From positions 581,337-645,336 of the forward strand of contig JAHBUX010000001.1 in NCBI GenBank assembly GCA_019637855.1: a stretch of 64,000 nucleotides of DNA. Direction: 5' to 3'. Positions 1 through 64,000 of this stretch are shown one piece after another (position 1 is the stretch's first letter; each line of letters opens with the position of its first letter). The notes beneath the pieces are model-generated. The model was not told the origin of the DNA. It did not search any database and saw only the letters and a program-made list of their open reading frames with translations. The translations under genes and the position numbers were made by a program. Source of the DNA: Bdellovibrionales bacterium. Lineage in GTDB: Bacteria; Bdellovibrionota; Bdellovibrionia; Bdellovibrionales; UBA1609.

Positions 1-40
1 GCAGTAGCGCGCCTCCGTTAAGCAGAAGAGGGGTTAGGCG

Positions 41-253
41 ATGACAACAGAGCTAGTGCTCTTACTGGGCATCTACGCTTTTTTGCTCTTAGGAGCCTTC
101 CTCGGCGATTTAGGCCCGATTGAAACTTTCAAAAAATCGGCACCTCGTTTAGGCGCTCGCGTGGAACGCAATATCTCCGTCGGAGATGGCTTCCGAAAAT
201 CCGCGAACGACAATCAGGCGGTGGTGTGGCTTAAACCCGAAGGACGTCAATAA
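41..253 (+). CDS. small membrane protein at the head of the Tad pilus operon
   Basis: A 70-residue protein with one hydrophobic segment at about residues 4-23, followed by a polar tail rich in basic residues and ending in WLKPEGRQ. Its stop codon overlaps the start of the prepilin peptidase by one base, so it is translationally coupled to the Tad operon. It lacks the Flp-pilin signature (G/XXXXEY around the cleavage site), so I do not call it the major pilin. It could be a pilus accessory protein or an anchor subunit. I do not recognise the family. An upstream GAGGGG about 7 bases before the ATG supports the start. Confidence 0.6.
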   Translation: MTTELVLLLGIYAFLLLGAFLGDLGPIETFKKSAPRLGARVERNISVGDGFRKSANDNQAVVWLKPEGRQ

Positions 254-750
254 TGGAAATGTGGGCGGTGGCAACTCTCACACTGGTGGCCGGCTTGGTG
301 GATGATTTGCGCTCGCGCAAGGTCCACAACGCACTGGTGTTGGCGCTGCTGCCCGCGGTTCTTTTGGCCAGTTTTTATTATCGCGGTTTCGATGGCTCAG
401 TCACCGGTCTAAGTGCCGCGGTTCTGGCCTTGTTAGTTACCATTCCGCTTTTCGCTATGGGAGTTTTGGGCGGCGGCGATGTGAAACTGTTCACTGTTTT
501 CGCTTTGGCCGTCGACCCCACCAGCATGTTCTACACATTGCTTTACTCTGTGATCTGGGGCGGCCTCTTTGGTCTGACCCGCTCGGCTTTACAAAAACAG
601 CTCTTCACTCTGGTGCGCAACACCTACAAGCTGGCGCACCAACGTCAGCGTTTGCAGGCGCAAGAGCTGCACAAGATACCGTACACCATCGCGTTGTTGC
701 TAGGTTGGTTCACGCAATTGACTTTCTTAAGAGCGGGAGGCGGATTGTGA
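253..750 (+). CDS. cpaA: prepilin peptidase, A24 family (CpaA/TadV-like)
   Basis: An integral membrane aspartic peptidase that removes the leader of Flp pilins and TadE-like pseudopilins at the cytoplasmic face. The 165-residue protein is of the short, single-domain kind typical of Tad systems, without the N-terminal methylase part of PilD. Two catalytic aspartates fit the family: one in the N-terminal DDLRSRKVHN stretch (about residues 16-25) and one in GGGDVKL (about residues 74-80), which matches the GxGD motif. Several hydrophobic helices separate them. The start ATG overlaps the TAA of the preceding gene, and the stop overlaps the GTG of the next gene. Translational coupling therefore runs through the cluster. 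Confidence 0.85.
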   Translation: MEMWAVATLTLVAGLVDDLRSRKVHNALVLALLPAVLLASFYYRGFDGSVTGLSAAVLALLVTIPLFAMGVLGGGDVKLFTVFALAVDPTSMFYTLLYSVIWGGLFGLTRSALQKQLFTLVRNTYKLAHQRQRLQAQELHKIPYTIALLLGWFTQLTFLRAGGGL

Positions 751-1019
751 CCCAAACGCTTACCCCCGCTAAGCTCAACCAATCCGGCCAAGCTATTCTG
801 GAAGCCATTCTAATTCTGACCATTATGATGGGACTCACCCTAGTCACGGCACGGTTCTTCAATGACGAAGAGGTCGTGAAGCGCTTGATCACCGGTCCCT
901 TCACCAATCTTTCAGGCATGCTACAGAACGGAGTGTGGGCGCCGCCGGCACAGGGGGCCGCAGCACATCCCAGTAACCACTACCGCCACATCGTTATCGA
1001 AGGGGAGGCTGTGCGATGA
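747..1019 (+). CDS. TadE-like/pilin-like small protein
   Basis: The GTG at 747 is chosen because GGGAGG lies six bases upstream (735-740) and the GTGA overlaps the prepilin peptidase stop; an ATG further upstream lies inside the peptidase gene. The 90-residue product has a short basic N-terminus, then GQAILEAILILTIMMG. This looks like a type IV prepilin cleavage region (G before a hydrophobic helix with a conserved glutamate). The rest is short and polar. It is probably a substrate of the adjacent peptidase and a minor pilin or pseudopilin of the Tad pilus. I cannot tell whether it is the major Flp subunit. Confidence 0.6.
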   Translation: MTQTLTPAKLNQSGQAILEAILILTIMMGLTLVTARFFNDEEVVKRLITGPFTNLSGMLQNGVWAPPAQGAAAHPSNHYRHIVIEGEAVR

Positions 1020-1627
1020 TGCAAAATCAGCGCGGTCTTATCACTGTCGATTTCCTGTTTTCATTGGTGCTGATCATGGGCATGACCGGTCTACTCTTTG
1101 TTCTGACTTTCTCGATGTCGATCGCCGCGGTCACTCAATATGTCACTTTCGCGGCCGCTCGCAATTTCGTGCCCTCGCATGTCGATCAAGCTGCTCAGCT
1201 GGCGCGCGCGCAGGCTAAGTATGACGAGCTTTTGAACAATCCGGTTTTGCGGCCGCTTTACACCGGCGGTTGGTTCACGGTTGATGCTCAGGTCACTGTC
1301 GGTGATCTGACTCAGGCCGTACCTGCGTTTGGTCAGGACAACGCGGTCAATAAGTTTTGGGGTGCCGGGACTAACTTTACGGCGCGCATTTTGGATTTCC
1401 GCATCCCTTTCTTCGGCTCCACGGTACCGGATGGAGATGGTAGTGGTTCGGGATTTAAATCGTATTTGAGTTCGAGTTTGGGTCGCGAACCGACGTCCGC
1501 CGAGTGCATCGAGTTCACGGCGTCACGTTGGACGGCGATTCGCAATTTGCAGGTCTCAGGAGGAGCCGCATATAGCACAGGGACGGGCACGCAGGGGTAC
1601 TTCCCCATGACAGACGACGGGTGCTAG
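1016..1627 (+). CDS. TadE/TadG-like pseudopilin
   Basis: A 203-residue protein whose N-terminus (NQRGLITVDFLFSLVLIMG) has the prepilin-like pattern of a small residue before a hydrophobic helix with an acidic residue at position +5. The rest is an exported domain with a Gly/Ser-rich patch around residue 145. Two cysteines (one at the very C-terminus) could form a disulfide. Tandem ATGs occur at 1016 and 1019, both served by GGGGAGG near 1001-1007. The gene overlaps its neighbours by 4-9 bases on both sides. By family knowledge, TadE/F/G-like minor pilins are processed by the Tad peptidase and needed for pilus assembly. The exact subtype is not assignable by eye. Confidence 0.65.
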   Translation: MMQNQRGLITVDFLFSLVLIMGMTGLLFVLTFSMSIAAVTQYVTFAAARNFVPSHVDQAAQLARAQAKYDELLNNPVLRPLYTGGWFTVDAQVTVGDLTQAVPAFGQDNAVNKFWGAGTNFTARILDFRIPFFGSTVPDGDGSGSGFKSYLSSSLGREPTSAECIEFTASRWTAIRNLQVSGGAAYSTGTGTQGYFPMTDDGC

Positions 1628-1629
1628 AT

Positions 1630-2118
1630 ATGCAAAGGCTTCGTGCCGCTCACATTTTAAAGAGTCAGAAAGGGATGGCGATCATCGAGACCGTTCCCTT
1701 GCTGGTGATCTTTGTGGTGCTGATGAGCTTCGGCATGGGCTTTTTTGGCGTGATTCACACGGCTGTTTTGCATTCGATCGCCGCCCGCACGTATAGTTTT
1801 GAAACCTTCCGCCAGCGCACCAATCTGTATTTCTTCCGTGAAGACGGTTCTGGTACGAATGCGTCGACCGCCATCAATTTCACGAAGAAGGGCTGGCGTT
1901 TTCAGGCTGTTCAGCACGAGACCGATGATCGTAAGCGCTTCGTGGCAACCACGCGTCCGATCTCGCTCGGCCGGGCCATTGCTGCGACAGACACCAATGA
2001 AGAGACGCACAACAAGGATATTCTTTCGCTTTTACCGCGCAACCAGAGAGTGGCTGTGAATCCGGTGTGGGTCATGGTCGGCTACGGAATCTGCTTAAAC
2101 GCTAAGTGTGGAAACTAG
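1630..2118 (+). CDS. TadE-like pseudopilin
   Basis: About 162 residues. The region SQKGMAIIETVPLLVIF shows a prepilin cleavage site (G before MAIIE, glutamate at +5) and a hydrophobic helix, as in TadE-domain proteins. A short exported domain follows with two cysteines near the C-terminus (GICLNAKCGN). ATG 1630 is preferred over an in-frame GTG at 1621 because GGGTG sits six bases before it, although the signal is weak. The third pilin-like protein in a row, it is likely a minor pilin. The 3' end overlaps the extended reading frame of cpaB, and the likely cpaB start lies 11 bases downstream. Confidence 0.65.
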   Translation: MQRLRAAHILKSQKGMAIIETVPLLVIFVVLMSFGMGFFGVIHTAVLHSIAARTYSFETFRQRTNLYFFREDGSGTNASTAINFTKKGWRFQAVQHETDDRKRFVATTRPISLGRAIAATDTNEETHNKDILSLLPRNQRVAVNPVWVMVGYGICLNAKCGN

Positions 2119-2129
2119 GGAGTGGCATC

Positions 2130-3005
2130 GTGAATCAGAACGAAACTAGGACATTGTGGATCAGCGTAGGCTCTGCCCTCTTCGCCGTTTTTCTGCTGTA
2201 CAGCTACACGCAGGAAAAAAGTGCGGAATTGACCAAGAAGTTTGGCGCCAAGCAACGCGTTGTCATCGCCACTCAAGATATTAACGAGATGGAAACCATC
2301 GATGAAACCATGTTGCAGATCGTGGAGAAGCCGGCGGAGTTTATTGAGCCGCAAGCCTTTTCAGATCCGGAAGAGGCCGTCGGTATGGTGGCGTTGGCTC
2401 CCATCAAGAAGGACGAGCAAGTTCTGCAAACCAAGACCGTGAAACCGAGCCCGGTGACGGGCCTGTCATTGCAGGTTTCACCCAGCAAGCGCGCCATCGC
2501 CATTCCGATCAGCGAGACCAACGCCGTTGCAAAACTTATCACGCCGGGTGACCGCATTGACGTGATCGCGGCTTTGGATGTGGGTAAAGGTCCGGCCCAA
2601 CACCGCGAAGTGAAGACGTTGATGCAAGACGTGGTTGTGCTGTCGACAGGCATGCGCGTGATGAACGAATTGCCTGTGAAGATTGAAAAGCAAGGTCAGA
2701 ACTTTAATCAAATCGCCCTGCGTGGCGATATGAATTGGGGTACGCTGACCATTGAAGCTTCTCCCGAAGAATCACAAGATCTTATCTATTTGTTGTCGAC
2801 CTCGCCGGGATCGATCTTTCTGACCCTGCGCCATCCGTCGGATCACCAGAAGAAACGTTTGCCCGAGTCGACCATTGAATCGCTGTTAGGCAAAGTGTCC
2901 CAAGAGATGATGAATCAACAGCTGCGTGCACCGGCTGCGGCTCCGCCGCCGCCACCTCCTCCTGCGCCTAAGCCGAAGAAGAAGGGACCCTTCATTGATC
3001 TATAG
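2130..3005 (+). CDS. cpaB: Flp pilus assembly protein CpaB/RcpC
   Basis: A periplasmic, membrane-anchored Tad component that works with the secretin. GTG 2130 is chosen because AGGGAG at about 2116-2122 precedes it; a longer frame from 2106 would overlap the previous gene. The 291-residue product has an N-terminal transmembrane segment (about residues 8-25), then a SAF-like domain beginning near RVVIATQDINEMETID. The RcpC-type domain follows, with the family-typical stretch RAIAIPISETNAVAKLITPGD. The C-terminus is a proline-rich tail with seven consecutive prolines and a basic KPKKK end, which may span or bind peptidoglycan. Length and order (before cpaC) match other Tad loci. Confidence 0.88.
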   Translation: MNQNETRTLWISVGSALFAVFLLYSYTQEKSAELTKKFGAKQRVVIATQDINEMETIDETMLQIVEKPAEFIEPQAFSDPEEAVGMVALAPIKKDEQVLQTKTVKPSPVTGLSLQVSPSKRAIAIPISETNAVAKLITPGDRIDVIAALDVGKGPAQHREVKTLMQDVVVLSTGMRVMNELPVKIEKQGQNFNQIALRGDMNWGTLTIEASPEESQDLIYLLSTSPGSIFLTLRHPSDHQKKRLPESTIESLLGKVSQEMMNQQLRAPAAAPPPPPPPAPKPKKKGPFIDL

Positions 3006-3015
3006 GATGTGCTTT

Positions 3016-4542
3016 ATGAAAAACTGGCGCTTCTTTTTGCTCGCCGTTTTTGCTGTGATGTTGGCGAGTCCAGCGGCCTTTGCTGATGACGATGCGGCGG
3101 ATGGCTCTTCTAGTGAAGACTCCAGCGGCCCGGTAAAGACCGATCGCGACTATCTGAATTTGGCCATTGGCGTTTACGATGACAAGAAGGTCGAACAGCT
3201 GCCGAAGAATATCGAGTTGGGCGGAACCTTTCGCAAAGTGGCTCGTGTGCAGTGGAACCCGGACACGCGCACTCTGCGTTTGATTGGCGTCAATCAAGGT
3301 GTCGGCACACTGGTGATCAAGAGTCCTTCAAGCGGCGCGGTCTTGGCCGAGTACACTTTGGACGTGCGCAAAACCGATCTGCAAAAGGTCGCTCGCGAAA
3401 TGCAGGCTTTGCTCGAGGGCATCGAGGGCATTTCGGTGAAGATCTTCAATAACAAAGTGGTGGTGGACGGGCAGATTCTTTTGCCCTCTGATATGAAGCG
3501 CATTCACTCTGTGGTGAAGCAGTACGGCGGTCAGGCCACAACTCTTGTTACCCTCAGCCCGATTGCGCAAAACAAGATCGCTCAGTTTATAGAGAAAAAG
3601 ATCGGTAACCCCGAAATTCGCGTGAACGCAGTCAACGGCAAATTCATTCTTGAGGGTTTCGCCAACACTCGCGAAGAGCGTGATAAGGCCGAGATCGTGG
3701 CCAAGATGTACGTACCTGATGTGGTCGTGGATGAAGCTGTCGCCGACAAAAAAGTGTTGGAGCGCAAAGTGGATGTGGTGATCAATCTGATTGCTGTGCG
3801 TCCGCCGCCAGAAGGTGAGCCCAGCAAGATCGTGCAGATGGTGGTCCACTACGTGGAGCTGCAGAAGGACTACAGCAAATCCTTCCGCTTTCAATGGTTG
3901 CCGGATATCGGTGACGGGTCTTCTTTGGAGTTCACTACCGGTGGTCGTAACCCTGGTGGCTTGGCGGCCACAATCACGGGAACGGTCTCGAACCTCTTAC
4001 CCAAACTGAACTGGGCTAAGCAACATGGCTTTGCTCGCGTGTTGCAGTCTTCGAGCGTGACCGTGGAAGACGGCAAGCAAGGTGTGATCAATTCGATCAC
4101 GCGCTTGCCCTATCAGGTGGTGAACGCTCAGGGCCAACCGTCGACCAATTTCGAAGAGACGGGGATTCGCACCAACATCACGCCGCAGATCATGGGTCAG
4201 CGTTCCGACAGCGTGAAGCTAGCGCTGAACTTCGCGGTGAAGAGCTTGCTCAGCTACTCGGATCAAGGTCCGTTGACGGCCAGCCGTGAAATTCAGACCG
4301 TGCTGCACGTCCGCAGTGGTCAGAGTGCCGCGGTGGGTGGTTTGATTTCGAATGATAGCGGTACCAACTACAATAAGCTCCCCGCAGGCGCTTCTCGTAA
4401 CCCGTTGATTTCGCTGTATGCCTCTAAGGACTTTCGTCGTAACCAGAGTCAGTTTGTGGTGTTCGTCACACCGTTAATTAAGAGCTCGGCCAGCGCCGGG
4501 TCCGATAAGATCAAGCGCAAGTTCCGCCTGGACCAGAACTAG
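3016..4542 (+). CDS. cpaC: Tad secretin CpaC/RcpA
   Basis: The outer-membrane secretin through which the Tad pilus exits. AGGATG about six bases before ATG 3016 and a clear signal peptide (MKNWRFFLLAVFAVMLASPAAFA) support this start over an ATG at 3007. The 508-residue protein has an acidic Ser/Asp linker, an N-terminal pilus-associated domain, and BON-like segments around residues 120-230. The conserved C-terminal secretin domain lies at about residues 290-490 and includes the family-typical ETGIRTNITPQI and GGLISND stretches. It lies just downstream of cpaB, as usual. The multimeric channel role is from family knowledge. Confidence 0.9.
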   Translation: MKNWRFFLLAVFAVMLASPAAFADDDAADGSSSEDSSGPVKTDRDYLNLAIGVYDDKKVEQLPKNIELGGTFRKVARVQWNPDTRTLRLIGVNQGVGTLVIKSPSSGAVLAEYTLDVRKTDLQKVAREMQALLEGIEGISVKIFNNKVVVDGQILLPSDMKRIHSVVKQYGGQATTLVTLSPIAQNKIAQFIEKKIGNPEIRVNAVNGKFILEGFANTREERDKAEIVAKMYVPDVVVDEAVADKKVLERKVDVVINLIAVRPPPEGEPSKIVQMVVHYVELQKDYSKSFRFQWLPDIGDGSSLEFTTGGRNPGGLAATITGTVSNLLPKLNWAKQHGFARVLQSSSVTVEDGKQGVINSITRLPYQVVNAQGQPSTNFEETGIRTNITPQIMGQRSDSVKLALNFAVKSLLSYSDQGPLTASREIQTVLHVRSGQSAAVGGLISNDSGTNYNKLPAGASRNPLISLYASKDFRRNQSQFVVFVTPLIKSSASAGSDKIKRKFRLDQN

Positions 4543-4591
4543 GCCCAGAGCTTGCGCGGTTTTTCCGATAAGAAGCCGGGGGTTAGCTCCT

Positions 4592-6880
4592 GTGGCTGTG
4601 CATGAGAGTTCAAATTTAATTGCAGTGATCGGCGGCAAAGGCGGCGTGGGTAAGTCTGTCTTCGCGGCCAATCTTGCCGCGGCTTTCTTGAAAGAGATGA
4701 AGGCGAAAACTCTTTTGATCGATTGTGATCCGAAGAGCTGTGGCGATCAGAACTTTATCACCGGCATTCGTCCCAATAAAACAGTAATGGATTTGGCGCA
4801 GTTTCCGGGTGCCATCACTCAACAGTCCGTTGACACCTTAGTGACCGGCCATCCAAGCGGCTTGTCCTACATCGGTGCTGTATTGGGTCCTGATCAGGTC
4901 TTCAACGTGCAGGTCGATCTGCTGCGCAAACAGCTCTATGCTCTAAGCCAATTCTATAAGTACATCGTGATCGATCTTGGTAGCGAATTGGAAGCGGTTC
5001 AGCTCGGCGTAATTGAAGATGCGACCGCCATCGTGGTGGTGACCACTCCCGAAGTGTTGGTGGTGAATCAGACACGTCGTTTGATGAATGAAATGATGGC
5101 CGCCTCTGTGCCCGGCGATTTCTTGCAGATCGTCTTGAACAAAGTGAATCGCAGTGGTCTTGACCAAAACGCCATCAGCCAGAGCTTGCGCCGCCCAATT
5201 CTCTCTATGATCCCGCAGGACGATGCGACGGCGGTGGCTGCCTTGCAGCGTTCGACGCCCTTTGTGTTCGGCACTCCGCAAAGCCCTATGTCTGCGGCTT
5301 ACCACGAAGTGGTTCGTAAGCTGACAGGTGGCGTTTTACAAAAACTTAAGAGTGCGAATAAACCGAAACTGACCGCTGTGGCCAAGCCCGCGATCAGTGG
5401 ATCTACCGGGCAGCCGGCGGGTGGCAGCGGCTTGCCGAGCATGCTTGACCCCAAGGGTGGCCGCAAAGGGCGCAAGCGCGATGTAAGCCCGCTCACTTTG
5501 CTGAAAATGCAAGTGCACGATGGTTTGATCAAAGAGATGAACTTGAAAAGTGATCTGATGAAGATCGAAGGCGATCCGGCCAAAGCCCGCGAACTAAAGA
5601 GCAAAACGCAGATGGTGATCTCGCAGCTGACCGACCGTCTATCACCGGGTCTTACCCGCGATGATCGTTCGCGCGTGATCAAAGAGACTTTGGACGAAGC
5701 CCTGGGCCTTGGCGCTTTAGAGGAACTTCTGGCGGACCCCACCGTGACCGAGATCATGGTTAACGGCTGCGATATGATCTATATCGAAAAAAGCGGTAAG
5801 TTGACTCTTTCACCTGTGACTTTCACCAGCAATCAGCAGCTGCGCAATGTGATCGAACGCATTGTTTCCCCCCTCGGCCGTCGCATTGACGAACGTACAC
5901 CTTATGTGGACGCGCGCTTGCCCGATGGTTCGCGGGTGAACGCCATTATCGAACCTTTGGCCATCGACGGACCAGCGGTGACTATTCGCAAATTTCCTGC
6001 CGAACGCATCACTTACAAAGACTATGTGGAACGCTTTGGCTCGATGACTCAGCCGATGATGGATTTTTTGAAGGTCTGTGTCGAGCAGGGTCTGAACATC
6101 GTGATTTCCGGCGGTACGGGTTCTGGTAAAACGACATTGCTCAATGTGATGTCGAGTTTTATTCCCAGCAACGAGCGCATCGTGACGGTTGAAGACGCGG
6201 CCGAATTGCAGTTGAAACAGGATCACGTTGTACGCTTGGAGACTAGGCCCGCCAACTTAGAAGGCACGGGTGAAGTGTCTATCCGCGACCTGATCCGTAA
6301 CTCTCTACGTATGCGCCCTGACCGCATTGTGGTCGGCGAGTGTCGTGACGGCGCCGCCCTTGATATGTTGGCGGCTATGAACACGGGTCACGATGGTTCG
6401 ATGACCACGGTGCATGCCAACACTCCGCGCGAAGCCGTAAGCCGTTTGGAAACTCTGTGTTTGATGGCGGGTATGGATCTTCCGGCCAAGGCTATCCGTG
6501 AACAGATCGCGGGTGCGGTGAATCTGATCGTCCAGATTTCGCGGATGAGCGATGGCTCTCGTAAGATTCTGCACATCACCGAGGTGGTGGGCATGCAGGG
6601 CGATGCAGTCACGCTGCAAGAGGTTTTCCGTTTCAAAGAGGAAGGCTTCGATAAGAACCGTAAGATCATCGGTCAGTTCCAGGCGACCGGCTTGATTCCG
6701 ACCTTTATTGAAGAGTTTGAACAAAAGGGCGTTATGGTCCCGCGCAATCTCTTTATGACCTCCGAGCAGTCGGCTAAGAAGCCTACGGTGAGTGCTGGTC
6801 CCAAACCGCCCTCAATCCCGCGCATCGGAGTTCCCACTCCGAAAAAGACCGGTACAGGCGGCAACGGAGGTACGCCGTGA
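4592..6880 (+). CDS. cpaF: CpaE-CpaF fusion: MinD/ParA-type ATPase joined to Tad secretion ATPase
   Basis: One uninterrupted 762-residue reading frame combines two Tad proteins that are usually separate. Residues 1-260 form a MinD/ParA-like ATPase with the deviant Walker A GGKGGVGKS (K16 and K21); the receiver-like N-terminal domain of classical CpaE is absent. A Gly/Ser/Lys-rich linker occupies about residues 265-300. Residues 300-700 are a CpaF/TadA-type ATPase with Walker A GGTGSGKTT near 506-514, the Asp-box around VEDAAELQL, the Walker B/His box region GECRDGAALDML and TTVHAN. The C-terminus is a low-complexity tail. It should polarise and power pilus assembly in the cytoplasm. The GTG start has only a distant GGGGG. 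The stop overlaps the tadB start. Confidence 0.92.
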   Translation: MAVHESSNLIAVIGGKGGVGKSVFAANLAAAFLKEMKAKTLLIDCDPKSCGDQNFITGIRPNKTVMDLAQFPGAITQQSVDTLVTGHPSGLSYIGAVLGPDQVFNVQVDLLRKQLYALSQFYKYIVIDLGSELEAVQLGVIEDATAIVVVTTPEVLVVNQTRRLMNEMMAASVPGDFLQIVLNKVNRSGLDQNAISQSLRRPILSMIPQDDATAVAALQRSTPFVFGTPQSPMSAAYHEVVRKLTGGVLQKLKSANKPKLTAVAKPAISGSTGQPAGGSGLPSMLDPKGGRKGRKRDVSPLTLLKMQVHDGLIKEMNLKSDLMKIEGDPAKARELKSKTQMVISQLTDRLSPGLTRDDRSRVIKETLDEALGLGALEELLADPTVTEIMVNGCDMIYIEKSGKLTLSPVTFTSNQQLRNVIERIVSPLGRRIDERTPYVDARLPDGSRVNAIIEPLAIDGPAVTIRKFPAERITYKDYVERFGSMTQPMMDFLKVCVEQGLNIVISGGTGSGKTTLLNVMSSFIPSNERIVTVEDAAELQLKQDHVVRLETRPANLEGTGEVSIRDLIRNSLRMRPDRIVVGECRDGAALDMLAAMNTGHDGSMTTVHANTPREAVSRLETLCLMAGMDLPAKAIREQIAGAVNLIVQISRMSDGSRKILHITEVVGMQGDAVTLQEVFRFKEEGFDKNRKIIGQFQATGLIPTFIEEFEQKGVMVPRNLFMTSEQSAKKPTVSAGPKPPSIPRIGVPTPKKTGTGGNGGTP

Positions 6881-7755
6881 GTTTTCTCCTCGGCAACGAA
6901 GCCATTTTTATCCCGTTGTTTGGCATCACGGTTTTTATCTTTGCCTATTTCACTTCGGATCGCATCATCGACTATCTTCATCGCAAAAGCTTAGGCGGTC
7001 GCGAAGAGGTTCTGCAGCTGATGGACAAAATGTTCATCGATACCGATCGCACTAAGGTCACTTATGCCATGCTTGCCGGAAGTTTCGGAATCGGCATGCT
7101 GATGTTTCTTTTGGTGTGGCCGCATTTCGGTTTGGGTGTGGTCTTGTTCTGCGCCTTTACGTTTGCGGGTTGGCAAGCGCCTAAGATCATCATGGTGAAT
7201 TTGTGGGAGCGTCGTTGCGCCACTCTCACCAATCAAATGGTAGATGGCATGACCATCATGGCCAACGGGATCAAAGCGGGACAAAGCTTAACGCAGTCGA
7301 TGGAGCGCGTGGTAGAGAACATGAGCGGCCCTCTCTCGCAGGAATTCAGCCTGGTGCTCAACAAAGTGCGCTTAGGTATGTCGGTTGAGGACGCATTGAA
7401 CGAGTTTGGCGAGCGAATCCCGCGTCAAGATGTGCAGATGTTTGTGACCGGTGTGAATATCTTAAAAGAAACTGGCGGTAATTTAGCTGAGACTTTTCAA
7501 ACCATAACTAGCACGGTGCGTGAGCGGCAAAAGATCGAGAAGAAGATCGAAGCTTTGACCGCTCAAGGAATGATGCAAGCGGTGATTATTACTTTGGTCC
7601 CGCTGCTTTTATTGGGGATTTTCCTCGTTATCGATCCTAATTACGTGATGCCTTTGTTCACCAAGCCTTTGGGTTGGTTCGCCCTGGCCTTAATGCTGAC
7701 CCTTCAGGTTATAGGTTTAATCGTGATGAAAAAAATTGTTACCATTAAGGTATGA
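6877..7755 (+). CDS. tadB: Tad inner-membrane platform protein TadB (T2SSF domain)
   Basis: A 292-residue integral membrane protein that forms the platform on which the CpaF ATPase acts. Hydrophobic helices lie at about residues 8-25, 65-105 and two at the C-terminus. Between them is the cytoplasmic GspF/T2SSF helical domain, recognisable from the GIKAGQSLTQSME and ILKETGGNLAETFQTI stretches. The start GTG overlaps the preceding TGA (GTGA) and follows GGAGG about seven bases upstream. Only one such protein is present here; the partner TadC normally lies directly downstream but is not found before the RHS-like gene. Confidence 0.85.
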   Translation: MSFLLGNEAIFIPLFGITVFIFAYFTSDRIIDYLHRKSLGGREEVLQLMDKMFIDTDRTKVTYAMLAGSFGIGMLMFLLVWPHFGLGVVLFCAFTFAGWQAPKIIMVNLWERRCATLTNQMVDGMTIMANGIKAGQSLTQSMERVVENMSGPLSQEFSLVLNKVRLGMSVEDALNEFGERIPRQDVQMFVTGVNILKETGGNLAETFQTITSTVRERQKIEKKIEALTAQGMMQAVIITLVPLLLLGIFLVIDPNYVMPLFTKPLGWFALALMLTLQVIGLIVMKKIVTIKV

Positions 7756-9443
7756 AAAAGACCTTTGGTATCAGTGCTCTCTTGTTGCTATTTGCACAAT
7801 CCAGCTTTGCCATTGTGGACATGAAAGGCGCCAACTATTCCGATAGTTGGACGGATCTGATTGTCCCCGGCGTGGGTTACGATTTGCGAGTGAATCGCAC
7901 CTACAACAGTCGCTCGCTCTTCAACGGCATTTTTGGTTTTGGTTGGTGTTCTGACTTCGAAACAAAGATCGAAGTTTTGCCTGAAAGCACGTTGAAGCTC
8001 ACCGAGTGTGGTGGCGGTATGGAGATCACTTATTGGCCGAAGTCCTATTCACCGGCCAAGCTGGAAAACACCATCAAACAGATCGTTGCCGAGGTGAAAA
8101 AGAAGCGTCCTGATCTGCGCGCCGATTATATTTCGGGTTTCGAGAAAGAATTGCGCATTAACGATGTGATGCGCGAAGAGTTCAGCCGCAGAATGAATAT
8201 CAAAGGTAAGATCGAGGACGGGGTCGTGTACGCGGCCAACGGTCGTGAGGCGGAAAACATCACCCTCAAAGGCGGAGTGTACAAGCGTTCGCTCGCCGAC
8301 GGCACTTATCAGCTCTTCGATCCGGCTACTGGTCATATGACCTCCATGTACGACAAGAATCAGAATTTTTTGAAGTTGACGTGGAACAAAGACATCGTGA
8401 CCCAAGTGTCAGATAACTTGGGTCGCAAGCTGACGTTCAAATACAATGAGAGCACCAAGAAAGTGACTGAGATCGTGGGCCCGAATGGTCTCAACGCTAA
8501 GTATGTGATCAAAGGCGAAGACCTCATCGAAGTGACCGATGCTAAAGATCAGAAGTACAAATATGGTTATGACGACGTTCATAATCTGACCCGTATCGAT
8601 TTTCCCGACAAGACCTACAAAGCGTTGACCTACAATAAAGATAAGGACTGGGTCACAGCGTTCCGCAACCGCAAAGGCTGCACGGAAAACTATGACTATC
8701 AGGTCAGCAAGGACGATCCAAAGAACCACTTCTGGTCCAACGTGGTCAAAAAGTGCGATGGCAAAGTGACCAATCAAAGCAAGTATGAGTTCTTCCACCG
8801 CCAACGTCCCAACGGTCCCGGCGTGTACCTGTATCGTGTGCGCACTGAAGTTAACGCCAATGTTACGGACATCGTTTATCACGAAGTCTTCGGCAAACCG
8901 ATTTCGATTTTGCGCGACAACATCAAGACCGACTACACTTACTTCGACAACGGCTTCGTAAAGACCAAAAAAGAGCCGGGTAAGATGATGACCTTCGAAT
9001 ACAAGAACAACTGTATGAAGGTTTCGCACGTCACATTGCAGTTCTCCGCAGATGATGAAAAGGAGCGCAAGCCGTCGCAAGCCAGCAAGGCGGTGAAAAC
9101 CGTGCGCACCAAGTTCACTTATGAGTCGCAGAAATGCAATTTGGTGGCGGCAGACAACTCCGAAGGCCAAACCGTGAAACTACAGTACGATCCACAAGGG
9201 CGCATTTCGCAGATTGAAGATCAGTCAAAAAAACTGGTGAAGATTCAGTACGAAGCCAAGTTCGGTAAACCTGCCACCGTAACCCGACCGGGCTTGGGCA
9301 CCATTCAGGTGTCTTATAAGCCTGACGGAGAGATTGCCAAAGTTGAAAGCAAGCAGGGCCCCAATGTGGCCGTGCAAGTCGCCAGTATTTTTAATAACCT
9401 TTTAGACATCATCGCACCGGCCACCAGTGAAACGCCTTTATAG
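7752..9443 (+). CDS. secreted RHS/YD-repeat protein in the Tad operon
   Basis: A 563-residue protein with a signal peptide (MKKTFGISALLLLFAQSSFA) and the N-terminal RHS hallmark region NRTYNSRSLFNGIFGFGW. Several YD-type repeats follow (for example FDPATGHMTSMYDKNQNFLKL, YGYDDVHNLTRIDF and LQYDPQGRISQIED). It lacks the RHS core-associated DPxGL/PxxxxDPxG boundary and any toxin C-terminus, so it looks like a shell-forming or adhesive repeat protein, not a polymorphic toxin. The ATGA overlap with tadB indicates co-translation with the pilus genes. A role in pilus-tip adhesion or delivery is inference. The unusual context is discussed as a finding. Confidence 0.8.
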   Translation: MKKTFGISALLLLFAQSSFAIVDMKGANYSDSWTDLIVPGVGYDLRVNRTYNSRSLFNGIFGFGWCSDFETKIEVLPESTLKLTECGGGMEITYWPKSYSPAKLENTIKQIVAEVKKKRPDLRADYISGFEKELRINDVMREEFSRRMNIKGKIEDGVVYAANGREAENITLKGGVYKRSLADGTYQLFDPATGHMTSMYDKNQNFLKLTWNKDIVTQVSDNLGRKLTFKYNESTKKVTEIVGPNGLNAKYVIKGEDLIEVTDAKDQKYKYGYDDVHNLTRIDFPDKTYKALTYNKDKDWVTAFRNRKGCTENYDYQVSKDDPKNHFWSNVVKKCDGKVTNQSKYEFFHRQRPNGPGVYLYRVRTEVNANVTDIVYHEVFGKPISILRDNIKTDYTYFDNGFVKTKKEPGKMMTFEYKNNCMKVSHVTLQFSADDEKERKPSQASKAVKTVRTKFTYESQKCNLVAADNSEGQTVKLQYDPQGRISQIEDQSKKLVKIQYEAKFGKPATVTRPGLGTIQVSYKPDGEIAKVESKQGPNVAVQVASIFNNLLDIIAPATSETPL

Positions 9444-9452
9444 GAGAATGAG

Positions 9453-9725
9453 ATGAAGATCGTTTTACAGACTTTAACCGTATTGCTGTTCTTGGGCGCC
9501 GGTTCTGCCTTCGCTGAGGGTTCCAAAGAAGTTGAGCGTGAAGAGAAGACTCCGGATGCTCCTATCGGCACCGTGCGCGAGGATTGCCGCTATTGCACTA
9601 CGGGAATGAAGGACACGAACTTTAATGAACCCACCAAAGAAGAGCGCGCTGACACGGCCTTGCGCCACACCGGTTTAAACACCGGCAAGTCTACTGGCAG
9701 TGGTGGAAGCGAAGTCACTCAGTAA
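9453..9725 (+). CDS. small secreted protein ending the Tad operon
   Basis: A 90-residue protein with a signal peptide (MKIVLQTLTVLLFLGAGSAFA) and a mature part of about 69 residues. The mature part is rich in charged and small residues and contains a CRYC pair (two cysteines separated by two residues) that could form a disulfide or bind metal. AGGAGA just upstream is a good ribosome binding site. It follows the RHS-like gene by nine bases and precedes a hairpin terminator, so it is the last gene of the operon. I do not recognise the family; a chaperone or partner of the RHS-like protein is possible. Confidence 0.65.
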   Translation: MKIVLQTLTVLLFLGAGSAFAEGSKEVEREEKTPDAPIGTVREDCRYCTTGMKDTNFNEPTKEERADTALRHTGLNTGKSTGSGGSEVTQ

Positions 9726-9737
9726 TTCGCATAGATA

Positions 9738-9760
9738 GGGTGTCTCAAAATGAGACACCC
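9738..9760 (+). terminator. hairpin terminator of the Tad operon
   Basis: A perfect 10-base-pair stem (GGGTGTCTCA / TGAGACACCC) with a three-base AAA loop lies 13 bases after the last operon stop codon. The following T-tract is short (GTTTC), so termination strength is uncertain. Confidence 0.65.
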
Positions 9761-9890
9761 GTTTCACGCCAACACCCGTCTACTTTCTAGACAATCCAAA
9801 CGCTCCATTGGGTCTAAAGCGGCTCCGGGCAGCGGCACACTCTTAGCTTTATAGCTCTGTGACAGGTACAGCTTAAATAGGAGCTAGAGT

Positions 9891-10100
9891 ATGAAGATCG
9901 CAAAATTGATGATTATCGCCGCCTTTATGACCGGTGCCCACCACGCCGCTGCTTGCAGCAAGTTTATGGAAGCGGGTCGCCAGCCGGTAAGAAAAGTCGT
10001 TTCGAACAACTACATGTCGACGATTTATGCGGACTCTGCGGCAAGAGCGGTTCAGCCGGCCGTGGCTAAGCCCACACCGGCTCCGACAACTGCGAACTAG
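9891..10100 (+). CDS. small secreted protein
   Basis: A 69-residue product with a signal-peptide-like N-terminus (MKIAKLMIIAAFMTGAHHAAA) followed directly by a cysteine, then a short polar region and an Ala/Pro-rich end. The cysteine after AAA is not a convincing lipobox. AGGAG lies seven to eight bases before the ATG. Its stop overlaps the end of the convergent gene by 4 bases. No family is recognised. Confidence 0.5.
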   Translation: MKIAKLMIIAAFMTGAHHAAACSKFMEAGRQPVRKVVSNNYMSTIYADSAARAVQPAVAKPTPAPTTAN

Positions 10101-10423
10101 TCATTTGCATTTTCCGCAGGCGGCGTTGCCTTGCGGAAGTGGCCCCAGCGAAATGAGGGAGAGGACTTTTTCTCTTCCTTTTTGTTTTTCTCGACATTCT
10201 TGTCTGAGTTTTTGGTGATCGAGCTGTTCACCTTTGCCGTTAAATCTTTGATCATTTTGGCACCGCCGGTAGCCGCCATGTTCAGTGGGGCAACTAGAGC
10301 CGAGGTATGCAGCCAGCTCATCGCGTGCGATTCAAAGGTGCGCTCACCGATTTGAATCTGCATCACCAGTACGATCACCAGCGTTAGTAAAAATAATTTA
10401 ATCACATAAAAAAATTCGCTCAT
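10097..10423 (-). CDS. small single-pass membrane protein downstream of a CheY-like regulator
   Basis: A 108-residue protein with an N-terminal transmembrane helix (about residues 6-24, FFYVIKLFLLTLVIVLVM), then a soluble part ending in a Lys/Glu-rich stretch with KKEEKK. The start overlaps the stop of the response regulator gene (ATGA), and AAGGAGG lies a few bases upstream. A longer frame reading into the regulator gene is rejected. It is co-transcribed with the regulator, so it may be an effector or membrane anchor of that pathway. The family is not recognised. Confidence 0.65.
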   Translation of the reverse strand: MSEFFYVIKLFLLTLVIVLVMQIQIGERTFESHAMSWLHTSALVAPLNMAATGGAKMIKDLTAKVNSSITKNSDKNVEKNKKEEKKSSPSFRWGHFRKATPPAENAND

Positions 10424-10806
10424 ACTCCTGCCTCCTTGGAGCCGAGCCGTGCGGCTGCCCGCACAGCGGATAAAACGTCTTCTGCCTTGAACGGCTTGAT
10501 CACATAATTGCAACATCCCGCATCCAATGCGCGTAGGACCATGCTGTTCTGATCTACGGTGGAGCATGCCACCACGCGCGTTTCCGGCAATTCTTTCAGA
10601 ATTTCCATAGTGGCTTCAATCCCACTCATTCGCGGCATCACAATATCCATCAGAACGACCTGAGGGCGCAGCCGCTGGCAAATCTCGACGGCTTCTTGTC
10701 CATCGCGCGCTTCGCCAATCACCTGAAATTCAGGTCCAACGAAAATGTGGCGCAAGACTTCTCGGATGAACGGAGCGTCATCCACAATAACTAGTTTTAT
10801 TGCCAT
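10420..10806 (-). CDS. CheY-like single-domain response regulator
   Basis: A stand-alone receiver of 128 residues starting MAIKLVIVDDAPF. Acidic pocket residues are the VDD pair at residues 9-10; the phospho-acceptor aspartate is in LMDIVMPRMSG (about residue 55). The conserved Ser/Thr is in ACST and the lysine in IKPF. A longer frame that starts 33 codons upstream is rejected because a promoter ends at the ATG 10806. No output domain is present, so it should act by protein contact like CheY or Spo0F. It forms a two-gene operon with the small membrane protein downstream. Confidence 0.88.
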   Translation of the reverse strand: MAIKLVIVDDAPFIREVLRHIFVGPEFQVIGEARDGQEAVEICQRLRPQVVLMDIVMPRMSGIEATMEILKELPETRVVACSTVDQNSMVLRALDAGCCNYVIKPFKAEDVLSAVRAAARLGSKEAGV

Positions 10807-10813
10807 ATCTCGT

Positions 10814-10842
10814 ATTATAGTGGTCTGAGATTCAGTCCCCAA
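10814..10842 (-). promoter_or_regulatory. sigma70-like promoter of the CheY-like gene, probably leaderless
   Basis: On the minus strand TTGGGG (10842-10837), a 17-base spacer and a perfect TATAAT (10819-10814) precede the gene. The expected transcription start is 7-8 bases after the -10, which is the A of the start codon at 10806. No Shine-Dalgarno sequence is seen, consistent with a leaderless mRNA. Confidence 0.6.
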
Positions 10843-10863
10843 AGGGTTTTCAAGCAAGTAGGC

Positions 10864-11535
10864 ATGTTCTCGATCAAAACGTATCTCATCAACACGTTGT
10901 CGCAATTGGAAGGCTGGCAGGCCTACTGTGCCATCGTCGGGCTTTTACTGATCTGTGGTCTAGGTGTTCCGCTTCCTGAAGATATAACCTTGATTGCCGC
11001 TGGAATTGTCGCCGCTCTTGGCTCGATTTCTCTATGGGGTGCCATGGTCGCGGGATTCTTCGGGGTTATGGCCGGCGATGCCTTTTTATACACGGTCGGC
11101 CGTATCTATGGTCGCCGCGCTTTCACATTGCCATTGATTCGCACCATTATGACTCCGCGGCGGATTGCTTTGGCGGAACGCAAGATCATGCGCAATTCGC
11201 ATTTCATCTGTTTTACCGCACGTTTTTTACCCGGCCTTCGCTCACCGGTATTTTTAATGGCCGGGATTATCGGCATTCGTCCGATCGTGTTTTACGGTTT
11301 GGATGGTTTGGCTGCTTTGCTTAGCGTTCCGCTGTGGGTGCTGGTGGGGCATTGGGTGGGTGAGAACCTAGATGCGGCGCTCAGCATAGCTGAGCGTGTG
11401 CAACTGTCTTTAGCCGGTGTGGTTGTTCTTTTGGTGGTGGCTTACTTCGCTTGGCGGCGCTATCGCAAAACCCGGCGCGCCCAACGCCTCATGTACTACA
11501 TGAGCTCGCGATATCCGTCAGGAACCCCATCGTAA
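10864..11535 (+). CDS. DedA family membrane protein
   Basis: A 223-residue polytopic membrane protein with the DedA/VTT signature. It has a helical re-entrant stretch with GVPLPEDITLIAAG near residue 40. The conserved GDAFLYTVGRIYGRR segment lies at about residue 75, and FTARFLPGLRSPVFLMAG is the typical [F/Y]xRxxPG[L/V]R motif. DedA proteins move or flip undecaprenyl phosphate and phospholipids, and support proton-motive force. The C-terminus is basic. The last 18 bases overlap the end of the convergent downstream gene. Confidence 0.88.
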   Translation: MFSIKTYLINTLSQLEGWQAYCAIVGLLLICGLGVPLPEDITLIAAGIVAALGSISLWGAMVAGFFGVMAGDAFLYTVGRIYGRRAFTLPLIRTIMTPRRIALAERKIMRNSHFICFTARFLPGLRSPVFLMAGIIGIRPIVFYGLDGLAALLSVPLWVLVGHWVGENLDAALSIAERVQLSLAGVVVLLVVAYFAWRRYRKTRRAQRLMYYMSSRYPSGTPS

Positions 11536-12687
11536 TCCAAAATGAAAAATGACAACGCTATCGGTGACGCTGACGCCGTTGGGTGTTTGTCCATTGTGTG
11601 GATCGATGTGTGACGCCGCACCTTGAAAGAGGTTGCGTTCAACACTGTACTGCGTTTTCCAGAAGATCTGATTGCGACGATCCAAGACCCATTCGCCGCC
11701 CAAGGACAGGCTGACCGCGTTGGTCTCATTCTTAGCGCCCGATTTCACTTCCACACCGGTGGCGGGTTCTGAGTGATGCAGTCGCGGTTGAATGCCGACT
11801 TCGAATGTGTGTGCATATGTGATCGACGATGGGATCTCACCTTCCAGTGCCAGGCTTAAACCGGAGGAGCGGCGGCCCACATTGTCGCTGGTGTCTTTCG
11901 ACAGTTTATCTTTGGCATCGTGATAGTCCACGCCCCAGCTAAGGCGTGCAGCTTTGCGCGAATATCCGAAATGTTTGCGAAAGCGAATCCCGGCTTGAAA
12001 GATATTTACTTCTGCGGGCACTTGGTCAGCTGCTCCACTGCGCACGCTCGATCCGACGCTTGAAAAATATTTGGATTGCACACCGAAGAACGGTGTTAGC
12101 CATAGATTCATACCGGCGCCAAAACCAGGGCCACTGGAATGATAACGGCGATAGGAATAGGCACTATCCGAACCTTGGTAAAAATAGGCTGGTGCAAAGG
12201 AGATGCTGAGCACATTGGCTCGTGGATCCTGCGGATGAATCTTTTGATGATAGTCTTCAATCTCTTCCGGGCTGCCGCCTAGAAACAGATCGCGAACTTG
12301 CGCGCTCACCGGTGGACGATTTTCCGGCAGATTGGGAATGGCGGAAGCGGTAGGGGCAGCATGAGTAGCTGCGGTCGTACCGGGCGTGACAGTTTCTACG
12401 GGAGTCGCTTTACCTGCGCTATTGCCCAACGCGGTCTCCACTTTCTCGGCTTTCGGCTTGCTGGCTTTGGCGGGGACAGGGGAGGGGATAAAGCCGCCTG
12501 GCTTTTCGTCCAAGTCCTCATCGTCACGTTTGGATTCAGGCGCGCGCACTTTGTAGCGCGAGCTGTCCAGGTTTTCAGGCGCGACAGACTTGCCGCTCGG
12601 GCGCAACAGGACCGCGGAGGACGAATCCAATTGAGCCCAGGCGGCGGGAACTAACAATGCGAGTAACCAAGGCGAATAGCGTAACAT
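11518..12687 (-). CDS. predicted outer-membrane beta-barrel protein
   Basis: A 389-residue protein with a signal peptide (MLRYSPWLLALLVPAAWA) and a long low-complexity Ala/Pro/Lys/Glu linker (about residues 25-130). A region with alternating hydrophobic and polar residues and many Gly/Tyr/Ser follows to the end (FHFGLRWGS), as expected for an 8-12 strand barrel. The final residue is Ser, not the usual Phe. No enzyme motif is seen. The function is unknown. The linker could cross the periplasm or bind peptidoglycan. Confidence 0.7.
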   Translation of the reverse strand: MLRYSPWLLALLVPAAWAQLDSSSAVLLRPSGKSVAPENLDSSRYKVRAPESKRDDEDLDEKPGGFIPSPVPAKASKPKAEKVETALGNSAGKATPVETVTPGTTAATHAAPTASAIPNLPENRPPVSAQVRDLFLGGSPEEIEDYHQKIHPQDPRANVLSISFAPAYFYQGSDSAYSYRRYHSSGPGFGAGMNLWLTPFFGVQSKYFSSVGSSVRSGAADQVPAEVNIFQAGIRFRKHFGYSRKAARLSWGVDYHDAKDKLSKDTSDNVGRRSSGLSLALEGEIPSSITYAHTFEVGIQPRLHHSEPATGVEVKSGAKNETNAVSLSLGGEWVLDRRNQIFWKTQYSVERNLFQGAASHIDPHNGQTPNGVSVTDSVVIFHFGLRWGS

Positions 12688-12779
12688 GACTAAGAGTTCT
12701 TCGGCTTAAGGCTTGCCAGACTTTAAGCCAATTGACCGCGTGGCTGAGGCGCATCAAACTAAAAATGGAGATTCTGCTC

Positions 12780-14390
12780 GTGGCATGCACAACCCTTCGA
12801 CGCTTTATAAAATCCTCGCTGCTTCTGGCTGCGCTCATCTCTTTTCAAAACAGGACCTTCGCCCAGGAAAAGGTTTTTCGTAGCGACGTCGATGATCTGC
12901 TGACCGTCGAAAAAGTCTCTGTGCTGCCGTTCACGGACAACCTGCAGGGTATATATGCGCGTCCACTCGAAACGCATTTCATCTCTCTCGTTCAAAAGAT
13001 GCACCGCTGGGACTATGTACAAGCCAACAGCTCGGGCCCGATCCTTTCACCTGAGGAATTGGAAGCGTCGCCCGAAAAAGCTATGCAGGTGAGCCAAGGC
13101 AGTGGAGCCGATGCGTTTTTCGCCTGTCGCATCGTTAAAGGTCCGGGCGGGATCATGATCCACTTGAGTCTGTTCTTGTCTAAGGATGGCAAGCTTTTGT
13201 CGCAGGCCATTCTTAAGGACTATAAGAAGTTCGATCTTAACGACCTTAAAGAGCAGACCGAGCGTCTTTTGTCAGAGATTGTTTCGCGTTTGCCATATGC
13301 TGGTCGGGTGATGAGCCGCGAAGGCAATCGCGTCACTGTGAATCTAGGTTTGAAGGACGGTGTGCAGAACGGGCAGATGCTCAGCATTATTCAGATCGTT
13401 CAAGCTCATCGTCATCCTAAATTCAATTTCTTAGTGCGCACGGAAAAAGAGATCTTCGGCAAGGTCAAGATTCTGAAAGTCGATGAGACTCTTAGTTTTG
13501 GAACTGTGGTTATGGAGCGTGAAAAGGGCGCCGTTCAAAAGAACAGCAAGGTCGGCTCACTCGACTTCGTGACTTATAATGCGCCTGACAGTCTGTCACT
13601 CAATCCCACGGCTGAAGAAGCTTTGGCGCAAAGAGAAGATGCCGGTATCGCGTTCGGTAAAAACGCTCATGCTTGGAGTCCCGCCAACGCACCGAGCTTT
13701 GGTCAGCTGGGCGCGCGTTTAGGTCTAAGCCGGTTCTCTGGTGCAACCGAACTGCAAGGTGTAGGTGGCTTGGAAGGAACAAATAACTTTGCGCCTTCGA
13801 TCGTGCTGGATGGGGAGCTGTGGATCACTCAGGAGTGGACCTTTTCGGCGCAACTAAAGCAGGGAATTATTTCGGTGCGTAATCCGCGCGGAGGTGGTCA
13901 GCCTTCCGAGTTAAGCCAGGCGTTGTCGTACTATGAGGCGGCGATGGGCTATTCGATTCGTCTCGGTCCCTATATATGGTCGCCAAGCATTACGCCCTTC
14001 CTCGGTTACTTCAGCTACCGCCTTTACGTGGATGAGTCGAACCCGGCGGCCTTTACTACTCAAGAGTACACTGGCGCCAAGTTCGGCGTGCGCGGCCAGG
14101 CGCCCATCGGTGCGGATGGCCAATGGGGCGCGGGCGGCGTGTTCTCGACCGCGTGGAACCCGGCTCTGCGTGAATCGCCGGATTCTAGCGGGTCCAGCAA
14201 CAAAGCCACAGTCGTTCAATTTGGTTTGTTTGCTTTTAAAAAGTACAGTGAGCGTTTGCGGTTGCAGGCCAATTTGGACTTTGAAATGTTCTCTGCGAAT
14301 TTTAGCGGAACGGGCACCCGGGCGATTCCGGCCAGCAGTGCCTCTCAGCGCTATACCACCTTGACCGGTGGGATTTACTATCTGTTTTAG
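12780..14390 (+). CDS. exported protein with periplasmic domain and C-terminal outer-membrane barrel
   Basis: GTG 12780 is preferred because GGAG lies nine bases upstream and the product then starts with a clean signal peptide (MACTTLRRFIKSSLLLAALI). An ATG at 12765 and a TTG at 12732 are alternatives. In the ~536-residue protein, residues 35-165 begin VSVLPFTDNLQG and resemble the alpha/beta fold of CsgG/TolB-N-type periplasmic domains. A short beta domain follows (GRVMSREGNRVTVNLGLKDGV), like the FlgT C-terminal or SH3-like segment. The last ~200 residues look like a beta-barrel ending in YYLF. Function unknown; envelope structural or assembly roles are possible. Confidence 0.7.
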   Translation: MACTTLRRFIKSSLLLAALISFQNRTFAQEKVFRSDVDDLLTVEKVSVLPFTDNLQGIYARPLETHFISLVQKMHRWDYVQANSSGPILSPEELEASPEKAMQVSQGSGADAFFACRIVKGPGGIMIHLSLFLSKDGKLLSQAILKDYKKFDLNDLKEQTERLLSEIVSRLPYAGRVMSREGNRVTVNLGLKDGVQNGQMLSIIQIVQAHRHPKFNFLVRTEKEIFGKVKILKVDETLSFGTVVMEREKGAVQKNSKVGSLDFVTYNAPDSLSLNPTAEEALAQREDAGIAFGKNAHAWSPANAPSFGQLGARLGLSRFSGATELQGVGGLEGTNNFAPSIVLDGELWITQEWTFSAQLKQGIISVRNPRGGGQPSELSQALSYYEAAMGYSIRLGPYIWSPSITPFLGYFSYRLYVDESNPAAFTTQEYTGAKFGVRGQAPIGADGQWGAGGVFSTAWNPALRESPDSSGSSNKATVVQFGLFAFKKYSERLRLQANLDFEMFSANFSGTGTRAIPASSASQRYTTLTGGIYYLF

Positions 14391-15133
14391 TCGTGCAGGG
14401 TGGCCGGCGAGCGATCGGCATCCATTTGCAACGAAGCCGAAATCACCACTTTGCTGAAGCTCTTGTAAAAACCTTTGTAGTAACCAAGAACTTTGCTGGG
14501 ATAGATAGCCGGTTCAACGTTGGCGGCGGCCAAGCGGCGCACATTGGTGGGACCCATGTTGTAGGCGCCCACGTACTTGGTGGCTTTACCGTTGAAGGTC
14601 TTGCGCAGCTGAGCAAAATAGGTGGCACCGATGCGGATGTTGGTTGCGGGGTCTTCAAGGTCAAATTTAGCGCTAACGCCAGCTTGCGGAGCTAACCATG
14701 CGGCCGTACGGGGCAAGATCTGCATCAGGCCGATCTCGCCATGGCGACCACGAGCTTTAAGATCGAACTTGCTCTCGGTCTTGATCACAGCCAACAAAAA
14801 GAGAGGGTCCATGTTGTGGTGGTTGGCTTCAATAATCACGGCGCGCGCCACTTCAAAAGCGCGATCTTTGTACTTGGCCGGCAAGGCTTTCTTAACGGTG
14901 GACAATACGAAAGCACGTTGATCGACGCTGTAACCTTCGGTCAGCAAATATGAGAAACCGGCGCGGCGAAACAGTTCCATGGCATGGCCCAGTTGGCCAT
15001 CCGTCTCAATACGGGGCAAGTCGAGAACGGTTTCGGATACCTTTGTTACCGTGGTGCGAGCGCTCATCAGGATGAGAGCCGAGAGGACTGTGGCTGCAAC
15101 CAGGTGGTATTTGTAACGAATGATTGTTTTCAT
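14387..15133 (-). CDS. lytic transglycosylase, SLT family
   Basis: A 248-residue murein-cleaving enzyme with an N-terminal membrane/signal segment (about residues 10-25). The goose-lysozyme-like SLT domain covers about residues 95-225. The catalytic glutamate is E120 in IKTESKFD, and other family marks are GEIGLMQILP (132-141) and GAYNMGP (about 195). It should cleave glycan strands to 1,6-anhydromuropeptides in the periplasm. The stop codons of this gene and the convergent gene interlock in a TTAG. The start is the only ATG that gives an intact export signal. No operon partner is visible. Confidence 0.9.
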   Translation of the reverse strand: MKTIIRYKYHLVAATVLSALILMSARTTVTKVSETVLDLPRIETDGQLGHAMELFRRAGFSYLLTEGYSVDQRAFVLSTVKKALPAKYKDRAFEVARAVIIEANHHNMDPLFLLAVIKTESKFDLKARGRHGEIGLMQILPRTAAWLAPQAGVSAKFDLEDPATNIRIGATYFAQLRKTFNGKATKYVGAYNMGPTNVRRLAAANVEPAIYPSKVLGYYKGFYKSFSKVVISASLQMDADRSPATLHD

Positions 15134-15641
15134 ACAACCTTACTAGAGCAAACCGGTGCCCAAGCGCTAAGGGTCTGAATTTACTGAGGTATTGGAATAA
15201 GACGCGGGTTTATTGGAGCTGAATTGACTACACCCTTTACACTTGTACAGGGATTCGTTGACGACTCGGCCCGAAACCGTTTCGAAATGAGACGCGATTA
15301 CGCGGGGTTGGCAGGGTGGGTTGTTTTGAGACTAATTTTTAGACGGGGCTGTGTAAAAACCCAACACCGTGGTGGCTTTGGGATTCAATGGATTTGAGAT
15401 TGGATCGTGCTGATTCGGGAGGGGAAAGGTTTCGTGGTTGTTTAGTTGCAAGACAGGAATTGGCTGACCACTGTGTGGTTGGCGGACATGCATTCGCCAA
15501 ACCGGACATCGATTCCAAAGTTTTCTCTGTATTTTAGCTCAGTCCCATACCTTCGTGTCCGAAAATCTCGGACGACATCCCCCCGCAAACCCTGCTTTTC
15601 CCTCTGATAACTGGAATAGAAAACCACAGGCAAATAGGCCA
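15134..15641. other. gene-poor interval between the SLT gene and groEL
   Basis: About 0.5 kb without a convincing coding frame. It holds the upstream region of the SLT gene and several small hairpins, including GTCCGA/TCGGAC at about 15557-15573 and ACCAC/GTGGT around 15471. A 63-codon frame on the minus strand (15442-15633) has no ribosome binding site and atypical composition. I recognise no tmRNA, RNase P RNA or SRP RNA signature. Confidence 0.5.
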
Positions 15642-15682
15642 GCTCTAAAAAAACAAAAAACCCAGGCGATTAAGCCTGGGTT
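15642..15682 (-). terminator. intrinsic terminator of groESL
   Basis: Minus-strand reading gives a nine-base-pair stem AACCCAGGC/GCCTGGGTT (15659-15682) with a six-base loop, followed by a long T-rich tract (TTTTTTGTTTTTTT). It lies 34 bases beyond the groEL stop codon. Confidence 0.9.
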
Positions 15683-15715
15683 CCCTGCAAATACAAATCT
15701 TGATATAAACAAGAT

Positions 15716-17377
<1,662 letters not shown>

Positions 17378-17387
17378 CTAAATAAAA

Positions 17388-17693
17388 TTAGTGATTCATG
17401 ATTCCGAGAATGTCTTTTTCGCGCATCATCAAAAACTCTTCGCCATTGAGCTTGAGTTCTGTGCCTGCGAAGCGCTCGAACAAGACTTTGTCACCAACCT
17501 TCACATCCAACGGAGTGAGGCGACCATCTTCGGTCACGTGACCTTTGCCGGTAGCGACGATCTCGCCACGTGCGGGTTTTTCTTTTGCGGTGTCGGGAAT
17601 GATGATCCCGCCAGCGGTTTTCGCTTCTTCCGTCATGCGGCGAACCAGCACGCGGTCATGCAGAGGGCGTACTCCCACTTCTGCCTTTGCCAT
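17388..17693 (-). CDS. groES: co-chaperonin GroES (Hsp10)
   Basis: A 101-residue lid protein of the GroEL chamber. The start ATG 17693 is fixed by AGGAGGT nine to ten bases upstream and by the family-typical N-terminus [14 protein letters not shown]. The mobile-loop region [19 protein letters not shown] (residues 22-40) and the GDKVLF stretch are conserved. It is the first gene of the groESL operon. The upstream region carries a heat-shock-like promoter and no CIRCE inverted repeat. Confidence 0.97.
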
Positions 17694-17753
17694 TGTGATA
17701 CCTCCTAATAGACAAAGAAAATCCAAGACATGAAATTGCCTAAAGCACAGCCA

Positions 17754-17781
17754 ATATGAACGGCTGAGAATTCATGTCAAG
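17754..17781 (-). promoter_or_regulatory. sigma32-like promoter of groESL
   Basis: On the minus strand CTTGACA (17781-17775), 14 bases, then TTCATAT (17760-17754). This matches the heat-shock consensus CTTGAAA-N13-15-CCCATNT at most positions. The same bases also contain a sigma70-like TTGACA. No CIRCE (TTAGCACTC-N9-GAGTGCTAA) is present between here and groES. Confidence 0.55.
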
Positions 17782-17815
17782 GTAACGACTTTAAATTTGT
17801 TGAGAATTAGAAAGT

Positions 17816-18331
17816 TTAGGGAGTCTTGGAGGTGGAGCTGCCGTTCAAACCTTCGAGTAAGGCAGCATTACGCTTTGCATCAGAGGCGGCGGAGCCCTTC
17901 ATTATGCCTTTAAAAATTTCAGCCAGCTCTTCCTTGGACAAGCGGTCCGAGAGTTTTTGTAGGGCTTCTGGCTGGTTGGCGAGAGTCGGAATATAGACAT
18001 CGACGTAATCTTCAAACTGGAGGGCGTTGGCGGCCGCGAGGCTTTCTTGCGCCCGTTTCAAATCCTGTTCGGCGGTGGCCATAGTATCGGTGTCTGAGAT
18101 TTTGCGCAGTTTTCCATTTGCAATATGACTGGGTTCCTTGACCGAGCCACTGGATTTGCTGCTTTTCAAAAACGACATGCGCGCCGAGATTCGCAGCACT
18201 TGATTTTGCGCTTCTAAGACCTGCTGATCTTTCCAGGTTTGAAAGGTGAGGGGGGATGGACTTACCGGCTCCTGGGCAAAGGCGCTCAGCGAAAACAGAA
18301 CAACAACTAGAATTTTAATCAGATCGTACAC
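17816..18331 (-). CDS. secreted hypothetical protein
   Basis: A 171-residue protein with a signal peptide (MYDLIKILVVVLFSLSAFA). The mature part is mostly helical, rich in Lys, Ala, Glu and Ser, and has no cysteine. GAGGAG six bases before GTG 18331 supports the start. It lies upstream of groES in the same direction, but a promoter separates them, so operon membership is unlikely. I do not recognise a family. Confidence 0.65.
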   Translation of the reverse strand: MYDLIKILVVVLFSLSAFAQEPVSPSPLTFQTWKDQQVLEAQNQVLRISARMSFLKSSKSSGSVKEPSHIANGKLRKISDTDTMATAEQDLKRAQESLAAANALQFEDYVDVYIPTLANQPEALQKLSDRLSKEELAEIFKGIMKGSAASDAKRNAALLEGLNGSSTSKTP

Positions 18332-18487
18332 GCTGACTCCTCATCCATGATCCAGCAGCTCTGCTTTCCTATCATCAAGTAACATGCCATAGGCGGCGAG
18401 GCGGTAAAGCGCCGCGCGCCCTTCCAGAAGGCTCAAAATGGGCGCTCCAGCCTTGCAAAAAATTCCAACAGCCCCTACGGTAACTGG

Positions 18488-19726
18488 ATGTTTACGACCA
18501 TCCTTTTGAGCGTTCTTCTAATAAGTTCTTTAGTCGCGCTATTCTTCATGTGGCGTTCCCGCGAACAGGCGGTCACCGCCGCGTTCACCGCTCAGACCGA
18601 AGCCGCCGCCGTCAGAGAACGGGCCCGCCTCTTGGAAGAAGCCATGACCGCGCAACAGCAGGCGCGGGGAGAAATGTCAGAGGCGTTTAAGGGAGTTGCG
18701 GCCAGCGCGCTCGAGTCCTCAATGAATCAGTTTCTCAATCTGGCTCAGGCGACCTTTGAGCGCGCCAACGAGTTGCACAAGCTGGACTCTGAACAACGTC
18801 ATAAAGCCATGGACGCCTTGATGAAGCCTGTGTCTGAGGCTTTGGAGCGCTATCAACATCAAACCGGCGCTCTTGAGAAAGATCGTCAGCGCGCCTTTCA
18901 AACCATTGATGCCGAACTGAAGCGAATTGCTGAAGCGCATATCCATTTGAGCAAAGAAACGTCCGCACTGAAGGATGCTCTTAGAAAACCACATGTTCGC
19001 GGGCGTTGGGGCGAAGTGCAGCTGCGCAATTGTATTGAGCTGGCCGGAATGTCCGAGTACGCCGATGTGAGTTTCCAAGACTTCACTTCCGATGACGAAG
19101 GTGCTCGTCATATTCCCGATATGATCGTGCGTATGCCCGGCGGCCGTCGCGTGATTGTGGACGCCAAAACTCCGATCGATGCGTTCTTGAATTCGCTCGA
19201 GGCGAGTAGTGAAGAGGTGCGTACGACCGAAATGCTCCGCCATGGCCGTCACGTAAAAGAACATGTGAAACGCCTCGCGACTCGCGCCTACACCGATGTG
19301 GTGAAAGAGAGCGCGGACTTCACCGTGCTATTCTTGCCCAATGAATCCTTTCTTTACGCCGCTCTTGAAGCCGAGCCCGATATTGTCGAGTTCGCGTTGC
19401 AGAAGAAAGTGCTGATCGCCACACCCCCGACTCTTATCGGGTTGTTGAAAGTGATCCGTTTCGGCTGGAGTGAACAGCGCTTGGCCGAAAACGCTCAACG
19501 CATTTCCGAAATGGGTGTGGAGTTGCATAAGCGGCTTTGCGACTTTGTCGACACCTATATGGCCGTAGGTAAACATATTGATAAAGCCAAGGATGAGTTT
19601 GAAAAAGGCCGCAGCCGTCTGGAAAGCCGCGTACTAGTGCAAGCCCGCCGCTTTGAAACTTTGGGCGCCAAATCGAATAAAAGTTTAATCGAGGCTCCGG
19701 CCAGCGAAGTCGGAACCGACGTTTAG
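18488..19726 (+). CDS. rmuC: DNA recombination protein RmuC
   Basis: A 412-residue protein with one N-terminal transmembrane helix (residues 3-20), a long coiled-coil region (about 30-150) and the RmuC domain. The domain has the recognisable LRKPHVRGRWGEVQLRN and VIVDAKTPIDAF stretches and FLPNESFLYAALEAEPDI. RmuC restricts recombination between inverted repeats; the domain resembles PD-(D/E)XK nucleases (DAK in VDAK). The protein is of usual length. The start ATG is followed immediately by the membrane helix, which confirms it. No operon partner is evident. Confidence 0.93.
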   Translation: MFTTILLSVLLISSLVALFFMWRSREQAVTAAFTAQTEAAAVRERARLLEEAMTAQQQARGEMSEAFKGVAASALESSMNQFLNLAQATFERANELHKLDSEQRHKAMDALMKPVSEALERYQHQTGALEKDRQRAFQTIDAELKRIAEAHIHLSKETSALKDALRKPHVRGRWGEVQLRNCIELAGMSEYADVSFQDFTSDDEGARHIPDMIVRMPGGRRVIVDAKTPIDAFLNSLEASSEEVRTTEMLRHGRHVKEHVKRLATRAYTDVVKESADFTVLFLPNESFLYAALEAEPDIVEFALQKKVLIATPPTLIGLLKVIRFGWSEQRLAENAQRISEMGVELHKRLCDFVDTYMAVGKHIDKAKDEFEKGRSRLESRVLVQARRFETLGAKSNKSLIEAPASEVGTDV

Positions 19727-19818
19727 TAAAGTTTTACTATTTAAGGTGGCCGCCGTTGCGGCCCTTCTCGCCCTCATAGTATCAAAAGGTTTCGATACAT
19801 TCTCGTGCGAGGAAGCTT

Positions 19819-20496
19819 TTGATTCGAGCTGCTGTTTTGACTCTCTGCCTAGGTCTATGCAGGCCGGTTCTGGCCTGCGAGGATCTTTTGGCTTCGAAAT
19901 TTGAAAAGTTGAAACCCACGGCCGTATCCTTCACGCGCGAGGCCGAGAACGCTCTGTCTGCAATGCTCCTAAGCAAGGCTGAGGTGTTGCACTTCATTAA
20001 ATCCGGTTCGAGCTTTCCCGTGGTGTATGACGACGCCAGCTTTGAAACCATCGTTTTCGAGCTCAATCACGCGGATCGCGGAATCCTACTTCGAGGACGG
20101 GTATCCGGTGCAGGCTACAAGATTTATCACGTGGGCTGGTCTGAGTCCCGTGAGGAGATGGCTTACTTCCGAATGGTGGCTGAGGATCATGCGATGAGCA
20201 CCGCATTTTTGCCTCTTCAACGCCGGATTTCGAATTGTGAAGCTTTGACGGTGGAGGCGTGGATTCAAGTGAAGCTTTGGCTAAAGCATCGATTGAGCTT
20301 GGAGCGTCTGCGCCGTCTGATCGATGCTTCCACGGAACAGCCAATCATCACCATGGAGGGCGTGGAGCCGGGTTATTCCCCGCGGCTGGTCTTGCAGACG
20401 CGAGCCGTTTCTGGTCGATCATTACGAGTTGTCATGGGGGCTGACGGCCCTTGCCCTAGCGCACTGATCACGGCTTTCCAAATGTATAATCAATAG
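19819..20496 (+). CDS. secreted or lipoprotein hypothetical protein
   Basis: A 225-residue protein starting at TTG 19819 behind GAGGAAG. The N-terminus is a signal peptide followed by cysteine (LCRPVLAC), which partly fits a lipobox (V-L-A-C). The mature domain is mixed alpha/beta with no motif I recognise. Its last seven bases overlap the end of the convergent aat-like gene. The TTG start is unusual, but no better one exists before the signal sequence. Confidence 0.6.
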   Translation: MIRAAVLTLCLGLCRPVLACEDLLASKFEKLKPTAVSFTREAENALSAMLLSKAEVLHFIKSGSSFPVVYDDASFETIVFELNHADRGILLRGRVSGAGYKIYHVGWSESREEMAYFRMVAEDHAMSTAFLPLQRRISNCEALTVEAWIQVKLWLKHRLSLERLRRLIDASTEQPIITMEGVEPGYSPRLVLQTRAVSGRSLRVVMGADGPCPSALITAFQMYNQ

Positions 20497-21296
20497 CTGA
20501 GATTGCGCAGCTGAGCCGCACGTAGCTTGCTCATGTAAGTGTCACGTCGAACGTACTTGGCGCCCCATTTTCCAGCCAGGCCCACCGCCATTTGTGTGTC
20601 CATGATTTCATGACCGCGCTGGCGTAAGCGATCGATTAGCGCCGCTAGCGCGAGTTTGGTCGCCCCACTTCCACGTTCAGGATCGTGAAACATGCTCTCA
20701 CCGGAAAACATACCTTTAACAAAGACCCCGTAAAGTCCGGCCACCAATTCACCGTCACGCCACACCTCCACGCTGTGTGCGTAACCCGCTTTGTGCAACT
20801 CTATATAGCGCTTCACGAACAGTTCGGTGAGCCACGGCTTGGAGACAATGCGCTCGCCGGTGCGCTCATCGATGGTCCAGCGCACTTGCTTCGCACACTC
20901 CTGAATCACATCGCTGAAGGCGCGATCGAATGTGATCTGGTATTCTCCCGACTCCACAGCTTTGCGAATGAACTTGCGATCGGAGCGTGGAATATGGATG
21001 CTCTTGAGTTCCATAATTCCGCGAAAGGGAGGGTTAAACCATTCGGCTGAGTCTATGCCCGATTGACCCCAGGGGAAGATACCGCGCTCGTAAGCCAACA
21101 AAAGATTTGGCATCGTCATTTCCACATTGGGAGTGACGAGTCCATGCTCGGCATCACTAGGAGGTTTGTTTAGTTCTCCGGTCAGGGACATTTCACAGGA
21201 ACTATAGTCGCGGACCAGATTTAAGCCATAACGGCTTTCGGGGTTAGCGAAGCTACTGGCGAATGCGGCGAAGGGAAGCAACCACTGCAACAGCAT
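20490..21296 (-). CDS. aat: leucyl/phenylalanyl-tRNA-protein transferase (Aat) family, with apparent signal peptide
   Basis: Aat transfers Leu/Phe from tRNA to N-terminal Arg/Lys in the N-degron pathway. The core is clear: LLLAYERGIFPWG, SVEVWRDGELVAGLYGV, GESMF (catalytic-region glutamate) and IMDTQM, equivalent to the IDCQV aspartate/glutamine of E. coli Aat. The odd part is the N-terminus. GAGGTG is well placed before ATG 21296, giving MLLQWLLPFAAFASSFANPES, which looks like a cleavable signal peptide. The next ATG (21191) has no ribosome binding site. The usual GGDL element before the LLxAYxxGIFPW motif is missing. Either a non-canonical exported homologue or a mis-read start. Confidence 0.8.
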   Translation of the reverse strand: MLLQWLLPFAAFASSFANPESRYGLNLVRDYSSCEMSLTGELNKPPSDAEHGLVTPNVEMTMPNLLLAYERGIFPWGQSGIDSAEWFNPPFRGIMELKSIHIPRSDRKFIRKAVESGEYQITFDRAFSDVIQECAKQVRWTIDERTGERIVSKPWLTELFVKRYIELHKAGYAHSVEVWRDGELVAGLYGVFVKGMFSGESMFHDPERGSGATKLALAALIDRLRQRGHEIMDTQMAVGLAGKWGAKYVRRDTYMSKLRAAQLRNLSY

Positions 21297-21443
21297 GCGC
21301 ACACCTCTACTCTCTTTCCGCTCAACTGTTAAACAGCGTTGTAATTTTTGTTTAACCGGTGACAAATTAGGTCGCCATCTTTGTCAGACGTGTTTTTAGG
21401 CCGGCACTCCGATTGCGTAAGTGTGTTGCCCAGCGGAGGCGTT

Positions 21444-21530
21444 ATGCAGACCCTAAAGTTTACGGCGATCGTGTTTATCTGTGCCGCGCTGGCCTTTACC
21501 GCAGGCACTCTCTTGGCTTCAATTCCTTAG
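21444..21530 (+). CDS. 28-residue single-pass membrane peptide
   Basis: A short frame with CGGAGGCG five bases upstream of ATG 21444. The product is almost entirely one hydrophobic helix (FTAIVFICAALAFTAGTLLA) with a basic residue just before it. It ends 60 bases before the MFS transporter start, so it could be a leader peptide or a small membrane regulator of that gene. Evidence is only the ribosome binding site and membrane-helix composition. Confidence 0.45.
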   Translation: MQTLKFTAIVFICAALAFTAGTLLASIP

Positions 21531-21590
21531 AAAAAGATTTCCTTTCCTGGTTAGAGCGGGTACTTCAGCTCTTTTCCGGGGGGAAAACTC

Positions 21591-22808
21591 ATGCGTGTTC
21601 AACGACCCGTATTTTTTACGGTTCTGATTTCTGCACTCGGTTATTTCGTAGATATTTATGACCTTTTGCTTTTTGGCATTGTTCGGGTGCCTAGCTTGCG
21701 TGACCTCGGTGTACCTGAGGATCAGATGCTCGACGTGGGCGTGCGCCTCCTGAATTTTCAAATGGCGGGCATGCTTCTTGGCGGTATTGCTTGGGGTGTG
21801 CTCGGCGATCTGCGCGGTCGCAAAAGTGTTTTGTTTGGCTCCATTCTTCTCTATTCATTGGCCAATATTGCCAATGCGTTTGTGCCTAACCCCGAAGTCT
21901 ATGCTTGGTTACGTTTCGCGGCTGGCATTGGTTTGGCCGGCGAGCTTGGTGCGGCGATCACTTTGGTTTCTGAAGTGATGAGTAAAGAGCATCGCGGTTA
22001 TGGTACAGCCATCGTGGCCAGCGTGGGCATCTTGGGCGCCGTCTTGGCGTCGATGATTGGCGATTATTTTTCGTGGAAAGTGGCTTATCTGGTGGGCGGC
22101 TTTATGGGCTTGGCCTTATTGGCTTTACGCGCCGGTCTTTTGGAATCCGGAATGTTTCGCTCAATGTCGCAAGGGCAAGTGGCGCGCGGACGCTTTCATC
22201 AGCTGTTTATGAACCGCAAGGTCTTCACGCGCTACCTGTGCTGCATTTTGATCGGTGTTCCCATTTGGTATATCATTGGTGTGCTGATCACCTTCGCCCC
22301 CGAATTGGCGCGTGAACTCGGCGTCCAAGGTGTTGTCACTGGCAGCAAGTCCATCATGTGGGCCTATCTGGGGCTTTCGATTGGAGACCTTAGCGCCGGT
22401 CTTCTCAGTCAGTATCTGCGCAGTCGCCGTAAATCCGTTTTGTTGTTTTTGTCGCTAAGCTTGGTTTTGATCGTGACCTACGTGTCTTTGCGTGAATGGA
22501 GCGTGCCGGCGTTTTATTTCCTCTGCGCCGCTTTGGGGTTTTCAGCCGGTTACTGGGCTGTCTTTGTCACCATCGGGGCGGAGCAATTCGGCACGAATAT
22601 TCGCGCTACGGTGGCCACCTCGGTTCCCAACTTCGTGCGTGGCTCAGTGGTACCGGTGACCCTATCCTTTCAAGCTCTGCGCGAACCCTTAGGCGTTTTG
22701 CCCGCGGTTCTGACGGTGGGGTTGGTAGTGACGGGAATGGCGCTTGTGGCCCTTTATTTCCTCAAAGAGACCTATGGGCGCGATTTAGACTACTACGAGA
22801 CGCTTTAG
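21591..22808 (+). CDS. major facilitator superfamily transporter
   Basis: A 405-residue polytopic transporter with about 12 predicted helices. The MFS motif A is seen as GVLGDLRGRKSVLFGS between helices 2 and 3. A second motif-like loop (YLRSRRKSVLLFL) opens the C-terminal half. The final stretch LKETYGRDLDYYE resembles the sugar/metabolite:H+ symporter group's PETKG-like end. GGGGGGAAAA precedes the ATG. The substrate cannot be assigned from sequence alone; related proteins carry organic acids or sugars. It is a single gene, possibly with the 28-residue peptide upstream. Confidence 0.85.
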   Translation: MRVQRPVFFTVLISALGYFVDIYDLLLFGIVRVPSLRDLGVPEDQMLDVGVRLLNFQMAGMLLGGIAWGVLGDLRGRKSVLFGSILLYSLANIANAFVPNPEVYAWLRFAAGIGLAGELGAAITLVSEVMSKEHRGYGTAIVASVGILGAVLASMIGDYFSWKVAYLVGGFMGLALLALRAGLLESGMFRSMSQGQVARGRFHQLFMNRKVFTRYLCCILIGVPIWYIIGVLITFAPELARELGVQGVVTGSKSIMWAYLGLSIGDLSAGLLSQYLRSRRKSVLLFLSLSLVLIVTYVSLREWSVPAFYFLCAALGFSAGYWAVFVTIGAEQFGTNIRATVATSVPNFVRGSVVPVTLSFQALREPLGVLPAVLTVGLVVTGMALVALYFLKETYGRDLDYYETL

Positions 22809-22872
22809 CGTTGGCCGCCGGCTTGCTTAGACACTAAACCAGGCCCTTAGCTTCATTCAATGAGGTTTGACC

Positions 22873-23403
22873 ATGGTTTTAGCGCGCTTTTTTGTCACCT
22901 TTGTTCCCTTTGTTTGCATGGCGAGCATCGTCGCTTGCGAAGCCTCCCATACTGCTAAAAAAGCCTCCGATAAGGCGGCGACTGCTGACGGCAAGCAAAT
23001 CATTGCCGAAGGCAACGAGAAGTTGAGTAAGGCTATGGCACTGCAGGCGGAGTTACATAAAGAGTATTCCATCGTCTTGCAGGAAGTACGTGATCAACAG
23101 GGCCGCGCGGTCAAAACATCGGTTTTAGCGATCGATTACCAGTGGCGGATTTTGACAAAAGAGCAGCGCCGAAGCGCCAAAGAAAAGTTAGCGCAGTATC
23201 TGGCCCTGTCGAGCGAGATTCTGGAGCTCGACGCTCGCAAAGGTTTTTACGTGACCAACAAAGACCAGGTGACGGCCGCCCGTGATGCCGCTTACAGCTT
23301 CCAAAAATCCCTGGAAAACTTCGAAAAGATGGTGGGTGAGAATTTCGAACCCAAGCCCGGAAGCATGCCGGCCGCACCTTACAGCCGTTCGATCGAAGTT
23401 TAG
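22873..23403 (+). CDS. lipoprotein of unknown function
   Basis: A 176-residue protein beginning with a lipoprotein signal (MVLARFFVTFVPFVCMASIVAC) whose lipobox is I-V-A-C. TGAGG lies seven bases before ATG 22873. The mature protein is predicted to be helical and coiled-coil-like, rich in Lys, Ala, Glu and Gln (residues 30-140), with a short Pro-rich end. It ends four bases before a convergent small gene. No domain is recognised. Confidence 0.7.
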   Translation: MVLARFFVTFVPFVCMASIVACEASHTAKKASDKAATADGKQIIAEGNEKLSKAMALQAELHKEYSIVLQEVRDQQGRAVKTSVLAIDYQWRILTKEQRRSAKEKLAQYLALSSEILELDARKGFYVTNKDQVTAARDAAYSFQKSLENFEKMVGENFEPKPGSMPAAPYSRSIEV

Positions 23404-23407
23404 CATT

Positions 23408-23602
23408 TTATAAAATCCGTTGTGTCAACAGGGGCATCGGCAAAAGACGCTCGATGCTTTCCGCTCCGTTTTCCAAGGCCGATCTTTTTTTGCATTCCAG
23501 TTCTTGAGCTATGGCATCGGGCAGGTCTTGCGCGATAAGCCCAAAGCGATTTACTTCGGATTCCAATTCGCGAAACCAGAAGAATGAATAGATTTTTTCC
23601 AT
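23408..23602 (-). CDS. small hypothetical protein
   Basis: A 64-residue protein with an excellent ribosome binding site (AAGGAGG about six bases before the ATG). It begins with an aromatic-rich stretch (MEKIYSFFWFRELE) and then is helical, with no membrane segment. It converges with the preceding lipoprotein gene. The family is unknown. The strong translation signal is the main reason for calling it. Confidence 0.55.
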   Translation of the reverse strand: MEKIYSFFWFRELESEVNRFGLIAQDLPDAIAQELECKKRSALENGAESIERLLPMPLLTQRIL

Positions 23603-23832
23603 AACAGCCTCCTTACGGCTGTCTTCCGCTAGGGCAAAGCCACGGCCAACGCGGAGGGCGGCCGTTCCTACTTATATTTGAGGCGATGGCTAAGGCGTCC
23701 AGAGATTCAGATCAGATACCGGGATTAAGACAACGGCGCGATCACCACGCAACATGTGTCAGCGATGAACGCCATTGCTTCCATGTTCCAAATTTCTACG
23801 TTCTGTTACGGGCTCCTCAAAATGGAACTGTC

Positions 23833-23893
23833 GGGAGTGTGACATGGGATTTGCACCTTTAAAAATGGGCGCGGCAGTACGGCTGCGCCTTTT
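23833..23893 (+). promoter_or_regulatory. candidate leader peptide and attenuator before the nucleotidyltransferase gene
   Basis: GGGAG (about 23833-23837) precedes ATG 23844, which opens an 18-codon frame ending at TGA 23898-23900. Inside it lies an eight-base-pair hairpin (GGCGCGGC/GCTGCGCC, 23868-23889) followed by TTTT, the shape of an intrinsic terminator. The next gene starts at 23911. The arrangement resembles translation-coupled attenuation, but it could be coincidental. About 230 bases further upstream (23603-23832) hold nothing I can name. Confidence 0.35.
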
Positions 23894-23910
23894 CCGTTGA
23901 GGAGGCTGGG

Positions 23911-24867
23911 GTGATTGGACTTTGTGGCCGTCATAAAGATTCGGAAGGTCAATCGAGCTCATTGGACACCGAGGCAGGTCGTAAATTTGATGTGGCTTTG
24001 TTCACGGCCCTCGACGCCTTGGAAGAAAGTCAGGTGTCTTATGCCCTGATCGGCGGTATTGCCGCCACCGGTTTAGGTCGGCCGCGGTCGACTCAAGATA
24101 TAGATCTCTTTGTACGGCCCGAGGATGCTGAGGCCATTTTAGAGATCCTTGGCCGCCATGGTTTTCGCACGGAGCAGACCAATCCTACGTGGCTATTCAA
24201 AGCGTTTAAAGACGGAGTTCTGGTCGATATTATCTTTCGCAGTGAAGGTGGATTTTATTTCGACGATGAAATGCGTGAACGTACCCGCATGATCAACTAT
24301 CATGGCCGTCAGGTGCGAACAGTAAGTCCCGAAGACTTTATATTGATCAAATGCGCCGTGCACTCCGAAGAGGGACCACACCATTGGCATGATGCGCTCT
24401 CGGTCCTGTCGCATTCCCAAGTGGACTGGAACTATCTCTTGCACCGCTCGCGCAAAGCCGCACGTCGCTTACTCGCTTTGCTGGTCTACGCGCAGTCCGA
24501 TGACATCTGGGTTCCGAACAGCTCGATTCAGTCGCTGTTCCAAAATGTCTTTGGTCCGCCGAGCGATCATGCCCCGCGGCCCGCGGAATCTCAGCGCCCT
24601 CCTGCCGCACCCGCTGAGATTGCTTCTGAACCTTACTTGGCGGCGCAAATTCGCGAGGCCTTTGAACAAAGCGAACGGGTTGGTGCCCTAGGCGTGGACG
24701 TTTGGGTGTCTGGCAAGAGCGTTTTGGTGCGCGGCGAGATTCAGACTGAAGAGCAACATGCCTCCATCATGGAGTTGGTGCGCGAAAAGGCGCCGGCACA
24801 TGAGATCAACGACCAGCTGCGAGTGATGGAGTGGCAGGGGCCGCGCGAGTTTAAGGACATCGTATGA
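23911..24867 (+). CDS. nucleotidyltransferase-like protein fused to a C-terminal BON domain
   Basis: A 318-residue cytoplasmic protein. Residues 30-140 are a nucleotidyltransferase fold with the GG motif (G48-G49 in LIGGIAATGLGR) and RSTQDIDLFV (D63/D65), as in the MNT/DUF6036 group. A Pro/Ala-rich linker precedes a BON-like domain (about residues 245-305: VDVWVSGKSVLVRGEI, and a final hydrophobic stretch with NDQLRV). BON domains usually bind lipids or proteins in the periplasm, so a BON domain on a cytoplasmic enzyme is unusual. The start GTG has GAGGCTGGGG nearby. The stop overlaps the next gene's ATG. Confidence 0.75.
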   Translation: MIGLCGRHKDSEGQSSSLDTEAGRKFDVALFTALDALEESQVSYALIGGIAATGLGRPRSTQDIDLFVRPEDAEAILEILGRHGFRTEQTNPTWLFKAFKDGVLVDIIFRSEGGFYFDDEMRERTRMINYHGRQVRTVSPEDFILIKCAVHSEEGPHHWHDALSVLSHSQVDWNYLLHRSRKAARRLLALLVYAQSDDIWVPNSSIQSLFQNVFGPPSDHAPRPAESQRPPAAPAEIASEPYLAAQIREAFEQSERVGALGVDVWVSGKSVLVRGEIQTEEQHASIMELVREKAPAHEINDQLRVMEWQGPREFKDIV

Positions 24868-25625
24868 TTCGGGTCGCGGCTGCGGGAGACGTTCACTTTG
24901 ATCGCAACTCGCGCGGCCGTTTGAGCCGTCATTGGAGCGAGTTGGCAGGTAAAGCCGATTTGTTTTTGATTGCCGGTGATCTCACCCAAGTGGGTCACGA
25001 AGAAGAGGCTCAGGTGCTGGCCGACGATCTGGCTGAGTGCCCGGTGCCGGTCGTATCTGTTCTAGGCAATCATGATTTTCACCAAGACCAACAAGAGGCG
25101 ATCAAAGGGCGGCTGCGCGATGCCGGTGTTCACGTGCTTGAGCGTGAAGCGGTCACCCTTAAGGTCAACGGCACCTCCGTAGGTGTTTTTGGCCTAAAGG
25201 GTTTTGGCGGCGGGTTCTTAGGCGCGTGCTGCAGTGATTTTGGCGAGCCTGAGACCAAAGCTTTCGTTCGCCATACAAAGATGCTGGCCGAGGAGCTGCG
25301 CCATGGCCTTGAAGGTTTAAAGAGCGATTACAGGCTGGCATTGCTGCACTATTCACCCACGCCTGACACCTTGCTGGGCGAGCGTAAGGAGATCTATCCC
25401 TTTTTGGGAAGCTATCTTCTGGGTGAAGCGGTTGATGCGGCCGGTGCGCATGCCGCGTTTCATGGTCATGCTCATAAAGGTATTGAGCTTGGTCAAACCC
25501 CGGGCGGGGTGCCCGTGCGCAATGTGGCGCAGCCGGTGATTCGGCACGCCTTCAATATTTATTGTTTGCACGAGTTGGCCACCGATATTGGATGTGCACC
25601 GGTGGCCCAAGCGGCTCGGGCGTAA
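24864..25625 (+). CDS. calcineurin-like metallophosphoesterase
   Basis: A 253-residue cytoplasmic enzyme with the full metallophosphoesterase motif set: GDVHFD (D9, H11), AGDLT (D39), GNHD (N69-D71), LHYSP and GHAHKG. These bind two metal ions and hydrolyse phospho-mono- or diesters or nucleotides. The ATG lies inside the TGA of the preceding nucleotidyltransferase gene (ATGA), so the two are co-translated. A NTase that attaches and a phosphoesterase that removes a nucleotide would make sense as a writer/eraser pair, but that is inference. Confidence 0.88.
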   Translation: MIRVAAAGDVHFDRNSRGRLSRHWSELAGKADLFLIAGDLTQVGHEEEAQVLADDLAECPVPVVSVLGNHDFHQDQQEAIKGRLRDAGVHVLEREAVTLKVNGTSVGVFGLKGFGGGFLGACCSDFGEPETKAFVRHTKMLAEELRHGLEGLKSDYRLALLHYSPTPDTLLGERKEIYPFLGSYLLGEAVDAAGAHAAFHGHAHKGIELGQTPGGVPVRNVAQPVIRHAFNIYCLHELATDIGCAPVAQAARA

Positions 25626-25627
25626 CT

Positions 25628-26329
25628 CTAAGAGTTCTTGCCCAACTTTTGCGACAGATCTTTGAATTCGGACTCCATAAAGCTGGCTACGTTTTCGCCG
25701 CGCTTGCGGATCGAGGTCAGAACCTTGTGAGCTTGCTCGATGCGACCGTGTTGAATCAATAGTTTCACATAGGCCTGAGCCACAGTGACTTGCAGCACAT
25801 CGGGTTTAGCGGCGAGGATCAGATCAAATTGTGTAGAAGCCTCATCTACGTTGCCCATTTCGCTAAGGGCGCGGGCATAGACGTAGCGTGTGTCCATATC
25901 GGGCTCTTCGCTGCGTTGAAAGAAGGTTTGCAGGGTGGCGGCGGCTTCCGCGTACTTCATACGATTGAACTGAAAACGACCTAGACGAGCCATGGCGTCG
26001 ACATCGCTGAAAGCGGCCTGTTGATAAACATCCTCAACGCAATCGAGTTTTTTGAGAATCATGCAGATTTGACCTTTGCGCTCGGGGCTGGCCGTCCATA
26101 TTTCTAAAGAGTAGCTTCCCCAGGACACCACTTGCATAAAGCCAAGTACGATTCCGACGGCGAGGCCGACCACCCAGTAAAGGGATTGGCGATCGATCTG
26201 TTTTTTCGCGACGGTTTCGGTCTTTGAGATCACGTGTCCGCAGTGGTCGCACACTTTTGGTGTGGATTGCGAACGCTCGGGTGACAGCTCTCTTAAGCAG
26301 CGAGTGCAGGTTTCGTTGGTGGTGAACAT
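25628..26329 (-). CDS. zinc-ribbon, membrane-anchored TPR-like protein
   Basis: A 233-residue protein with an N-terminal four-cysteine ribbon (CxxC at residues 8-11 and CxxC near 27-30), one transmembrane segment at about 50-70, and a helical repeat region with TPR character (residues 100-220: YAEAAATLQTFF, VYARALSEMGNVDEASTQFD). AGGGGG precedes the start. The zinc ribbon at the N-terminus is cytoplasmic and the TPR part faces the periplasm, by topology inference. A role in protein assembly is plausible. The stop lies two bases beyond the end of the convergent phosphoesterase gene. Confidence 0.7.
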   Translation of the reverse strand: MFTTNETCTRCLRELSPERSQSTPKVCDHCGHVISKTETVAKKQIDRQSLYWVVGLAVGIVLGFMQVVSWGSYSLEIWTASPERKGQICMILKKLDCVEDVYQQAAFSDVDAMARLGRFQFNRMKYAEAAATLQTFFQRSEEPDMDTRYVYARALSEMGNVDEASTQFDLILAAKPDVLQVTVAQAYVKLLIQHGRIEQAHKVLTSIRKRGENVASFMESEFKDLSQKLGKNS

Positions 26330-26420
26330 TTGGCCCCCTATTTAAAGTCTCAAAGCAAGACGATGAAGTCAGATCCCCTGCCAAAAGATGGTTGCAAGGG
26401 TGGTGCTAGGGTAGGCAAAA

Positions 26421-26449
26421 GAAAAACGCCCTGCCGGTGTGCAGGGCGT
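26421..26449 (-). terminator. intrinsic terminator downstream of the PA14-like lipoprotein gene
   Basis: Minus-strand stem ACGCCCTGC/GCAGGGCGT (nine pairs) with a six-base loop, followed by TTTTTC. It ends 37 bases beyond the gene's stop codon. A second inverted repeat (ACTAAGAG/CTCTTAGT, 26458-26490) overlaps that stop codon. Confidence 0.85.
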
Positions 26450-26485
26450 GTTCAGTGACTAAGAGTTCGCCTAAGGCAGATTCTC

Positions 26486-27217
26486 TTAGTGAGTCAATCC
26501 AGCCGCTGGAATGATTGTCCAACCGCCGCTGGCGTCACACGGCCGATTTTTATCGGCCCACGGGCGCATGTAGACCTGCAACCCGATCTCTGTGCGCGGG
26601 CCTTGGTAGTATTTGAGGCGCATCGTGTGCTTGTCGGCGTGATTGAGGGTGATTTTCGCAGGCGCGCAGGCCCACTGCATCGCGTGTGTTCCATCGTTAT
26701 TTACCACGACATAACCGTCGAGCGAGAGAATCGAACCGTCGTCCGAATGCAGGGCCAATTGATAGTCGCCTTGGTTGACCGAAGTGGGCAGTTGAAAGAA
26801 GCCACTCAAATCGAGCGCGAACCACTCAATCAAAAGATCACCTGCGGCATCGCGAACGCCGCCATTGGGCCCCGGAAAGCCGCTTTGCCACGAGCGCAGA
26901 GGGATATCTAAGTGAGACATTTGAATCAAAACCGGGAGTTTCTGGCCGAGATTGATGTAGTCATCCACCTTGGTGCCATTCGGATAGTGATAGACATTGG
27001 CTTTCAAGCCCGGCGTGGGGCCGCCACCGGGAGGCGGATTGGGCGGGCACGTGGTGTTTGTTGAAAACGGATCACAGATAGTGACCGGCGGTGGCCCTAA
27101 AGTGCTAAGGTTGTCGTCTTTCGAAGATGAGAATTTGGCCTGCCCGCAGTTTTGAAATGTCGTGAGCAGCCCGGCGACAATTGCGATCGCTAAGATGTAA
27201 TTCCGATTCGACCCCAT
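26486..27217 (-). CDS. lipoprotein with PA14-like sugar-binding domain
   Basis: A 243-residue protein with an N-terminal hydrophobic segment ending in TTFQNCGQ, a lipobox style frequent in Bdellovibrio-like bacteria though not a strict consensus. A Pro/Gly-rich linker (TCPPNPPPGGGP) follows. The C-terminal ~165 residues look like a PA14 domain: LKANVYHYPNG, GDYQLALHSDDGSILSLDG and HTMRLKYYQGPRTEIGLQVY. PA14 domains bind carbohydrates in adhesins and glycosidases, so this may be a surface or periplasmic binding lipoprotein. Cysteines in the mature region (three or more) could form disulfides. The gene ends with a strong intrinsic terminator. Confidence 0.78.
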   Translation of the reverse strand: MGSNRNYILAIAIVAGLLTTFQNCGQAKFSSSKDDNLSTLGPPPVTICDPFSTNTTCPPNPPPGGGPTPGLKANVYHYPNGTKVDDYINLGQKLPVLIQMSHLDIPLRSWQSGFPGPNGGVRDAAGDLLIEWFALDLSGFFQLPTSVNQGDYQLALHSDDGSILSLDGYVVVNNDGTHAMQWACAPAKITLNHADKHTMRLKYYQGPRTEIGLQVYMRPWADKNRPCDASGGWTIIPAAGLTH

Positions 27218-27417
27218 AGTTCCCTCTCATTTTGAGACACTTGTGCGCTACCCATAGAGTACAACATAGATTATCAAAGCAAAGCCTCTGCCTGCCCTCG
27301 TGGTCTGTGGTGCTTATGCGCGTCTAGAATTTGGCGAGTGTTCAAGGGTTTAACAGCGAGGGGCCGCGCGACCTAGGGCTAGCACGAGGGCGGCGAGTAT
27401 GGCATACCAAGCGGAAT

Positions 27418-28128
27418 ATGACTCCGGAAACATTCAATCTCAAAACGATGGGTTGGCTAAGGGCTGACTTCAAACAGAAGTTCGGTACTCCACGACAAGG
27501 GGCCTTGGCCAAGAGCAGTCGCGCACATGTGGAACTTGCGCCCGAGTGGAAGGGCCGCGGTATCTTAAGTGGGCTTGAGGGTTTCAGCCATGTTTGGATT
27601 CTGAGTTATCTGCATTTGAGCGTGTCCAAGCGTCAGCGCGGCAAAATCCATCCACCCCGCCTCAAAGGCGGCAAGGTCGGCATTCTGGCCTCGCGCAGTC
27701 CGCATAGACCAAACAACATTGGTTTAACATTGGCGCGGGTAGAACGCTGCGCCGGCGACGAGCTTTATGTGAGTGAGGTCGATCTGGTCGACGGCACACC
27801 GATTTTAGATATCAAGCCGTATTTGGCTTTGGCCGACCGGCCGGAGCAGTACTCTTGTGGTTGGACCGACAAAGTGGCGATCACTCATCGCACGTGCGTG
27901 TTTTCTGAAAAGGCAGATGAAGATTTAAGGCAGCTTGAACGTAGTGCGAAAATTCGTGAAGTGCCGCGCGTGCGCGCTTTGATCGAAGAGATGTTGACGT
28001 TAGATCCCCGTCCACCTGCTTACTTGGGCCGTGCGGACGCGCAATTTGCGGTTTGGGTTGCCGGCCTCAATGTTCATTTCCGCTTTCACGAGGAAAAGTT
28101 CACCGTGACCGGAGTCGAACCCGCTTAG
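27418..28128 (+). CDS. trmO: tRNA (N6-threonylcarbamoyladenosine 37-N6) methyltransferase TrmO
   Basis: A TsaA/YaeB-family SAM-dependent enzyme that methylates t6A37 in tRNA-Thr(GGU). The 236-residue length fits the family (E. coli TrmO is 235). Signature stretches are FGTPRQGALA, LEGFSHVWILSYLH (equivalent to FSHIWVLFVFH), GILASRSPHRPNNIGLT (SPxRPNPIG in others) and VDLVDGTPILDIKPYL. ATG 27418 is chosen over a longer in-frame start at 27331, which would add 29 unmatched residues. The stop interlocks with that of the convergent TetR gene (TTAG). Confidence 0.92.
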   Translation: MTPETFNLKTMGWLRADFKQKFGTPRQGALAKSSRAHVELAPEWKGRGILSGLEGFSHVWILSYLHLSVSKRQRGKIHPPRLKGGKVGILASRSPHRPNNIGLTLARVERCAGDELYVSEVDLVDGTPILDIKPYLALADRPEQYSCGWTDKVAITHRTCVFSEKADEDLRQLERSAKIREVPRVRALIEEMLTLDPRPPAYLGRADAQFAVWVAGLNVHFRFHEEKFTVTGVEPA

Positions 28129-28754
28129 CTGGGTGCACAAGCCTTGGCGAGAAGACGGGCCGCTGTGTGCACAGTACGTCTTGTTTCTTGTTCATTATGG
28201 ATAGCGATCAGCGAAGTGAAAAAGTTGCTGGCAAAGACCTGACTCATCAAGATCAGTTCAACCTCTTCTAAGTTCACGTCCTTTGCGACCAAACCTTTGG
28301 CTTTGAGATCTTGTAAGCGGGGGAGCAATATGGGCTTACGCTTATCCATCACTTGCTCGTCCGCCTTACACACAAATTTTTGATCCTGCAGGCTGTGCCC
28401 GATCACGATCCGCAAAAAATCCGACTTCTTGCGATCGCGCTCCAGTAGGTAGTTGCAAAAGCAAATCAGTTCGGCTTCGACAGTCGCTTGCGGCGGGTAG
28501 GGGACCTCGGTCGGCTCACACGTCAGGTTTCTTTCGATAACCGCTAAAAACAAACCTTCCTTGGATTTGAAGTGGCGCATGATTAGCGCCTCATTCACGC
28601 CGGCCGCGAGCGCGATCTTCTTGGTGGTGGTACCGTGAAAACCGTGTTGCGAAAAGATCTCGAAAGCAGCCGCCAGAAGTTTGTCGCGGGAATGTTTTGG
28701 AGCACATTCCATGTCTTCTTTTGAGACAGTTTCAGCCAAGCCACTCTTTTTCAT
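28125..28754 (-). CDS. TetR family transcriptional regulator
   Basis: A 209-residue repressor-type protein. The HTH lies at about residues 22-68: LLAAAFEIFSQHGFHGTTTKKIALAAGVNEALIMRHFKSKEGL. The C-terminal helical ligand domain begins with PYPPQ, shared with the second TetR at 53493, so the two are paralogues. AGGTGG precedes ATG 28754. Two operator-like palindromes lie in the divergent promoter region, which suggests it represses both itself and the lipoprotein phosphoesterase operon. The ligand is unknown. Confidence 0.9.
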   Translation of the reverse strand: MKKSGLAETVSKEDMECAPKHSRDKLLAAAFEIFSQHGFHGTTTKKIALAAGVNEALIMRHFKSKEGLFLAVIERNLTCEPTEVPYPPQATVEAELICFCNYLLERDRKKSDFLRIVIGHSLQDQKFVCKADEQVMDKRKPILLPRLQDLKAKGLVAKDVNLEEVELILMSQVFASNFFTSLIAIHNEQETRRTVHTAARLLAKACAPS

Positions 28755-28809
28755 GAGACCACCTAAGTATTTGTATAAATTAAACTTTAAATAAACAGAG
28801 TGCCTGTGT

Positions 28810-28872
28810 GTAAGTATTTACTTGCGGAACTCGACAGACCCTCCGATACTTAAAGTGTAAGTGAATACTTAC
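28810..28872. promoter_or_regulatory. two TetR operators and divergent promoter region
   Basis: Site 1 (28810-28825) is GTAAGTATTTACTTGC, an inverted repeat with one mismatch. Site 2 (28857-28872) is GTAAGTGAATACTTAC with six-base perfect arms. Their centres are 47 bases apart. A plus-strand promoter candidate lies between them: TTGCGG (28822-28827), 17 bases, GATACT (28845-28850). Its -35 overlaps site 1 and its expected start site falls in site 2. A degenerate third half-site (TAAGTATTT, near 28764) lies in the tetR leader. Confidence 0.6.
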
Positions 28873-28907
28873 GCGAACGCAAGCATCTTTGCAGGAAGGC
28901 AAAACCC

Positions 28908-29738
28908 ATGTTCGGAAGGCTCACAATCGTTACACTCGCAACTTTGATCGTTATGAGCTGCGCGCCTTTCCGCGACTCCCCCTTCTCAGACACTTTGCTG
29001 CGCGACGACCGCAACCTCAACAGCGTGAATATGCAGAAGCTGGGCGATATAGAGGCCGACGGAGTGATCCGTATCGCGGTAATGGCTGATTCGCATGGCA
29101 ACTACAATGACCTGGATAAAGCCATTGCCGACGTCAACCGTACTGCGGGCGTCGACTTCGTCGTTCACTTAGGAGACCTCAGTAACAGCAGCTACAACTA
29201 TGAATACGATCAATTTTTGGCGCAGTATGCGGGTTTAAGCGCCCCCCGTTTTATGGTGATCGGAAATCACGACGCTCTAGGCGCAGGCCCTTCCTTGTTT
29301 CGAAAGGCCTTTGGCCCTTCCAACTATCAGTTCGAAAGCGCTCACGTACGTTTCGTCTTCTGGAATTCCGTGGGACTGGAAAATCCTGAGGATTTTGATT
29401 TGAGCTGGTTGGTGGAGGCGGTCAGCTCGTCAAGCAAACCGGTTCTTGTCTTCACACACGTTCCATTGGATGACCCCGAGCGTTTTCACGGCGCTACGTT
29501 GGATCAGTTGATGGCGGTGCGCGAGGATCCGAAGGTGCTTGCCGTGTTGAATGGTCATAATCACGTGTATCAGCTGCGTACCTCGACCACCGGAACGCAA
29601 CTCCTAACCAATCCGCGTGTTGAAAACGGTGATTGGGTTTTATTCGAAATCAAAACCGATGGTTTTCATATTAAAGACAACAAAGCGACAGGTGCCACAT
29701 GGGTCGGCTTCAAAACATCATCTTCCTTCTCATTGTAG
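28908..29738 (+). CDS. lipoprotein metallophosphoesterase
   Basis: A 276-residue exported enzyme with a lipoprotein signal (lipobox V-M-S-C near residue 18) and a calcineurin-like phosphoesterase domain. Motifs are MADSHGN, HLGDLS, GNHD, FTHVPL and NGHNH, all metal ligands present. It should hydrolyse a phospho-substrate in the periplasm or at the outer membrane. It is the first gene of an operon controlled by the divergent TetR. The next gene starts inside its 3' end, 40 bases before the stop, in another frame. Confidence 0.88.
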   Translation: MFGRLTIVTLATLIVMSCAPFRDSPFSDTLLRDDRNLNSVNMQKLGDIEADGVIRIAVMADSHGNYNDLDKAIADVNRTAGVDFVVHLGDLSNSSYNYEYDQFLAQYAGLSAPRFMVIGNHDALGAGPSLFRKAFGPSNYQFESAHVRFVFWNSVGLENPEDFDLSWLVEAVSSSSKPVLVFTHVPLDDPERFHGATLDQLMAVREDPKVLAVLNGHNHVYQLRTSTTGTQLLTNPRVENGDWVLFEIKTDGFHIKDNKATGATWVGFKTSSSFSL

Positions 29739-30232
29739 GCTTGGCCCCGGCCGCGCACGCGGGCTGGGGACTGTCGCTCGCAACTGGCGGGTTCCAAGGG
29801 GCGGAATCGGCCGGCGCCATTCGCGATTGGAACGGACGGCATGCTCTTGAATTCGGCCTGGGTCGCTACTCCTACGACGGAAACAACGAGGCACAGGTGA
29901 ACTTCGGCTATCGCTACACGCCCTTTACTTTGCATTACAAAGGGGCAGGCTGGTCTCCGCTCGGCATGGGAGTGACGGCCGTTTACGCTTTGAACCAATC
30001 AGAGTATTTCACTAAAAGCCCCAGCAAATATCCGGGACAAGGTTACTATGAACAGACTGGGATTCGTTTGGGACTGGAGGCGTCCACTCAAGTGATGGGG
30101 TGGAATGATCGCATTCGTCTCCTATATAAAGTTGTATTCATGGACACCGGAATCACCACTCTGATTAACAACGATGGCAAACATATTGAGAATTTTTTCT
30201 CTTCAGGTCTGGCGCTACAATTTTTCTTCTAA
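29699..30232 (+). CDS. small outer-membrane beta-barrel protein
   Basis: A 177-residue protein with a signal peptide (MGRLQNIIFLLIVGLAPAAHA) and a barrel-like mature part with repeated aromatic/Gly strands (FEFGLGRY-style, VNFGYRYTPFTLHYKG) and a C-terminal LALQFFF ending in Phe. CAGGTG lies a few bases before the ATG. The start lies 40 bases inside the phosphoesterase gene in another frame, an unusually long overlap. The frame is open and the signal sequence convincing. Function unknown; membership in the TetR-controlled operon suggests a role in envelope stress or transport. Confidence 0.72.
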   Translation: MGRLQNIIFLLIVGLAPAAHAGWGLSLATGGFQGAESAGAIRDWNGRHALEFGLGRYSYDGNNEAQVNFGYRYTPFTLHYKGAGWSPLGMGVTAVYALNQSEYFTKSPSKYPGQGYYEQTGIRLGLEASTQVMGWNDRIRLLYKVVFMDTGITTLINNDGKHIENFFSSGLALQFFF

Positions 30233-30435
30233 ACGTGCTGGTCGAGAATCTTAGCTAGAGAAAAGAATTCGAAAAAGCCAGCCTCGCCTTACTGGAAAGT
30301 AACACATCCTTCTTCCTTGAAGTCCGATAAGTTTTTAGATGGAACACGTAAGTTCGATCTCAATTCTCACGTTAAAATATCTGATGGTGGAATGAATGAC
30401 GGGTGGCCAAATCGTGAAAGTCTTGGGTGTGTAGC

Positions 30436-30927
30436 GTGACAGCCCAGCAGCTCCTGCCTCTTTTTCATGCAGAACTCGCAGCTTCAGTCAGCGAAGTTTT
30501 CAAAGTTCAGTTCTCACTTGAAGCCAACGTCCAAGATGGTGGCCCCATGGCCATGACTCCCGACAAGAGTGCGTGCGCGGTTGGAGTAATTAGTCTAGTC
30601 GGCGACAAGACGGCCGGAACACTGGTGCTCTGGCTGCCGAAGGCTAGCTTCTGCACGGTTGTGAATCATATGTTCAGTGAGAATCACAGCGACATTAATG
30701 CCGGCAATGCGGATGCCGCTGCTGAAATTTTGAACATGATTTACGGAATGGCCCGTACTCGAGTCAATCTCAAAGGTCCCAACCTGCAGCCAGCGATTCC
30801 ATCAGTGATGTGGGGCGGGGATGTGAATGTCTCGCTCAACGGTTACGACTCGACGTCGAGTTTGCGTTGCAGCTGTCTTGGCCAACCCTTCATGCTTTTG
30901 TTGGGTTTGAAACAGGTGAAGTCTTAA
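30436..30927 (+). CDS. CheX-like chemotaxis phosphatase domain protein
   Basis: About 163 residues. The C-terminal half carries the CheX/CheC-family helix EILNMIYGMARTRVNLKG and the downstream PAIPSVMWGGD segment. By family knowledge CheX proteins dephosphorylate CheY-P through an ExxN motif; here EILN fits it. GTG 30436 (GGGTG eight bases upstream) is preferred, with GTG 30427 as alternative. The stop overlaps the ATG of the HD-GYP gene. Likely target receivers are the CheY-like regulator or hybrid kinases in the cell. Confidence 0.75.
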   Translation: MTAQQLLPLFHAELAASVSEVFKVQFSLEANVQDGGPMAMTPDKSACAVGVISLVGDKTAGTLVLWLPKASFCTVVNHMFSENHSDINAGNADAAAEILNMIYGMARTRVNLKGPNLQPAIPSVMWGGDVNVSLNGYDSTSSLRCSCLGQPFMLLLGLKQVKS

Positions 30928-32294
30928 TGGATAACGGCGCGGTTAGCACCTTGCTCCTGGGTGGAAGCGAAGCCGTGAGAACCTTGGTGAACGGTATCGT
31001 ACCTGCGGGCTCGATGCGCGAATATCCGTTCGACCTCAACATCCTGGTCGAGCTACCCGCGGACCTGCAGCCCGCATGCATTATTTGTGAAAACCCTCCT
31101 GCTGATATTTCGAGCATTGAGCTGGCGCAGATGTTTCGTGCCAACTATCCCAATGCGGTAATTTATTTTGTTACCGAGGACCGCAAAGAGTTCGATCGCA
31201 AGACCTTTAAGAAAAATGGTTTTACAGATGCGTTCTTGATGCCGGTGGATCGAGGCGAGTTGAGCATTAGCTTGCGTCGTGCCTTGGTGCGCATCACAGA
31301 GTCGCGCACTTTCCGCGCTGTGAAGCTGATTGACCTTTCTGAGGACACGGTCCTGGACTTTCAAACCTATGTGCATCTGCCGCTGAACAACAAGCACATC
31401 TGCTTTTCAAATGCGGGCCGACCCATGACGGCCGAGCGATTAAATCGCCTGCGCAAAAAAGAAGTCGGCAGTATGTTGGTCGACGAAGCGGAGATGTCGA
31501 AGTTCTACAACTACACGGCCACGCGGCTACGTCAGATCGGCGCCTCGGAGCAAATTAGTGCCACTGAGAAGCGCGAGAAGATGGAGTCGGCAGTTCGTGA
31601 TCTCATGGGCGGTCTGTTCAACGAGGCTTCCAAAGGCAACTCTCTAGAAAAAGGTCGCGGTTTGGTGACCGACTGCCAACAAATTGTGCGCTCTTATATC
31701 GTTGAAGGCGGCGGTGGGAAGAACGACTGGTATGACAAAATCCTCGCCTTAGGTTCGCAGGAAGAAGGCACCTACGGTCATCTTTCCAACGTGGCGACTT
31801 TTGCTTCGCTTTTCTCGATGGGTCTTGGCATAGGCGATCCGGAACATTTAGCGATGGCCGGTCTTCTGCATGACGTGGGGTTGATCCAGGTTCCCGAAGA
31901 AATTCAGCTCAAAGAACTGAACCAGATGACTCCCGAAGAGCTAGCGGCATTTCAGCGTCATCCGCGTGCGAGTGTCGACGTGATTAAAAACTGGCGCATG
32001 AATATCCCTGAAATTGTCACGAAGGCCATCATGCAACATCATGAGCGCTTCGATGGCTCGGGTTATCCAGAGAAGTTGTCGGGTGGTGAGATCTGTCCCG
32101 AAGCCCAGATTTTGGGTATTGCGGACGAGTTCGATGAATTGGTCACAGGCAAAGGCGGGGTAAAGATGACTCCTTCGGCCGCCATGAGATGCATCATCTC
32201 CCAGGATAAAGAAAAAATTAGTTATGGTCGCTTTGATCCTTCGATATTACTGGCCCTCGGTAAGATCATTCCTTGCGAGTCGGAGGCGGCATAA
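30927..32294 (+). CDS. HD-GYP domain protein with N-terminal pseudo-receiver
   Basis: A 455-residue protein, ATG 30927 chosen because it overlaps the CheX-like stop. Residues 1-120 look like a receiver fold with the acceptor aspartate replaced (IICENPP) and no clear active site. Residues ~285-445 are an HD-GYP domain: YGHLSNV, LLHDVG, HHERFDGSGYP and GIADEFDEL. Metal-ligand residues appear preserved, but the conserved lysine of HDxGK is leucine here (HDVGL). HD-GYP enzymes degrade cyclic di-GMP. Such variants occur in Bdellovibrio. It is co-transcribed with the CheX-like gene. Output control is unclear because the receiver is likely inactive. Confidence 0.85.
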   Translation: MDNGAVSTLLLGGSEAVRTLVNGIVPAGSMREYPFDLNILVELPADLQPACIICENPPADISSIELAQMFRANYPNAVIYFVTEDRKEFDRKTFKKNGFTDAFLMPVDRGELSISLRRALVRITESRTFRAVKLIDLSEDTVLDFQTYVHLPLNNKHICFSNAGRPMTAERLNRLRKKEVGSMLVDEAEMSKFYNYTATRLRQIGASEQISATEKREKMESAVRDLMGGLFNEASKGNSLEKGRGLVTDCQQIVRSYIVEGGGGKNDWYDKILALGSQEEGTYGHLSNVATFASLFSMGLGIGDPEHLAMAGLLHDVGLIQVPEEIQLKELNQMTPEELAAFQRHPRASVDVIKNWRMNIPEIVTKAIMQHHERFDGSGYPEKLSGGEICPEAQILGIADEFDELVTGKGGVKMTPSAAMRCIISQDKEKISYGRFDPSILLALGKIIPCESEAA

Positions 32295-32533
32295 ATGTGT
32301 AATCACAAGACTAGAGTAAACCGAGTTAAGACTAGTCACGCGCACATCGTTGACGACAATTCGAGGACAATTGGGATCAGGATTTCTGGATCTCCGATTT
32401 TAAGCTTCCTTAAACAAACAATTAAAAATAAGATGAATCGAATGTCTGGTGAAATTTCCCGGGCATTTATTCCAAACATCATTGTTGAACTGAGTTTTCG
32501 TAATCACCAGGTACTGACGGCAAGTGGGGCGGA

Positions 32534-33208
32534 ATGAGAATGGAAGTGTTGGTTGTTGAAGATGATGCAAGATTGCACCCTATCATCGAACAAACCCTGA
32601 AAGACGGTTTTAAAGTGACCTTCTCCACGCGAGCTGCTGAAGCGCGCGAAGAGATGCGCAAGAAACCCTATCAAATGGTGATACTCGATGTGAATTTGCC
32701 CGACGGTCACGGGTTCGATTTGTGCCGTCACCTTCGTCACGAGCAGGGGACAGAACTTCCCATTTTGTTTCTTAGCGGAGTGAGCGCTGTGAATCAGTTG
32801 GTCGAAGGCCTTTCTGCCGGCGCGGATGACTACATCACCAAACCGTTTCATCCCGAAGAGCTCTTGGCTCGCGTGAAGGCGCGCTCGCGTCGTCAACGCG
32901 CCAACGGCAGTTACGGTAAGCTGCGCTTGGATTGGGACATGCAAAAAGCCTTTGTCGAAGGCGACCTTGGCGAGAAAGATGTTTTCCTTACGCCTGTTGA
33001 ATTCCGCATCTTGGCGACATTGGCGCGTGCGCAAGAGGGTAAGGTGACGCGCGAACGTCTGTTACAATTGGTGTGGGGTAAGGATATTCATGTCGGCGCC
33101 CGCAGTGTTGATAAACATGTCTGCACGTTGAGGCGTAAGCTGGGCGCGTGTTCTTCGTACATCCGTACTCTCCCCAACGAAGGGTATCAGTTCCAAAGTG
33201 AAAACTGA
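32534..33208 (+). CDS. OmpR/PhoB family response regulator
   Basis: A 224-residue regulator. The receiver has the acidic pair VVEDD, phospho-acceptor in VILDVNLPDGHGF and lysine in ITKPFHPEE. A winged-helix trans_reg_C DNA-binding domain follows (residues ~125-222; LTPVEFRILATL, VDKHVCTLRRKLG, EGYQF). GGGGCGG is just upstream, with ATGs at 32534 and 32540. The next gene starts 11 bases before its stop. A sensor kinase gene is not adjacent; the partner is the unusual DHp-REC protein. Confidence 0.9.
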   Translation: MRMEVLVVEDDARLHPIIEQTLKDGFKVTFSTRAAEAREEMRKKPYQMVILDVNLPDGHGFDLCRHLRHEQGTELPILFLSGVSAVNQLVEGLSAGADDYITKPFHPEELLARVKARSRRQRANGSYGKLRLDWDMQKAFVEGDLGEKDVFLTPVEFRILATLARAQEGKVTRERLLQLVWGKDIHVGARSVDKHVCTLRRKLGACSSYIRTLPNEGYQFQSEN

Positions 33209-33884
33209 GCTGCAGGCGGCCCTGGCGGAGCTCGAGAGCCTGAAGCTCAAGACGCGTCTGGCTGTACATGCCTTAAATGGCTCTCTCACCGTGATTGCAG
33301 GGCGGGCGGCCTTGTCCCGTCGTGCGTTCGCTCCAGGCAGCGATCAAGCTCTCTATATGGATCAGATTATTGAGGCCGCCAAGGAAGCAGCCAACGTCGT
33401 TGCCCATCTGGCGGATCGTCCGCCGCCGTTCGCCCTCACGAGGGTCTCTGTCCCGCTAGGTGTTGATGAGCCATCCATTGAGGCGGCAGTTTTGGTCGTG
33501 GACAACGATCGCTATTGTGTGTCGAGCGTGGCCGACATTCTTTCGGGAGAAGGCATCACGGCTTTTGCATTTACCGAACCTGAAGAAGCCCTCACGTTCA
33601 TTCGCGAATCGTCTTGCGATATCGTGATCAGTGACATCAATATGCCCTCGATGAGCGGGCCTGAAATGGTCCGCCGCATGCTGGAAATCAATCCATCGTT
33701 GAAACTGATTCTGACCTCCGGTGAAGAGCCGGACCCAGACCAGGTGCACGGGCTTGAGTTTTCTTTTCTGCCCAAACCATTTTCCAGCCTCGACATCGTG
33801 AGCTGCATCCGTAAAATTCTAGGCAGCAATGAAAAAAATAAATGCTCTGATGTGGGGAATGGGTCGCAAGAGAGCGTTCCGTAG
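33198..33884 (+). CDS. DHp-like/receiver protein lacking a kinase domain
   Basis: A 228-residue protein. Residues 15-75 resemble the HisKA dimerisation helix around LAVHALNGSLTVIAGRAALS: the phospho-accepting histidine is present but the following aspartate of the usual HD/HE is Ala, and no ATP-binding (HATPase) domain follows. The C-terminal half is a receiver with VVDNDR, VISDINMPSMSGPEM and FLPKPF. GTG 33198 overlaps the OmpR-type regulator by 11 bases, implying co-translation. It might be a phosphotransfer hub linking an orphan kinase to the regulator; that is inference. A short low-complexity tail ends it. Confidence 0.78.
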   Translation: MKTELQAALAELESLKLKTRLAVHALNGSLTVIAGRAALSRRAFAPGSDQALYMDQIIEAAKEAANVVAHLADRPPPFALTRVSVPLGVDEPSIEAAVLVVDNDRYCVSSVADILSGEGITAFAFTEPEEALTFIRESSCDIVISDINMPSMSGPEMVRRMLEINPSLKLILTSGEEPDPDQVHGLEFSFLPKPFSSLDIVSCIRKILGSNEKNKCSDVGNGSQESVP

Positions 33885-33959
33885 CCGATCCGTCCGTTGA
33901 ACGAAATATCACCATTTTTTGTTTGTAAACAGAAACGTATCTAGTTATAAAGGGCGCGG

Positions 33960-34610
33960 ATGGTGAAAGTGGTGATTTTAATTTTAGCGTTTCTAATGCC
34001 TGCGGAGCTTTTGGCGACGGAGGTATCTTGTCGGAAGCATGTCCGCTCGTCTACTGATTTTCAAGCTGCCATCGTGCGCCACATCTCGCGCGTCGAAGCG
34101 TTGGGCATCGCCCTCTTTGAGCAGTTTCCTGCCGAATTTCGCGGTCTGAATAGTGTCATTATTAGCAGGTACCTAAAGCTACACGACTCAAGCAAGACTG
34201 AGCCCAAGTTATTACGCCAGCTTTACACCTACTATGGAATGAGCCTGGATGAGCAGTGTCCGAGCGAGAAGGCGGCTATGTTGGCGGTTATTCGCGAGCA
34301 CAATGCGCGCGAACGTGAGATCAGCCAGGCGTTTTTCGCTGCAGAGGGTTTGCTCGATCCGCAGGGGCATCCACTCCCTGCTGCAAAACGTTTGGTTTTA
34401 GTTGAGCGCATTGCCGATCTGGTCGACCGTGGTCAAGATCCCAAAGTGGCCGAAGAGTTCAATCGCCCTATGCAGCCCGCCAGCCAATTCCTCGACAAGG
34501 AAAAGCACAGACACATGGCGCGCTATCTTGAGGAGAATTATACCCACCTAGTGGGGGAATCTTCTTGCCAGGAGGCCTTAACGGCTACATTTCGTAGCGT
34601 CGCGGATTGA
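33960..34610 (+). CDS. secreted hypothetical protein
   Basis: A 216-residue protein with a signal peptide (MVKVVILILAFLMPAELLA) and three cysteines in the mature part. The stretch LKLHDSSKTEP resembles the HD-domain style seen in some periplasmic proteins of this group, but I cannot assign it. GGGCGCGG lies a few bases before the ATG. The last 26 bases overlap the end of the convergent oxidase gene. Confidence 0.65.
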   Translation: MVKVVILILAFLMPAELLATEVSCRKHVRSSTDFQAAIVRHISRVEALGIALFEQFPAEFRGLNSVIISRYLKLHDSSKTEPKLLRQLYTYYGMSLDEQCPSEKAAMLAVIREHNAREREISQAFFAAEGLLDPQGHPLPAAKRLVLVERIADLVDRGQDPKVAEEFNRPMQPASQFLDKEKHRHMARYLEENYTHLVGESSCQEALTATFRSVAD

Positions 34611-35844
34611 ACGGTTTGGCGTCCACGTAGGAGCTCTTGCCAGAAATCAAATCCGCCGCCAAGCGCGCCGATCCAGGGGCGCTTTGCAAGCCCAGCATCT
34701 GGTGTCCCACCGAATAAAATAGATTTGAGATGCGACTGGAGAATCCCACCAATGGCACTCCGTCTGGGGTGCAGGGGCGTAGGCCTCTCCAGATGTGAGT
34801 TGGTTCAGAAGCGCCTTCTAGTTTTAGGTACTCGTGTGAACCCTTTAAAATGCCTTGGAGGCGTCGTGGGCTGAAATCGAAGTCTTGATTGACCAGCTCA
34901 AGTGTTCCCGCCAATCGCACATAGTTGTCGTACGGAGTGATCGCGATTTTGCGATCCACGATCATGATCGGCGTTTTGGGTTTTACGAAATCGCCAGCGA
35001 TGCGCATCGAGTAACCTTTGCCTCCGAGCAGCGAAATGGTGCATCCCAACTTTGAGGCTAACTCTTTGCTCCATGTTCCCGCGGCCATGACGACAAGATC
35101 GGGCTTGAAACGTCCTTGCGTGGTATTGACCTCAGTGATTTTTCCGCCCTCTACCTTGAAGTCGATGACCTCGGTGTCGGAAATCGCCTGACCTCCTAAT
35201 TTGCGGTATTGTTCGATCACGGCTCCCACGGCTTGGAAAGGTTCGGCCTGGGCCTCTTCTGGGAAATAAACGCCGCCTTTCAGAAGGGAGCGAAATGCGG
35301 GTTCGAACTCCAGCAATTCATCGCGTTCCATAAACTGGCCGGGAATGCCGTGGACGCTCATAAGATTCATTTCCAGTTTTGCCGCTTTGACCCCGCGGTC
35401 TTCTGCACTGACCAACAGCAAACCTTTTTTCGCATAGGTGAAGTCGTTGGAGGCGTCGTCAGCCATTTGTTTATAGAAGTTCAGACTGTATTTGGAGATC
35501 TCAGTTAGAACCTCTATGGATTCGAGCATTTTTCGCTCTGTAGTGGCGCGCAAGAAACGCAGCAACCAGCTGATCAGAGTAAGGCTGAGTTCTGGTTTGA
35601 TGCGAAAGGGACTCGTGGGATCGAGCATCCATTTTGTGGCCTTCAGAAGCATTCCGGGCTGAGGTAGTGGCATAGAAAAGCAGGGCGTGATCCAACCGGC
35701 GCTGCCCCACGAACAGCCTTTGCCGAAGTCGCCTTTGTCGACCAGCAACACATCTGCGACACCTGCGGCTTTCAGCTCCCTGGCGACACAAGCGCCAACA
35801 ATTCCGCCACCGACGACTAAGACATCCACCGATTTCACACCCAT
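34585..35844 (-). CDS. dadA: FAD-dependent D-amino acid dehydrogenase (DadA-like)
   Basis: A 419-residue DAO-family flavoenzyme. The FAD dinucleotide-binding motif VGGGIVGACVARELKAAG (residues ~11-28) opens it, with the family-typical CSWGSAGWITP near 45. The C-terminal FAD contact is around LRPCTPDGVPLVG and GHQMLGLQSAPGSARLAADLI. DadA deaminates D-alanine and other D-amino acids, passing electrons to the membrane. The assignment to DadA, versus a related glycine/sarcosine oxidase, is by overall length and motif order. ATG 35844 gives a standard N-terminus. No alanine racemase gene is adjacent. Confidence 0.82.
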   Translation of the reverse strand: MGVKSVDVLVVGGGIVGACVARELKAAGVADVLLVDKGDFGKGCSWGSAGWITPCFSMPLPQPGMLLKATKWMLDPTSPFRIKPELSLTLISWLLRFLRATTERKMLESIEVLTEISKYSLNFYKQMADDASNDFTYAKKGLLLVSAEDRGVKAAKLEMNLMSVHGIPGQFMERDELLEFEPAFRSLLKGGVYFPEEAQAEPFQAVGAVIEQYRKLGGQAISDTEVIDFKVEGGKITEVNTTQGRFKPDLVVMAAGTWSKELASKLGCTISLLGGKGYSMRIAGDFVKPKTPIMIVDRKIAITPYDNYVRLAGTLELVNQDFDFSPRRLQGILKGSHEYLKLEGASEPTHIWRGLRPCTPDGVPLVGFSSRISNLFYSVGHQMLGLQSAPGSARLAADLISGKSSYVDAKPFNPRRYEM

Positions 35845-36146
35845 TGAATAGCCTCTTCCGCATAAAAGCGCTCTTAGTTAATAGTTGTTCATTTTCAATG
35901 CGTGGGCAAAGCCTTCATGGACGATCTCTGCCTGGTCCATCTATTGAGTGCAAAGTGGGGCTGTGGTACTCTGATTTGGATGTTAAGACCACCGCGGAGC
36001 TTTCAAATCAGCGCTAAACTTTGTGCCGTTCAAGATCGGATGGTTCTGAAGTTTATTTCTTCCCGCCGTAGGGGATAGCCTCTCTACGGCCGAACCTGTT
36101 CTAGTCTCATAGGTCTAAAACTTAAACTAAACGACGAGGTGCTTAT
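35845..36146. other. intergenic region between dadA-like gene and rnk
   Basis: About 300 bases with no convincing frame. It contains the promoter regions of both divergent genes and a hairpin at 36065-36090 (GCCGTAG/CTACGGC with a partly paired loop) located in the rnk leader. Nothing else is named. Confidence 0.5.
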
Positions 36147-36536
36147 ATGGAACGACCACCGTCTCTGGTCATTTCGCACGAGGATTTTCATAAGATCTCA
36201 TCCCTGCTTTCGATAGGCACGGCTGAGGTCGCAGAACTTTTGGAAGAGGAGTTGGGGCGGGCCGTGCTGGTTCCAGAGGAACAGTTGCCGGCGGACACGG
36301 TCTCTATGAACTCCGAGGTCATATTTGTAGATTTAGACACCGCTAGAAAACAGAGCGTAACCCTCGTTTATCCTTATGACGCCAATATTGAGGAGGGTCG
36401 AATTTCCATTTTGGCACCCGTAGGGGCAGCGTTGATTGGTATGCGAGTGGGACAAGAAATCGATTGGCCGGTAGGCGACAACAAAGTGAGACGGATAAAA
36501 GTGCTATCGGTTTCGCGCTCCGGCCGGAGCAAATGA
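36147..36536 (+). CDS. rnk: nucleoside diphosphate kinase regulator Rnk (GreA/GreB C-terminal domain)
   Basis: A 129-residue protein with the GreA/GreB-like C-terminal fold: LVYPYDANIEEGRISILAPVGAALIGMRVGQEIDWPV is the diagnostic stretch, ending with the short basic tail. It lacks the long coiled-coil of true GreA, so it is Rnk-like and interacts with RNA polymerase without transcript cleavage. GAGGTG lies six bases before the ATG. It stands alone next to the tRNA-Asn gene. Confidence 0.87.
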   Translation: MERPPSLVISHEDFHKISSLLSIGTAEVAELLEEELGRAVLVPEEQLPADTVSMNSEVIFVDLDTARKQSVTLVYPYDANIEEGRISILAPVGAALIGMRVGQEIDWPVGDNKVRRIKVLSVSRSGRSK

Positions 36537-36552
36537 ATTGTGATGTGAAAAT

Positions 36553-36628
36553 TGGCTCAGGCGGAGGGACTCGAACCCCCGACAAAGCGGTTAACAGCCG
36601 CTTGCTCTACCAACTGAGCTACGCCTGA
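36553..36628 (-). tRNA. tRNA-Asn (GTT)
   Basis: Minus strand. The seven-base acceptor stem TCAGGCG/CGCCTGA closes the cloverleaf, with D loop and TTCGAGTC T-arm. The anticodon stem AGCGG...CCGCT frames loop CTGTTAA, giving anticodon GTT (Asn). CCA is encoded at 36553-36555. Confidence 0.97.
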
Positions 36629-36707
36629 ACAGTGGGAACCCTAAGAAATAGAGTCAGGTCCCCGGGTTGTCAACAATTGCGGGAATTTGCGCGTTTTCTG
36701 GAGCGTG

Positions 36708-37205
36708 TCATTTACGTTTGGTGGAGAGCGGCAGCTGGCTAAGCTCTTCGACCGCTGTGTCCATTTGGACTGAGCGGAAGGGTTTGCCCATCCATTCGAA
36801 CTCTCCGCTGGCCGACTTAAGCAGAACCTGCGGCTCACCGCTTACAAAATGCACTTTCAAAGCCTCTTTCACGTCCGCTGAGGCCGACGTTTTTTCACCC
36901 TGCTGAGCGCAGTTGCGGCTGAACCATTTTTCGACCGCTACCGGATCCAAATGCTCCTTGTGCGCATCGGTCGTGCGATACCACTCCATGCCCTCTTGGA
37001 AAACAGCCACCTTGCCGGTCTCCAGGCGTGTCACGCGAGTAGGGCAGAGGTTTACGCCCGCCACGTTTTCATCCGGACCGAACCAACGCGCCAGCACCGT
37101 CTTCTTGCCCGGATATTGGGGAGCATTCAGCTCACGCATAACCATGATGATGCCCGCCAAGGCCACGACCATCATTCCAACTCGAAACCAGTAGAAAAAT
37201 CCCAT
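36708..37205 (-). CDS. single-pass membrane protein, unknown function
   Basis: A 165-residue protein with one N-terminal transmembrane helix (about residues 5-24, FRVGMMVVALAGIIMVM) and a periplasmic domain of mixed alpha/beta character with two cysteines. It begins one base after the stop of the adjacent DUF4097-like gene (37207), so it is the second gene of that operon. No family I recognise. Confidence 0.6.
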   Translation of the reverse strand: MGFFYWFRVGMMVVALAGIIMVMRELNAPQYPGKKTVLARWFGPDENVAGVNLCPTRVTRLETGKVAVFQEGMEWYRTTDAHKEHLDPVAVEKWFSRNCAQQGEKTSASADVKEALKVHFVSGEPQVLLKSASGEFEWMGKPFRSVQMDTAVEELSQLPLSTKRK

Positions 37206-37206
37206 C

Positions 37207-37929
37207 TTAATAACTCTTCACTGTGACATCGCCGGTGCCAGATTTGAGGGTCAATCCGAAGTCGGCTTTGGGAATACTCATAAGCTCATTCTTCACAGAA
37301 CCAGTGCCGCTGGCAAGCTCGCCGCGGAAGCGAAAGCCTTTGGGTAGCAAGACCGTAGCGTCACCGGTGCCCGCACTCACGTTGAAATCCCCTTTGGGAT
37401 CCTCATTGAATTTTAATGTCACGCGGCCACTGCCCGAGGTGATCGACCCGCCGCCGTTGATGCCATTGATTTCAATCTCGCCCGTGCCGCTGCGCCCTTG
37501 CACATCGCTAAAGGTGCCGTTGGCGTTCACATTTCCCGTACCGACGCGAAATTCCAAACGTCCTTCGGTGCCACTGACGTTGACCGGGCCAACGCCCGCA
37601 TTGATCGTCACGTCGATCTTCTTCGGCACCTGCACATCGAAGTCGGCTTCACACTCTTCAAATGACGGCCCGGTGGCGCGAAAGACCACCAGTTCAGGAG
37701 TGGGTTTTTCAAATGTCAGTGCGCACTGTTCGGGGAATTTCTTTTTTGTAACGTTCGCGATCACGCGCGGCCGTTCGGTAAGACGGAGAGTGATTTTGCC
37801 AGCCACATTGTCGATCTGAATGCGCTCGACCCCGTTGGCGTCGTACTCATGCAAAATCGTGTTGGGATCGATGCCGGTAGGAACGGCAGCCAGAGCGGAG
37901 TTCATTAAAAATAATAGAGCTACGTTCAT
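37207..37929 (-). CDS. exported DUF4097-like repeat protein
   Basis: About 240 residues. The signal-like N-terminus MNVALLFLMNSALAA is short, with no early basic residue, so an upstream start cannot be excluded. The mature protein has repeated short beta strands of the DUF4097 type (VGTGNVNANGTF, SGTGEIEINGINGG, TSGSGRVTLKF, SAGTGDATVLLPKG, ASGTGSVKNELM, KSGTGDVTVKSY). These form a right-handed beta-helix-like fold. DUF4097 proteins are often called putative adhesins. Cotranscribed with the downstream membrane protein gene. Confidence 0.8.
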   Translation of the reverse strand: MNVALLFLMNSALAAVPTGIDPNTILHEYDANGVERIQIDNVAGKITLRLTERPRVIANVTKKKFPEQCALTFEKPTPELVVFRATGPSFEECEADFDVQVPKKIDVTINAGVGPVNVSGTEGRLEFRVGTGNVNANGTFSDVQGRSGTGEIEINGINGGGSITSGSGRVTLKFNEDPKGDFNVSAGTGDATVLLPKGFRFRGELASGTGSVKNELMSIPKADFGLTLKSGTGDVTVKSY

Positions 37930-37994
37930 GCTGCAAAACTCCCTCAAGGGGCATGCAACGTCAAGCGTCAAGGACATTAATTTTGGCGCCTCTC

Positions 37995-39119
37995 TTAGGA
38001 TTCGATACGAACGATATGAGAGCCAAACTTTGAGCGTTCGAGTTTTGGTCCGCGCGCCACCTCTTCGTATTCGCCATTAGACCATTTGATCAAATGGGCC
38101 TTGCGAGTGACGAAGATATTGTCACCATCGTCGATCATGCCGTGCGGGTAAATCGGTAAGGCGACTTTTGCTTCTTCGTCCTGATCCACACCGACTGAAA
38201 AAACAGCTTTAGCTTTGGCGTGTGTCCACATCATCAATCCGCTGGCGGGACTCTCGGCCCACGACACCACTTCGCCAGTGAATAGCGCTCGATCTTTTTC
38301 TTGCGCAATGATTGCGCGTGTGGAGCTTTCACCGCTCATGCGCCAGATGACCGACGGCGTGTCTTGTGCTGCCGTTATGCTACCGATGAACGTTTCCTCA
38401 GGCCGCCGCCGGGAGCGGAGAAAATGCGAAGGCCCGGCGGTCTTCAAAGTTTCTTTAAAGGAGACGTTCTTAAGCAACCGGCCATCAGCGGTAGAAACCC
38501 ATGCCATCGAACCAAACTGTGTCTTGAAATCGCCGGTGTTGCACACTTGTAAAACGCCGGACTCGGGCATTTTCACTTCATGGGGATACACGCCGTGTGA
38601 GGGGATCTCACGCACGATCTCGAGCTGATGATTGCGCAGGACCAAATAGCCTTTGTTGGCGATGTCATCATTTTCCACAACCCAGAAAGCGTTTGCTTGT
38701 GGATCCCAAACGCCGTGACCAAAGAAGCGGCGCCCAGCGGCCGCCCGCGCCTGTTTGAGCACGCGACCTTGCGAGCGATCAAATGAGCAAATGGTATCGC
38801 CCCATTTGGTTATGAACACCAAGAAGCTCTTGTTGATCGGATCCTGCACTCCACTGTGCACGCGCAACGGAACTTGAAAGTGCTGTTGCTTTAAACTGCG
38901 CGGTCGAAAAAACACAACATAGCTGGGAGTGGCGGCGTCCATTTGGGTGATGTTTGAGGAGCTCCATTCACCGTAAGAGGAATAAAACTCATGATCTTCG
39001 GGTGGGCCGTCGGTAAAAAAACCGAACTGCCAGGCCAGGGCGGAGCCTACGCCGGCCAACGTACCGGCTCCGGCGAGAGCCCAAAGAAATTCACGGCGCT
39101 TTAATTTGGCGGCGTTCAT
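37995..39119 (-). CDS. Tat-exported DUF1513-like protein
   Basis: About 374 residues from ATG 39119. It begins with a Tat signal (KLKRREFLWALAGAGT, twin arginines) and is followed by a beta-propeller-like domain. The stretches GHGVWDPQANAFWVVEND, SHGVYPHEVKMPESG and QVCNTGDF are typical of DUF1513 proteins that accompany iron/copper uptake and dye peroxidase systems in other bacteria. The start codon lies right next to AAAGGA, with little spacer, so a start further upstream (39167 or 39182) remains possible. No peroxidase gene lies next to it. Confidence 0.75.
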   Translation of the reverse strand: MNAAKLKRREFLWALAGAGTLAGVGSALAWQFGFFTDGPPEDHEFYSSYGEWSSSNITQMDAATPSYVVFFRPRSLKQQHFQVPLRVHSGVQDPINKSFLVFITKWGDTICSFDRSQGRVLKQARAAAGRRFFGHGVWDPQANAFWVVENDDIANKGYLVLRNHQLEIVREIPSHGVYPHEVKMPESGVLQVCNTGDFKTQFGSMAWVSTADGRLLKNVSFKETLKTAGPSHFLRSRRRPEETFIGSITAAQDTPSVIWRMSGESSTRAIIAQEKDRALFTGEVVSWAESPASGLMMWTHAKAKAVFSVGVDQDEEAKVALPIYPHGMIDDGDNIFVTRKAHLIKWSNGEYEEVARGPKLERSKFGSHIVRIES

Positions 39120-39227
39120 TCCTTTAGGATACGGGGAGCACAAAAGACGGCGCAAGTGTATCGGCATCGGCCTTACGTCCAATTTCTGTCTTGTCTACGG
39201 CCGCCGATTTCGAGAGCCTTATGGGAT

Positions 39228-40088
39228 ATGAAACTCACTCTTGTTATTCTCGCGCTCTTCTCTAATGGGACTTTGGCCGCAACTGCGAATCCTCCCGTCA
39301 TCTACGGGGCTGACGGGCGGTTGGAGTACTTTGAGTCAAATCCCGTCGAACAAAGTTGGGCGCAGGCGACGCTGGCTCTGGTCAACAAACGCAACGCCAA
39401 GTTTAAGAACGCGGAGCTTGTGTTTGATATGCAGCCGTATGGGCAAAGTGAGAGACTTTGCGCTGACGAACCTTTTTATCAACAAGGTGAAGTTGCCGAC
39501 TGTTCGGGGTTCTTAGTCGCCCCGGATATTCTGGTAACAGCGGGGCATTGCGTGAACTCGCGGGCTGAGTGCAAGAGCTATCACTTCGTCAGCGGATTCT
39601 TTGTACAATACGCGAATCATGTACCAGATCGGGTTCGGAGTGATCAGGTCTATGAATGCCGAGAGTTGATCGCTAGCGGCCTGTCGGGAGACAAAGGTGA
39701 TTTTGCGGTGATTCGCTTGGATCGTCCGGTTGATGGTGCGAGCCCTCTTCCGGTCCGCGCTGCGGGCGAGATCCGTGTGGGAGCGCCCCTGGTGTTGGCG
39801 GGTTATCCAATGGGATTGCCGCTAAAGATAGCCGCGGGCGCAAGTGTGCGTTCGGTGACACACGGTCAGTTCTACACCAATACGGATTCCTACATTGGGA
39901 ATTCGGGCTCGGCTTTGATCAATCCCGAAGCAGGTTGGGTTGAAGGTATTTTGATCGATGGTGAAGCGGATTTTGTGTGGGACACCAAGAGTAAGTGCCA
40001 ACGCTCTATGCAGTGTGCGGAGGATCAGTGTCGCGGTGAAGGTGCCACCAAGATCGAGATGATCTTGCCGTACCTGAACGGACTGTAA
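39228..40088 (+). CDS. secreted trypsin-like serine protease
   Basis: A 286-residue exported protease (signal MKLTLVILALFSNGTLAA). The chymotrypsin-fold catalytic triad is visible: H107 in LVTAGHC, D158 in KGDFAVIRL, and S226 in IGNSGSAL. Several cysteines (positions ~78, 92, 108, 115 and near the C-terminus) suggest disulfides, and the C-terminal part has a CQRSMQCAEDQC cluster. ATG 39228 gives a clean signal sequence; an upstream start at 39156 is rejected. The stop overlaps the next gene's ATG by one base (TAATG). A predator-type secreted protease is a reasonable inference. Confidence 0.85.
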   Translation: MKLTLVILALFSNGTLAATANPPVIYGADGRLEYFESNPVEQSWAQATLALVNKRNAKFKNAELVFDMQPYGQSERLCADEPFYQQGEVADCSGFLVAPDILVTAGHCVNSRAECKSYHFVSGFFVQYANHVPDRVRSDQVYECRELIASGLSGDKGDFAVIRLDRPVDGASPLPVRAAGEIRVGAPLVLAGYPMGLPLKIAAGASVRSVTHGQFYTNTDSYIGNSGSALINPEAGWVEGILIDGEADFVWDTKSKCQRSMQCAEDQCRGEGATKIEMILPYLNGL

Positions 40089-40831
40089 TGGAAAAGGATT
40101 ATTTTTCAGCCGAAACTTGGGGCGCATCCCCGATGCGACACAAACTTGAGCAGCGCGAAGAGATTGTATTTCGTGATATTGCGCTGATGAACCCTCCCGC
40201 TCAGGGTTCAGTTTTGGATTTGGGATGTGGTGATGGCTGTTTTCTTTCACACTGGTCAAAGGCCTATCCGCAGTGGAGATGCTTTGGCGTGGATGGTTCA
40301 AGCGCTCAGTTGAAGAAGGCGCGCGAGCGCCTGCCGCAAAGTCAATTCGAGCAAGTGAACTTTGCGAAGCCGTTGCCGTTTGGCGATGCCAGCTTCGACT
40401 TTGTGACTTCGGGTGAAGTGATCGAACATTTGCTGGATCCCGATCTCTTTTTGAAAGAGGCCTTTCGTGTCTTGAAGCCCGGTGGTCGCGTTATCATCTC
40501 CACGCCGAACTTGATGGCCTGGTACAATCGCTTGCTGATTCTATTTGGTTGTTCGCCAATCTTTGTTGAGTATTCGACGGTTGACGCGAGTGTGGGCTAT
40601 GGACCGTTGAAGCGTTTGAAGGCTGACACCATGCCGGTGGGGCATTTGCGCATCTATCATCCGGCCGCGCTGAAGGACAGTATGACTCTGGCAGGTTTTG
40701 TCGAGCCCAAGCTTAAAGGCGCCCGTTTCGAGGGCACTCCGGGTCCTTTGTTTTGGTTGGACAATTTGATTAGCTACGTGTGGAGCGGTGGAAGCTCTTT
40801 GCTAATTGTGTTTGCTCGCAAGACGACGTAG
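40088..40831 (+). CDS. class I SAM-dependent methyltransferase
   Basis: A 247-residue methyltransferase. The SAM-binding motif I is VLDLGCGDGCFLS (residues ~42-54), the acidic post-I residue is FGVDGSS, and motif II is FDFVTSGEVIEHL with LKPGGRVIISTPN as motif III. It resembles the type 11 group acting on small molecules or quinones. The ATG overlaps the protease stop (TAATG). The target is not predictable. Confidence 0.86.
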   Translation: MEKDYFSAETWGASPMRHKLEQREEIVFRDIALMNPPAQGSVLDLGCGDGCFLSHWSKAYPQWRCFGVDGSSAQLKKARERLPQSQFEQVNFAKPLPFGDASFDFVTSGEVIEHLLDPDLFLKEAFRVLKPGGRVIISTPNLMAWYNRLLILFGCSPIFVEYSTVDASVGYGPLKRLKADTMPVGHLRIYHPAALKDSMTLAGFVEPKLKGARFEGTPGPLFWLDNLISYVWSGGSSLLIVFARKTT

Positions 40832-40951
40832 TCGCAAAAACATGGCTCGAGACGGGCATTGTCTTGCATGGTGAATCAAAATAGGATTTGTCATAAATTA
40901 CCGTATTTATTGAGATTTTATACGATACGAAGGCGGCAAAACTCTTCTTTG

Positions 40952-40980
40952 TTGATCTTTTACGGGTCTTTATTTAACAT
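40952..40980 (+). promoter_or_regulatory. promoter of the arsR-AHSA1 operon
   Basis: TTGATC (40952-40957), 17-base spacer, TAACAT (40975-40980), in A+T-rich DNA 28 bases before ATG 41008. A perfect palindrome GTTAATTAAC (40985-40994) directly follows the -10 and is a candidate ArsR operator. Confidence 0.5.
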
Positions 40981-41007
40981 TATGGTTAATTAACTAATAG
41001 GTAATAT

Positions 41008-41373
41008 ATGCAAGATACCTTAAGTCAAACATTTGGAGCTCTGGCCGATCCTACCCGTCGTGCGATGTTGGCGCGTCTTTCAAAAGGTGAGGCCAATGTG
41101 TCGGATCTGGCCGCACCATTTTTGAAAGAGATGAGTCTTCCAGCCATCACCAAACACATCAAGGTTTTGGAAAAGGCGGGGCTGATCACCAAAACCAAAG
41201 AGGCTCAATATCGGCCGTGCAAGATCAACAAGGAAGCTTTTAAAGATGTGGCGGATTGGATGGAGCAGTATCGCGTCTTTTGGGAAGAGAGCTTTGATCG
41301 TTTGGAAGCTTACTTGAAAACCGTATCTCCGAAGAAAAAAGCGAAAGGAAAATCCAATGTCGGCAAAAAATAA
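41008..41373 (+). CDS. ArsR family transcriptional regulator
   Basis: A 121-residue winged-helix regulator. The HTH region is ANVSDLAAPFLKEMSLPAITKHIKVLEKAGLI. It belongs to the ArsR subgroup that lacks a metal-binding cysteine site and is typically linked to AHSA1-domain proteins. TAGGTAAT lies about six bases before the ATG. It overlaps the downstream gene by 17 bases. It most likely represses its own operon via the palindrome after the promoter. Confidence 0.88.
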   Translation: MQDTLSQTFGALADPTRRAMLARLSKGEANVSDLAAPFLKEMSLPAITKHIKVLEKAGLITKTKEAQYRPCKINKEAFKDVADWMEQYRVFWEESFDRLEAYLKTVSPKKKAKGKSNVGKK

Positions 41374-42313
41374 ACCTAACGAACTCTATTTGGTGCGTGT
41401 GTACGATGCTCCCGTCGAGGCGGTATGGGACGCGTGGACGGACCCGGAGCAAGTGGCGCAGTGGTGGGGGCCGCGGGGATTTTCTTTAACCACTCATAGT
41501 AAAGATTTGAGAGTGGGTGGTCACTGGGCGTACACGATGCACGGCCCAGACGGAGTGGACTATCCAAATAAGACGATTTATCTCGAGGTGGATGAGCACA
41601 AACGCTTGGTTTACGATCATGGTGGCAACGATGATCGTCCGCCGATGTTCCGTGTGACGGTTTTGTTCAAAGCGGTGGGCAAGAAAACGCAGATGGAAAT
41701 GACGATGGCGTTTGTCTCGCCGGAAGCCGCCGCTGAGGCCAAAAAGTTTATCAAAAGTGCGGGCGGCCACTCCACCTGGGATCGTTTGGCCGAATATTTG
41801 GAGGCAGAATCTTCGCAGAACGAGGTTTTTGTTATCAACCGTTCGTTCGAAGCGCCGATCGAAACGTTGTTTGAAATGTGGACCAACCCGGAGCACTTCT
41901 CACGCTGGCTCGGTCCTGACGACTCCGAGATGGAGTACATCAAGGCCGACATCGCTGAGGGCAAATCCACTTTCTACAAAATGTCTTACGGCTCCTCGGG
42001 CGTGGTGATGTATGGCCAAATGAACTATCGCAGGATCGAGCGCCCGAACTATCTCGAGTATACGCAAATCTTCTGCGATGAAAAAGGCAATCTCTCTAAA
42101 CACCCCAACGTTCCCGTGTGGCCGGATACGATGCTGACAAAGGTTGTATTTACTAAAGAGGGCGAGGATCAAACGCGGGTCATGGTCACATGGCAACCGC
42201 TAGGTCAGGTGCCGTTGGAGGAGCTGAAGGCGTTTGTTGAAATGAAGGCGGGGATGACTCAGGGCTGGACGCAGTCGTTTGATAAGTTGGAGGGGTATCT
42301 TACTCGCGGGTAG
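41357..42313 (+). CDS. tandem AHSA1/SRPBCC domain protein
   Basis: A 318-residue protein with two AHSA1-type SRPBCC domains in one chain: repeat 1 at about residues 10-155 (YDAPVEAVWDAWTDPEQVAQWWGP) and repeat 2 at about 160-315 (RSFEAPIETLFEMWTNPEHFSRWLGP). Both contain the conserved F/WxxWTxPexxxxWxGP pattern of the lipid-like ligand pocket. AHSA1 proteins are usually single-domain and encoded next to an ArsR regulator. This is a fusion or duplication of that protein. The start lies in the last 17 bases of the regulator gene. Confidence 0.85.
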   Translation: MSAKNKPNELYLVRVYDAPVEAVWDAWTDPEQVAQWWGPRGFSLTTHSKDLRVGGHWAYTMHGPDGVDYPNKTIYLEVDEHKRLVYDHGGNDDRPPMFRVTVLFKAVGKKTQMEMTMAFVSPEAAAEAKKFIKSAGGHSTWDRLAEYLEAESSQNEVFVINRSFEAPIETLFEMWTNPEHFSRWLGPDDSEMEYIKADIAEGKSTFYKMSYGSSGVVMYGQMNYRRIERPNYLEYTQIFCDEKGNLSKHPNVPVWPDTMLTKVVFTKEGEDQTRVMVTWQPLGQVPLEELKAFVEMKAGMTQGWTQSFDKLEGYLTRG

Positions 42314-42363
42314 TCGTGGGGATTGCTGCAGCCACTGTTATGACAGGTTACATAGTCTCTTCA

Positions 42364-43743
42364 TCAACTAACAACGTTCAATTGAAAGTGACGAACTTCG
42401 ATGATCCGCAGTTGTTTCGACAATACTTCGATTAATGTATCGAGTGCGGCACGGTTTTTGTCGTCCAAGTTTGCATCCCATTCGTCGAGCAATAAGATTT
42501 TAGCTTTTCTCCGTTCTGCGATTTCGGTCAAAATCTGGAGTTGTAATTGCCCTGTTGAAAGCTCAGAGTTCGGCTGGGCAAAGTCCAAATCGTGACGGCA
42601 GGGTAATAGAAATGCTTGCTCACCGAGCTGCGCCTTTAGCTTTAGAATGAAGGTCGATTTACCGCTCCCGTTGGGACCGGTGATTGTAGTGCGCCCTGGT
42701 TTGGACAATATGTCGGGCAGAGCGGGAAGTTCAATTGGTCCACCATCCCGATCAGACAGGCGTAGCAATTCAAACTGGCTTTGCGGAGGGTTCGAATCAG
42801 CCGCGCGCAGGGATTTTTCTAACTCCGTGTTTAGCATTGCCGAGCGGCCGCCCAGACTCAGAACATGATTCAAAGAAGAAAGCAGTTCGTAAGCCGCGTT
42901 TAGCATCATTAACAAGCGGGGAAGAACGGCCATCAGAGCTAATTGACCAGCTTTCGTTTGTGTCTCTGAACTTAGACTGGAGTAAACATACATGGAGAGG
43001 GGAAGCATGAAGGCTAGGGCCACGACGACTGAGGAAGTGCCGGTCGAAAGAATTGAGGTCAGAGCTTTTGCACGCGCTTGAGCGAAGCGGGTTTCATATG
43101 TTTCTATATAGCGCCCCTCATTGTAGGCGTTGCCGAGCACGACGTTGTCCCAAAGATTTGAAATATGCTTAGTAAGAAAATAGCTGGCATTCTCCATGGC
43201 CTGGGCGGCCCGAGAAACTATCTTTTGATTGAACATTGTAAGCGGAATTGAAATTAGAAATCCTCCTAGCAGAACCAACGCCAGCCTGCCTTCGATAGCA
43301 TAGGCCAATGCCAAACTTTGGATGGTCAGATTCAAGGAAAGGGAAAGAGTATAATATCCCGTATCGACGGAGTCCGCGATTAGGCCTGGTCCTTCTTTTG
43401 TCAGAATAGCACTGCAGGTTCGCTTAAGATCGGTGCTGCGCCATAGAAAGGGGCGCGCATTAAAAGTTGTTGAAAAATTGCGTACAAAAGCGCGATTGAG
43501 TGCAAATTTTAAGCGAGAGAGACATAAGTTGTTCAGTATGGCCAAAAAGTAGGGAGTAAGGATGCACATTCCAAACGTAAAAAGCAGAAATATGATCGGT
43601 TTTTCTGCCTCTACATTTCGTGTGATGCGTACAATTAGATAGGTCGAAAAACCCACCAAGATCTGCTGTAGTAGCAAGGAGGTTAAACCTACATATAAGA
43701 CCGAAGTGCGAGTCACTGTTTTGCGGTCGACAACTGAAAACAT
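42364..43743 (-). CDS. ABC transporter with fused, unusually short ATPase domain (candidate RiPP exporter)
   Basis: A 459-residue protein with N-terminal membrane helices (about residues 15-290, six likely) of the ABC exporter type and a C-terminal ATPase. Motifs: Walker A TGPNGSGKST (355-364), signature LSTGQ (395-399), Walker B ILLLDE (416-421) and an H-loop-like H452. Only about 31 residues separate Walker A from the signature, far fewer than the usual ~100, so most of the helical subdomain is missing. No peptidase C39 domain is present. It lies two bases downstream of the HExxH gene and closes a three-gene cassette. It is the likely exporter of the 45-residue peptide. Confidence 0.82.
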   Translation of the reverse strand: MFSVVDRKTVTRTSVLYVGLTSLLLQQILVGFSTYLIVRITRNVEAEKPIIFLLFTFGMCILTPYFLAILNNLCLSRLKFALNRAFVRNFSTTFNARPFLWRSTDLKRTCSAILTKEGPGLIADSVDTGYYTLSLSLNLTIQSLALAYAIEGRLALVLLGGFLISIPLTMFNQKIVSRAAQAMENASYFLTKHISNLWDNVVLGNAYNEGRYIETYETRFAQARAKALTSILSTGTSSVVVALAFMLPLSMYVYSSLSSETQTKAGQLALMAVLPRLLMMLNAAYELLSSLNHVLSLGGRSAMLNTELEKSLRAADSNPPQSQFELLRLSDRDGGPIELPALPDILSKPGRTTITGPNGSGKSTFILKLKAQLGEQAFLLPCRHDLDFAQPNSELSTGQLQLQILTEIAERRKAKILLLDEWDANLDDKNRAALDTLIEVLSKQLRIIEVRHFQLNVVS

Positions 43744-43745
43744 AG

Positions 43746-44594
43746 TTAGCTCATCTTTTTGAGTTTAGTTTTATACGCCGAGAGAAGGTCAGACATGCGG
43801 TCGGAAATCAGATGTTGCAAGGTGCCAATATTTTCAATGGATTGCATCGAACGCCAGCACGCCTCCTTCAACTGCTCATTGGCGGGATGGACGCATACTG
43901 TTTGAGTAGGATTCAGCTGCATTTCGTGGCGATAAGAAAGGATCTCTATCCCCACAGCCATGCTGTGAATGACTAGATCAAGCCTGCGTTCTTGATTGCG
44001 AATCGTGGAGCGTGCGTAGTTCTCTTTTTTCGCGAGAGCTTCGTAGTCGGTATAGTGCTGATGACAGCGTTCATCGATGAAAATGAGATTGTGAGTCAGC
44101 TCGTGAATAAAGAATTCCATAAAGTCAGGTTTGCGCCAATGATCGGGTGGATTGGCCCATAGTAGTCCCACCGCGCGCGGGGTGGAACCGCCCCCACGCC
44201 CGGGAAATGCGTGGAAGAAGACAGTGTGGAAGACCAAATCGAAAAGCGAAAACATGTTACTGTGTTGGGACTTAAGCTCATGATATGCCATCTGCAGCCG
44301 GGCAAATTGAATTTCATTTGAATCGGCAGGAATATTCTTGGTGAAATCTTCTTCTTCATTTTGAAAGTATTTAAGCAATTCCGATACGGATTGCGGGCGG
44401 GATTCAAATCGTAGGGCATGTGTGGGATTCTCGGTTAGCCACGATTCGTTAATGCCGTCACCTTGCGCAATTTGGCTTTTCACAAACTGAGCTTTTAGAA
44501 CGGCTGCGCTATCAATCGCATTTGAAGATTCCTGTGAACTTGCGACAGTTAGAATATTTAGTACGTTAGTCTCTAAGCCTTTTAGAAAATACAT
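43746..44594 (-). CDS. HExxH-type putative peptide-modifying enzyme (RiPP beta-hydroxylase-like)
   Basis: A 282-residue cytoplasmic protein. H164-E165-L-T-H168 (HELTH) is a HExxH metal motif. The stretch GGSTPRAVGLLWANPPDHW about 20 residues earlier and the downstream LDLVIHSMAVGIEILSYR (H210 a possible third ligand) match my recollection of the 'HEXXH motif-containing putative peptide modification protein' family, also called aKG-HExxH-type peptide beta-hydroxylases. It lacks a signal peptide, unlike a secreted protease. It lies between a small peptide gene and an exporter gene. The alternative is an ordinary metallopeptidase that trims the peptide. Confidence 0.68.
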   Translation of the reverse strand: MYFLKGLETNVLNILTVASSQESSNAIDSAAVLKAQFVKSQIAQGDGINESWLTENPTHALRFESRPQSVSELLKYFQNEEEDFTKNIPADSNEIQFARLQMAYHELKSQHSNMFSLFDLVFHTVFFHAFPGRGGGSTPRAVGLLWANPPDHWRKPDFMEFFIHELTHNLIFIDERCHQHYTDYEALAKKENYARSTIRNQERRLDLVIHSMAVGIEILSYRHEMQLNPTQTVCVHPANEQLKEACWRSMQSIENIGTLQHLISDRMSDLLSAYKTKLKKMS

Positions 44595-44617
44595 GGAATT
44601 TCACCGTCGGTGAGTGG

Positions 44618-44650
44618 CAGGAGCCTGATAGTCAGGCTCCTGGGTTTTTT
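44618..44650 (+). terminator. strong hairpin with T-tract between precursor peptide and HExxH genes
   Basis: An 11-base-pair stem CAGGAGCCTGA/TCAGGCTCCTG (44618-44642) with TAG loop, then TTTTTT on the plus strand. It is a canonical terminator for the plus strand, where no gene is present. On the minus strand it lies between the peptide and enzyme genes and may act as an mRNA-stabilising or partial-termination hairpin that lowers enzyme expression relative to the peptide. Confidence 0.6.
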
Positions 44651-44786
44651 ACTTGTTATTATTGAACGCAATCATAACGACGGGACGTTGGTAGTCGCTC
44701 AAATTGATTTTCTGAGTGACAGCCTGGGCCTTCTTGACAGTTTCGCTCTTCACTTGTGCGGCGAGAGACTTGATTATTTTATCCAT
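44649..44786 (-). CDS. 45-residue candidate RiPP precursor peptide
   Basis: A short frame with a strong ribosome binding site (AAGGAG, seven bases before the ATG at 44786). The N-terminal ~28 residues form an amphipathic, lysine-rich helix (MDKIIKSLAAQVKSETVKK), like a RiPP leader. The C-terminal part (from about LSDYQRPVV to the NNNK end) is hydrophobic then asparagine-rich, and is a candidate core. No double-glycine motif is present. It is the first gene of a minus-strand trio with the HExxH enzyme and the ABC exporter. The product could also be a small regulatory peptide. Confidence 0.68.
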   Translation of the reverse strand: MDKIIKSLAAQVKSETVKKAQAVTQKINLSDYQRPVVMIAFNNNK

Positions 44787-44978
44787 GCATTTGCTCCTTT
44801 GTAGCAATAGGTTGTGGACAGGAATTGCAAAGCTGGTTCGCGGCTAAGAGCGTATATACGCGGTAAGCGCCCTAGAACAGGGCCTCTGATCTTAGAGTCT
44901 GGATCTAGAACTAAGATGAAGGTTCCGAACTGCCACTTTTCGGCACGAGTGGCTGTAGTGGTATCGTCGGTACATAGA

Positions 44979-45133
44979 ATGAAGAGCGCGCAGGAAATTT
45001 ACGAATCCAGCGCATGGGAAGATTATTGGTCAAAGCTCAAAAAAATGAGCCTCGGTTCACGGTGCGTGACCTCGCCTTAAACGGCCTTCGTGAATCTTTA
45101 ATGGAGCACCACTTGCGGTCCTCGCTTGGGCCA
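44979..45133 (+). pseudogene. fragment resembling a TIGR02147-type regulator, frame broken at an A7 run
   Basis: ATG 44979 begins MKSAQEIYESSAWEDYWSKLKK, and in the next frame the text continues as NEPRFTVRDLALNGLRE. Inserting one A in the seven-A run (45039-45045) would join them into one polypeptide. The joined sequence resembles my recollection of the N-terminal region of TIGR02147 family proteins (a DY...YFEERKKKNPRFSLRAFA pattern). The rest of the gene is missing and the DNA runs into a terminator and tRNA-Ser. Reported as a decayed remnant; the similarity is by eye. Confidence 0.35.
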
Positions 45134-45140
45134 AAAATAA

Positions 45141-45168
45141 AAAAGGCAGCTGGATACAGCTGCCTTTT
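45141..45168. terminator. bidirectional terminator after tRNA-Ser
   Basis: A 12-base-pair stem (AAAAGGCAGCTG/CAGCTGCCTTTT) with a GATA loop, flanked by A-rich and T-rich tracts. It can end transcription of tRNA-Ser on the minus strand and of the remnant on the plus strand. Confidence 0.8.
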
Positions 45169-45174
45169 TATTTT

Positions 45175-45267
45175 TGGCGGAGAGGGGGGGATTCGAACCC
45201 CCGTGAGCCGTTTTAGCGACTCGACGGTTTAGCAAACCGTTGGTTTAAGCCACTCACCCACCTCTCC
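45175..45267 (-). tRNA. tRNA-Ser (GCT)
   Basis: Minus strand, 90 bases plus encoded CCA (45175-45177). Acceptor GGAGAGG/CCTCTCC, long variable arm typical of serine tRNA, and anticodon stem ACGGT...ACCGT framing loop TTGCTAA, anticodon GCT. Confidence 0.97.
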
Positions 45268-45407
45268 AGCGGGAACACGTTTTTCGGCTTTAAAGGCTGA
45301 AACTGCCATAGGGATTGAGGAAATTCAAGAACTGCCGGGCTTTAAAGGGCTTGCATTCTTGGCCTCCCTTGTCTAAAACACGGCTTCCCAATTCAAAAAG
45401 GGATCGC

Positions 45408-45484
45408 GCGCCCGTAGCTCAGTTGGATAGAGTACTTGACTACGAATCAAGTGGTCGGTGGTTCGAATCCATCCGGGCGCGCCA
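45408..45484 (+). tRNA. tRNA-Arg (ACG)
   Basis: 77 bases including CCA. Acceptor GCGCCCG/CGGGCGC, anticodon stem CTTGA...TCAAG with loop CTACGAA, anticodon ACG. By common knowledge the wobble A is edited to inosine by TadA. Confidence 0.97.
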
Positions 45485-45573
45485 GTTTTTTCCTCCAAAA
45501 TAATCCTAAAAACGCATAGATCCGGTTTCCGAACCTCAAATCGCGTATATTTCCGGAAATGTTAGCCCCTACC

Positions 45574-46593
45574 CTAAAAGACGCGGTGGAGCCAGATCAT
45601 GCCTTGGGTTTGGGCGTAGACGTCCGTTAGGCGGAGGTGTTGGCCTTGGAGCTGGATTTGGAAGTTTTCGTCCAGTTGGCGTGAGACAGAGAGGCTCGCT
45701 TCGCCACCGACCTTGGACTTTTCGTTGAGCTTGGAACCGCTGGCGCTTTGGTAGGCGGGGCCGAGATCGAAAGTGAAGAAATTTTTGTCGGACAACGAGC
45801 GTTGGTAGCTCAAGCCCAAGCCGGCCTGGAGAAAGCTTTTTGGGGAATAGTAACCCGCTAGGCCGCCGTCGTCGTTTTTCAAAGTCCAAAACTGCCCTTT
45901 GGTGATAAGGGCCCAGCCAGATTGACGAAAGCCGATGGTGTAGCTGCCGTCCACTCCATACAGGGGATTTGTCTTCACGCCGCGCGCGACAATGTTGCCG
46001 CCATACACGCGTAAAAAACCCTCGGCCCGTTTCCACGTTTTCTTCGCACTGACAAACACGGTGTTGCGGCGTGCGGCGCCGGCCCATTTCTCGGCAGTCT
46101 CGATACCGAGCAGGCTAATGTAAGAGTCGTACATCAAGTCGCGCTTGATACCCACGCTCCACAACGTCATTTCATTTTGCAAATCCACACTGGCGCCACC
46201 GTCCCAGAAATCGTGAAGAGCGTCGTGGTAGTAGAGATCGCCGCGCACGACCAAGTGGGAGTTGATCGCGTACTGTCCAAAAGCGCCGCTGTAGAAGCCG
46301 TCTTTGCTGGTTTTGCCCTTCCAGAAGGCTTCACGGCCGCCGCGCAAACCTCCGCTCAAAGAGTCGGTGGGCTTCCAGCGCACATAAGCGCCTCCGCGCA
46401 TGCCGCTCAGTTCGAAGCCTTTGCCGCTGGTGTGGTTGATCAGTTGACCCTCTAAACCCATCTGCTGGGTGTTACCGCGGGCCCACTCAGTGGCGGGAAG
46501 GTCTAAGTTTTCGGTGAGCATTCGGGCTTGAACAGCGCCGCAGAATAAAAAGGCAAACGTCACTACAGACGAGAAAATCAGGTAAGACATCAT
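45574..46593 (-). CDS. outer-membrane beta-barrel protein
   Basis: A 339-residue protein with a signal peptide (MMSYLIFSSVVTFAFLFCGAVQA, ATG 46593 or 46590, GGAGG upstream). The mature part has many Gly/aromatic strands of alternating hydrophobicity (LWSVGIKRDLM, YTIGFRQSGWALITKGQFW) ending in LHRVF, a C-terminal Phe as expected for Bam substrates. About 14-16 strands could fit. No enzymatic motif is seen. It lies alone between tRNA-Arg and a convergent-side protease gene. Confidence 0.78.
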   Translation of the reverse strand: MMSYLIFSSVVTFAFLFCGAVQARMLTENLDLPATEWARGNTQQMGLEGQLINHTSGKGFELSGMRGGAYVRWKPTDSLSGGLRGGREAFWKGKTSKDGFYSGAFGQYAINSHLVVRGDLYYHDALHDFWDGGASVDLQNEMTLWSVGIKRDLMYDSYISLLGIETAEKWAGAARRNTVFVSAKKTWKRAEGFLRVYGGNIVARGVKTNPLYGVDGSYTIGFRQSGWALITKGQFWTLKNDDGGLAGYYSPKSFLQAGLGLSYQRSLSDKNFFTFDLGPAYQSASGSKLNEKSKVGGEASLSVSRQLDENFQIQLQGQHLRLTDVYAQTQGMIWLHRVF

Positions 46594-46767
46594 AAGCCTC
46601 CGCAGGCTTTGATTGAACTATGGCGGCATGGCGGGGGCAACCATTTGAGGTGCCGCTTTGCGGCCTCTTTGGACGTACCGCCTAGTTGATGGACGGCGAA
46701 CAGGAACCTGGCGGCGGCCATAATGGCATATGGTGTGCTGAGGAAAATGCCCATGCGAGGACCCAAG

Positions 46768-47475
46768 ATGAAGACAGCGCTGATATGTACGACTCTGGCG
46801 GCCTTGGTGTTGACCTTGGGTGCCTGTGGACCACGTCCCAGCCAACAGTACCGTAAACCGCCGGCAGAACTACCTGCGGTTAAGCCCGCTAAGGGTGTCG
46901 AGTTGGTGCATAACGCGAAAGGCGTTGAGGTCCCCAAAGTCTATATTACAGAGGACAATTCGCCAGTGACGGTGAGTGATGCAGGCCTCTACTTCTCTTA
47001 CGACGTGGACTTTCCGGCTGAGTTCAAGTCCGCTTGCGAACGCGCGGTGCAGACGGCGAATGAAGCTATGGGGAAAGTGCGGATTTCGATCGGTACATTT
47101 CCGGCCGAGTTCAATTCCGGTGATGAGAATGATGGGTTTAGTGTGATCTCTTGGGGCAAAGCTCAACCCGTGCAGGTCGACTTAGAAGCCGCGCTGACAA
47201 AAACTTACGTTTGGACTACGGGGATCATTGAGGCCGATATCGATGTTTTCAACCAGCACTTCAAATACTCCAACACCGGTGAAGTTGGAAAACTCGACTT
47301 CGAAACCGTTTTTCTACACGAACTTGGTCACGCTATGGGATTGGCGCACTCGAACGATCCTCAATCAGTGATGGCTCCGCTGGTAAAAACCGGAGTGATC
47401 AATCGTAAGTTCACTGATGAAGATATCGCCAATATTCGACGGGCTATGACGACGGCTGTAACCGCTTCGAAGTAG
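46768..47475 (+). CDS. matrixin-type metalloprotease lipoprotein
   Basis: A 235-residue lipoprotein: signal MKTALICTTLAALVLTLGAC with C20 after the lipobox. The metzincin motif HELGHAMGLAH (H184, E185, H188, H194) is followed by a Met-turn methionine (M202). A longer frame from 46723 is rejected because GAGGA is correctly placed before ATG 46768 and the lipobox fits. It should be an envelope-anchored zinc protease. It lies next to a small exported protein gene on the opposite strand. A role in prey invasion or surface remodelling is inference. Confidence 0.88.
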   Translation: MKTALICTTLAALVLTLGACGPRPSQQYRKPPAELPAVKPAKGVELVHNAKGVEVPKVYITEDNSPVTVSDAGLYFSYDVDFPAEFKSACERAVQTANEAMGKVRISIGTFPAEFNSGDENDGFSVISWGKAQPVQVDLEAALTKTYVWTTGIIEADIDVFNQHFKYSNTGEVGKLDFETVFLHELGHAMGLAHSNDPQSVMAPLVKTGVINRKFTDEDIANIRRAMTTAVTASK

Positions 47476-47483
47476 GTTTTGAG

Positions 47484-47807
47484 TTACTGGCAGAGGTTAT
47501 GAGTGACTTTGAAGTCGTCGCCCTGAGGCTTCGGCTGGAATTCAAATTCGCAGAAATAGTTCACATGATACATTTGACCATCGTCATTGAGGATTGAGCG
47601 GGTGCCTTCGCAGATCACGCCCAGGCCATTTTCCACCCCAGGGGCTTCTTTGCACTCGCTCCAGCCCGAGGAATCTTTATTGTCCCCTGCGGCAAAAGCA
47701 CGCGATACGGTGTCGGCGTAGGCGAGGGGATAGACAATCTTGCTCGAGCTATAGGCGGTCCCCGCCACCACAAAAGCCACAAACATTCCCACGACAAACA
47801 CTCGCAC
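47484..47807 (-). CDS. small exported protein with paired cysteines
   Basis: A 107-residue protein starting at GTG 47807 (AGGGGA about seven bases upstream). The N-terminus is hydrophobic (MRVFVVGMFVAFVVAG), as a signal or anchor. The exported part has four cysteines (SECKE, GVICEG, YFCEF, NLCQ) that could form two disulfides. No known family. It converges with the matrixin gene, leaving eight bases between their ends. Confidence 0.65.
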   Translation of the reverse strand: MRVFVVGMFVAFVVAGTAYSSSKIVYPLAYADTVSRAFAAGDNKDSSGWSECKEAPGVENGLGVICEGTRSILNDDGQMYHVNYFCEFEFQPKPQGDDFKVTHNLCQ

Positions 47808-47955
47808 TGCTGAAATCCCCTAGTTGAGATCGAAAGGTCTATTGTGTTGGCGAAATCCAGGCAACCTCACAGTCCAAACGACGCAAAGCTCAAAACCCTA
47901 GCCAAACCGTCCAGAATCCGCTAAGTCCTAAAACCTACAATTTACGCAGCAGTCC

Positions 47956-48046
47956 GGAGAGGTGGCCGAGTGGCCGAAGGCGCTCGATTCGAAATCGAGT
48001 AGACTGCAAAACAGTCTCGTGAGTTCGAATCTCACCCTCTCCGCCA
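47956..48046 (+). tRNA. tRNA-Ser (CGA)
   Basis: 91 bases including CCA. Acceptor GGAGAGG/CCTCTCC, long variable arm (TAGACTGCAAAACAGTCTCG), anticodon stem CTCGA...TCGAG framing loop TTCGAAA, anticodon CGA. Confidence 0.97.
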
Positions 48047-48052
48047 ATTAAA

Positions 48053-48088
48053 ATACCGGAATCCCGGTATACGAGTTAACCGGTATAC
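48053..48088. repeat. inverted and direct repeat after tRNA-Ser
   Basis: ATACCGG-AATC-CCGGTAT (48053-48070) forms a seven-pair hairpin. CCGGTATAC occurs again at 48080-48088, 16 bases after its first copy at 48064-48072. It may be a terminator or a regulator binding site. Confidence 0.5.
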
Positions 48089-48129
48089 ACGGATTCAGGA
48101 ATTAGGAATCAACGGCTAGCGTGGGTGAG

Positions 48130-48618
48130 TTACCTCCCCTCAAACGCTCGTTCTAGAGCTGCGATATTGAATTTCTTCATCTGCATATAGGCCTTTACCA
48201 CGCGCTCGGTTTTGGCCTTGTCGGGCGACTTCATCATTTTATCTAGCACCATAGGTGTGATTTGCCAGGACAGACCGAATTTGTCTTTGAGCCAACCGCA
48301 TTGAACTTCTTGGCCGCCGTCGGCGGTGAGTTTTTGCCAATAGTCATCGATCTCCTCCTGTGTCTCGCAATTTACGATGAGAGAGATGGCTTCGTTGAAC
48401 TTAAATATGGGGCCGCCATTGAGTGCCATGAAGCACTCGCCATTCACTTCGAACTCCACGCTCATTACCGAACCTTCGGGTTGTCCGTGAAATTCAAAGC
48501 CCTCTTTACCATAGCGGGCAATATGTCCAATCGAACCGTTTTTGAAAACGGAGATGTAGAATTTAGCGGCTTCTTCCGCTTGGCTATCGAACCAAAGACA
48601 CGTGGACATCTTCTTCAT
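48130..48618 (-). CDS. VOC family protein (PhnB/3-demethylubiquinone methyltransferase-like)
   Basis: A 162-residue glyoxalase-fold protein. The N-terminus MKKMSTCLWFDSQAEEAAKFY matches PhnB-like proteins (TCLWF and the AEEAxxFYxxxF pattern), as do FMALNGGP and the CGWLKDKFGLSWQITP stretch near 110-125. AAGGAG lies about six bases before the ATG. These proteins are small-molecule binding or dioxygenase-like; the exact reaction is not known. It lies alone between tRNA-Ser and the RND efflux operon. Confidence 0.87.
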   Translation of the reverse strand: MKKMSTCLWFDSQAEEAAKFYISVFKNGSIGHIARYGKEGFEFHGQPEGSVMSVEFEVNGECFMALNGGPIFKFNEAISLIVNCETQEEIDDYWQKLTADGGQEVQCGWLKDKFGLSWQITPMVLDKMMKSPDKAKTERVVKAYMQMKKFNIAALERAFEGR

Positions 48619-48735
48619 CGCGACTCCTTTGCTCCCCGTGAATGGAGAGCGTAGAGTAAATTAGCATATGGGTGGGAGCTTGTTTCTTAAAAAGATCAAA
48701 GGGGTCCGGGCGTGATCACGCGTCTTCAACTCCTC

Positions 48736-48758
48736 GCGCTGGCCGTTAAGGCCAGCGC
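48736..48758 (-). terminator. hairpin downstream of the RND efflux operon
   Basis: A nine-pair stem GCGCTGGCC/GGCCAGCGC with a GTTAA loop, beginning 12 bases beyond the RND gene stop on the minus strand. A T-tract is missing, so it may be factor-assisted or a stability element. Confidence 0.5.
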
Positions 48759-48770
48759 AATTCGAAGAAA

Positions 48771-51700
48771 TTATTGAATAGTGTTTTCGATACGCGAGCG
48801 GTCGGTGAGCGTGGCATGGTCGGTCGGCTTCTTAGGCTTCGAGACTAGCTTTTTGCCGATCGAGTTTGCCCACACGCGGAAGCGGTCGACGTACACGAAC
48901 AGTGAGGGAACCGCAATCAGAGTCAGAACCGTCGCGATAATCACACCGGCGATAATGACCACGCCCATCGAGGTCCTGGCTCGCGATGCGGGATTCAGAC
49001 CAATGGCGATCGGAATCGTGCCCGCCACAAGAGCGAATGATGTCATCAGAATAGGGCGCAGACGTGTTTTGCCGGCGCGGACTAGTGCCTCTAAACGCTC
49101 TACGCCCTCGTCCATCAACTGCTTGGTGAAATCGACAAGCAAGATCCCGTTCTTGCCCGCAACACCGATCAACATAAATAGACCAAGCATCGCGAACATA
49201 TTCAGCGATTTGCCGCTTAAGAGCAGACCGTAGAACGCGCCACTTAGTGCCAGCGGAAACGACACCATAATGGTCATCGGAGTGATGAACGACTCGTACA
49301 GGCTGGCTAGGATAAGGTAGATACAGATGATGCCAAACAGAATTGCGATAATGGCAGACGTGCCCATATCAGCCATGTTCTCGGCATCGCCACCCAAACT
49401 GAAGCGCACGTCGTTCGGCAATTTGCTATCACCCATGGTTAACGAGCGCTGCACGTGAGAAACGACTTCGCTCAAGCTGGCGCCAGGAGCAATATTGGCC
49501 GTGATCTGAATAAAGCGCGCACGATCACGGCGTTCAATTGAGGCTGGACCGGCAACCAAATCCGCTTCGGCGACATTTGCAAGTCTCACCAGCTTGCGGT
49601 TGATGTTAGGGATATATACTTCGGAGAACCTTTGGTTCAAATCCCGCTGATTGTCCTGAAGTCTGACGCGCACATCGTACTCGCGCCCATGCTCGCGGAA
49701 TTTGGCCGTCGTTGAACCTTCGATCTGCGCTCGTAACTCGGCCCCCATGGTCTTGGTATTGATTCCAAACTCTTTAGCCGCTCCGGGCTTAAGACGAACT
49801 TGAACTTCTTGCTTGCCGGTGCGGAAGTTGGTGTCCACGTCCTTGAAACGCGGGTCCGCTTTGAGCAGAGCAAGAGCTTGCCCGGAAGCCTTTTGCAGCT
49901 CGTCCGAGTTCTGCGAAATCAGGTTCAGAATAAAGGGCTGTTGACCGGCGCCGCCCGACGTATCGTATTTTTTTACGATGGGGTTCGCGATCTCTTGCAG
50001 TGCCACCAGTTGTTTTCTGAGTTTGTCGCGGAAGTCGACGGTGGTGAGGTCGCGCTTGTCGTGCAATTTGACAAAAAGCATGGCCTTGTTGGATTCGTTA
50101 AATGTTCCACCGACAGTGCCCATTACAAAATCAACTTCCGGGTTTTGCTTCACAATCTGCTCGACCTGCTTAAACACCTTGGTCGTCGCATCTAGATTGG
50201 ATCCGGGAGCTAGTTCTAAAGTCACAGAGCTTTCACCTGTATCCGCATCCGGAACGAATTCGGAAGGAATTTTAGTGGCCGCATATAAGCTAAGAGCGAA
50301 GACCAGGAGAGTGGCCGTCAATGTGCTCTTGGGGAATCTGAGGGTGAAACGCAAGAAACGCTCGTAAACGTTCTCGAGCCACGATTGGAAACGATCAAAG
50401 CCCCGTAGCAGTCGGCCTAACGTTCTATCATACAGACCTGTTGGCACATCGCCCTTCTTCAGGCCATGACTGTGACCATCACCGCCGAAATAGGCCGCCA
50501 ACATCGGGATGATGGTCAAAGCGACAAACAAACTGATCGCCATCGAGAACGCAACGGTCAAACCGAACTGTTTAAAGAACTGACCGATCATACCCGACAT
50601 CATTCCCACCGGCACGAACACGGCCATAACCACCAGAGTGATGGCAATAACCGCCAATTGGATTTCGGCTGTTCCTTTCTCGGCGGCCTCTTCGGCCGAC
50701 TCGCCAAGTTCCATGCGTCGATAAATGTTTTCGATAACCACGATCGCGTCGTCGATCAACAGACCAACCGCCAAGGTCAATGCCAGCAGACTGATCACGT
50801 TGATCGTGAAGCCCGCCATCGACATCAGCACAAAGGATCCGATCAGAGAAACGGGCAGTGATAGGGCCGTGATCAGAGTCGAGCGCATGCTGCCGAGGAA
50901 GAACAAGACAGTGATCACCGTGAGGATAATACCGATGATGATCGTTTCATAAACGTCGAAGACGTTGTGGCGAATGCTGGTGCTGGAATCAACCAGCACT
51001 TTGAGTTGAGGCGCATTGGCCATATTGTTGAGATCGATTTGAACCTTCGCGATCTGCTTCTTAACATCGTCAGCGACTTTAAGCGTATTGGAGCCCGCTT
51101 GACGATAGATTTGCAAAATGACCGTGGGCTTACCTTCAAAGAAACCGCGGTTTTTCTCGTCTTCCAAAGTGTCTTTGACTTTGCCCAAGTCAGAAACGCG
51201 GGTGGGGACTTCGTTGCCGTGGAGATTGACTAAAGTGTCGGCGATTTCATCGACGGTGCGGAACTCACCCACGCCACGATAGACGATCTCTTGCCCCTGG
51301 CGGTTCACTTTGCCGCTGGGAACGTTTTCACCTGAGGCGCCGATCTGCGAAGCCACTTGGCTGACCGAGATCTCTCGGCGCTGCAGTTTAGCTTGATCGA
51401 GCAAAACGTGGATTTCACGTTTTCTGCCGCCGAAGATCTCGATGGAGCCGACGTTGTTGACCTGTTCGAATCGCGGCTTCACATATTGGTCGGCGATGTC
51501 GTAGATTTTGTCCGGTGCTAGGCCTTCGGCCGAAAGACCGACCATCAAAATGGGCATGTCGGCCAAATCAAATTTCTTGATCACAGGATCGTCAACGGCG
51601 TCAGGCAGCTTGGGACGGGCGATATTGATCTTATCGCGCACCTGCTGCTCGGCATACTTGGCGTCGACGGTGGTTTGAAACTCTACGGTGACAACGCTTA

Positions 51701-51962
51701 CACCCTCTAAGTTTTTAGAGGAGAGAGTTTTAATGCCGGCAATCGAGCTGACTTCATCTTCGATGGGTCGGCTAATCAGCGTTTCAATTTCTTCCGGCCC
51801 GGCACCGCTGTAAGTCGTTTGCACGGTGATCACGGGGATGCTGGTTTCGGGGTACATGTCGACGCTCATGCCGCTGAAACTGAGAACGCCCGCAAACATT
51901 ATCCCGATGATGACACAGGTAATGAAAATCGGTCTTTGAATAGAGAGTTTAGCGAGGCTCAT
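48771..51962 (-). CDS. RND multidrug efflux pump inner-membrane protein (HAE1-type)
   Basis: A ~1063-residue AcrB-type proton-driven transporter, from ATG 51962 (AAGGTGG about eight bases upstream). Features: an N-terminal helix (IQRPIFITCVIIGIMF), periplasmic porter domains, and the TM4 proton-relay aspartates in GLLIDDAIVVIENI. The SLYESFITPMTIM and MLGLFMLIGVAGKNGILLVDF stretches follow in the second half. The size and two-fold repeat match AcrB/MexB. It begins one base after the stop of the outer-membrane channel gene. A periplasmic adaptor (HlyD/AcrA) is not encoded between them or next to them. It is regulated with the OMF by the divergent TetR. Confidence 0.95.
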   Translation of the reverse strand: MSLAKLSIQRPIFITCVIIGIMFAGVLSFSGMSVDMYPETSIPVITVQTTYSGAGPEEIETLISRPIEDEVSSIAGIKTLSSKNLEGVSVVTVEFQTTVDAKYAEQQVRDKINIARPKLPDAVDDPVIKKFDLADMPILMVGLSAEGLAPDKIYDIADQYVKPRFEQVNNVGSIEIFGGRKREIHVLLDQAKLQRREISVSQVASQIGASGENVPSGKVNRQGQEIVYRGVGEFRTVDEIADTLVNLHGNEVPTRVSDLGKVKDTLEDEKNRGFFEGKPTVILQIYRQAGSNTLKVADDVKKQIAKVQIDLNNMANAPQLKVLVDSSTSIRHNVFDVYETIIIGIILTVITVLFFLGSMRSTLITALSLPVSLIGSFVLMSMAGFTINVISLLALTLAVGLLIDDAIVVIENIYRRMELGESAEEAAEKGTAEIQLAVIAITLVVMAVFVPVGMMSGMIGQFFKQFGLTVAFSMAISLFVALTIIPMLAAYFGGDGHSHGLKKGDVPTGLYDRTLGRLLRGFDRFQSWLENVYERFLRFTLRFPKSTLTATLLVFALSLYAATKIPSEFVPDADTGESSVTLELAPGSNLDATTKVFKQVEQIVKQNPEVDFVMGTVGGTFNESNKAMLFVKLHDKRDLTTVDFRDKLRKQLVALQEIANPIVKKYDTSGGAGQQPFILNLISQNSDELQKASGQALALLKADPRFKDVDTNFRTGKQEVQVRLKPGAAKEFGINTKTMGAELRAQIEGSTTAKFREHGREYDVRVRLQDNQRDLNQRFSEVYIPNINRKLVRLANVAEADLVAGPASIERRDRARFIQITANIAPGASLSEVVSHVQRSLTMGDSKLPNDVRFSLGGDAENMADMGTSAIIAILFGIICIYLILASLYESFITPMTIMVSFPLALSGAFYGLLLSGKSLNMFAMLGLFMLIGVAGKNGILLVDFTKQLMDEGVERLEALVRAGKTRLRPILMTSFALVAGTIPIAIGLNPASRARTSMGVVIIAGVIIATVLTLIAVPSLFVYVDRFRVWANSIGKKLVSKPKKPTDHATLTDRSRIENTIQ

Positions 51963-51963
51963 A

Positions 51964-53388
51964 CTAGTTCCCACCTTCCAGGCTGGCTTGATAAAGTTTG
52001 GCTTGCGATTGATAGTTTAGAATCTTTGACGAAGCTTGAATGCGCGCTGCTTGCGCCCGGTTGTAGTCTTGTTCAAACAGCAACACCTGATAGGTAGTGG
52101 TGCGACCTTGACGTAGACGAGCACGCTCGTTGTCGAGCTTGGCCTTCTGCGCTTTCTCAATCATCGATGACAGCTTTAGAGTCTGCTTCGCATCGGTCAT
52201 CTTTTGCACGAGGTCAGTCCACTCTTGGTCCTGTAAATAGCGCAGGTAACTCAGATTCTTCTCAGCCGCCATGCTATTTTGACGGGCACCGGCGCGTGCT
52301 TCGGCCTGCGCATTGAGATTCAGCGGAACCGAAAAGCGCACTCCTACATAGGCACCGTCTTTTGCAAACCTGGCAGAATGGTCAATAGCTTTGCTGGGCT
52401 GATCCGCTTGTCCATAAGTGGTGTAAGAGCTGACCAAATCCAAATTCGGTTTGTTGCGTTCGGCCGCCACAGTGCTGGTGGCCTTGGCGATTTGGGCTTG
52501 TGCTTCGCTGGATTTAACATCAAAGCGATCACCGGGGCGCTTGATGGGTACCTGAACATTCTGAAGGACATCGAAGTTCAGTTGTTCAAGCGTCGGAACA
52601 CTTTGTTCGGTTGGGCGATTCAGATAGAGATTGAATTCGCGTTGAGCCGCACGTAGTTCAGTTTGCGCCTGCTGCACTTGCAGCCCATAAGTATCGACCA
52701 AAGCGTTGGCTTGTAGAACGTCGGCCTTATCGCCCAGGTCTTTGCGATTCATATTGGTCACATAGGAGAGAATGTTCTCTGCGGACTTGAGCGAGTGCTC
52801 TTCAATCTGCAATTGCTCGAGGGCCGTCGCCAAACGCCAATAGGCATTCTCGGCGCGGTTCAGGATACTAGTCACTTGGCCCTGGCTCGCATACTTGTTG
52901 GCTAGAGCTTGTTGGCGTGTGATGTCTTCGCTAGCCCGGGTTGAGCGCCCGAAACCGTTGGACCACAAGGGCATAGACAGCTCCAGTTGTAAGGCGCCGT
53001 CGGCGAATTGATTGCGGCCCTGTAGGGCAGGGTCGGCGGTCACCAGCTCGGTGTCCGTCAGTTGATAGGTGACTTTACCTTTAAGGCCCACCCGTGTTTG
53101 TTGTGAAAGACCCATGGTGTACACATTGGTCAGCGCGCGGTCGTAAACAAAGATGGCCGGGCTCTGCAGTTTTTCGTCATATCCCGTTCTGGCCTCGGCG
53201 AAGAACTGTGGCGCAAATGTTATATCGGCTTCGCGCACTAGTCCTTGCGCCCCTTCAGCTTGCATGGCCGCTGTTTGATATGCCTGGTTATTGTCGCGCA
53301 CCATATCGAGATAGCCGTTGAGAGTGAGTTCGGCACCCTGGGCCGCCGCACCTATGAACAAGAGGTTTACTAGAATCATTTTACGCAT
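51964..53388 (-). CDS. TolC-family outer-membrane efflux channel
   Basis: A 474-residue outer-membrane factor starting at ATG 53388 (AAGGTGG about six bases upstream). A signal peptide (MRKMILVNLLFIGAAAQGA) precedes helical-repeat OEP domains: repeats run around residues 60-260 and 300-470, with YEHSLKSAE-type helices and KMTDAKQTLKLSSM. OMF proteins form the outer-membrane part of tripartite RND pumps. It is the first gene of the operon, with the RND pump directly downstream. Its promoter is overlapped by two TetR operators. Confidence 0.9.
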   Translation of the reverse strand: MRKMILVNLLFIGAAAQGAELTLNGYLDMVRDNNQAYQTAAMQAEGAQGLVREADITFAPQFFAEARTGYDEKLQSPAIFVYDRALTNVYTMGLSQQTRVGLKGKVTYQLTDTELVTADPALQGRNQFADGALQLELSMPLWSNGFGRSTRASEDITRQQALANKYASQGQVTSILNRAENAYWRLATALEQLQIEEHSLKSAENILSYVTNMNRKDLGDKADVLQANALVDTYGLQVQQAQTELRAAQREFNLYLNRPTEQSVPTLEQLNFDVLQNVQVPIKRPGDRFDVKSSEAQAQIAKATSTVAAERNKPNLDLVSSYTTYGQADQPSKAIDHSARFAKDGAYVGVRFSVPLNLNAQAEARAGARQNSMAAEKNLSYLRYLQDQEWTDLVQKMTDAKQTLKLSSMIEKAQKAKLDNERARLRQGRTTTYQVLLFEQDYNRAQAARIQASSKILNYQSQAKLYQASLEGGN

Positions 53389-53405
53389 ATCTGCCACCTT
53401 GCCTG

Positions 53406-53476
53406 AAGTAATCAATTGATTACTTGACTAGGATCGGCGACCTTGAGAAAGTAATCAAGTGATTACTTGGTAATAT
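53406..53476. promoter_or_regulatory. two long palindromic TetR operators and tetR promoter
   Basis: Site 1 (53406-53425) is a perfect 20-base palindrome AAGTAATCAATTGATTACTT. Site 2 (53449-53468) is AAGTAATCAAGTGATTACTT, perfect except for its two central bases. Centres are 43 bases apart. An extended -10 (TGGTAATAT, 53468-53476) for the tetR gene directly abuts site 2, and site 1 lies in the leader of the efflux operon, so one protein can repress both directions. Confidence 0.75.
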
Positions 53477-53492
53477 TTTAAGGTGGCTTGGA

Positions 53493-54119
53493 ATGAGACA
53501 GAAGGCGAAGAAGAAGCGGCCGAAAGACCGGTCGAATACTGAGAGACTATTAATAGATGCGGCCAAAACTATCTTTTCGAGACATGGCTACGCAGGGGCT
53601 ACGACAAGGATGATCGCCAAAGAGGCGGGTGTGAATCTGGCTTTGATTGCCAGGTACTTCCAGAACAAACACGGCCTTCTTTTGGCAATGATCGAGAAAG
53701 GGGCTGAGGAGTCGGCAGCAGAACCTCTCCCGTATCCTCCGCAAGATAATCTTCTGACGGAATGTCTCACGTTTGCAGAAGCGAGTCTTAAGAGGCTGTT
53801 CGATCAGATCGAATTGCTTAAGATAGTGATCGTGCAATCGCTTACCGATCAATCCTTTGTTGAAGGCGTGCAAGAGCTGGATCTTTTGCATCATGACCGC
53901 GTCATTTATGAGCGTATTAGCGGGCACTTTAAGAACGTTCAGCATGATCCGAAGCCGGAGGACGTTCAGGCTTTCGTCAATATGCTAGAGCGTTCAATTC
54001 TTGGAACCGTTTGTTTTCAATATCTCGTTATGGGTGAATCGAAAGAAAAGTGCCAAGACGATCTGAGGTCCGCGATTAGTGTCTTCTGCGAAATGGCGAC
54101 TAAGGTTAAGGCTCGCTAA
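53493..54119 (+). CDS. TetR family repressor of the efflux operon
   Basis: A 208-residue regulator. The HTH is LLIDAAKTIFSRHGYAGATTRMIAKEAGVNLALIARYFQNKHGL. The ligand domain contains PLPYPPQ and the helix pattern shared with the TetR at 28125. It is transcribed divergently from the OMF-RND operon, with the two operators between them. AAGGTGG precedes ATG 53493. Efflux substrates would presumably be the inducers. Confidence 0.93.
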   Translation: MRQKAKKKRPKDRSNTERLLIDAAKTIFSRHGYAGATTRMIAKEAGVNLALIARYFQNKHGLLLAMIEKGAEESAAEPLPYPPQDNLLTECLTFAEASLKRLFDQIELLKIVIVQSLTDQSFVEGVQELDLLHHDRVIYERISGHFKNVQHDPKPEDVQAFVNMLERSILGTVCFQYLVMGESKEKCQDDLRSAISVFCEMATKVKAR

Positions 54120-54305
54120 AAAACACCACACCTCGACCTTTGCTCCATTGCGCCCTTAAAGCGCATACAAGATCCTTGGAATATATCTCTGATTCTGCTG
54201 CTGCTCTCGCTCACTCTCAAGGTGAACGCTCAAGTTGCGTCGCGAACTACGCATTTCTCTTCTAGCTACCTTATCGAATCCGACACAACAAAATGTGTTT
54301 TCTAG

Positions 54306-56318
54306 ATGAATATCTCATGTAAACATAATTTTACGATGGCACGCTCACTCTCCGACACTGACTATCGCCGCCTCTTCGAAGCCATGCCCGGGTTGTACAT
54401 TGTACTTACGCCGGATTTTTCAATAGTTACCGCCAGTGAAGACTACGTTAAGGTCAGTGGGATTGGGCTTGAGGAGATGTGCGGCAGAGACTTTTTTGCG
54501 GTCTTCTTTTCCGACTCTAGCGACCCCAATGAGAGTTTTGCCAGCAATTTGCGCGAGTCGCTTCAGCACGTGTTGGCCACACGGACGCCGCACAAGATCG
54601 AAGCTCATAGTTACAATTCGTCCAAGGTGAATTACTGGAGTTCAATCAGTATCCCCGTTATGGACCCGAACGGTGAAGTGGTCTTTATCGTTCGCCGCGT
54701 GGAGGATGTCACCGCCGCGGTGAGGAAGGAAGAGGAGCGCGAGCTCTTCTTTCAGTACTCGTTTGATTTGCAAGCCATCGTAGGCGCCGACGGATACTTT
54801 AAACGATTGAATCCAGCCTTCGAGCGCGTCTTGGGTCATAGCACGGAAGAGCTCTGTTCGCGCCCATTGGTTGAATTCATGCATCCCGAAGATGTGGCCA
54901 AAACCAAGAAGGGCATCCGGACGTTAACAGAGGGCACGGCCACCATCGCTTCGGTGAACCGTTATCGTTGTAAGGATAGCAGTTATAAATGGTTTTCGTG
55001 GAATACGATTCCCAAGGGCAATCTGTTCTATTCCGTTGGCCGTGATATCACCGGTCAGATAGAGGCTGAGGAGCGTATCAATGCGCTGAACCGCGAATTG
55101 GAACGCAAGAATGTCGATTTGGAAGCGCAGATTGAAGAACGCATGCGTGAGCTGACCCACAGTGAAGCTCAGGTTCAACAACTACAAAAAATGGATGCCA
55201 TTGGTCGACTTGCAGGGGGCATTGCTCATGACTTCAACAACATGCTGGGAGCGATCGCACTTTATTGTGACCTCTTGGCGGACAGCAACGGTCGTGCGGA
55301 TTTAGTGCAAAGGGCAGTGCAGGATATCCGCCTGGTGGGCACGCGGGCGGCCGCGTTGACTCGACAGCTGCTTATTTTCAGTCGTAAACAGATCGTGCAA
55401 GCTGAAACCATCGAGCTTAACCCTCTGATTCAGCATATGGAGAAAATGCTGACTCGCCTCATCGGTGAAAACATCAAAATCAAAATGAAGCTTGCGCCGC
55501 GCCTACATCCGATTGCCATAGATCCCAGTCAGATGGAGCAGGTGATTTTGAATTTGGTGGTGAACGCCAAGGATGCGTTGCCCAAGGGTGGGACCATCAC
55601 TTTGGAAACCAGCAATGTGTATTTGGATGAGAAGTTCACCAGTAAGCATCTCTCTGTTGAAAAAGGCCATTACGTTCTCATCACGGCGTCCGATGATGGA
55701 ACGGGAATGCCGCCAGAGATCATCGATAAGATTTTCGAGCCATTCTTCACCACCAAGCCGCCCGGTAAGGGGACCGGCCTTGGTCTGAGCACAACCTACG
55801 GCATCATCAAACAAGGGCGTGGTACGATTTGGGTGTATAGTGAGCTCGGCCGGGGCACGACCTTCAAAATCTATCTGCCTGTCGTCGAAAGTGCGGCGAT
55901 CACCTCGGCCCCTGCGCCGGTAAAGCCGGTCGTATTCAATGGCACGCAGACGGTTCTTTTGGTGGAGGACGACTCCCATCTTAGGAGTGCGTTTGTTCCG
56001 ATGCTCGAAGGTAAGGGCTATAAAGTCCTGGTCGCCTCCGATGGCAAAGAGGCGGTGGATCTGTGCCGGAAATACAGCGGCGATATTCATCTCCTACTAA
56101 CTGATGTGATTATGCCGGGAATCAGTGGCTTCGATTTGGCTAAGGAAGTTCTCAAGCTGAGGCCGGATCTGCGCGTGCTCTATATGTCAGGCTACACCAG
56201 CGACGCGCTAGAAAACTCTGGCGTTGAGAGCACTACAGATCTCGATTTCATTCAAAAGCCCTTCGACACCAACACGCTCCTGCGTAAGATTCACGAAGTC
56301 CTATTCAAACCGAACTAG
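54306..56318 (+). CDS. hybrid sensor histidine kinase (PAS-PAS-HisKA-HATPase-REC)
   Basis: A 670-residue soluble kinase, no transmembrane segment. Two PAS domains lie at about residues 18-140 and 145-255 ([21 protein letters not shown]), then a coiled coil, H-box IAHDFNNML with H308, the ATP-binding N-box [11 protein letters not shown]-boxes DDGTGM and [10 protein letters not shown], and a receiver with [20 protein letters not shown] and IQKPFD. The start may be ATG 54306 or 54336. No gene follows in operon. The missing membrane part suggests it senses a cytoplasmic signal, possibly redox, light or a ligand. Confidence 0.93.
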
Positions 56319-56319
56319 G

Positions 56320-57441
56320 TCAGTTTAAAAAGCCGGCACGTGCGAAGGTGTTGTTGAATAGCCGGCGTGCGGCGATCAATACGGCACGGCGCCAGCTTTC
56401 ATCGCTGGGGAATGATCGTTCAAAATTTAAGCGGATCGCTTCTTTAGCTAAGTCGGGCGAAGCGTAGCCGTAAAACTGCCCCTGATGATCGACGATCCAG
56501 CGGTTGAAGGCTTCGACCTGTTGATCCAAGCTGTGGCCGAGAGTGCCGAACTCCATTGTTAAGGCGCATACGCGCTGTTGAGGAGTGGCCAATTCGCCGA
56601 AGATTCCATTCATAGCGCCATAGACGGTGTAGAAACCTTCGGCCTCCGGCGGAGTGAAGTCGTAAATGTCGCGGTCGGCGTTGGGATCAAATAATTTTGC
56701 GAACAGCTCAGGGTGGAGGGTCTCGGGAGCGTCCTCACGCAGCAGGTGCAAACGAGCGCGATCACCCAAGCCGGTGTGAATATCGAACACCACCACATCG
56801 CGATAGGCTGGCATCAAATTTTTTATGTAATCAATAAACTCTTTTGTTTGTGGCTCCGGGCCGAAGCCCCCGAACTCCAGATCCTTTTGATTTTCGAACT
56901 GGCCGGGCCCTACGGCTTTGGCAAATTCGTCCATGGCGTTGCCGGCCAATGACTTCAATACCGGGCTGCGTAGTGAAGTTACTGCCTCGCGCGGGATGTA
57001 ACGTTCTTGCAGCCGAGCAGCGTCGGGGTTACGCAGACGAAAGATTTCTCCGCTGACCGAAAAATTTCGGTTCAAGTTCACATGTCCTTCGGTGCAGCGG
57101 CGGTGATTTTTGTAGCCGTAAGGATTCATGGCATGCACCAAGAGAATACCGCAGTGGCGCCGGTCGATCCTCGGCAGGATCTCATCCATAAACATAAACT
57201 GTTGCGAAGCGCCAGTGTAGGACTCTGAGCCATGAATGCCCGAGTTGATTACAAACAGCGTTTCCGACTTTTCCGTCGGCGGCAGCCATAGATAGTCTAC
57301 CGAGAGATCGTTGTCGGTGGGACTTGGAACCAACCATTTACCGACTTCGCAAGGTGAAGGTGCGCGATGAGCGCGCTGCAAAAACTGCCGACGTGAATCT
57401 GCGTAGTTGGCTGGATAATATTTCAGATCGTCGTCGGCCAT
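56320..57441 (-). CDS. DUF2817/M14-type zinc carboxypeptidase-like protein
   Basis: A 373-residue cytoplasmic protein. GIHGSESYTG supplies the H and E of an M14-type HxxE zinc site, GHVNLNRNF is a typical substrate-binding stretch, and VVFDIHTGLGD gives the third ligand (His). The glutamate near the C-terminus (TMEFGT) is the likely general base. DUF2817 members remove acidic or modified residues; the substrate is unknown. The start ATG 57441 has a conserved-looking N-terminus. It is transcribed toward the kinase gene. Confidence 0.86.
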   Translation of the reverse strand: MADDDLKYYPANYADSRRQFLQRAHRAPSPCEVGKWLVPSPTDNDLSVDYLWLPPTEKSETLFVINSGIHGSESYTGASQQFMFMDEILPRIDRRHCGILLVHAMNPYGYKNHRRCTEGHVNLNRNFSVSGEIFRLRNPDAARLQERYIPREAVTSLRSPVLKSLAGNAMDEFAKAVGPGQFENQKDLEFGGFGPEPQTKEFIDYIKNLMPAYRDVVVFDIHTGLGDRARLHLLREDAPETLHPELFAKLFDPNADRDIYDFTPPEAEGFYTVYGAMNGIFGELATPQQRVCALTMEFGTLGHSLDQQVEAFNRWIVDHQGQFYGYASPDLAKEAIRLNFERSFPSDESWRRAVLIAARRLFNNTFARAGFLN

Positions 57442-57479
57442 ATCCCAACCTGCCAGAGGCGAGTCGGGAGGGCAAGGCG

Positions 57480-59588
57480 CTATCTCTGTTTAACTAGTGC
57501 CATCCAGTACACGCCGTCGCTGGGCGAGGGGCAGGCTTTGTAGAACAAACGCGAGTCTTCTGGAACGATGTAAACTTCGCTCCACAGCCAGCCGTCTTTT
57601 GCGACGCGGTCGTCGGGATTCACATATACCGTATCGCCGGCTTCAAAACGGCCGCATTCCTTACCGGCATTGCCGGGAATCGAGCGTATTTTACGAGCCG
57701 AACCGATTTCGATCTTCTGAAAACTGCTGTTCACATCTTTGGGCATGCCGTCGATCCAAACCTTCATGGCGGCGACGGCCTTCTCCGCGTCTCTATTGCC
57801 GACGATCGGTGGTGAGCCCGCCGGCGGCATTGCGGGAAACTCGCCCGTTTGTGCAATGGCTTGAACAATCTTGCTGTGTTTGCTCTGTCCAGGCGTGATC
57901 CATTCGTTCTTAACTAAAAAGTCGAGTAGCATGTACTTGTCCTGTGCAATATCGGTCTCTTTGAAACCGCCATGGCAGCTGGCGCAGTACTTTGTGACCA
58001 CATTGGCTTGCGTGGCGGCCAGACCATCGCGCAGAGCTTGATTGCGATTGGCCGCTCGTCGCCAGGCTAGCAGTTCAATGCGTGGATCGCTGAAATTTGA
58101 GCCGGCATCTTCACCACAGGACACACTGATCGGGCCAGCATTGGTGCGTGCTAAACGTACCACCGTGCGATTCTCTCGGTCCTCCACAATAAATATGGAG
58201 CCATCGTCGGCCACAGTGAATCCCACCGGCGCCCCTTTGGGCCGCACGCCCTTCACTTGGTCCCATGCGTGAATGATCTCTTCGTAAGGGGCGGAGCGCA
58301 CCAGACCTCCGCGCGGAGAGTACTCGCGCGTCACGGCACAGCGGCCTTTCTGATTGAAGCCATAGGGCTGCGACTTCACGCCTTCTTTGGCCATCGGGCG
58401 TCCTTTTGCATCGACGGGAAACGAGAGCATGCGATGACCGCTGGGTTGGTAGCCATGCAGGGAAACCAGCAGCCGTCCCTGCCATTCGGGAAACATGCTG
58501 CCGTTGTAATAGGAGAGATTCAGCGGTGCCGAGTGGGGAGGCAACAAAATCCATGGCGGTTGATATTGGCCGGGACCTTTCGCAACGCGATTGTTGCAGT
58601 CGACGGCTTTTTTGTATTCGCGCCGCATGGGATTGTTTTTGTTTTCCGGATACAACCATTCCGGAGATAGTGCGTGAAAGTCGTAGCAGTATGGCCAACC
58701 AAAATGCACAGCGCTTTGCTCGGGGTTGAGCACATTCAACTCTTCGTACGGTTCTTCCAATTCCGGAAAATCGCGCGCATTCTCGCCTTGCACGACGGTG
58801 CCTGTGGGATGTACGGCGAGCGCCATTGAATTGCGCAAACCGTTGGCCGTGACCTCTGTTACAACCACTCCATCTTTAGGGATATTCTTTAACAGCGAAC
58901 CGGGAATCCGCAGCAACGACCCGTGTCCGTCCTGATCCCCTTCAGGGCAAGAGCGATAGCCGCCACCATCGTCACTAGCAAAACAGTGATCGGTCGGCGA
59001 ACCATAGTTGATATAGATGTCACCGTTTACAGGGTGAAAGGCGAACTGAGTGAGCGGGTGCATGTACCCCTTACCGCGCACCAGTTTGTTGTAGACCATT
59101 TGTGGCGCGCTCATTTGGCCTTTGTTCCATTTGAAGCGCCAGATCTGATGACTTTCGCCCACATAGATCCAATCGTCTTGGCCATAGTCCAAACCGTGTG
59201 GCATGTGCAATCCACCTTTGAGTTTAATGAGCTCAAAGGCGCCGCCGCGCGACTTCATTAGGTAGAGTGCACCGTTGTTGGCCTTCCATCCGCCCATATC
59301 GATTAGAAAAAAATCAGGAGTGCCGCGCGCCTGCACAATCGTGCGTGGCATAATGAGATTGCTGCCGTTGCGCGGGAGCACCAGTCCCAAACAGGTGCCG
59401 GGCGCGGTACCCACATTCAGTCGGGGATAGCCATCACAGGAGCGGTCGCCGCTCTGATAAGAATAGCCGCTTGCGTCCACGACAGTGCTAGAGGGCACAC
59501 GGCCAGAATCACCATTCACCACCGCAGTCGAACCGTCTGACACACAACCTAATAGAAACAATAGAGCTAAGCTCATTATCACGCGCAT
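57480..59588 (-). CDS. lipoprotein sugar dehydrogenase with cytochrome c and SH3-like domains
   Basis: A 702-residue lipoprotein (LLFLLGC lipobox near residue 15). Residues ~60-460 are a six-bladed glucose/sorbosone dehydrogenase-type propeller (HMPHGLDYGQDDWIYVGE, SMALAVHPTGTVVQGEN, GAPVGFTVADDGSIFIVED). A cytochrome c domain follows: KYCASCHGG is the CxxCH haem motif at about residue 530, and the methionine in FPAMPPAG may be the axial ligand. The C-terminal ~90 residues look like a small SH3-like domain. It probably oxidises a sugar and donates electrons to the c-type haem. The start ATG 59588 has GGGGGAAGAAAG upstream. Confidence 0.85.
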   Translation of the reverse strand: MRVIMSLALLFLLGCVSDGSTAVVNGDSGRVPSSTVVDASGYSYQSGDRSCDGYPRLNVGTAPGTCLGLVLPRNGSNLIMPRTIVQARGTPDFFLIDMGGWKANNGALYLMKSRGGAFELIKLKGGLHMPHGLDYGQDDWIYVGESHQIWRFKWNKGQMSAPQMVYNKLVRGKGYMHPLTQFAFHPVNGDIYINYGSPTDHCFASDDGGGYRSCPEGDQDGHGSLLRIPGSLLKNIPKDGVVVTEVTANGLRNSMALAVHPTGTVVQGENARDFPELEEPYEELNVLNPEQSAVHFGWPYCYDFHALSPEWLYPENKNNPMRREYKKAVDCNNRVAKGPGQYQPPWILLPPHSAPLNLSYYNGSMFPEWQGRLLVSLHGYQPSGHRMLSFPVDAKGRPMAKEGVKSQPYGFNQKGRCAVTREYSPRGGLVRSAPYEEIIHAWDQVKGVRPKGAPVGFTVADDGSIFIVEDRENRTVVRLARTNAGPISVSCGEDAGSNFSDPRIELLAWRRAANRNQALRDGLAATQANVVTKYCASCHGGFKETDIAQDKYMLLDFLVKNEWITPGQSKHSKIVQAIAQTGEFPAMPPAGSPPIVGNRDAEKAVAAMKVWIDGMPKDVNSSFQKIEIGSARKIRSIPGNAGKECGRFEAGDTVYVNPDDRVAKDGWLWSEVYIVPEDSRLFYKACPSPSDGVYWMALVKQR

Positions 59589-59729
59589 TCTCTTTCTTCC
59601 CCCGGCTTCTAAAAGAAGCCATCACTGTCTCGAAGTCAAAGTTTGCACAGAGCGAAATATTGATGTGAGTTATTTGCCTGATGAAGGCTATTCGTTTAGC
59701 GTCTAGGCACAACAAACGGGGAGTTGAAA

Positions 59730-60401
59730 ATGGAAATCACCAACCGCAGATCATTCTTGAAGTTCGGCGCCACTGCTGCCGGCGCGCTAGTCGTATCGAA
59801 GCAAGCTTTGGCTGCTGCCGCTCCGCTGTGCGCGTTGACGCCTCAGCAAGATGAAGGACCGTTTTATCCTGGTGAAAGCAAATTCACTGTGACCAATGAT
59901 CTCACTCGCGTCGAAGGTCATTTGCAGCGCGCTGCTGGTCAGGTGATCTATGTCAAAGGCCGGGTTGTCGACCAAAACTGTCGGCCTGTAGTAGATGCCA
60001 ACGTGGAGATTTGGCAAGCCTGTGCCACAGGCAAATACAATAACCGTATGGATCCCAATCCCGCCGCCATTGATCCCAACTTTCGATTTTGGGGAGAAGC
60101 TTTTACGGATGCCAACGGCGAGTATATGTTTAAGACCATTGTGCCTGGCTCATACCCCGCCGATTCAGGTTGGATTCGTCCGCCACACATCCATTTTCGT
60201 GTCGCTAAAATCGGTTACGTCGAACTGATCACGCAGATGTATTTCAAAGGCAACAAGTACAATGACTCCGATTTAATCCTGCAGGGCCTGCCCGCGGATC
60301 AAAGAGACAGCGTGGTTGTGGACTTTGGACCTTCCGATGCCACTCTGGAACCGGCGTCTTTGACCGGCCACTTCGATATTACGTTTAGATCCTTACGCTA
60401 A
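59730..60401 (+). CDS. Tat-exported intradiol ring-cleavage dioxygenase
   Basis: A 223-residue enzyme from ATG 59730 (GGGGAG about six bases upstream). The Tat signal is NRRSFLKFG with an Ala-rich h-region, so the protein is exported folded. Fe(III) ligands fit the intradiol family: Y103 (GKYNNR), Y142 (PGSYPADS), H153 and H155 (RPPHIHFRV). Family members cleave catechol-type rings with O2. The N-terminal QDEGPFYP motif is typical. Export of such an enzyme is uncommon but known for dioxygenase homologues. It is an independent gene behind its own promoter region. Confidence 0.9.
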   Translation: MEITNRRSFLKFGATAAGALVVSKQALAAAAPLCALTPQQDEGPFYPGESKFTVTNDLTRVEGHLQRAAGQVIYVKGRVVDQNCRPVVDANVEIWQACATGKYNNRMDPNPAAIDPNFRFWGEAFTDANGEYMFKTIVPGSYPADSGWIRPPHIHFRVAKIGYVELITQMYFKGNKYNDSDLILQGLPADQRDSVVVDFGPSDATLEPASLTGHFDITFRSLR

Positions 60402-60439
60402 CACTCGACGACATGGGCGATCCGGCTTATGATCGCCCT

Positions 60440-60844
60440 ATGGTCGAACAGCTACAATTCGTGACCATCATGGTGCGCAATCAAGACGAGGCGGCCGAAT
60501 GGTACATCGACAAGTTAGGAATGGAAAAGCGTGTGGATATTCCGCTCGGACACAGCCGCTGGCTGACGGTGGGATTTCCTGGTCATCGTTATCCTGAGAT
60601 CGTTCTGCAAATGCCCACCATCGAAGAGCATGGTGAAGACGGTTATGAAAAGAAAGTCACGCAAATCGGCAATGCCACCACCTGGGTTCTGGGAGTGCAG
60701 GACTGCAAGGGTACGGTTGAGGAGTTGAAGAAAAAGGGCGTTGAAGTCGTTGAGGAGCCGGTCACCGAATGGTGGGGTACCATGGCTTTGATCAAGGATC
60801 TTTACGGCAATTTATTTAGTCTGGTGGAAGGTCGCGAGCCTTAA
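60440..60844 (+). CDS. VOC/glyoxalase-like protein
   Basis: About 134 residues, beginning VEQLQFVTIMVRNQDEAAEWYIDKLGM, the typical first strand-helix of VOC proteins, then SRWLTVGFPGH, VKDLYGNLFSLVE-type end. Two ATGs are possible (60413 and 60440), neither with a good ribosome binding site. A perfect seven-base inverted repeat (GGCGATC/GATCGCC) sits before ATG 60440. It lies 38 bases after the dioxygenase gene, so they may be cotranscribed. The reaction is unknown. Confidence 0.85.
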   Translation: MVEQLQFVTIMVRNQDEAAEWYIDKLGMEKRVDIPLGHSRWLTVGFPGHRYPEIVLQMPTIEEHGEDGYEKKVTQIGNATTWVLGVQDCKGTVEELKKKGVEVVEEPVTEWWGTMALIKDLYGNLFSLVEGREP

Positions 60845-60864
60845 GAACCCACGATTCACCTTTG

Positions 60865-61272
60865 CTACATTTTCGGGCGCATATCGCCGGTCAGCGATTT
60901 CACTTTGGAGTGCTTCATGATGATGTCAGGGTTGCTCGACAAATAGTTGGAGTACTTGGTCCAAAAATCGCTGTCTTGCGGGCCGGGCGGCTCTAACAAC
61001 GCCAAAACGGCGGTGGAGATCTGATTGGCTTCTTGAGCCGAAAGATTGGTGGTCTCATCGATAACCGTGTCGATGTTGACGATCAGGGCGCTCATTTGGC
61101 GCAACCAGGCCATATTGGGATCGTGCAAAGAGGCGTGCAACAACTCATAGGGTGTGATCTTACGACCGGTGTCGGCTTCAAGGCTCTTTGCTTCCAGCAT
61201 CAGCAGATCGCGATGCAGGTCCTTTAATGCCGAGCTCAATTCTTGAAAGGTCTTTTTTAATTCCGCTGCCAT
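60865..61272 (-). CDS. small helical protein of unknown function
   Basis: A 135-residue cytoplasmic protein, predominantly helical, beginning MAAELKKTFQELSSALKDLHRDLLMLEAK, with no cysteine, membrane segment or catalytic motif. It is divergently placed with the glutathione transferase gene. No family is recognised. Confidence 0.65.
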   Translation of the reverse strand: MAAELKKTFQELSSALKDLHRDLLMLEAKSLEADTGRKITPYELLHASLHDPNMAWLRQMSALIVNIDTVIDETTNLSAQEANQISTAVLALLEPPGPQDSDFWTKYSNYLSSNPDIIMKHSKVKSLTGDMRPKM

Positions 61273-61311
61273 AGCGACCTAAGATAGAGTACGCGGCCAT
61301 AGGAGGTCCAC

Positions 61312-61938
61312 ATGAAACTTTATTACGCCCCCGGAACCTGTTCGCTGGCCCCACATATTAGCCTGATCGAAGCGGGCAAAAGTTTTCACATTGAAAAAGT
61401 GGACATAAAAACTAAGAAATTTAGTGATGGTGGCGACTACTTGCAGGTGAATCCCAAGGGTTCAGTCCCGGCCTTGGTTATGGAAAACGGTGAGGTTCTG
61501 ACTGAAGGCGTGGCGATTTTGCAATACATTGCCGACCTCGCACCGGAGAAGCATTTGGCCCCGCCCGCCGGGACCCTCGAACGCTACCGTTTGCAGGAAT
61601 GGCTTAATTTTATCACCACTGAGATTCACAAAAACTTCAGTGTGCTTTTCAACGCTGACCGCTATGTCGCCCAACCGGAAGGCAATGAGCAGTTGAAGAA
61701 TGCGATCAAGCAGAACCTGAAAGCGCGCTTTGCCTTGGTCGCCCGCCATATGAAAGAGCCGTTTTTGATGGGCGATCATTTCACTGTGGCTGATGCCTAT
61801 TTGTTTACTGTCTTGCGCTGGACCAAACCGTTCACTTTAGACTTGAATGAGTGGCCGGCGTTGGCCGCACACTTTGCACGCGTTCGCGATCGCGCCTCCG
61901 TCAAGGCGGCGCTGCAAGCGGAGTCGCCGCGTCCTTAG
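61312..61938 (+). CDS. gst: glutathione S-transferase (beta class-like)
   Basis: A 208-residue enzyme. The N-terminal thioredoxin-like domain opens MKLYYAPGTCSLAPHISLIE, with C10 as the beta-class catalytic cysteine, NPKGSVPALVMENGEVLTEGVAILQYIA (the cis-proline region) and a helical C-terminal domain with FLMGDHFTVADAYLFTVL. It conjugates or reduces substrates with glutathione in the cytoplasm. AGGAGG lies shortly before the ATG. It is a single gene. Confidence 0.94.
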   Translation: MKLYYAPGTCSLAPHISLIEAGKSFHIEKVDIKTKKFSDGGDYLQVNPKGSVPALVMENGEVLTEGVAILQYIADLAPEKHLAPPAGTLERYRLQEWLNFITTEIHKNFSVLFNADRYVAQPEGNEQLKNAIKQNLKARFALVARHMKEPFLMGDHFTVADAYLFTVLRWTKPFTLDLNEWPALAAHFARVRDRASVKAALQAESPRP

Positions 61939-62050
61939 GCGCTGGGGCAATTTTCCCGGGCGGTGGAGCCTTCCGCCGTGCTTCTCGCTCGGCTTACGTG
62001 TGGCGCATTTCTTGTAGTGCCTAACAGGGTATTATTGCAGGAGGTGCGTC

Positions 62051-62920
62051 GTGCCGCGCTCAGGAATTTGGAAAGGCTCCATTAGCTTCGGTCTCTTGAA
62101 TATCCCGGTGTCTCTCCACACCGCCGAAGAAAGCAAAGAGCTGCACTTCAACATGCTCGACTCAAAAGACTTCTCGCCCATCAAATACCGCAAGGTGAAC
62201 GCCAACACCGGGCGCGAAGTTCCCTATGAGCGCATCGTCAAAGGCTATGAGTACGAACCCGACCAATACGTGGTGATCAGTAAGGCGGATTTCGCGGCGG
62301 CCAATCCTAAAGCCACGCAGACAATTGATATTGAAGACTTCGTTCTGTTGGATGAGATCGACACAATGATGTTTGAGCGGCCCTACTATCTCTCACCGCA
62401 AAAGAACGGCGAGAAGGGCTACTTCCTCTTGCGCGATGCTTTACGCCACACCAAGAAGGTGGCCATCGGCAAGATCGTTATTCGTACCAAACAGCATCTT
62501 GGCGCCATTATGGCAAAAGGGGACTACCTAGTCTTAGAACTGCTGCGTTTTGCGCATGAGGTGCGCGAGGTGCATGAGGTTGACTTGCTTGAGGGAATTA
62601 AGAGCAAAGGTCGCTACAATCCGCGCGAGTTGAAGATGGCGGAGGAATTGATCAAAGGTATGACCGCCAAGTGGGAGCCTGACAAGTACGACGACACCTA
62701 TCACGAGGACATCATGAAGCGCATTAAGCAGAAGGTGAAAGCGGGCAAGACTCATGTCATCGAATCGGTCGATGAACCGGTGGAGAAGGTCGAGCCCAGC
62801 AAGGTGGTCGATCTTTTGCCGTTGCTACGCCAAAGCTTGGCGGGCAAAGGCAAGAAACCTGGGCGCAGTCCGCGTAAGAGTCGTGCCAAAGTGAAAGAGC
62901 GTCATGAAACCGCTGGCTGA
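62051..62920 (+). CDS. ku: non-homologous end-joining protein Ku
   Basis: A 289-residue bacterial Ku homodimer subunit. The start GTG has AGGAGGTG five bases upstream. The family opening is SGIWKGSISFGLLNIPVSL. The beta-barrel core with YEYEPDQYVVISKADF and the GAIMAKGDYLVLELLRFAHEV region follow. A lysine-rich C-terminal tail (about 265-289) is typical and helps bind DNA. The stop lies inside the ligD gene (17-base overlap), so both are co-translated. It should bind double-strand break ends and recruit LigD. Confidence 0.95.
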   Translation: MPRSGIWKGSISFGLLNIPVSLHTAEESKELHFNMLDSKDFSPIKYRKVNANTGREVPYERIVKGYEYEPDQYVVISKADFAAANPKATQTIDIEDFVLLDEIDTMMFERPYYLSPQKNGEKGYFLLRDALRHTKKVAIGKIVIRTKQHLGAIMAKGDYLVLELLRFAHEVREVHEVDLLEGIKSKGRYNPRELKMAEELIKGMTAKWEPDKYDDTYHEDIMKRIKQKVKAGKTHVIESVDEPVEKVEPSKVVDLLPLLRQSLAGKGKKPGRSPRKSRAKVKERHETAG

Positions 62921-64000
62921 GTACAAACGCAAACGCGACTTCCGCCTCACCCGCGAACCATCAGGTGCAAAAGCCAAGCGCGGCCGTAAAGGCAAAGGCC
63001 TAACTTTTGTTATTCAAGAACATCACGCCTCCCATCTGCACTATGACTTTCGCTTGGAGTGGGATGGGGTTTTGAAAAGTTGGGCGGTGCCCAAAGGCCC
63101 ATCGCTCGATCCCAAGCAGCGGCGTTTGGCAGTACAGGTTGAAGATCATCCTTTGGATTATGCGACCTTCACCGGCACGATTCCGAAAGGGGAGTATGGC
63201 GCCGGTGAAGTGTATCGCTGGGATATGGGAACATGGACTCCGGGCAATGATCCTGATGAGGGCTTGCGCAAAGGCCGTCTTGAGTTCGCCTTAGAGGGCG
63301 GTAAGCTGCACGGCGGTTGGCTGTTGGTGCGCACCCGTGCCACTTCGGGTACCAAGACGCAGTGGCTGTTGATCAAAAGACATGATCAGTATGCCGAGGA
63401 GGGAGTGGGAAAAGTCGAAGCACTCCCGGACTACGTAAAACCGCAGCTCGCTCAGCTTGTCACACGACCGCCCACAGGGCCTGATTGGGTGCATGAGATC
63501 AAGTTTGACGGCTATCGCATTCAGGCCCATATCGAAAAAGGTCGCGTTCGACTTTACACTCGGCGTGGTCACGACTGGACTACCAAGTATAAGAGCCTCG
63601 CGAAAGCGCTTGCCGGGTTGGATGTGGAGAATGCCATCGTGGATGGCGAGGTGGTGTGGCAGGACGAAAAAGGCCACAGCAGCTTTCAAAAACTGCAAAA
63701 CGCCATGAAGGCGGAGAGCACCGAAGCCCTGGTGTATTGGGCTTTCGATTTGCTTTATCTAGATGGCAAGAGCCTGATGTCACTCCCTTTGATTGCGCGC
63801 AAAGACCGTTTGCAGAAACTCATTTCCCGCCTGGATCGGCCGCACGTGCGTTATAGCGAACACTTCCGTGAGTCGGGAGAACAGTTGCTTAAAGCCATGT
63901 GTAAGATGGAACTTGAAGGTGTGATCTCCAAGCGCGCCGATCGCCCGTACGCCTCCGGACGGCGTGACGATTGGACAAAAACAAAATGCAGTCGCCGCCA
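62904..64000 (+). CDS. ligD: multifunctional ATP-dependent DNA ligase LigD (partial, 3' end outside window)
   Basis: ATG 62904 opens a frame with no stop to the window end (365 codons visible). Residues 30-165 are the 3'-phosphoesterase (PE) domain (QEHHASHLHYDFRLEWDG, AVPKGPSLDP). The ligase domain begins near 175: the adenylation lysine is K200 in HEIKFDGYRI, and a later ligase motif is ELEGVISKRADRPY. The polymerase domain expected in many LigDs would lie downstream, outside the window, or be absent. With Ku it provides a complete minimal end-joining set. Confidence 0.93.
   Translation, partial: MKPLAEYKRKRDFRLTREPSGAKAKRGRKGKGLTFVIQEHHASHLHYDFRLEWDGVLKSWAVPKGPSLDPKQRRLAVQVEDHPLDYATFTGTIPKGEYGAGEVYRWDMGTWTPGNDPDEGLRKGRLEFALEGGKLHGGWLLVRTRATSGTKTQWLLIKRHDQYAEEGVGKVEALPDYVKPQLAQLVTRPPTGPDWVHEIKFDGYRIQAHIEKGRVRLYTRRGHDWTTKYKSLAKALAGLDVENAIVDGEVVWQDEKGHSSFQKLQNAMKAESTEALVYWAFDLLYLDGKSLMSLPLIARKDRLQKLISRLDRPHVRYSEHFRESGEQLLKAMCKMELEGVISKRADRPYASGRRDDWTKTKCSRR

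Follow-up and report, generated by a model that had tools for sequence, protein, structure and literature searches.

The window, the whole stretch of 64,000 nucleotides of a Bdellovibrionales genome analysed here, probably carries a minimal RiPP operon, in which a HExxH enzyme guided by a leader oxidizes the core of a short precursor peptide and an ABC exporter then takes the product out (Table 1). The enzyme class and the RiPP logic are already known; the system represents a new type of RiPP based on that class. The gene order, the conservation of the precursor, the family and fold of the enzyme, the fold of the exporter and the hairpin were directly established; against the main reading, neither the peptide nor any modification of it has yet been observed.

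Organization of the operon

Direct reading of the minus strand placed the elements where the original prediction had them, that is, a 45-codon frame with AAGGAG seven bases upstream, a HExxH protein with HELTH at residues 164-168, and an ABC exporter with its ATG only two bases away from the enzyme stop. In the enzyme, STPRAVGLLWAN immediately precedes HELTH. The proposal that these genes form a RiPP cassette is supported by the TIGR04267 match of the enzyme and by the short frame being kept beside orthologues. The minimal set, with precursor, enzyme and exporter only, is that of the window and locus L043. The window operon has neither a protease gene nor an immunity gene, and no consensus sigma-70 promoter was found before the precursor in a sigma-70 scan. 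Two tRNA genes lie just 5' of the operon (window 45178-45267 and 45408-45481) as a possible integration point, and the stretch of approximately 300 bases that separates the precursor from the closest tRNA gene (window 44814-45130) is without a convincing gene.

Table 1. Features of the putative RiPP operon, with positions in the window.
Feature	Position	Strand	Basis or remark
Precursor peptide gene, 45 aa: MDKIIKSLAAQVKSETVKKAQAVTQKINLSDYQRPVVMIAFNNNK	44649-44786	-	Direct read; C-terminal motif common to precursors adjoining related enzymes
Shine-Dalgarno AAGGAG of precursor gene	44794-44799	-	7 nt 5' of ATG
Core motif M-I-A-F-N (precursor residues 38-42)	44661-44675	-	Kept among precursors
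Hairpin in precursor/enzyme gap, 11-bp stem and 3-nt loop	44618-44642	-	Folding z = -6.0
aKG-HExxH-type peptide-modifying oxygenase (putative), 282 aa	43746-44594	-	TIGR04267 match and AF2 fold
HELTH metal-binding motif (enzyme residues 164-168)	44091-44105	-	H164, E165 and H168 invariant in 29/29 relatives
Half-size ABC exporter, 459 aa, type IV fold, compact nucleotide-binding domain	42364-43743	-	AF2 model
Walker A GPNGSGKST (ABC protein residues 356-364)	42652-42678	-	Signature S-T-G begins 40 residues later
Walker B / D-loop LLDEWDANLD	42463-42492	-	Nearly invariant across exporter family

Precursor peptide and core motif

By inference, the window precursor is divided into a leader of about residues 1-33, with a lysine-rich, helical N-terminus to which the leader role is attributed, and the core PVVMIAFNNNK. 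Its C-terminus, earlier described only as a distinct hydrophobic and Asn-rich end, corresponds to the conserved core (VVMIAFNNNK). Gly-Gly is absent from the window precursor as read.

The conservation on which the original prediction depended was found, as a short, usually Shine-Dalgarno-led ORF lies just 5' of the enzyme gene beside orthologues in Bdellovibrionota and also in Pseudomonadota, Actinomycetota, Cyanobacteriota and Myxococcota. Near the C-terminus these ORFs conserve the motif M-[I/V/L/A]-[A/S]-[F/Y/W/H/L/I]-[D/N/E]. The first four Bdellovibrionota relatives have a 40-43-codon ORF before the enzyme, ending MIMIAFD or MNMIAFD, and the precursor ends are ...NVMNMVAFD in Streptomyces, ...GPMNMLAFDA in Xenorhabdus, ...HVRMIAYDDLV in Photorhabdus, ...PLRMIAYEDM in Acinetobacter, ...LVMIAHDLEAE in cyanobacteria, ...PLRMIAWDRS in locus L049 and ...LRMISFEELIQH in Advenella. 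Phe-Asn is not invariant in the core (MIAIQN in loci L032 and L033, MLVLE in L043), and position 3 of the motif is Ala or Ser in nearly all precursors, with exceptions in L043 (Val) and L048 (Thr).

The motif was counted in 25 loci left out of its definition, an upstream ORF being a short one that ends no more than 500 bases 5' of the HExxH gene. It was present near the C-terminus of 21/80 short upstream ORFs compared with 1/2664 of the remaining ORFs in those loci, the strict form MIAF[DN] in 4/80 compared with 0/2664, and the reversed motif, used as a control, in none of the 80 upstream ORFs. The MIAF[DN] codon pattern occurs twice in the 3.37-Mb window genome, in the window precursor and inside a 556-aa ORF. 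Given the C-terminal conservation at the amino-acid level across phyla and the absence of the reversed motif, the 45-codon frame is assigned as the precursor; judged from its sequence it is a real gene, its translation not having been detected.

In Nannocystis poenicansa, an ORF of 143 aa (L055:5493-5924) has ten tandem 13-14-residue motif units of the type LRMASLEEVAKAG and is adjoined by two HExxH genes; it is a probable multi-core RiPP precursor, and its tandem units single out the motif as the site of action. The Acinetobacter trio is on a plasmid, where the precursor is annotated as a hypothetical protein. In Moraxella bovoculi, a frameshift at an A7 tract interrupts the precursor gene (L040:5671-5836), and phase variation, recoding and sequencing error are all possible causes. 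When 29 precursors were searched, no NCBIfam or Pfam model convincingly described them, so that annotation by these libraries would leave the family unnamed.

HExxH enzyme and proposed chemistry

The HExxH protein matches the curated HMM TIGR04267 (aKG-HExxH-type peptide beta-hydroxylase) with 41.9 bits, over a cut-off of 40, which bears out the peptide-modifying family that had been suggested for it, and the same model is matched by all 29 relatives. The AF2 model of the enzyme (mean pLDDT 89.9, from the 29-sequence alignment) is closest to the HExxH alpha-ketoglutarate oxygenase domain of ChlB (PDB 8s5f; Z 19.5, rmsd 4.0 over 255 residues) and to SjiH (PDB 22ob; Z 16.6), after which the next row of the fold search is an unrelated fold (Z 5.9). 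These structures surfaced by the fold search, and a PDB sequence search with the enzyme profile returned chance matches only. Residues invariant in the 29 relatives include G136, G143, E160, H164, E165, H168, R203, D206, H210, S211, R222 and H236, from which H164, H168 and a later His are inferred as metal ligands and the invariant arginines as candidate co-substrate binders. The protein is inferred to be a ChlB-type iron/alpha-ketoglutarate oxygenase, its use of iron and alpha-ketoglutarate and its oxidation of the peptide being part of that inference.

Here it is proposed that the lysine-rich helical N-terminus of the precursor would act as the leader that binds the HExxH enzyme, and that the oxygenase would oxidize the core V-M-I-A-F-N. 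Beta-hydroxylation of Phe41 and/or Asn42 is the most likely reaction; the main alternative is alpha-oxidation with backbone scission at Ala40, a small residue. The modified product would then leave through the adjacent homodimeric type IV ABC exporter, inferred to be the carrier of the peptide product. In RiPP precursors, beta-hydroxylation by characterised members of the family takes place on Asp, His, Phe, Gln and Pro (PMC12636437, PMC13060819), oxidative cleavage of the backbone at Ala, where a small residue is required, is the reaction of PosC/PflC (PMC12636437), and M-I-A-F-N offers a suitable target for both reactions. Because Phe-Asn is not invariant, oxidation could also be directed at the invariant Met or the following hydrophobic residue in its place. 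In the absence of an operon protease, either a protease encoded elsewhere or the oxygenase would have to remove the leader.

A possible course, to which only limited weight is given, is that the oxygenase cuts the core backbone at the conserved Ala/Ser, as PosC does at ARMD, producing a leader-side C-terminal amide and a short alpha-keto peptide, of which one fragment is exported, without a protease being needed. The near-constant Ala/Ser at motif position 3, the lack of a protease in the operon and the small-residue requirement of PosC/PflC (PMC12636437) agree with scission; however, L043 and L048 have no Ala or Ser at that position, most characterised family members hydroxylate without cleavage, and a multi-core precursor would end in many pieces.

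It is improbable that the HExxH protein is a zinc peptidase cutting an unmodified 45-mer, which the ABC protein would export as such. HExxH is the classic zincin motif, the relatives of the enzyme show weak SprT/M90/Spartan similarity, and PflC hydrolyses peptides without a leader (PMC12636437), but zincin peptidases reach only Z ~5 in the fold search that retrieved the two aKG-HExxH oxygenases, the aKG-HExxH model fits every relative, and the clusters contain other oxidative and methyl-transfer tailoring enzymes.

The same genome encodes a second TIGR04267 protein (L010:6256-7095, G000:C1:122255-123094; 54 bits), its gene flanked by that of a small secreted-looking protein on one side and those of a periplasmic-binding-like protein and a histidine kinase on the other. 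It was considered as a paralogous cassette and rejected, having no ABC partner and no such precursor, and is possibly a different HExxH-based peptide signalling locus. A set similar to L010, with MFS transporters, is present in G038 (L024).

Hairpin between precursor and enzyme

The gap between precursor and enzyme folds into a hairpin with z < -2 relative to dinucleotide shuffles in 19 of the 27 loci folded, the window included; the position is kept and the sequences differ between loci. The hairpin is a probable attenuator or mRNA 3'-end stabiliser and, by analogy with other RiPP operons, likely keeps precursor expression above enzyme expression. The 45-aa peptide would be produced in excess, with the hairpin after its stop either lowering read-through into the enzyme gene or protecting the precursor mRNA.

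The frame ends just 5' of this hairpin, as attenuator leader peptides do, and could accordingly be read as a leader ORF with a regulatory function, or as conserved but non-coding DNA, with the enzyme acting on another target. This is very improbable, given the amino-acid-level conservation near the C-terminus across phyla, with the reversed motif absent, and the repetition of the motif as a protein-level tandem unit in Nannocystis. That a spurious ORF stands in chance association with an unrelated gene pair can be dismissed almost entirely, since the motif statistics contradict it and the gene order is kept across phyla, even if the window ORF is short and searches of NCBIfam, Pfam and papers gave no entry for it.

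ABC exporter

The exporter model (AF2, pLDDT 83.3) has the type IV exporter fold and is closest to MsbA, McjD, TmrAB and PCAT1 (Z 20-22). Its Pfam ABC_tran score is below threshold. In the predicted structure, the helical subdomain of the nucleotide-binding domain appears to be absent, as no helix is modelled between E377-380 and H397-410, and in the 19 exporter-family members measured, Walker A and the signature are 37-43 residues apart, compared with a canonical spacing of 98 residues in the single control ATPase found in the same loci. The family keeps Walker A, the signature S-[T/D]-G, DEWDANLD and a switch His at the extreme C-terminus. No peptidase domain was found in the 459-aa protein with Pfam, NCBIfam or the AF2 model, and the PCAT criterion of a C39 domain with a double-glycine leader is unmet.

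An exporter of the same family is downstream of the enzyme in 24/33 named loci, and in Bordetella sp. 02P26C-1 (L044:5977-8241) a single 754-aa fusion protein combines HExxH enzyme and compact ABC exporter. In two Actinomycetota loci, MFS transporters replace the ABC exporter.

Distribution and accessory genes

Relatives of the enzyme were collected from the same genus/family, order, class and phylum and then from a collection of named genomes, where the alignment-based search recovered 33 loci; the same scan of named-genome contigs with the window protein alone gave no match. The enzyme profile matches 8/141 genomes of the order, where the family is scattered. The window enzyme is 29% identical to that of a congener, whose contig is recorded as Bdellovibrionaceae, and in the cross-phylum tree it is on a long branch joined with L043. 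Low identity to the congener, scattered occurrence, the cross-phylum tree and the plasmid copies suggest, on comparative grounds, horizontal movement of the system; the placement of the window copy in the tree is unsure. The enzyme of locus L007 (G007) is accompanied by no precursor motif and no ABC partner, and was left out of the count of complete systems.

Other loci add tailoring or export genes, including a methyltransferase, JmjC/cupin, B12-dependent radical SAM and MFS, and an M3-family peptidase is 3' of the Nocardia locus. A 360-370-aa HxNVHDHDF protein (L008:7659-8744, L009:5934-7031), also present in Streptomyces, Nocardia, Rhizobium and Xenorhabdus, occurs mostly where the precursor ends Phe-Asp (Phe-Asp-Ala in Xenorhabdus) and has no Pfam or NCBIfam relative; a PDB sequence search with this cupin-like partner gave no match either. 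A second accessory protein of 343-361 aa in Bdellovibrionota clusters (L008:10128-11159, L009:3535-4620) has no Pfam or NCBIfam match. Distant TIGR04267 proteins are found behind short ORFs in Staphylococcus plasmids and Bacillus phage SPbetaL1 (L073, L074 and L075; short-ORF ends NMQIHDEE, RMQIHTKEK and VMILKEEE...), and both Staphylococcus plasmids have MFS transporter genes near the TIGR04267 gene.

Comparison with known systems

The window enzyme and the HExxH domain of ChlB (PDB 8s5f) belong to the TIGR04267/IPR026337 family and have a common fold; however, the ChlB domain is fused to a radical SAM, whereas the window enzyme is stand-alone, with 11% sequence identity, and its locus has no radical SAM or cyclophane and a different precursor. 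PflC/PosC from the pfl/pos clusters of Pseudomonas (PMC12636437) share with the window a stand-alone aKG-HExxH enzyme, an upstream precursor, a transporter and the lack of a cluster protease. Absent from the window are the nitrile-hydratase-type leaders and QQQQ-ARMD cores of the pfl/pos precursors, as well as the MNIO-nitroreductase fusion and GNAT of those clusters (PMC12636437); with its core VVMIAFNNNK, the window precursor does not meet the pfl/pos-type criterion of a C-terminal Gln repeat and an ARMD core. PesO (nitrilobacillin; PMC13060819) and BpmH (biphenomycin-like; PMC12257519) are, like the putative window system, aKG-HExxH enzymes with ribosomal precursors, but in their clusters the enzyme is paired with MNIO and other enzymes, and, unlike the window, PesO acts on a Pro that precedes an R(V/T)DN C-terminus (PMC13060819). 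The exporter resembles McjD, PCAT1 and MsbA in whole-protein fold, Walker A/B, signature and switch His, and differs from them in having no peptidase domain, no helical subdomain and a Walker A-signature distance of ~40 aa instead of 98.

Significance

The open-access papers searched, NCBIfam and Pfam contained no description of the precursor family, its core motif, the pairing of enzyme and exporter or the compact exporter, subscription papers and supplements being outside the scope, and a full-text literature search for the motif letters returned unrelated papers only. A more far-reaching and decidedly speculative reading is that of a widespread undescribed RiPP class with a near-universal M-I-A-F/Y-D/N core, whose single aKG-HExxH oxygenase would carry out the modification and also free a very short product through oxidative scission at the conserved Ala, this product being exported by a new ABC exporter subtype lacking the helical subdomain. 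If that were true, the constancy of the core would imply a target or ligand that is itself conserved, and not an arms-race toxin.

Regarding the minimal operon itself, the companion exporters depart from the textbook ATPase domain plan, and the system of one enzyme and one peptide is directly reconstitutable, whereas characterised aKG-HExxH members sit in complex clusters. RiPP cores are not usually conserved across phyla as this one is, which points to a common target or ligand.
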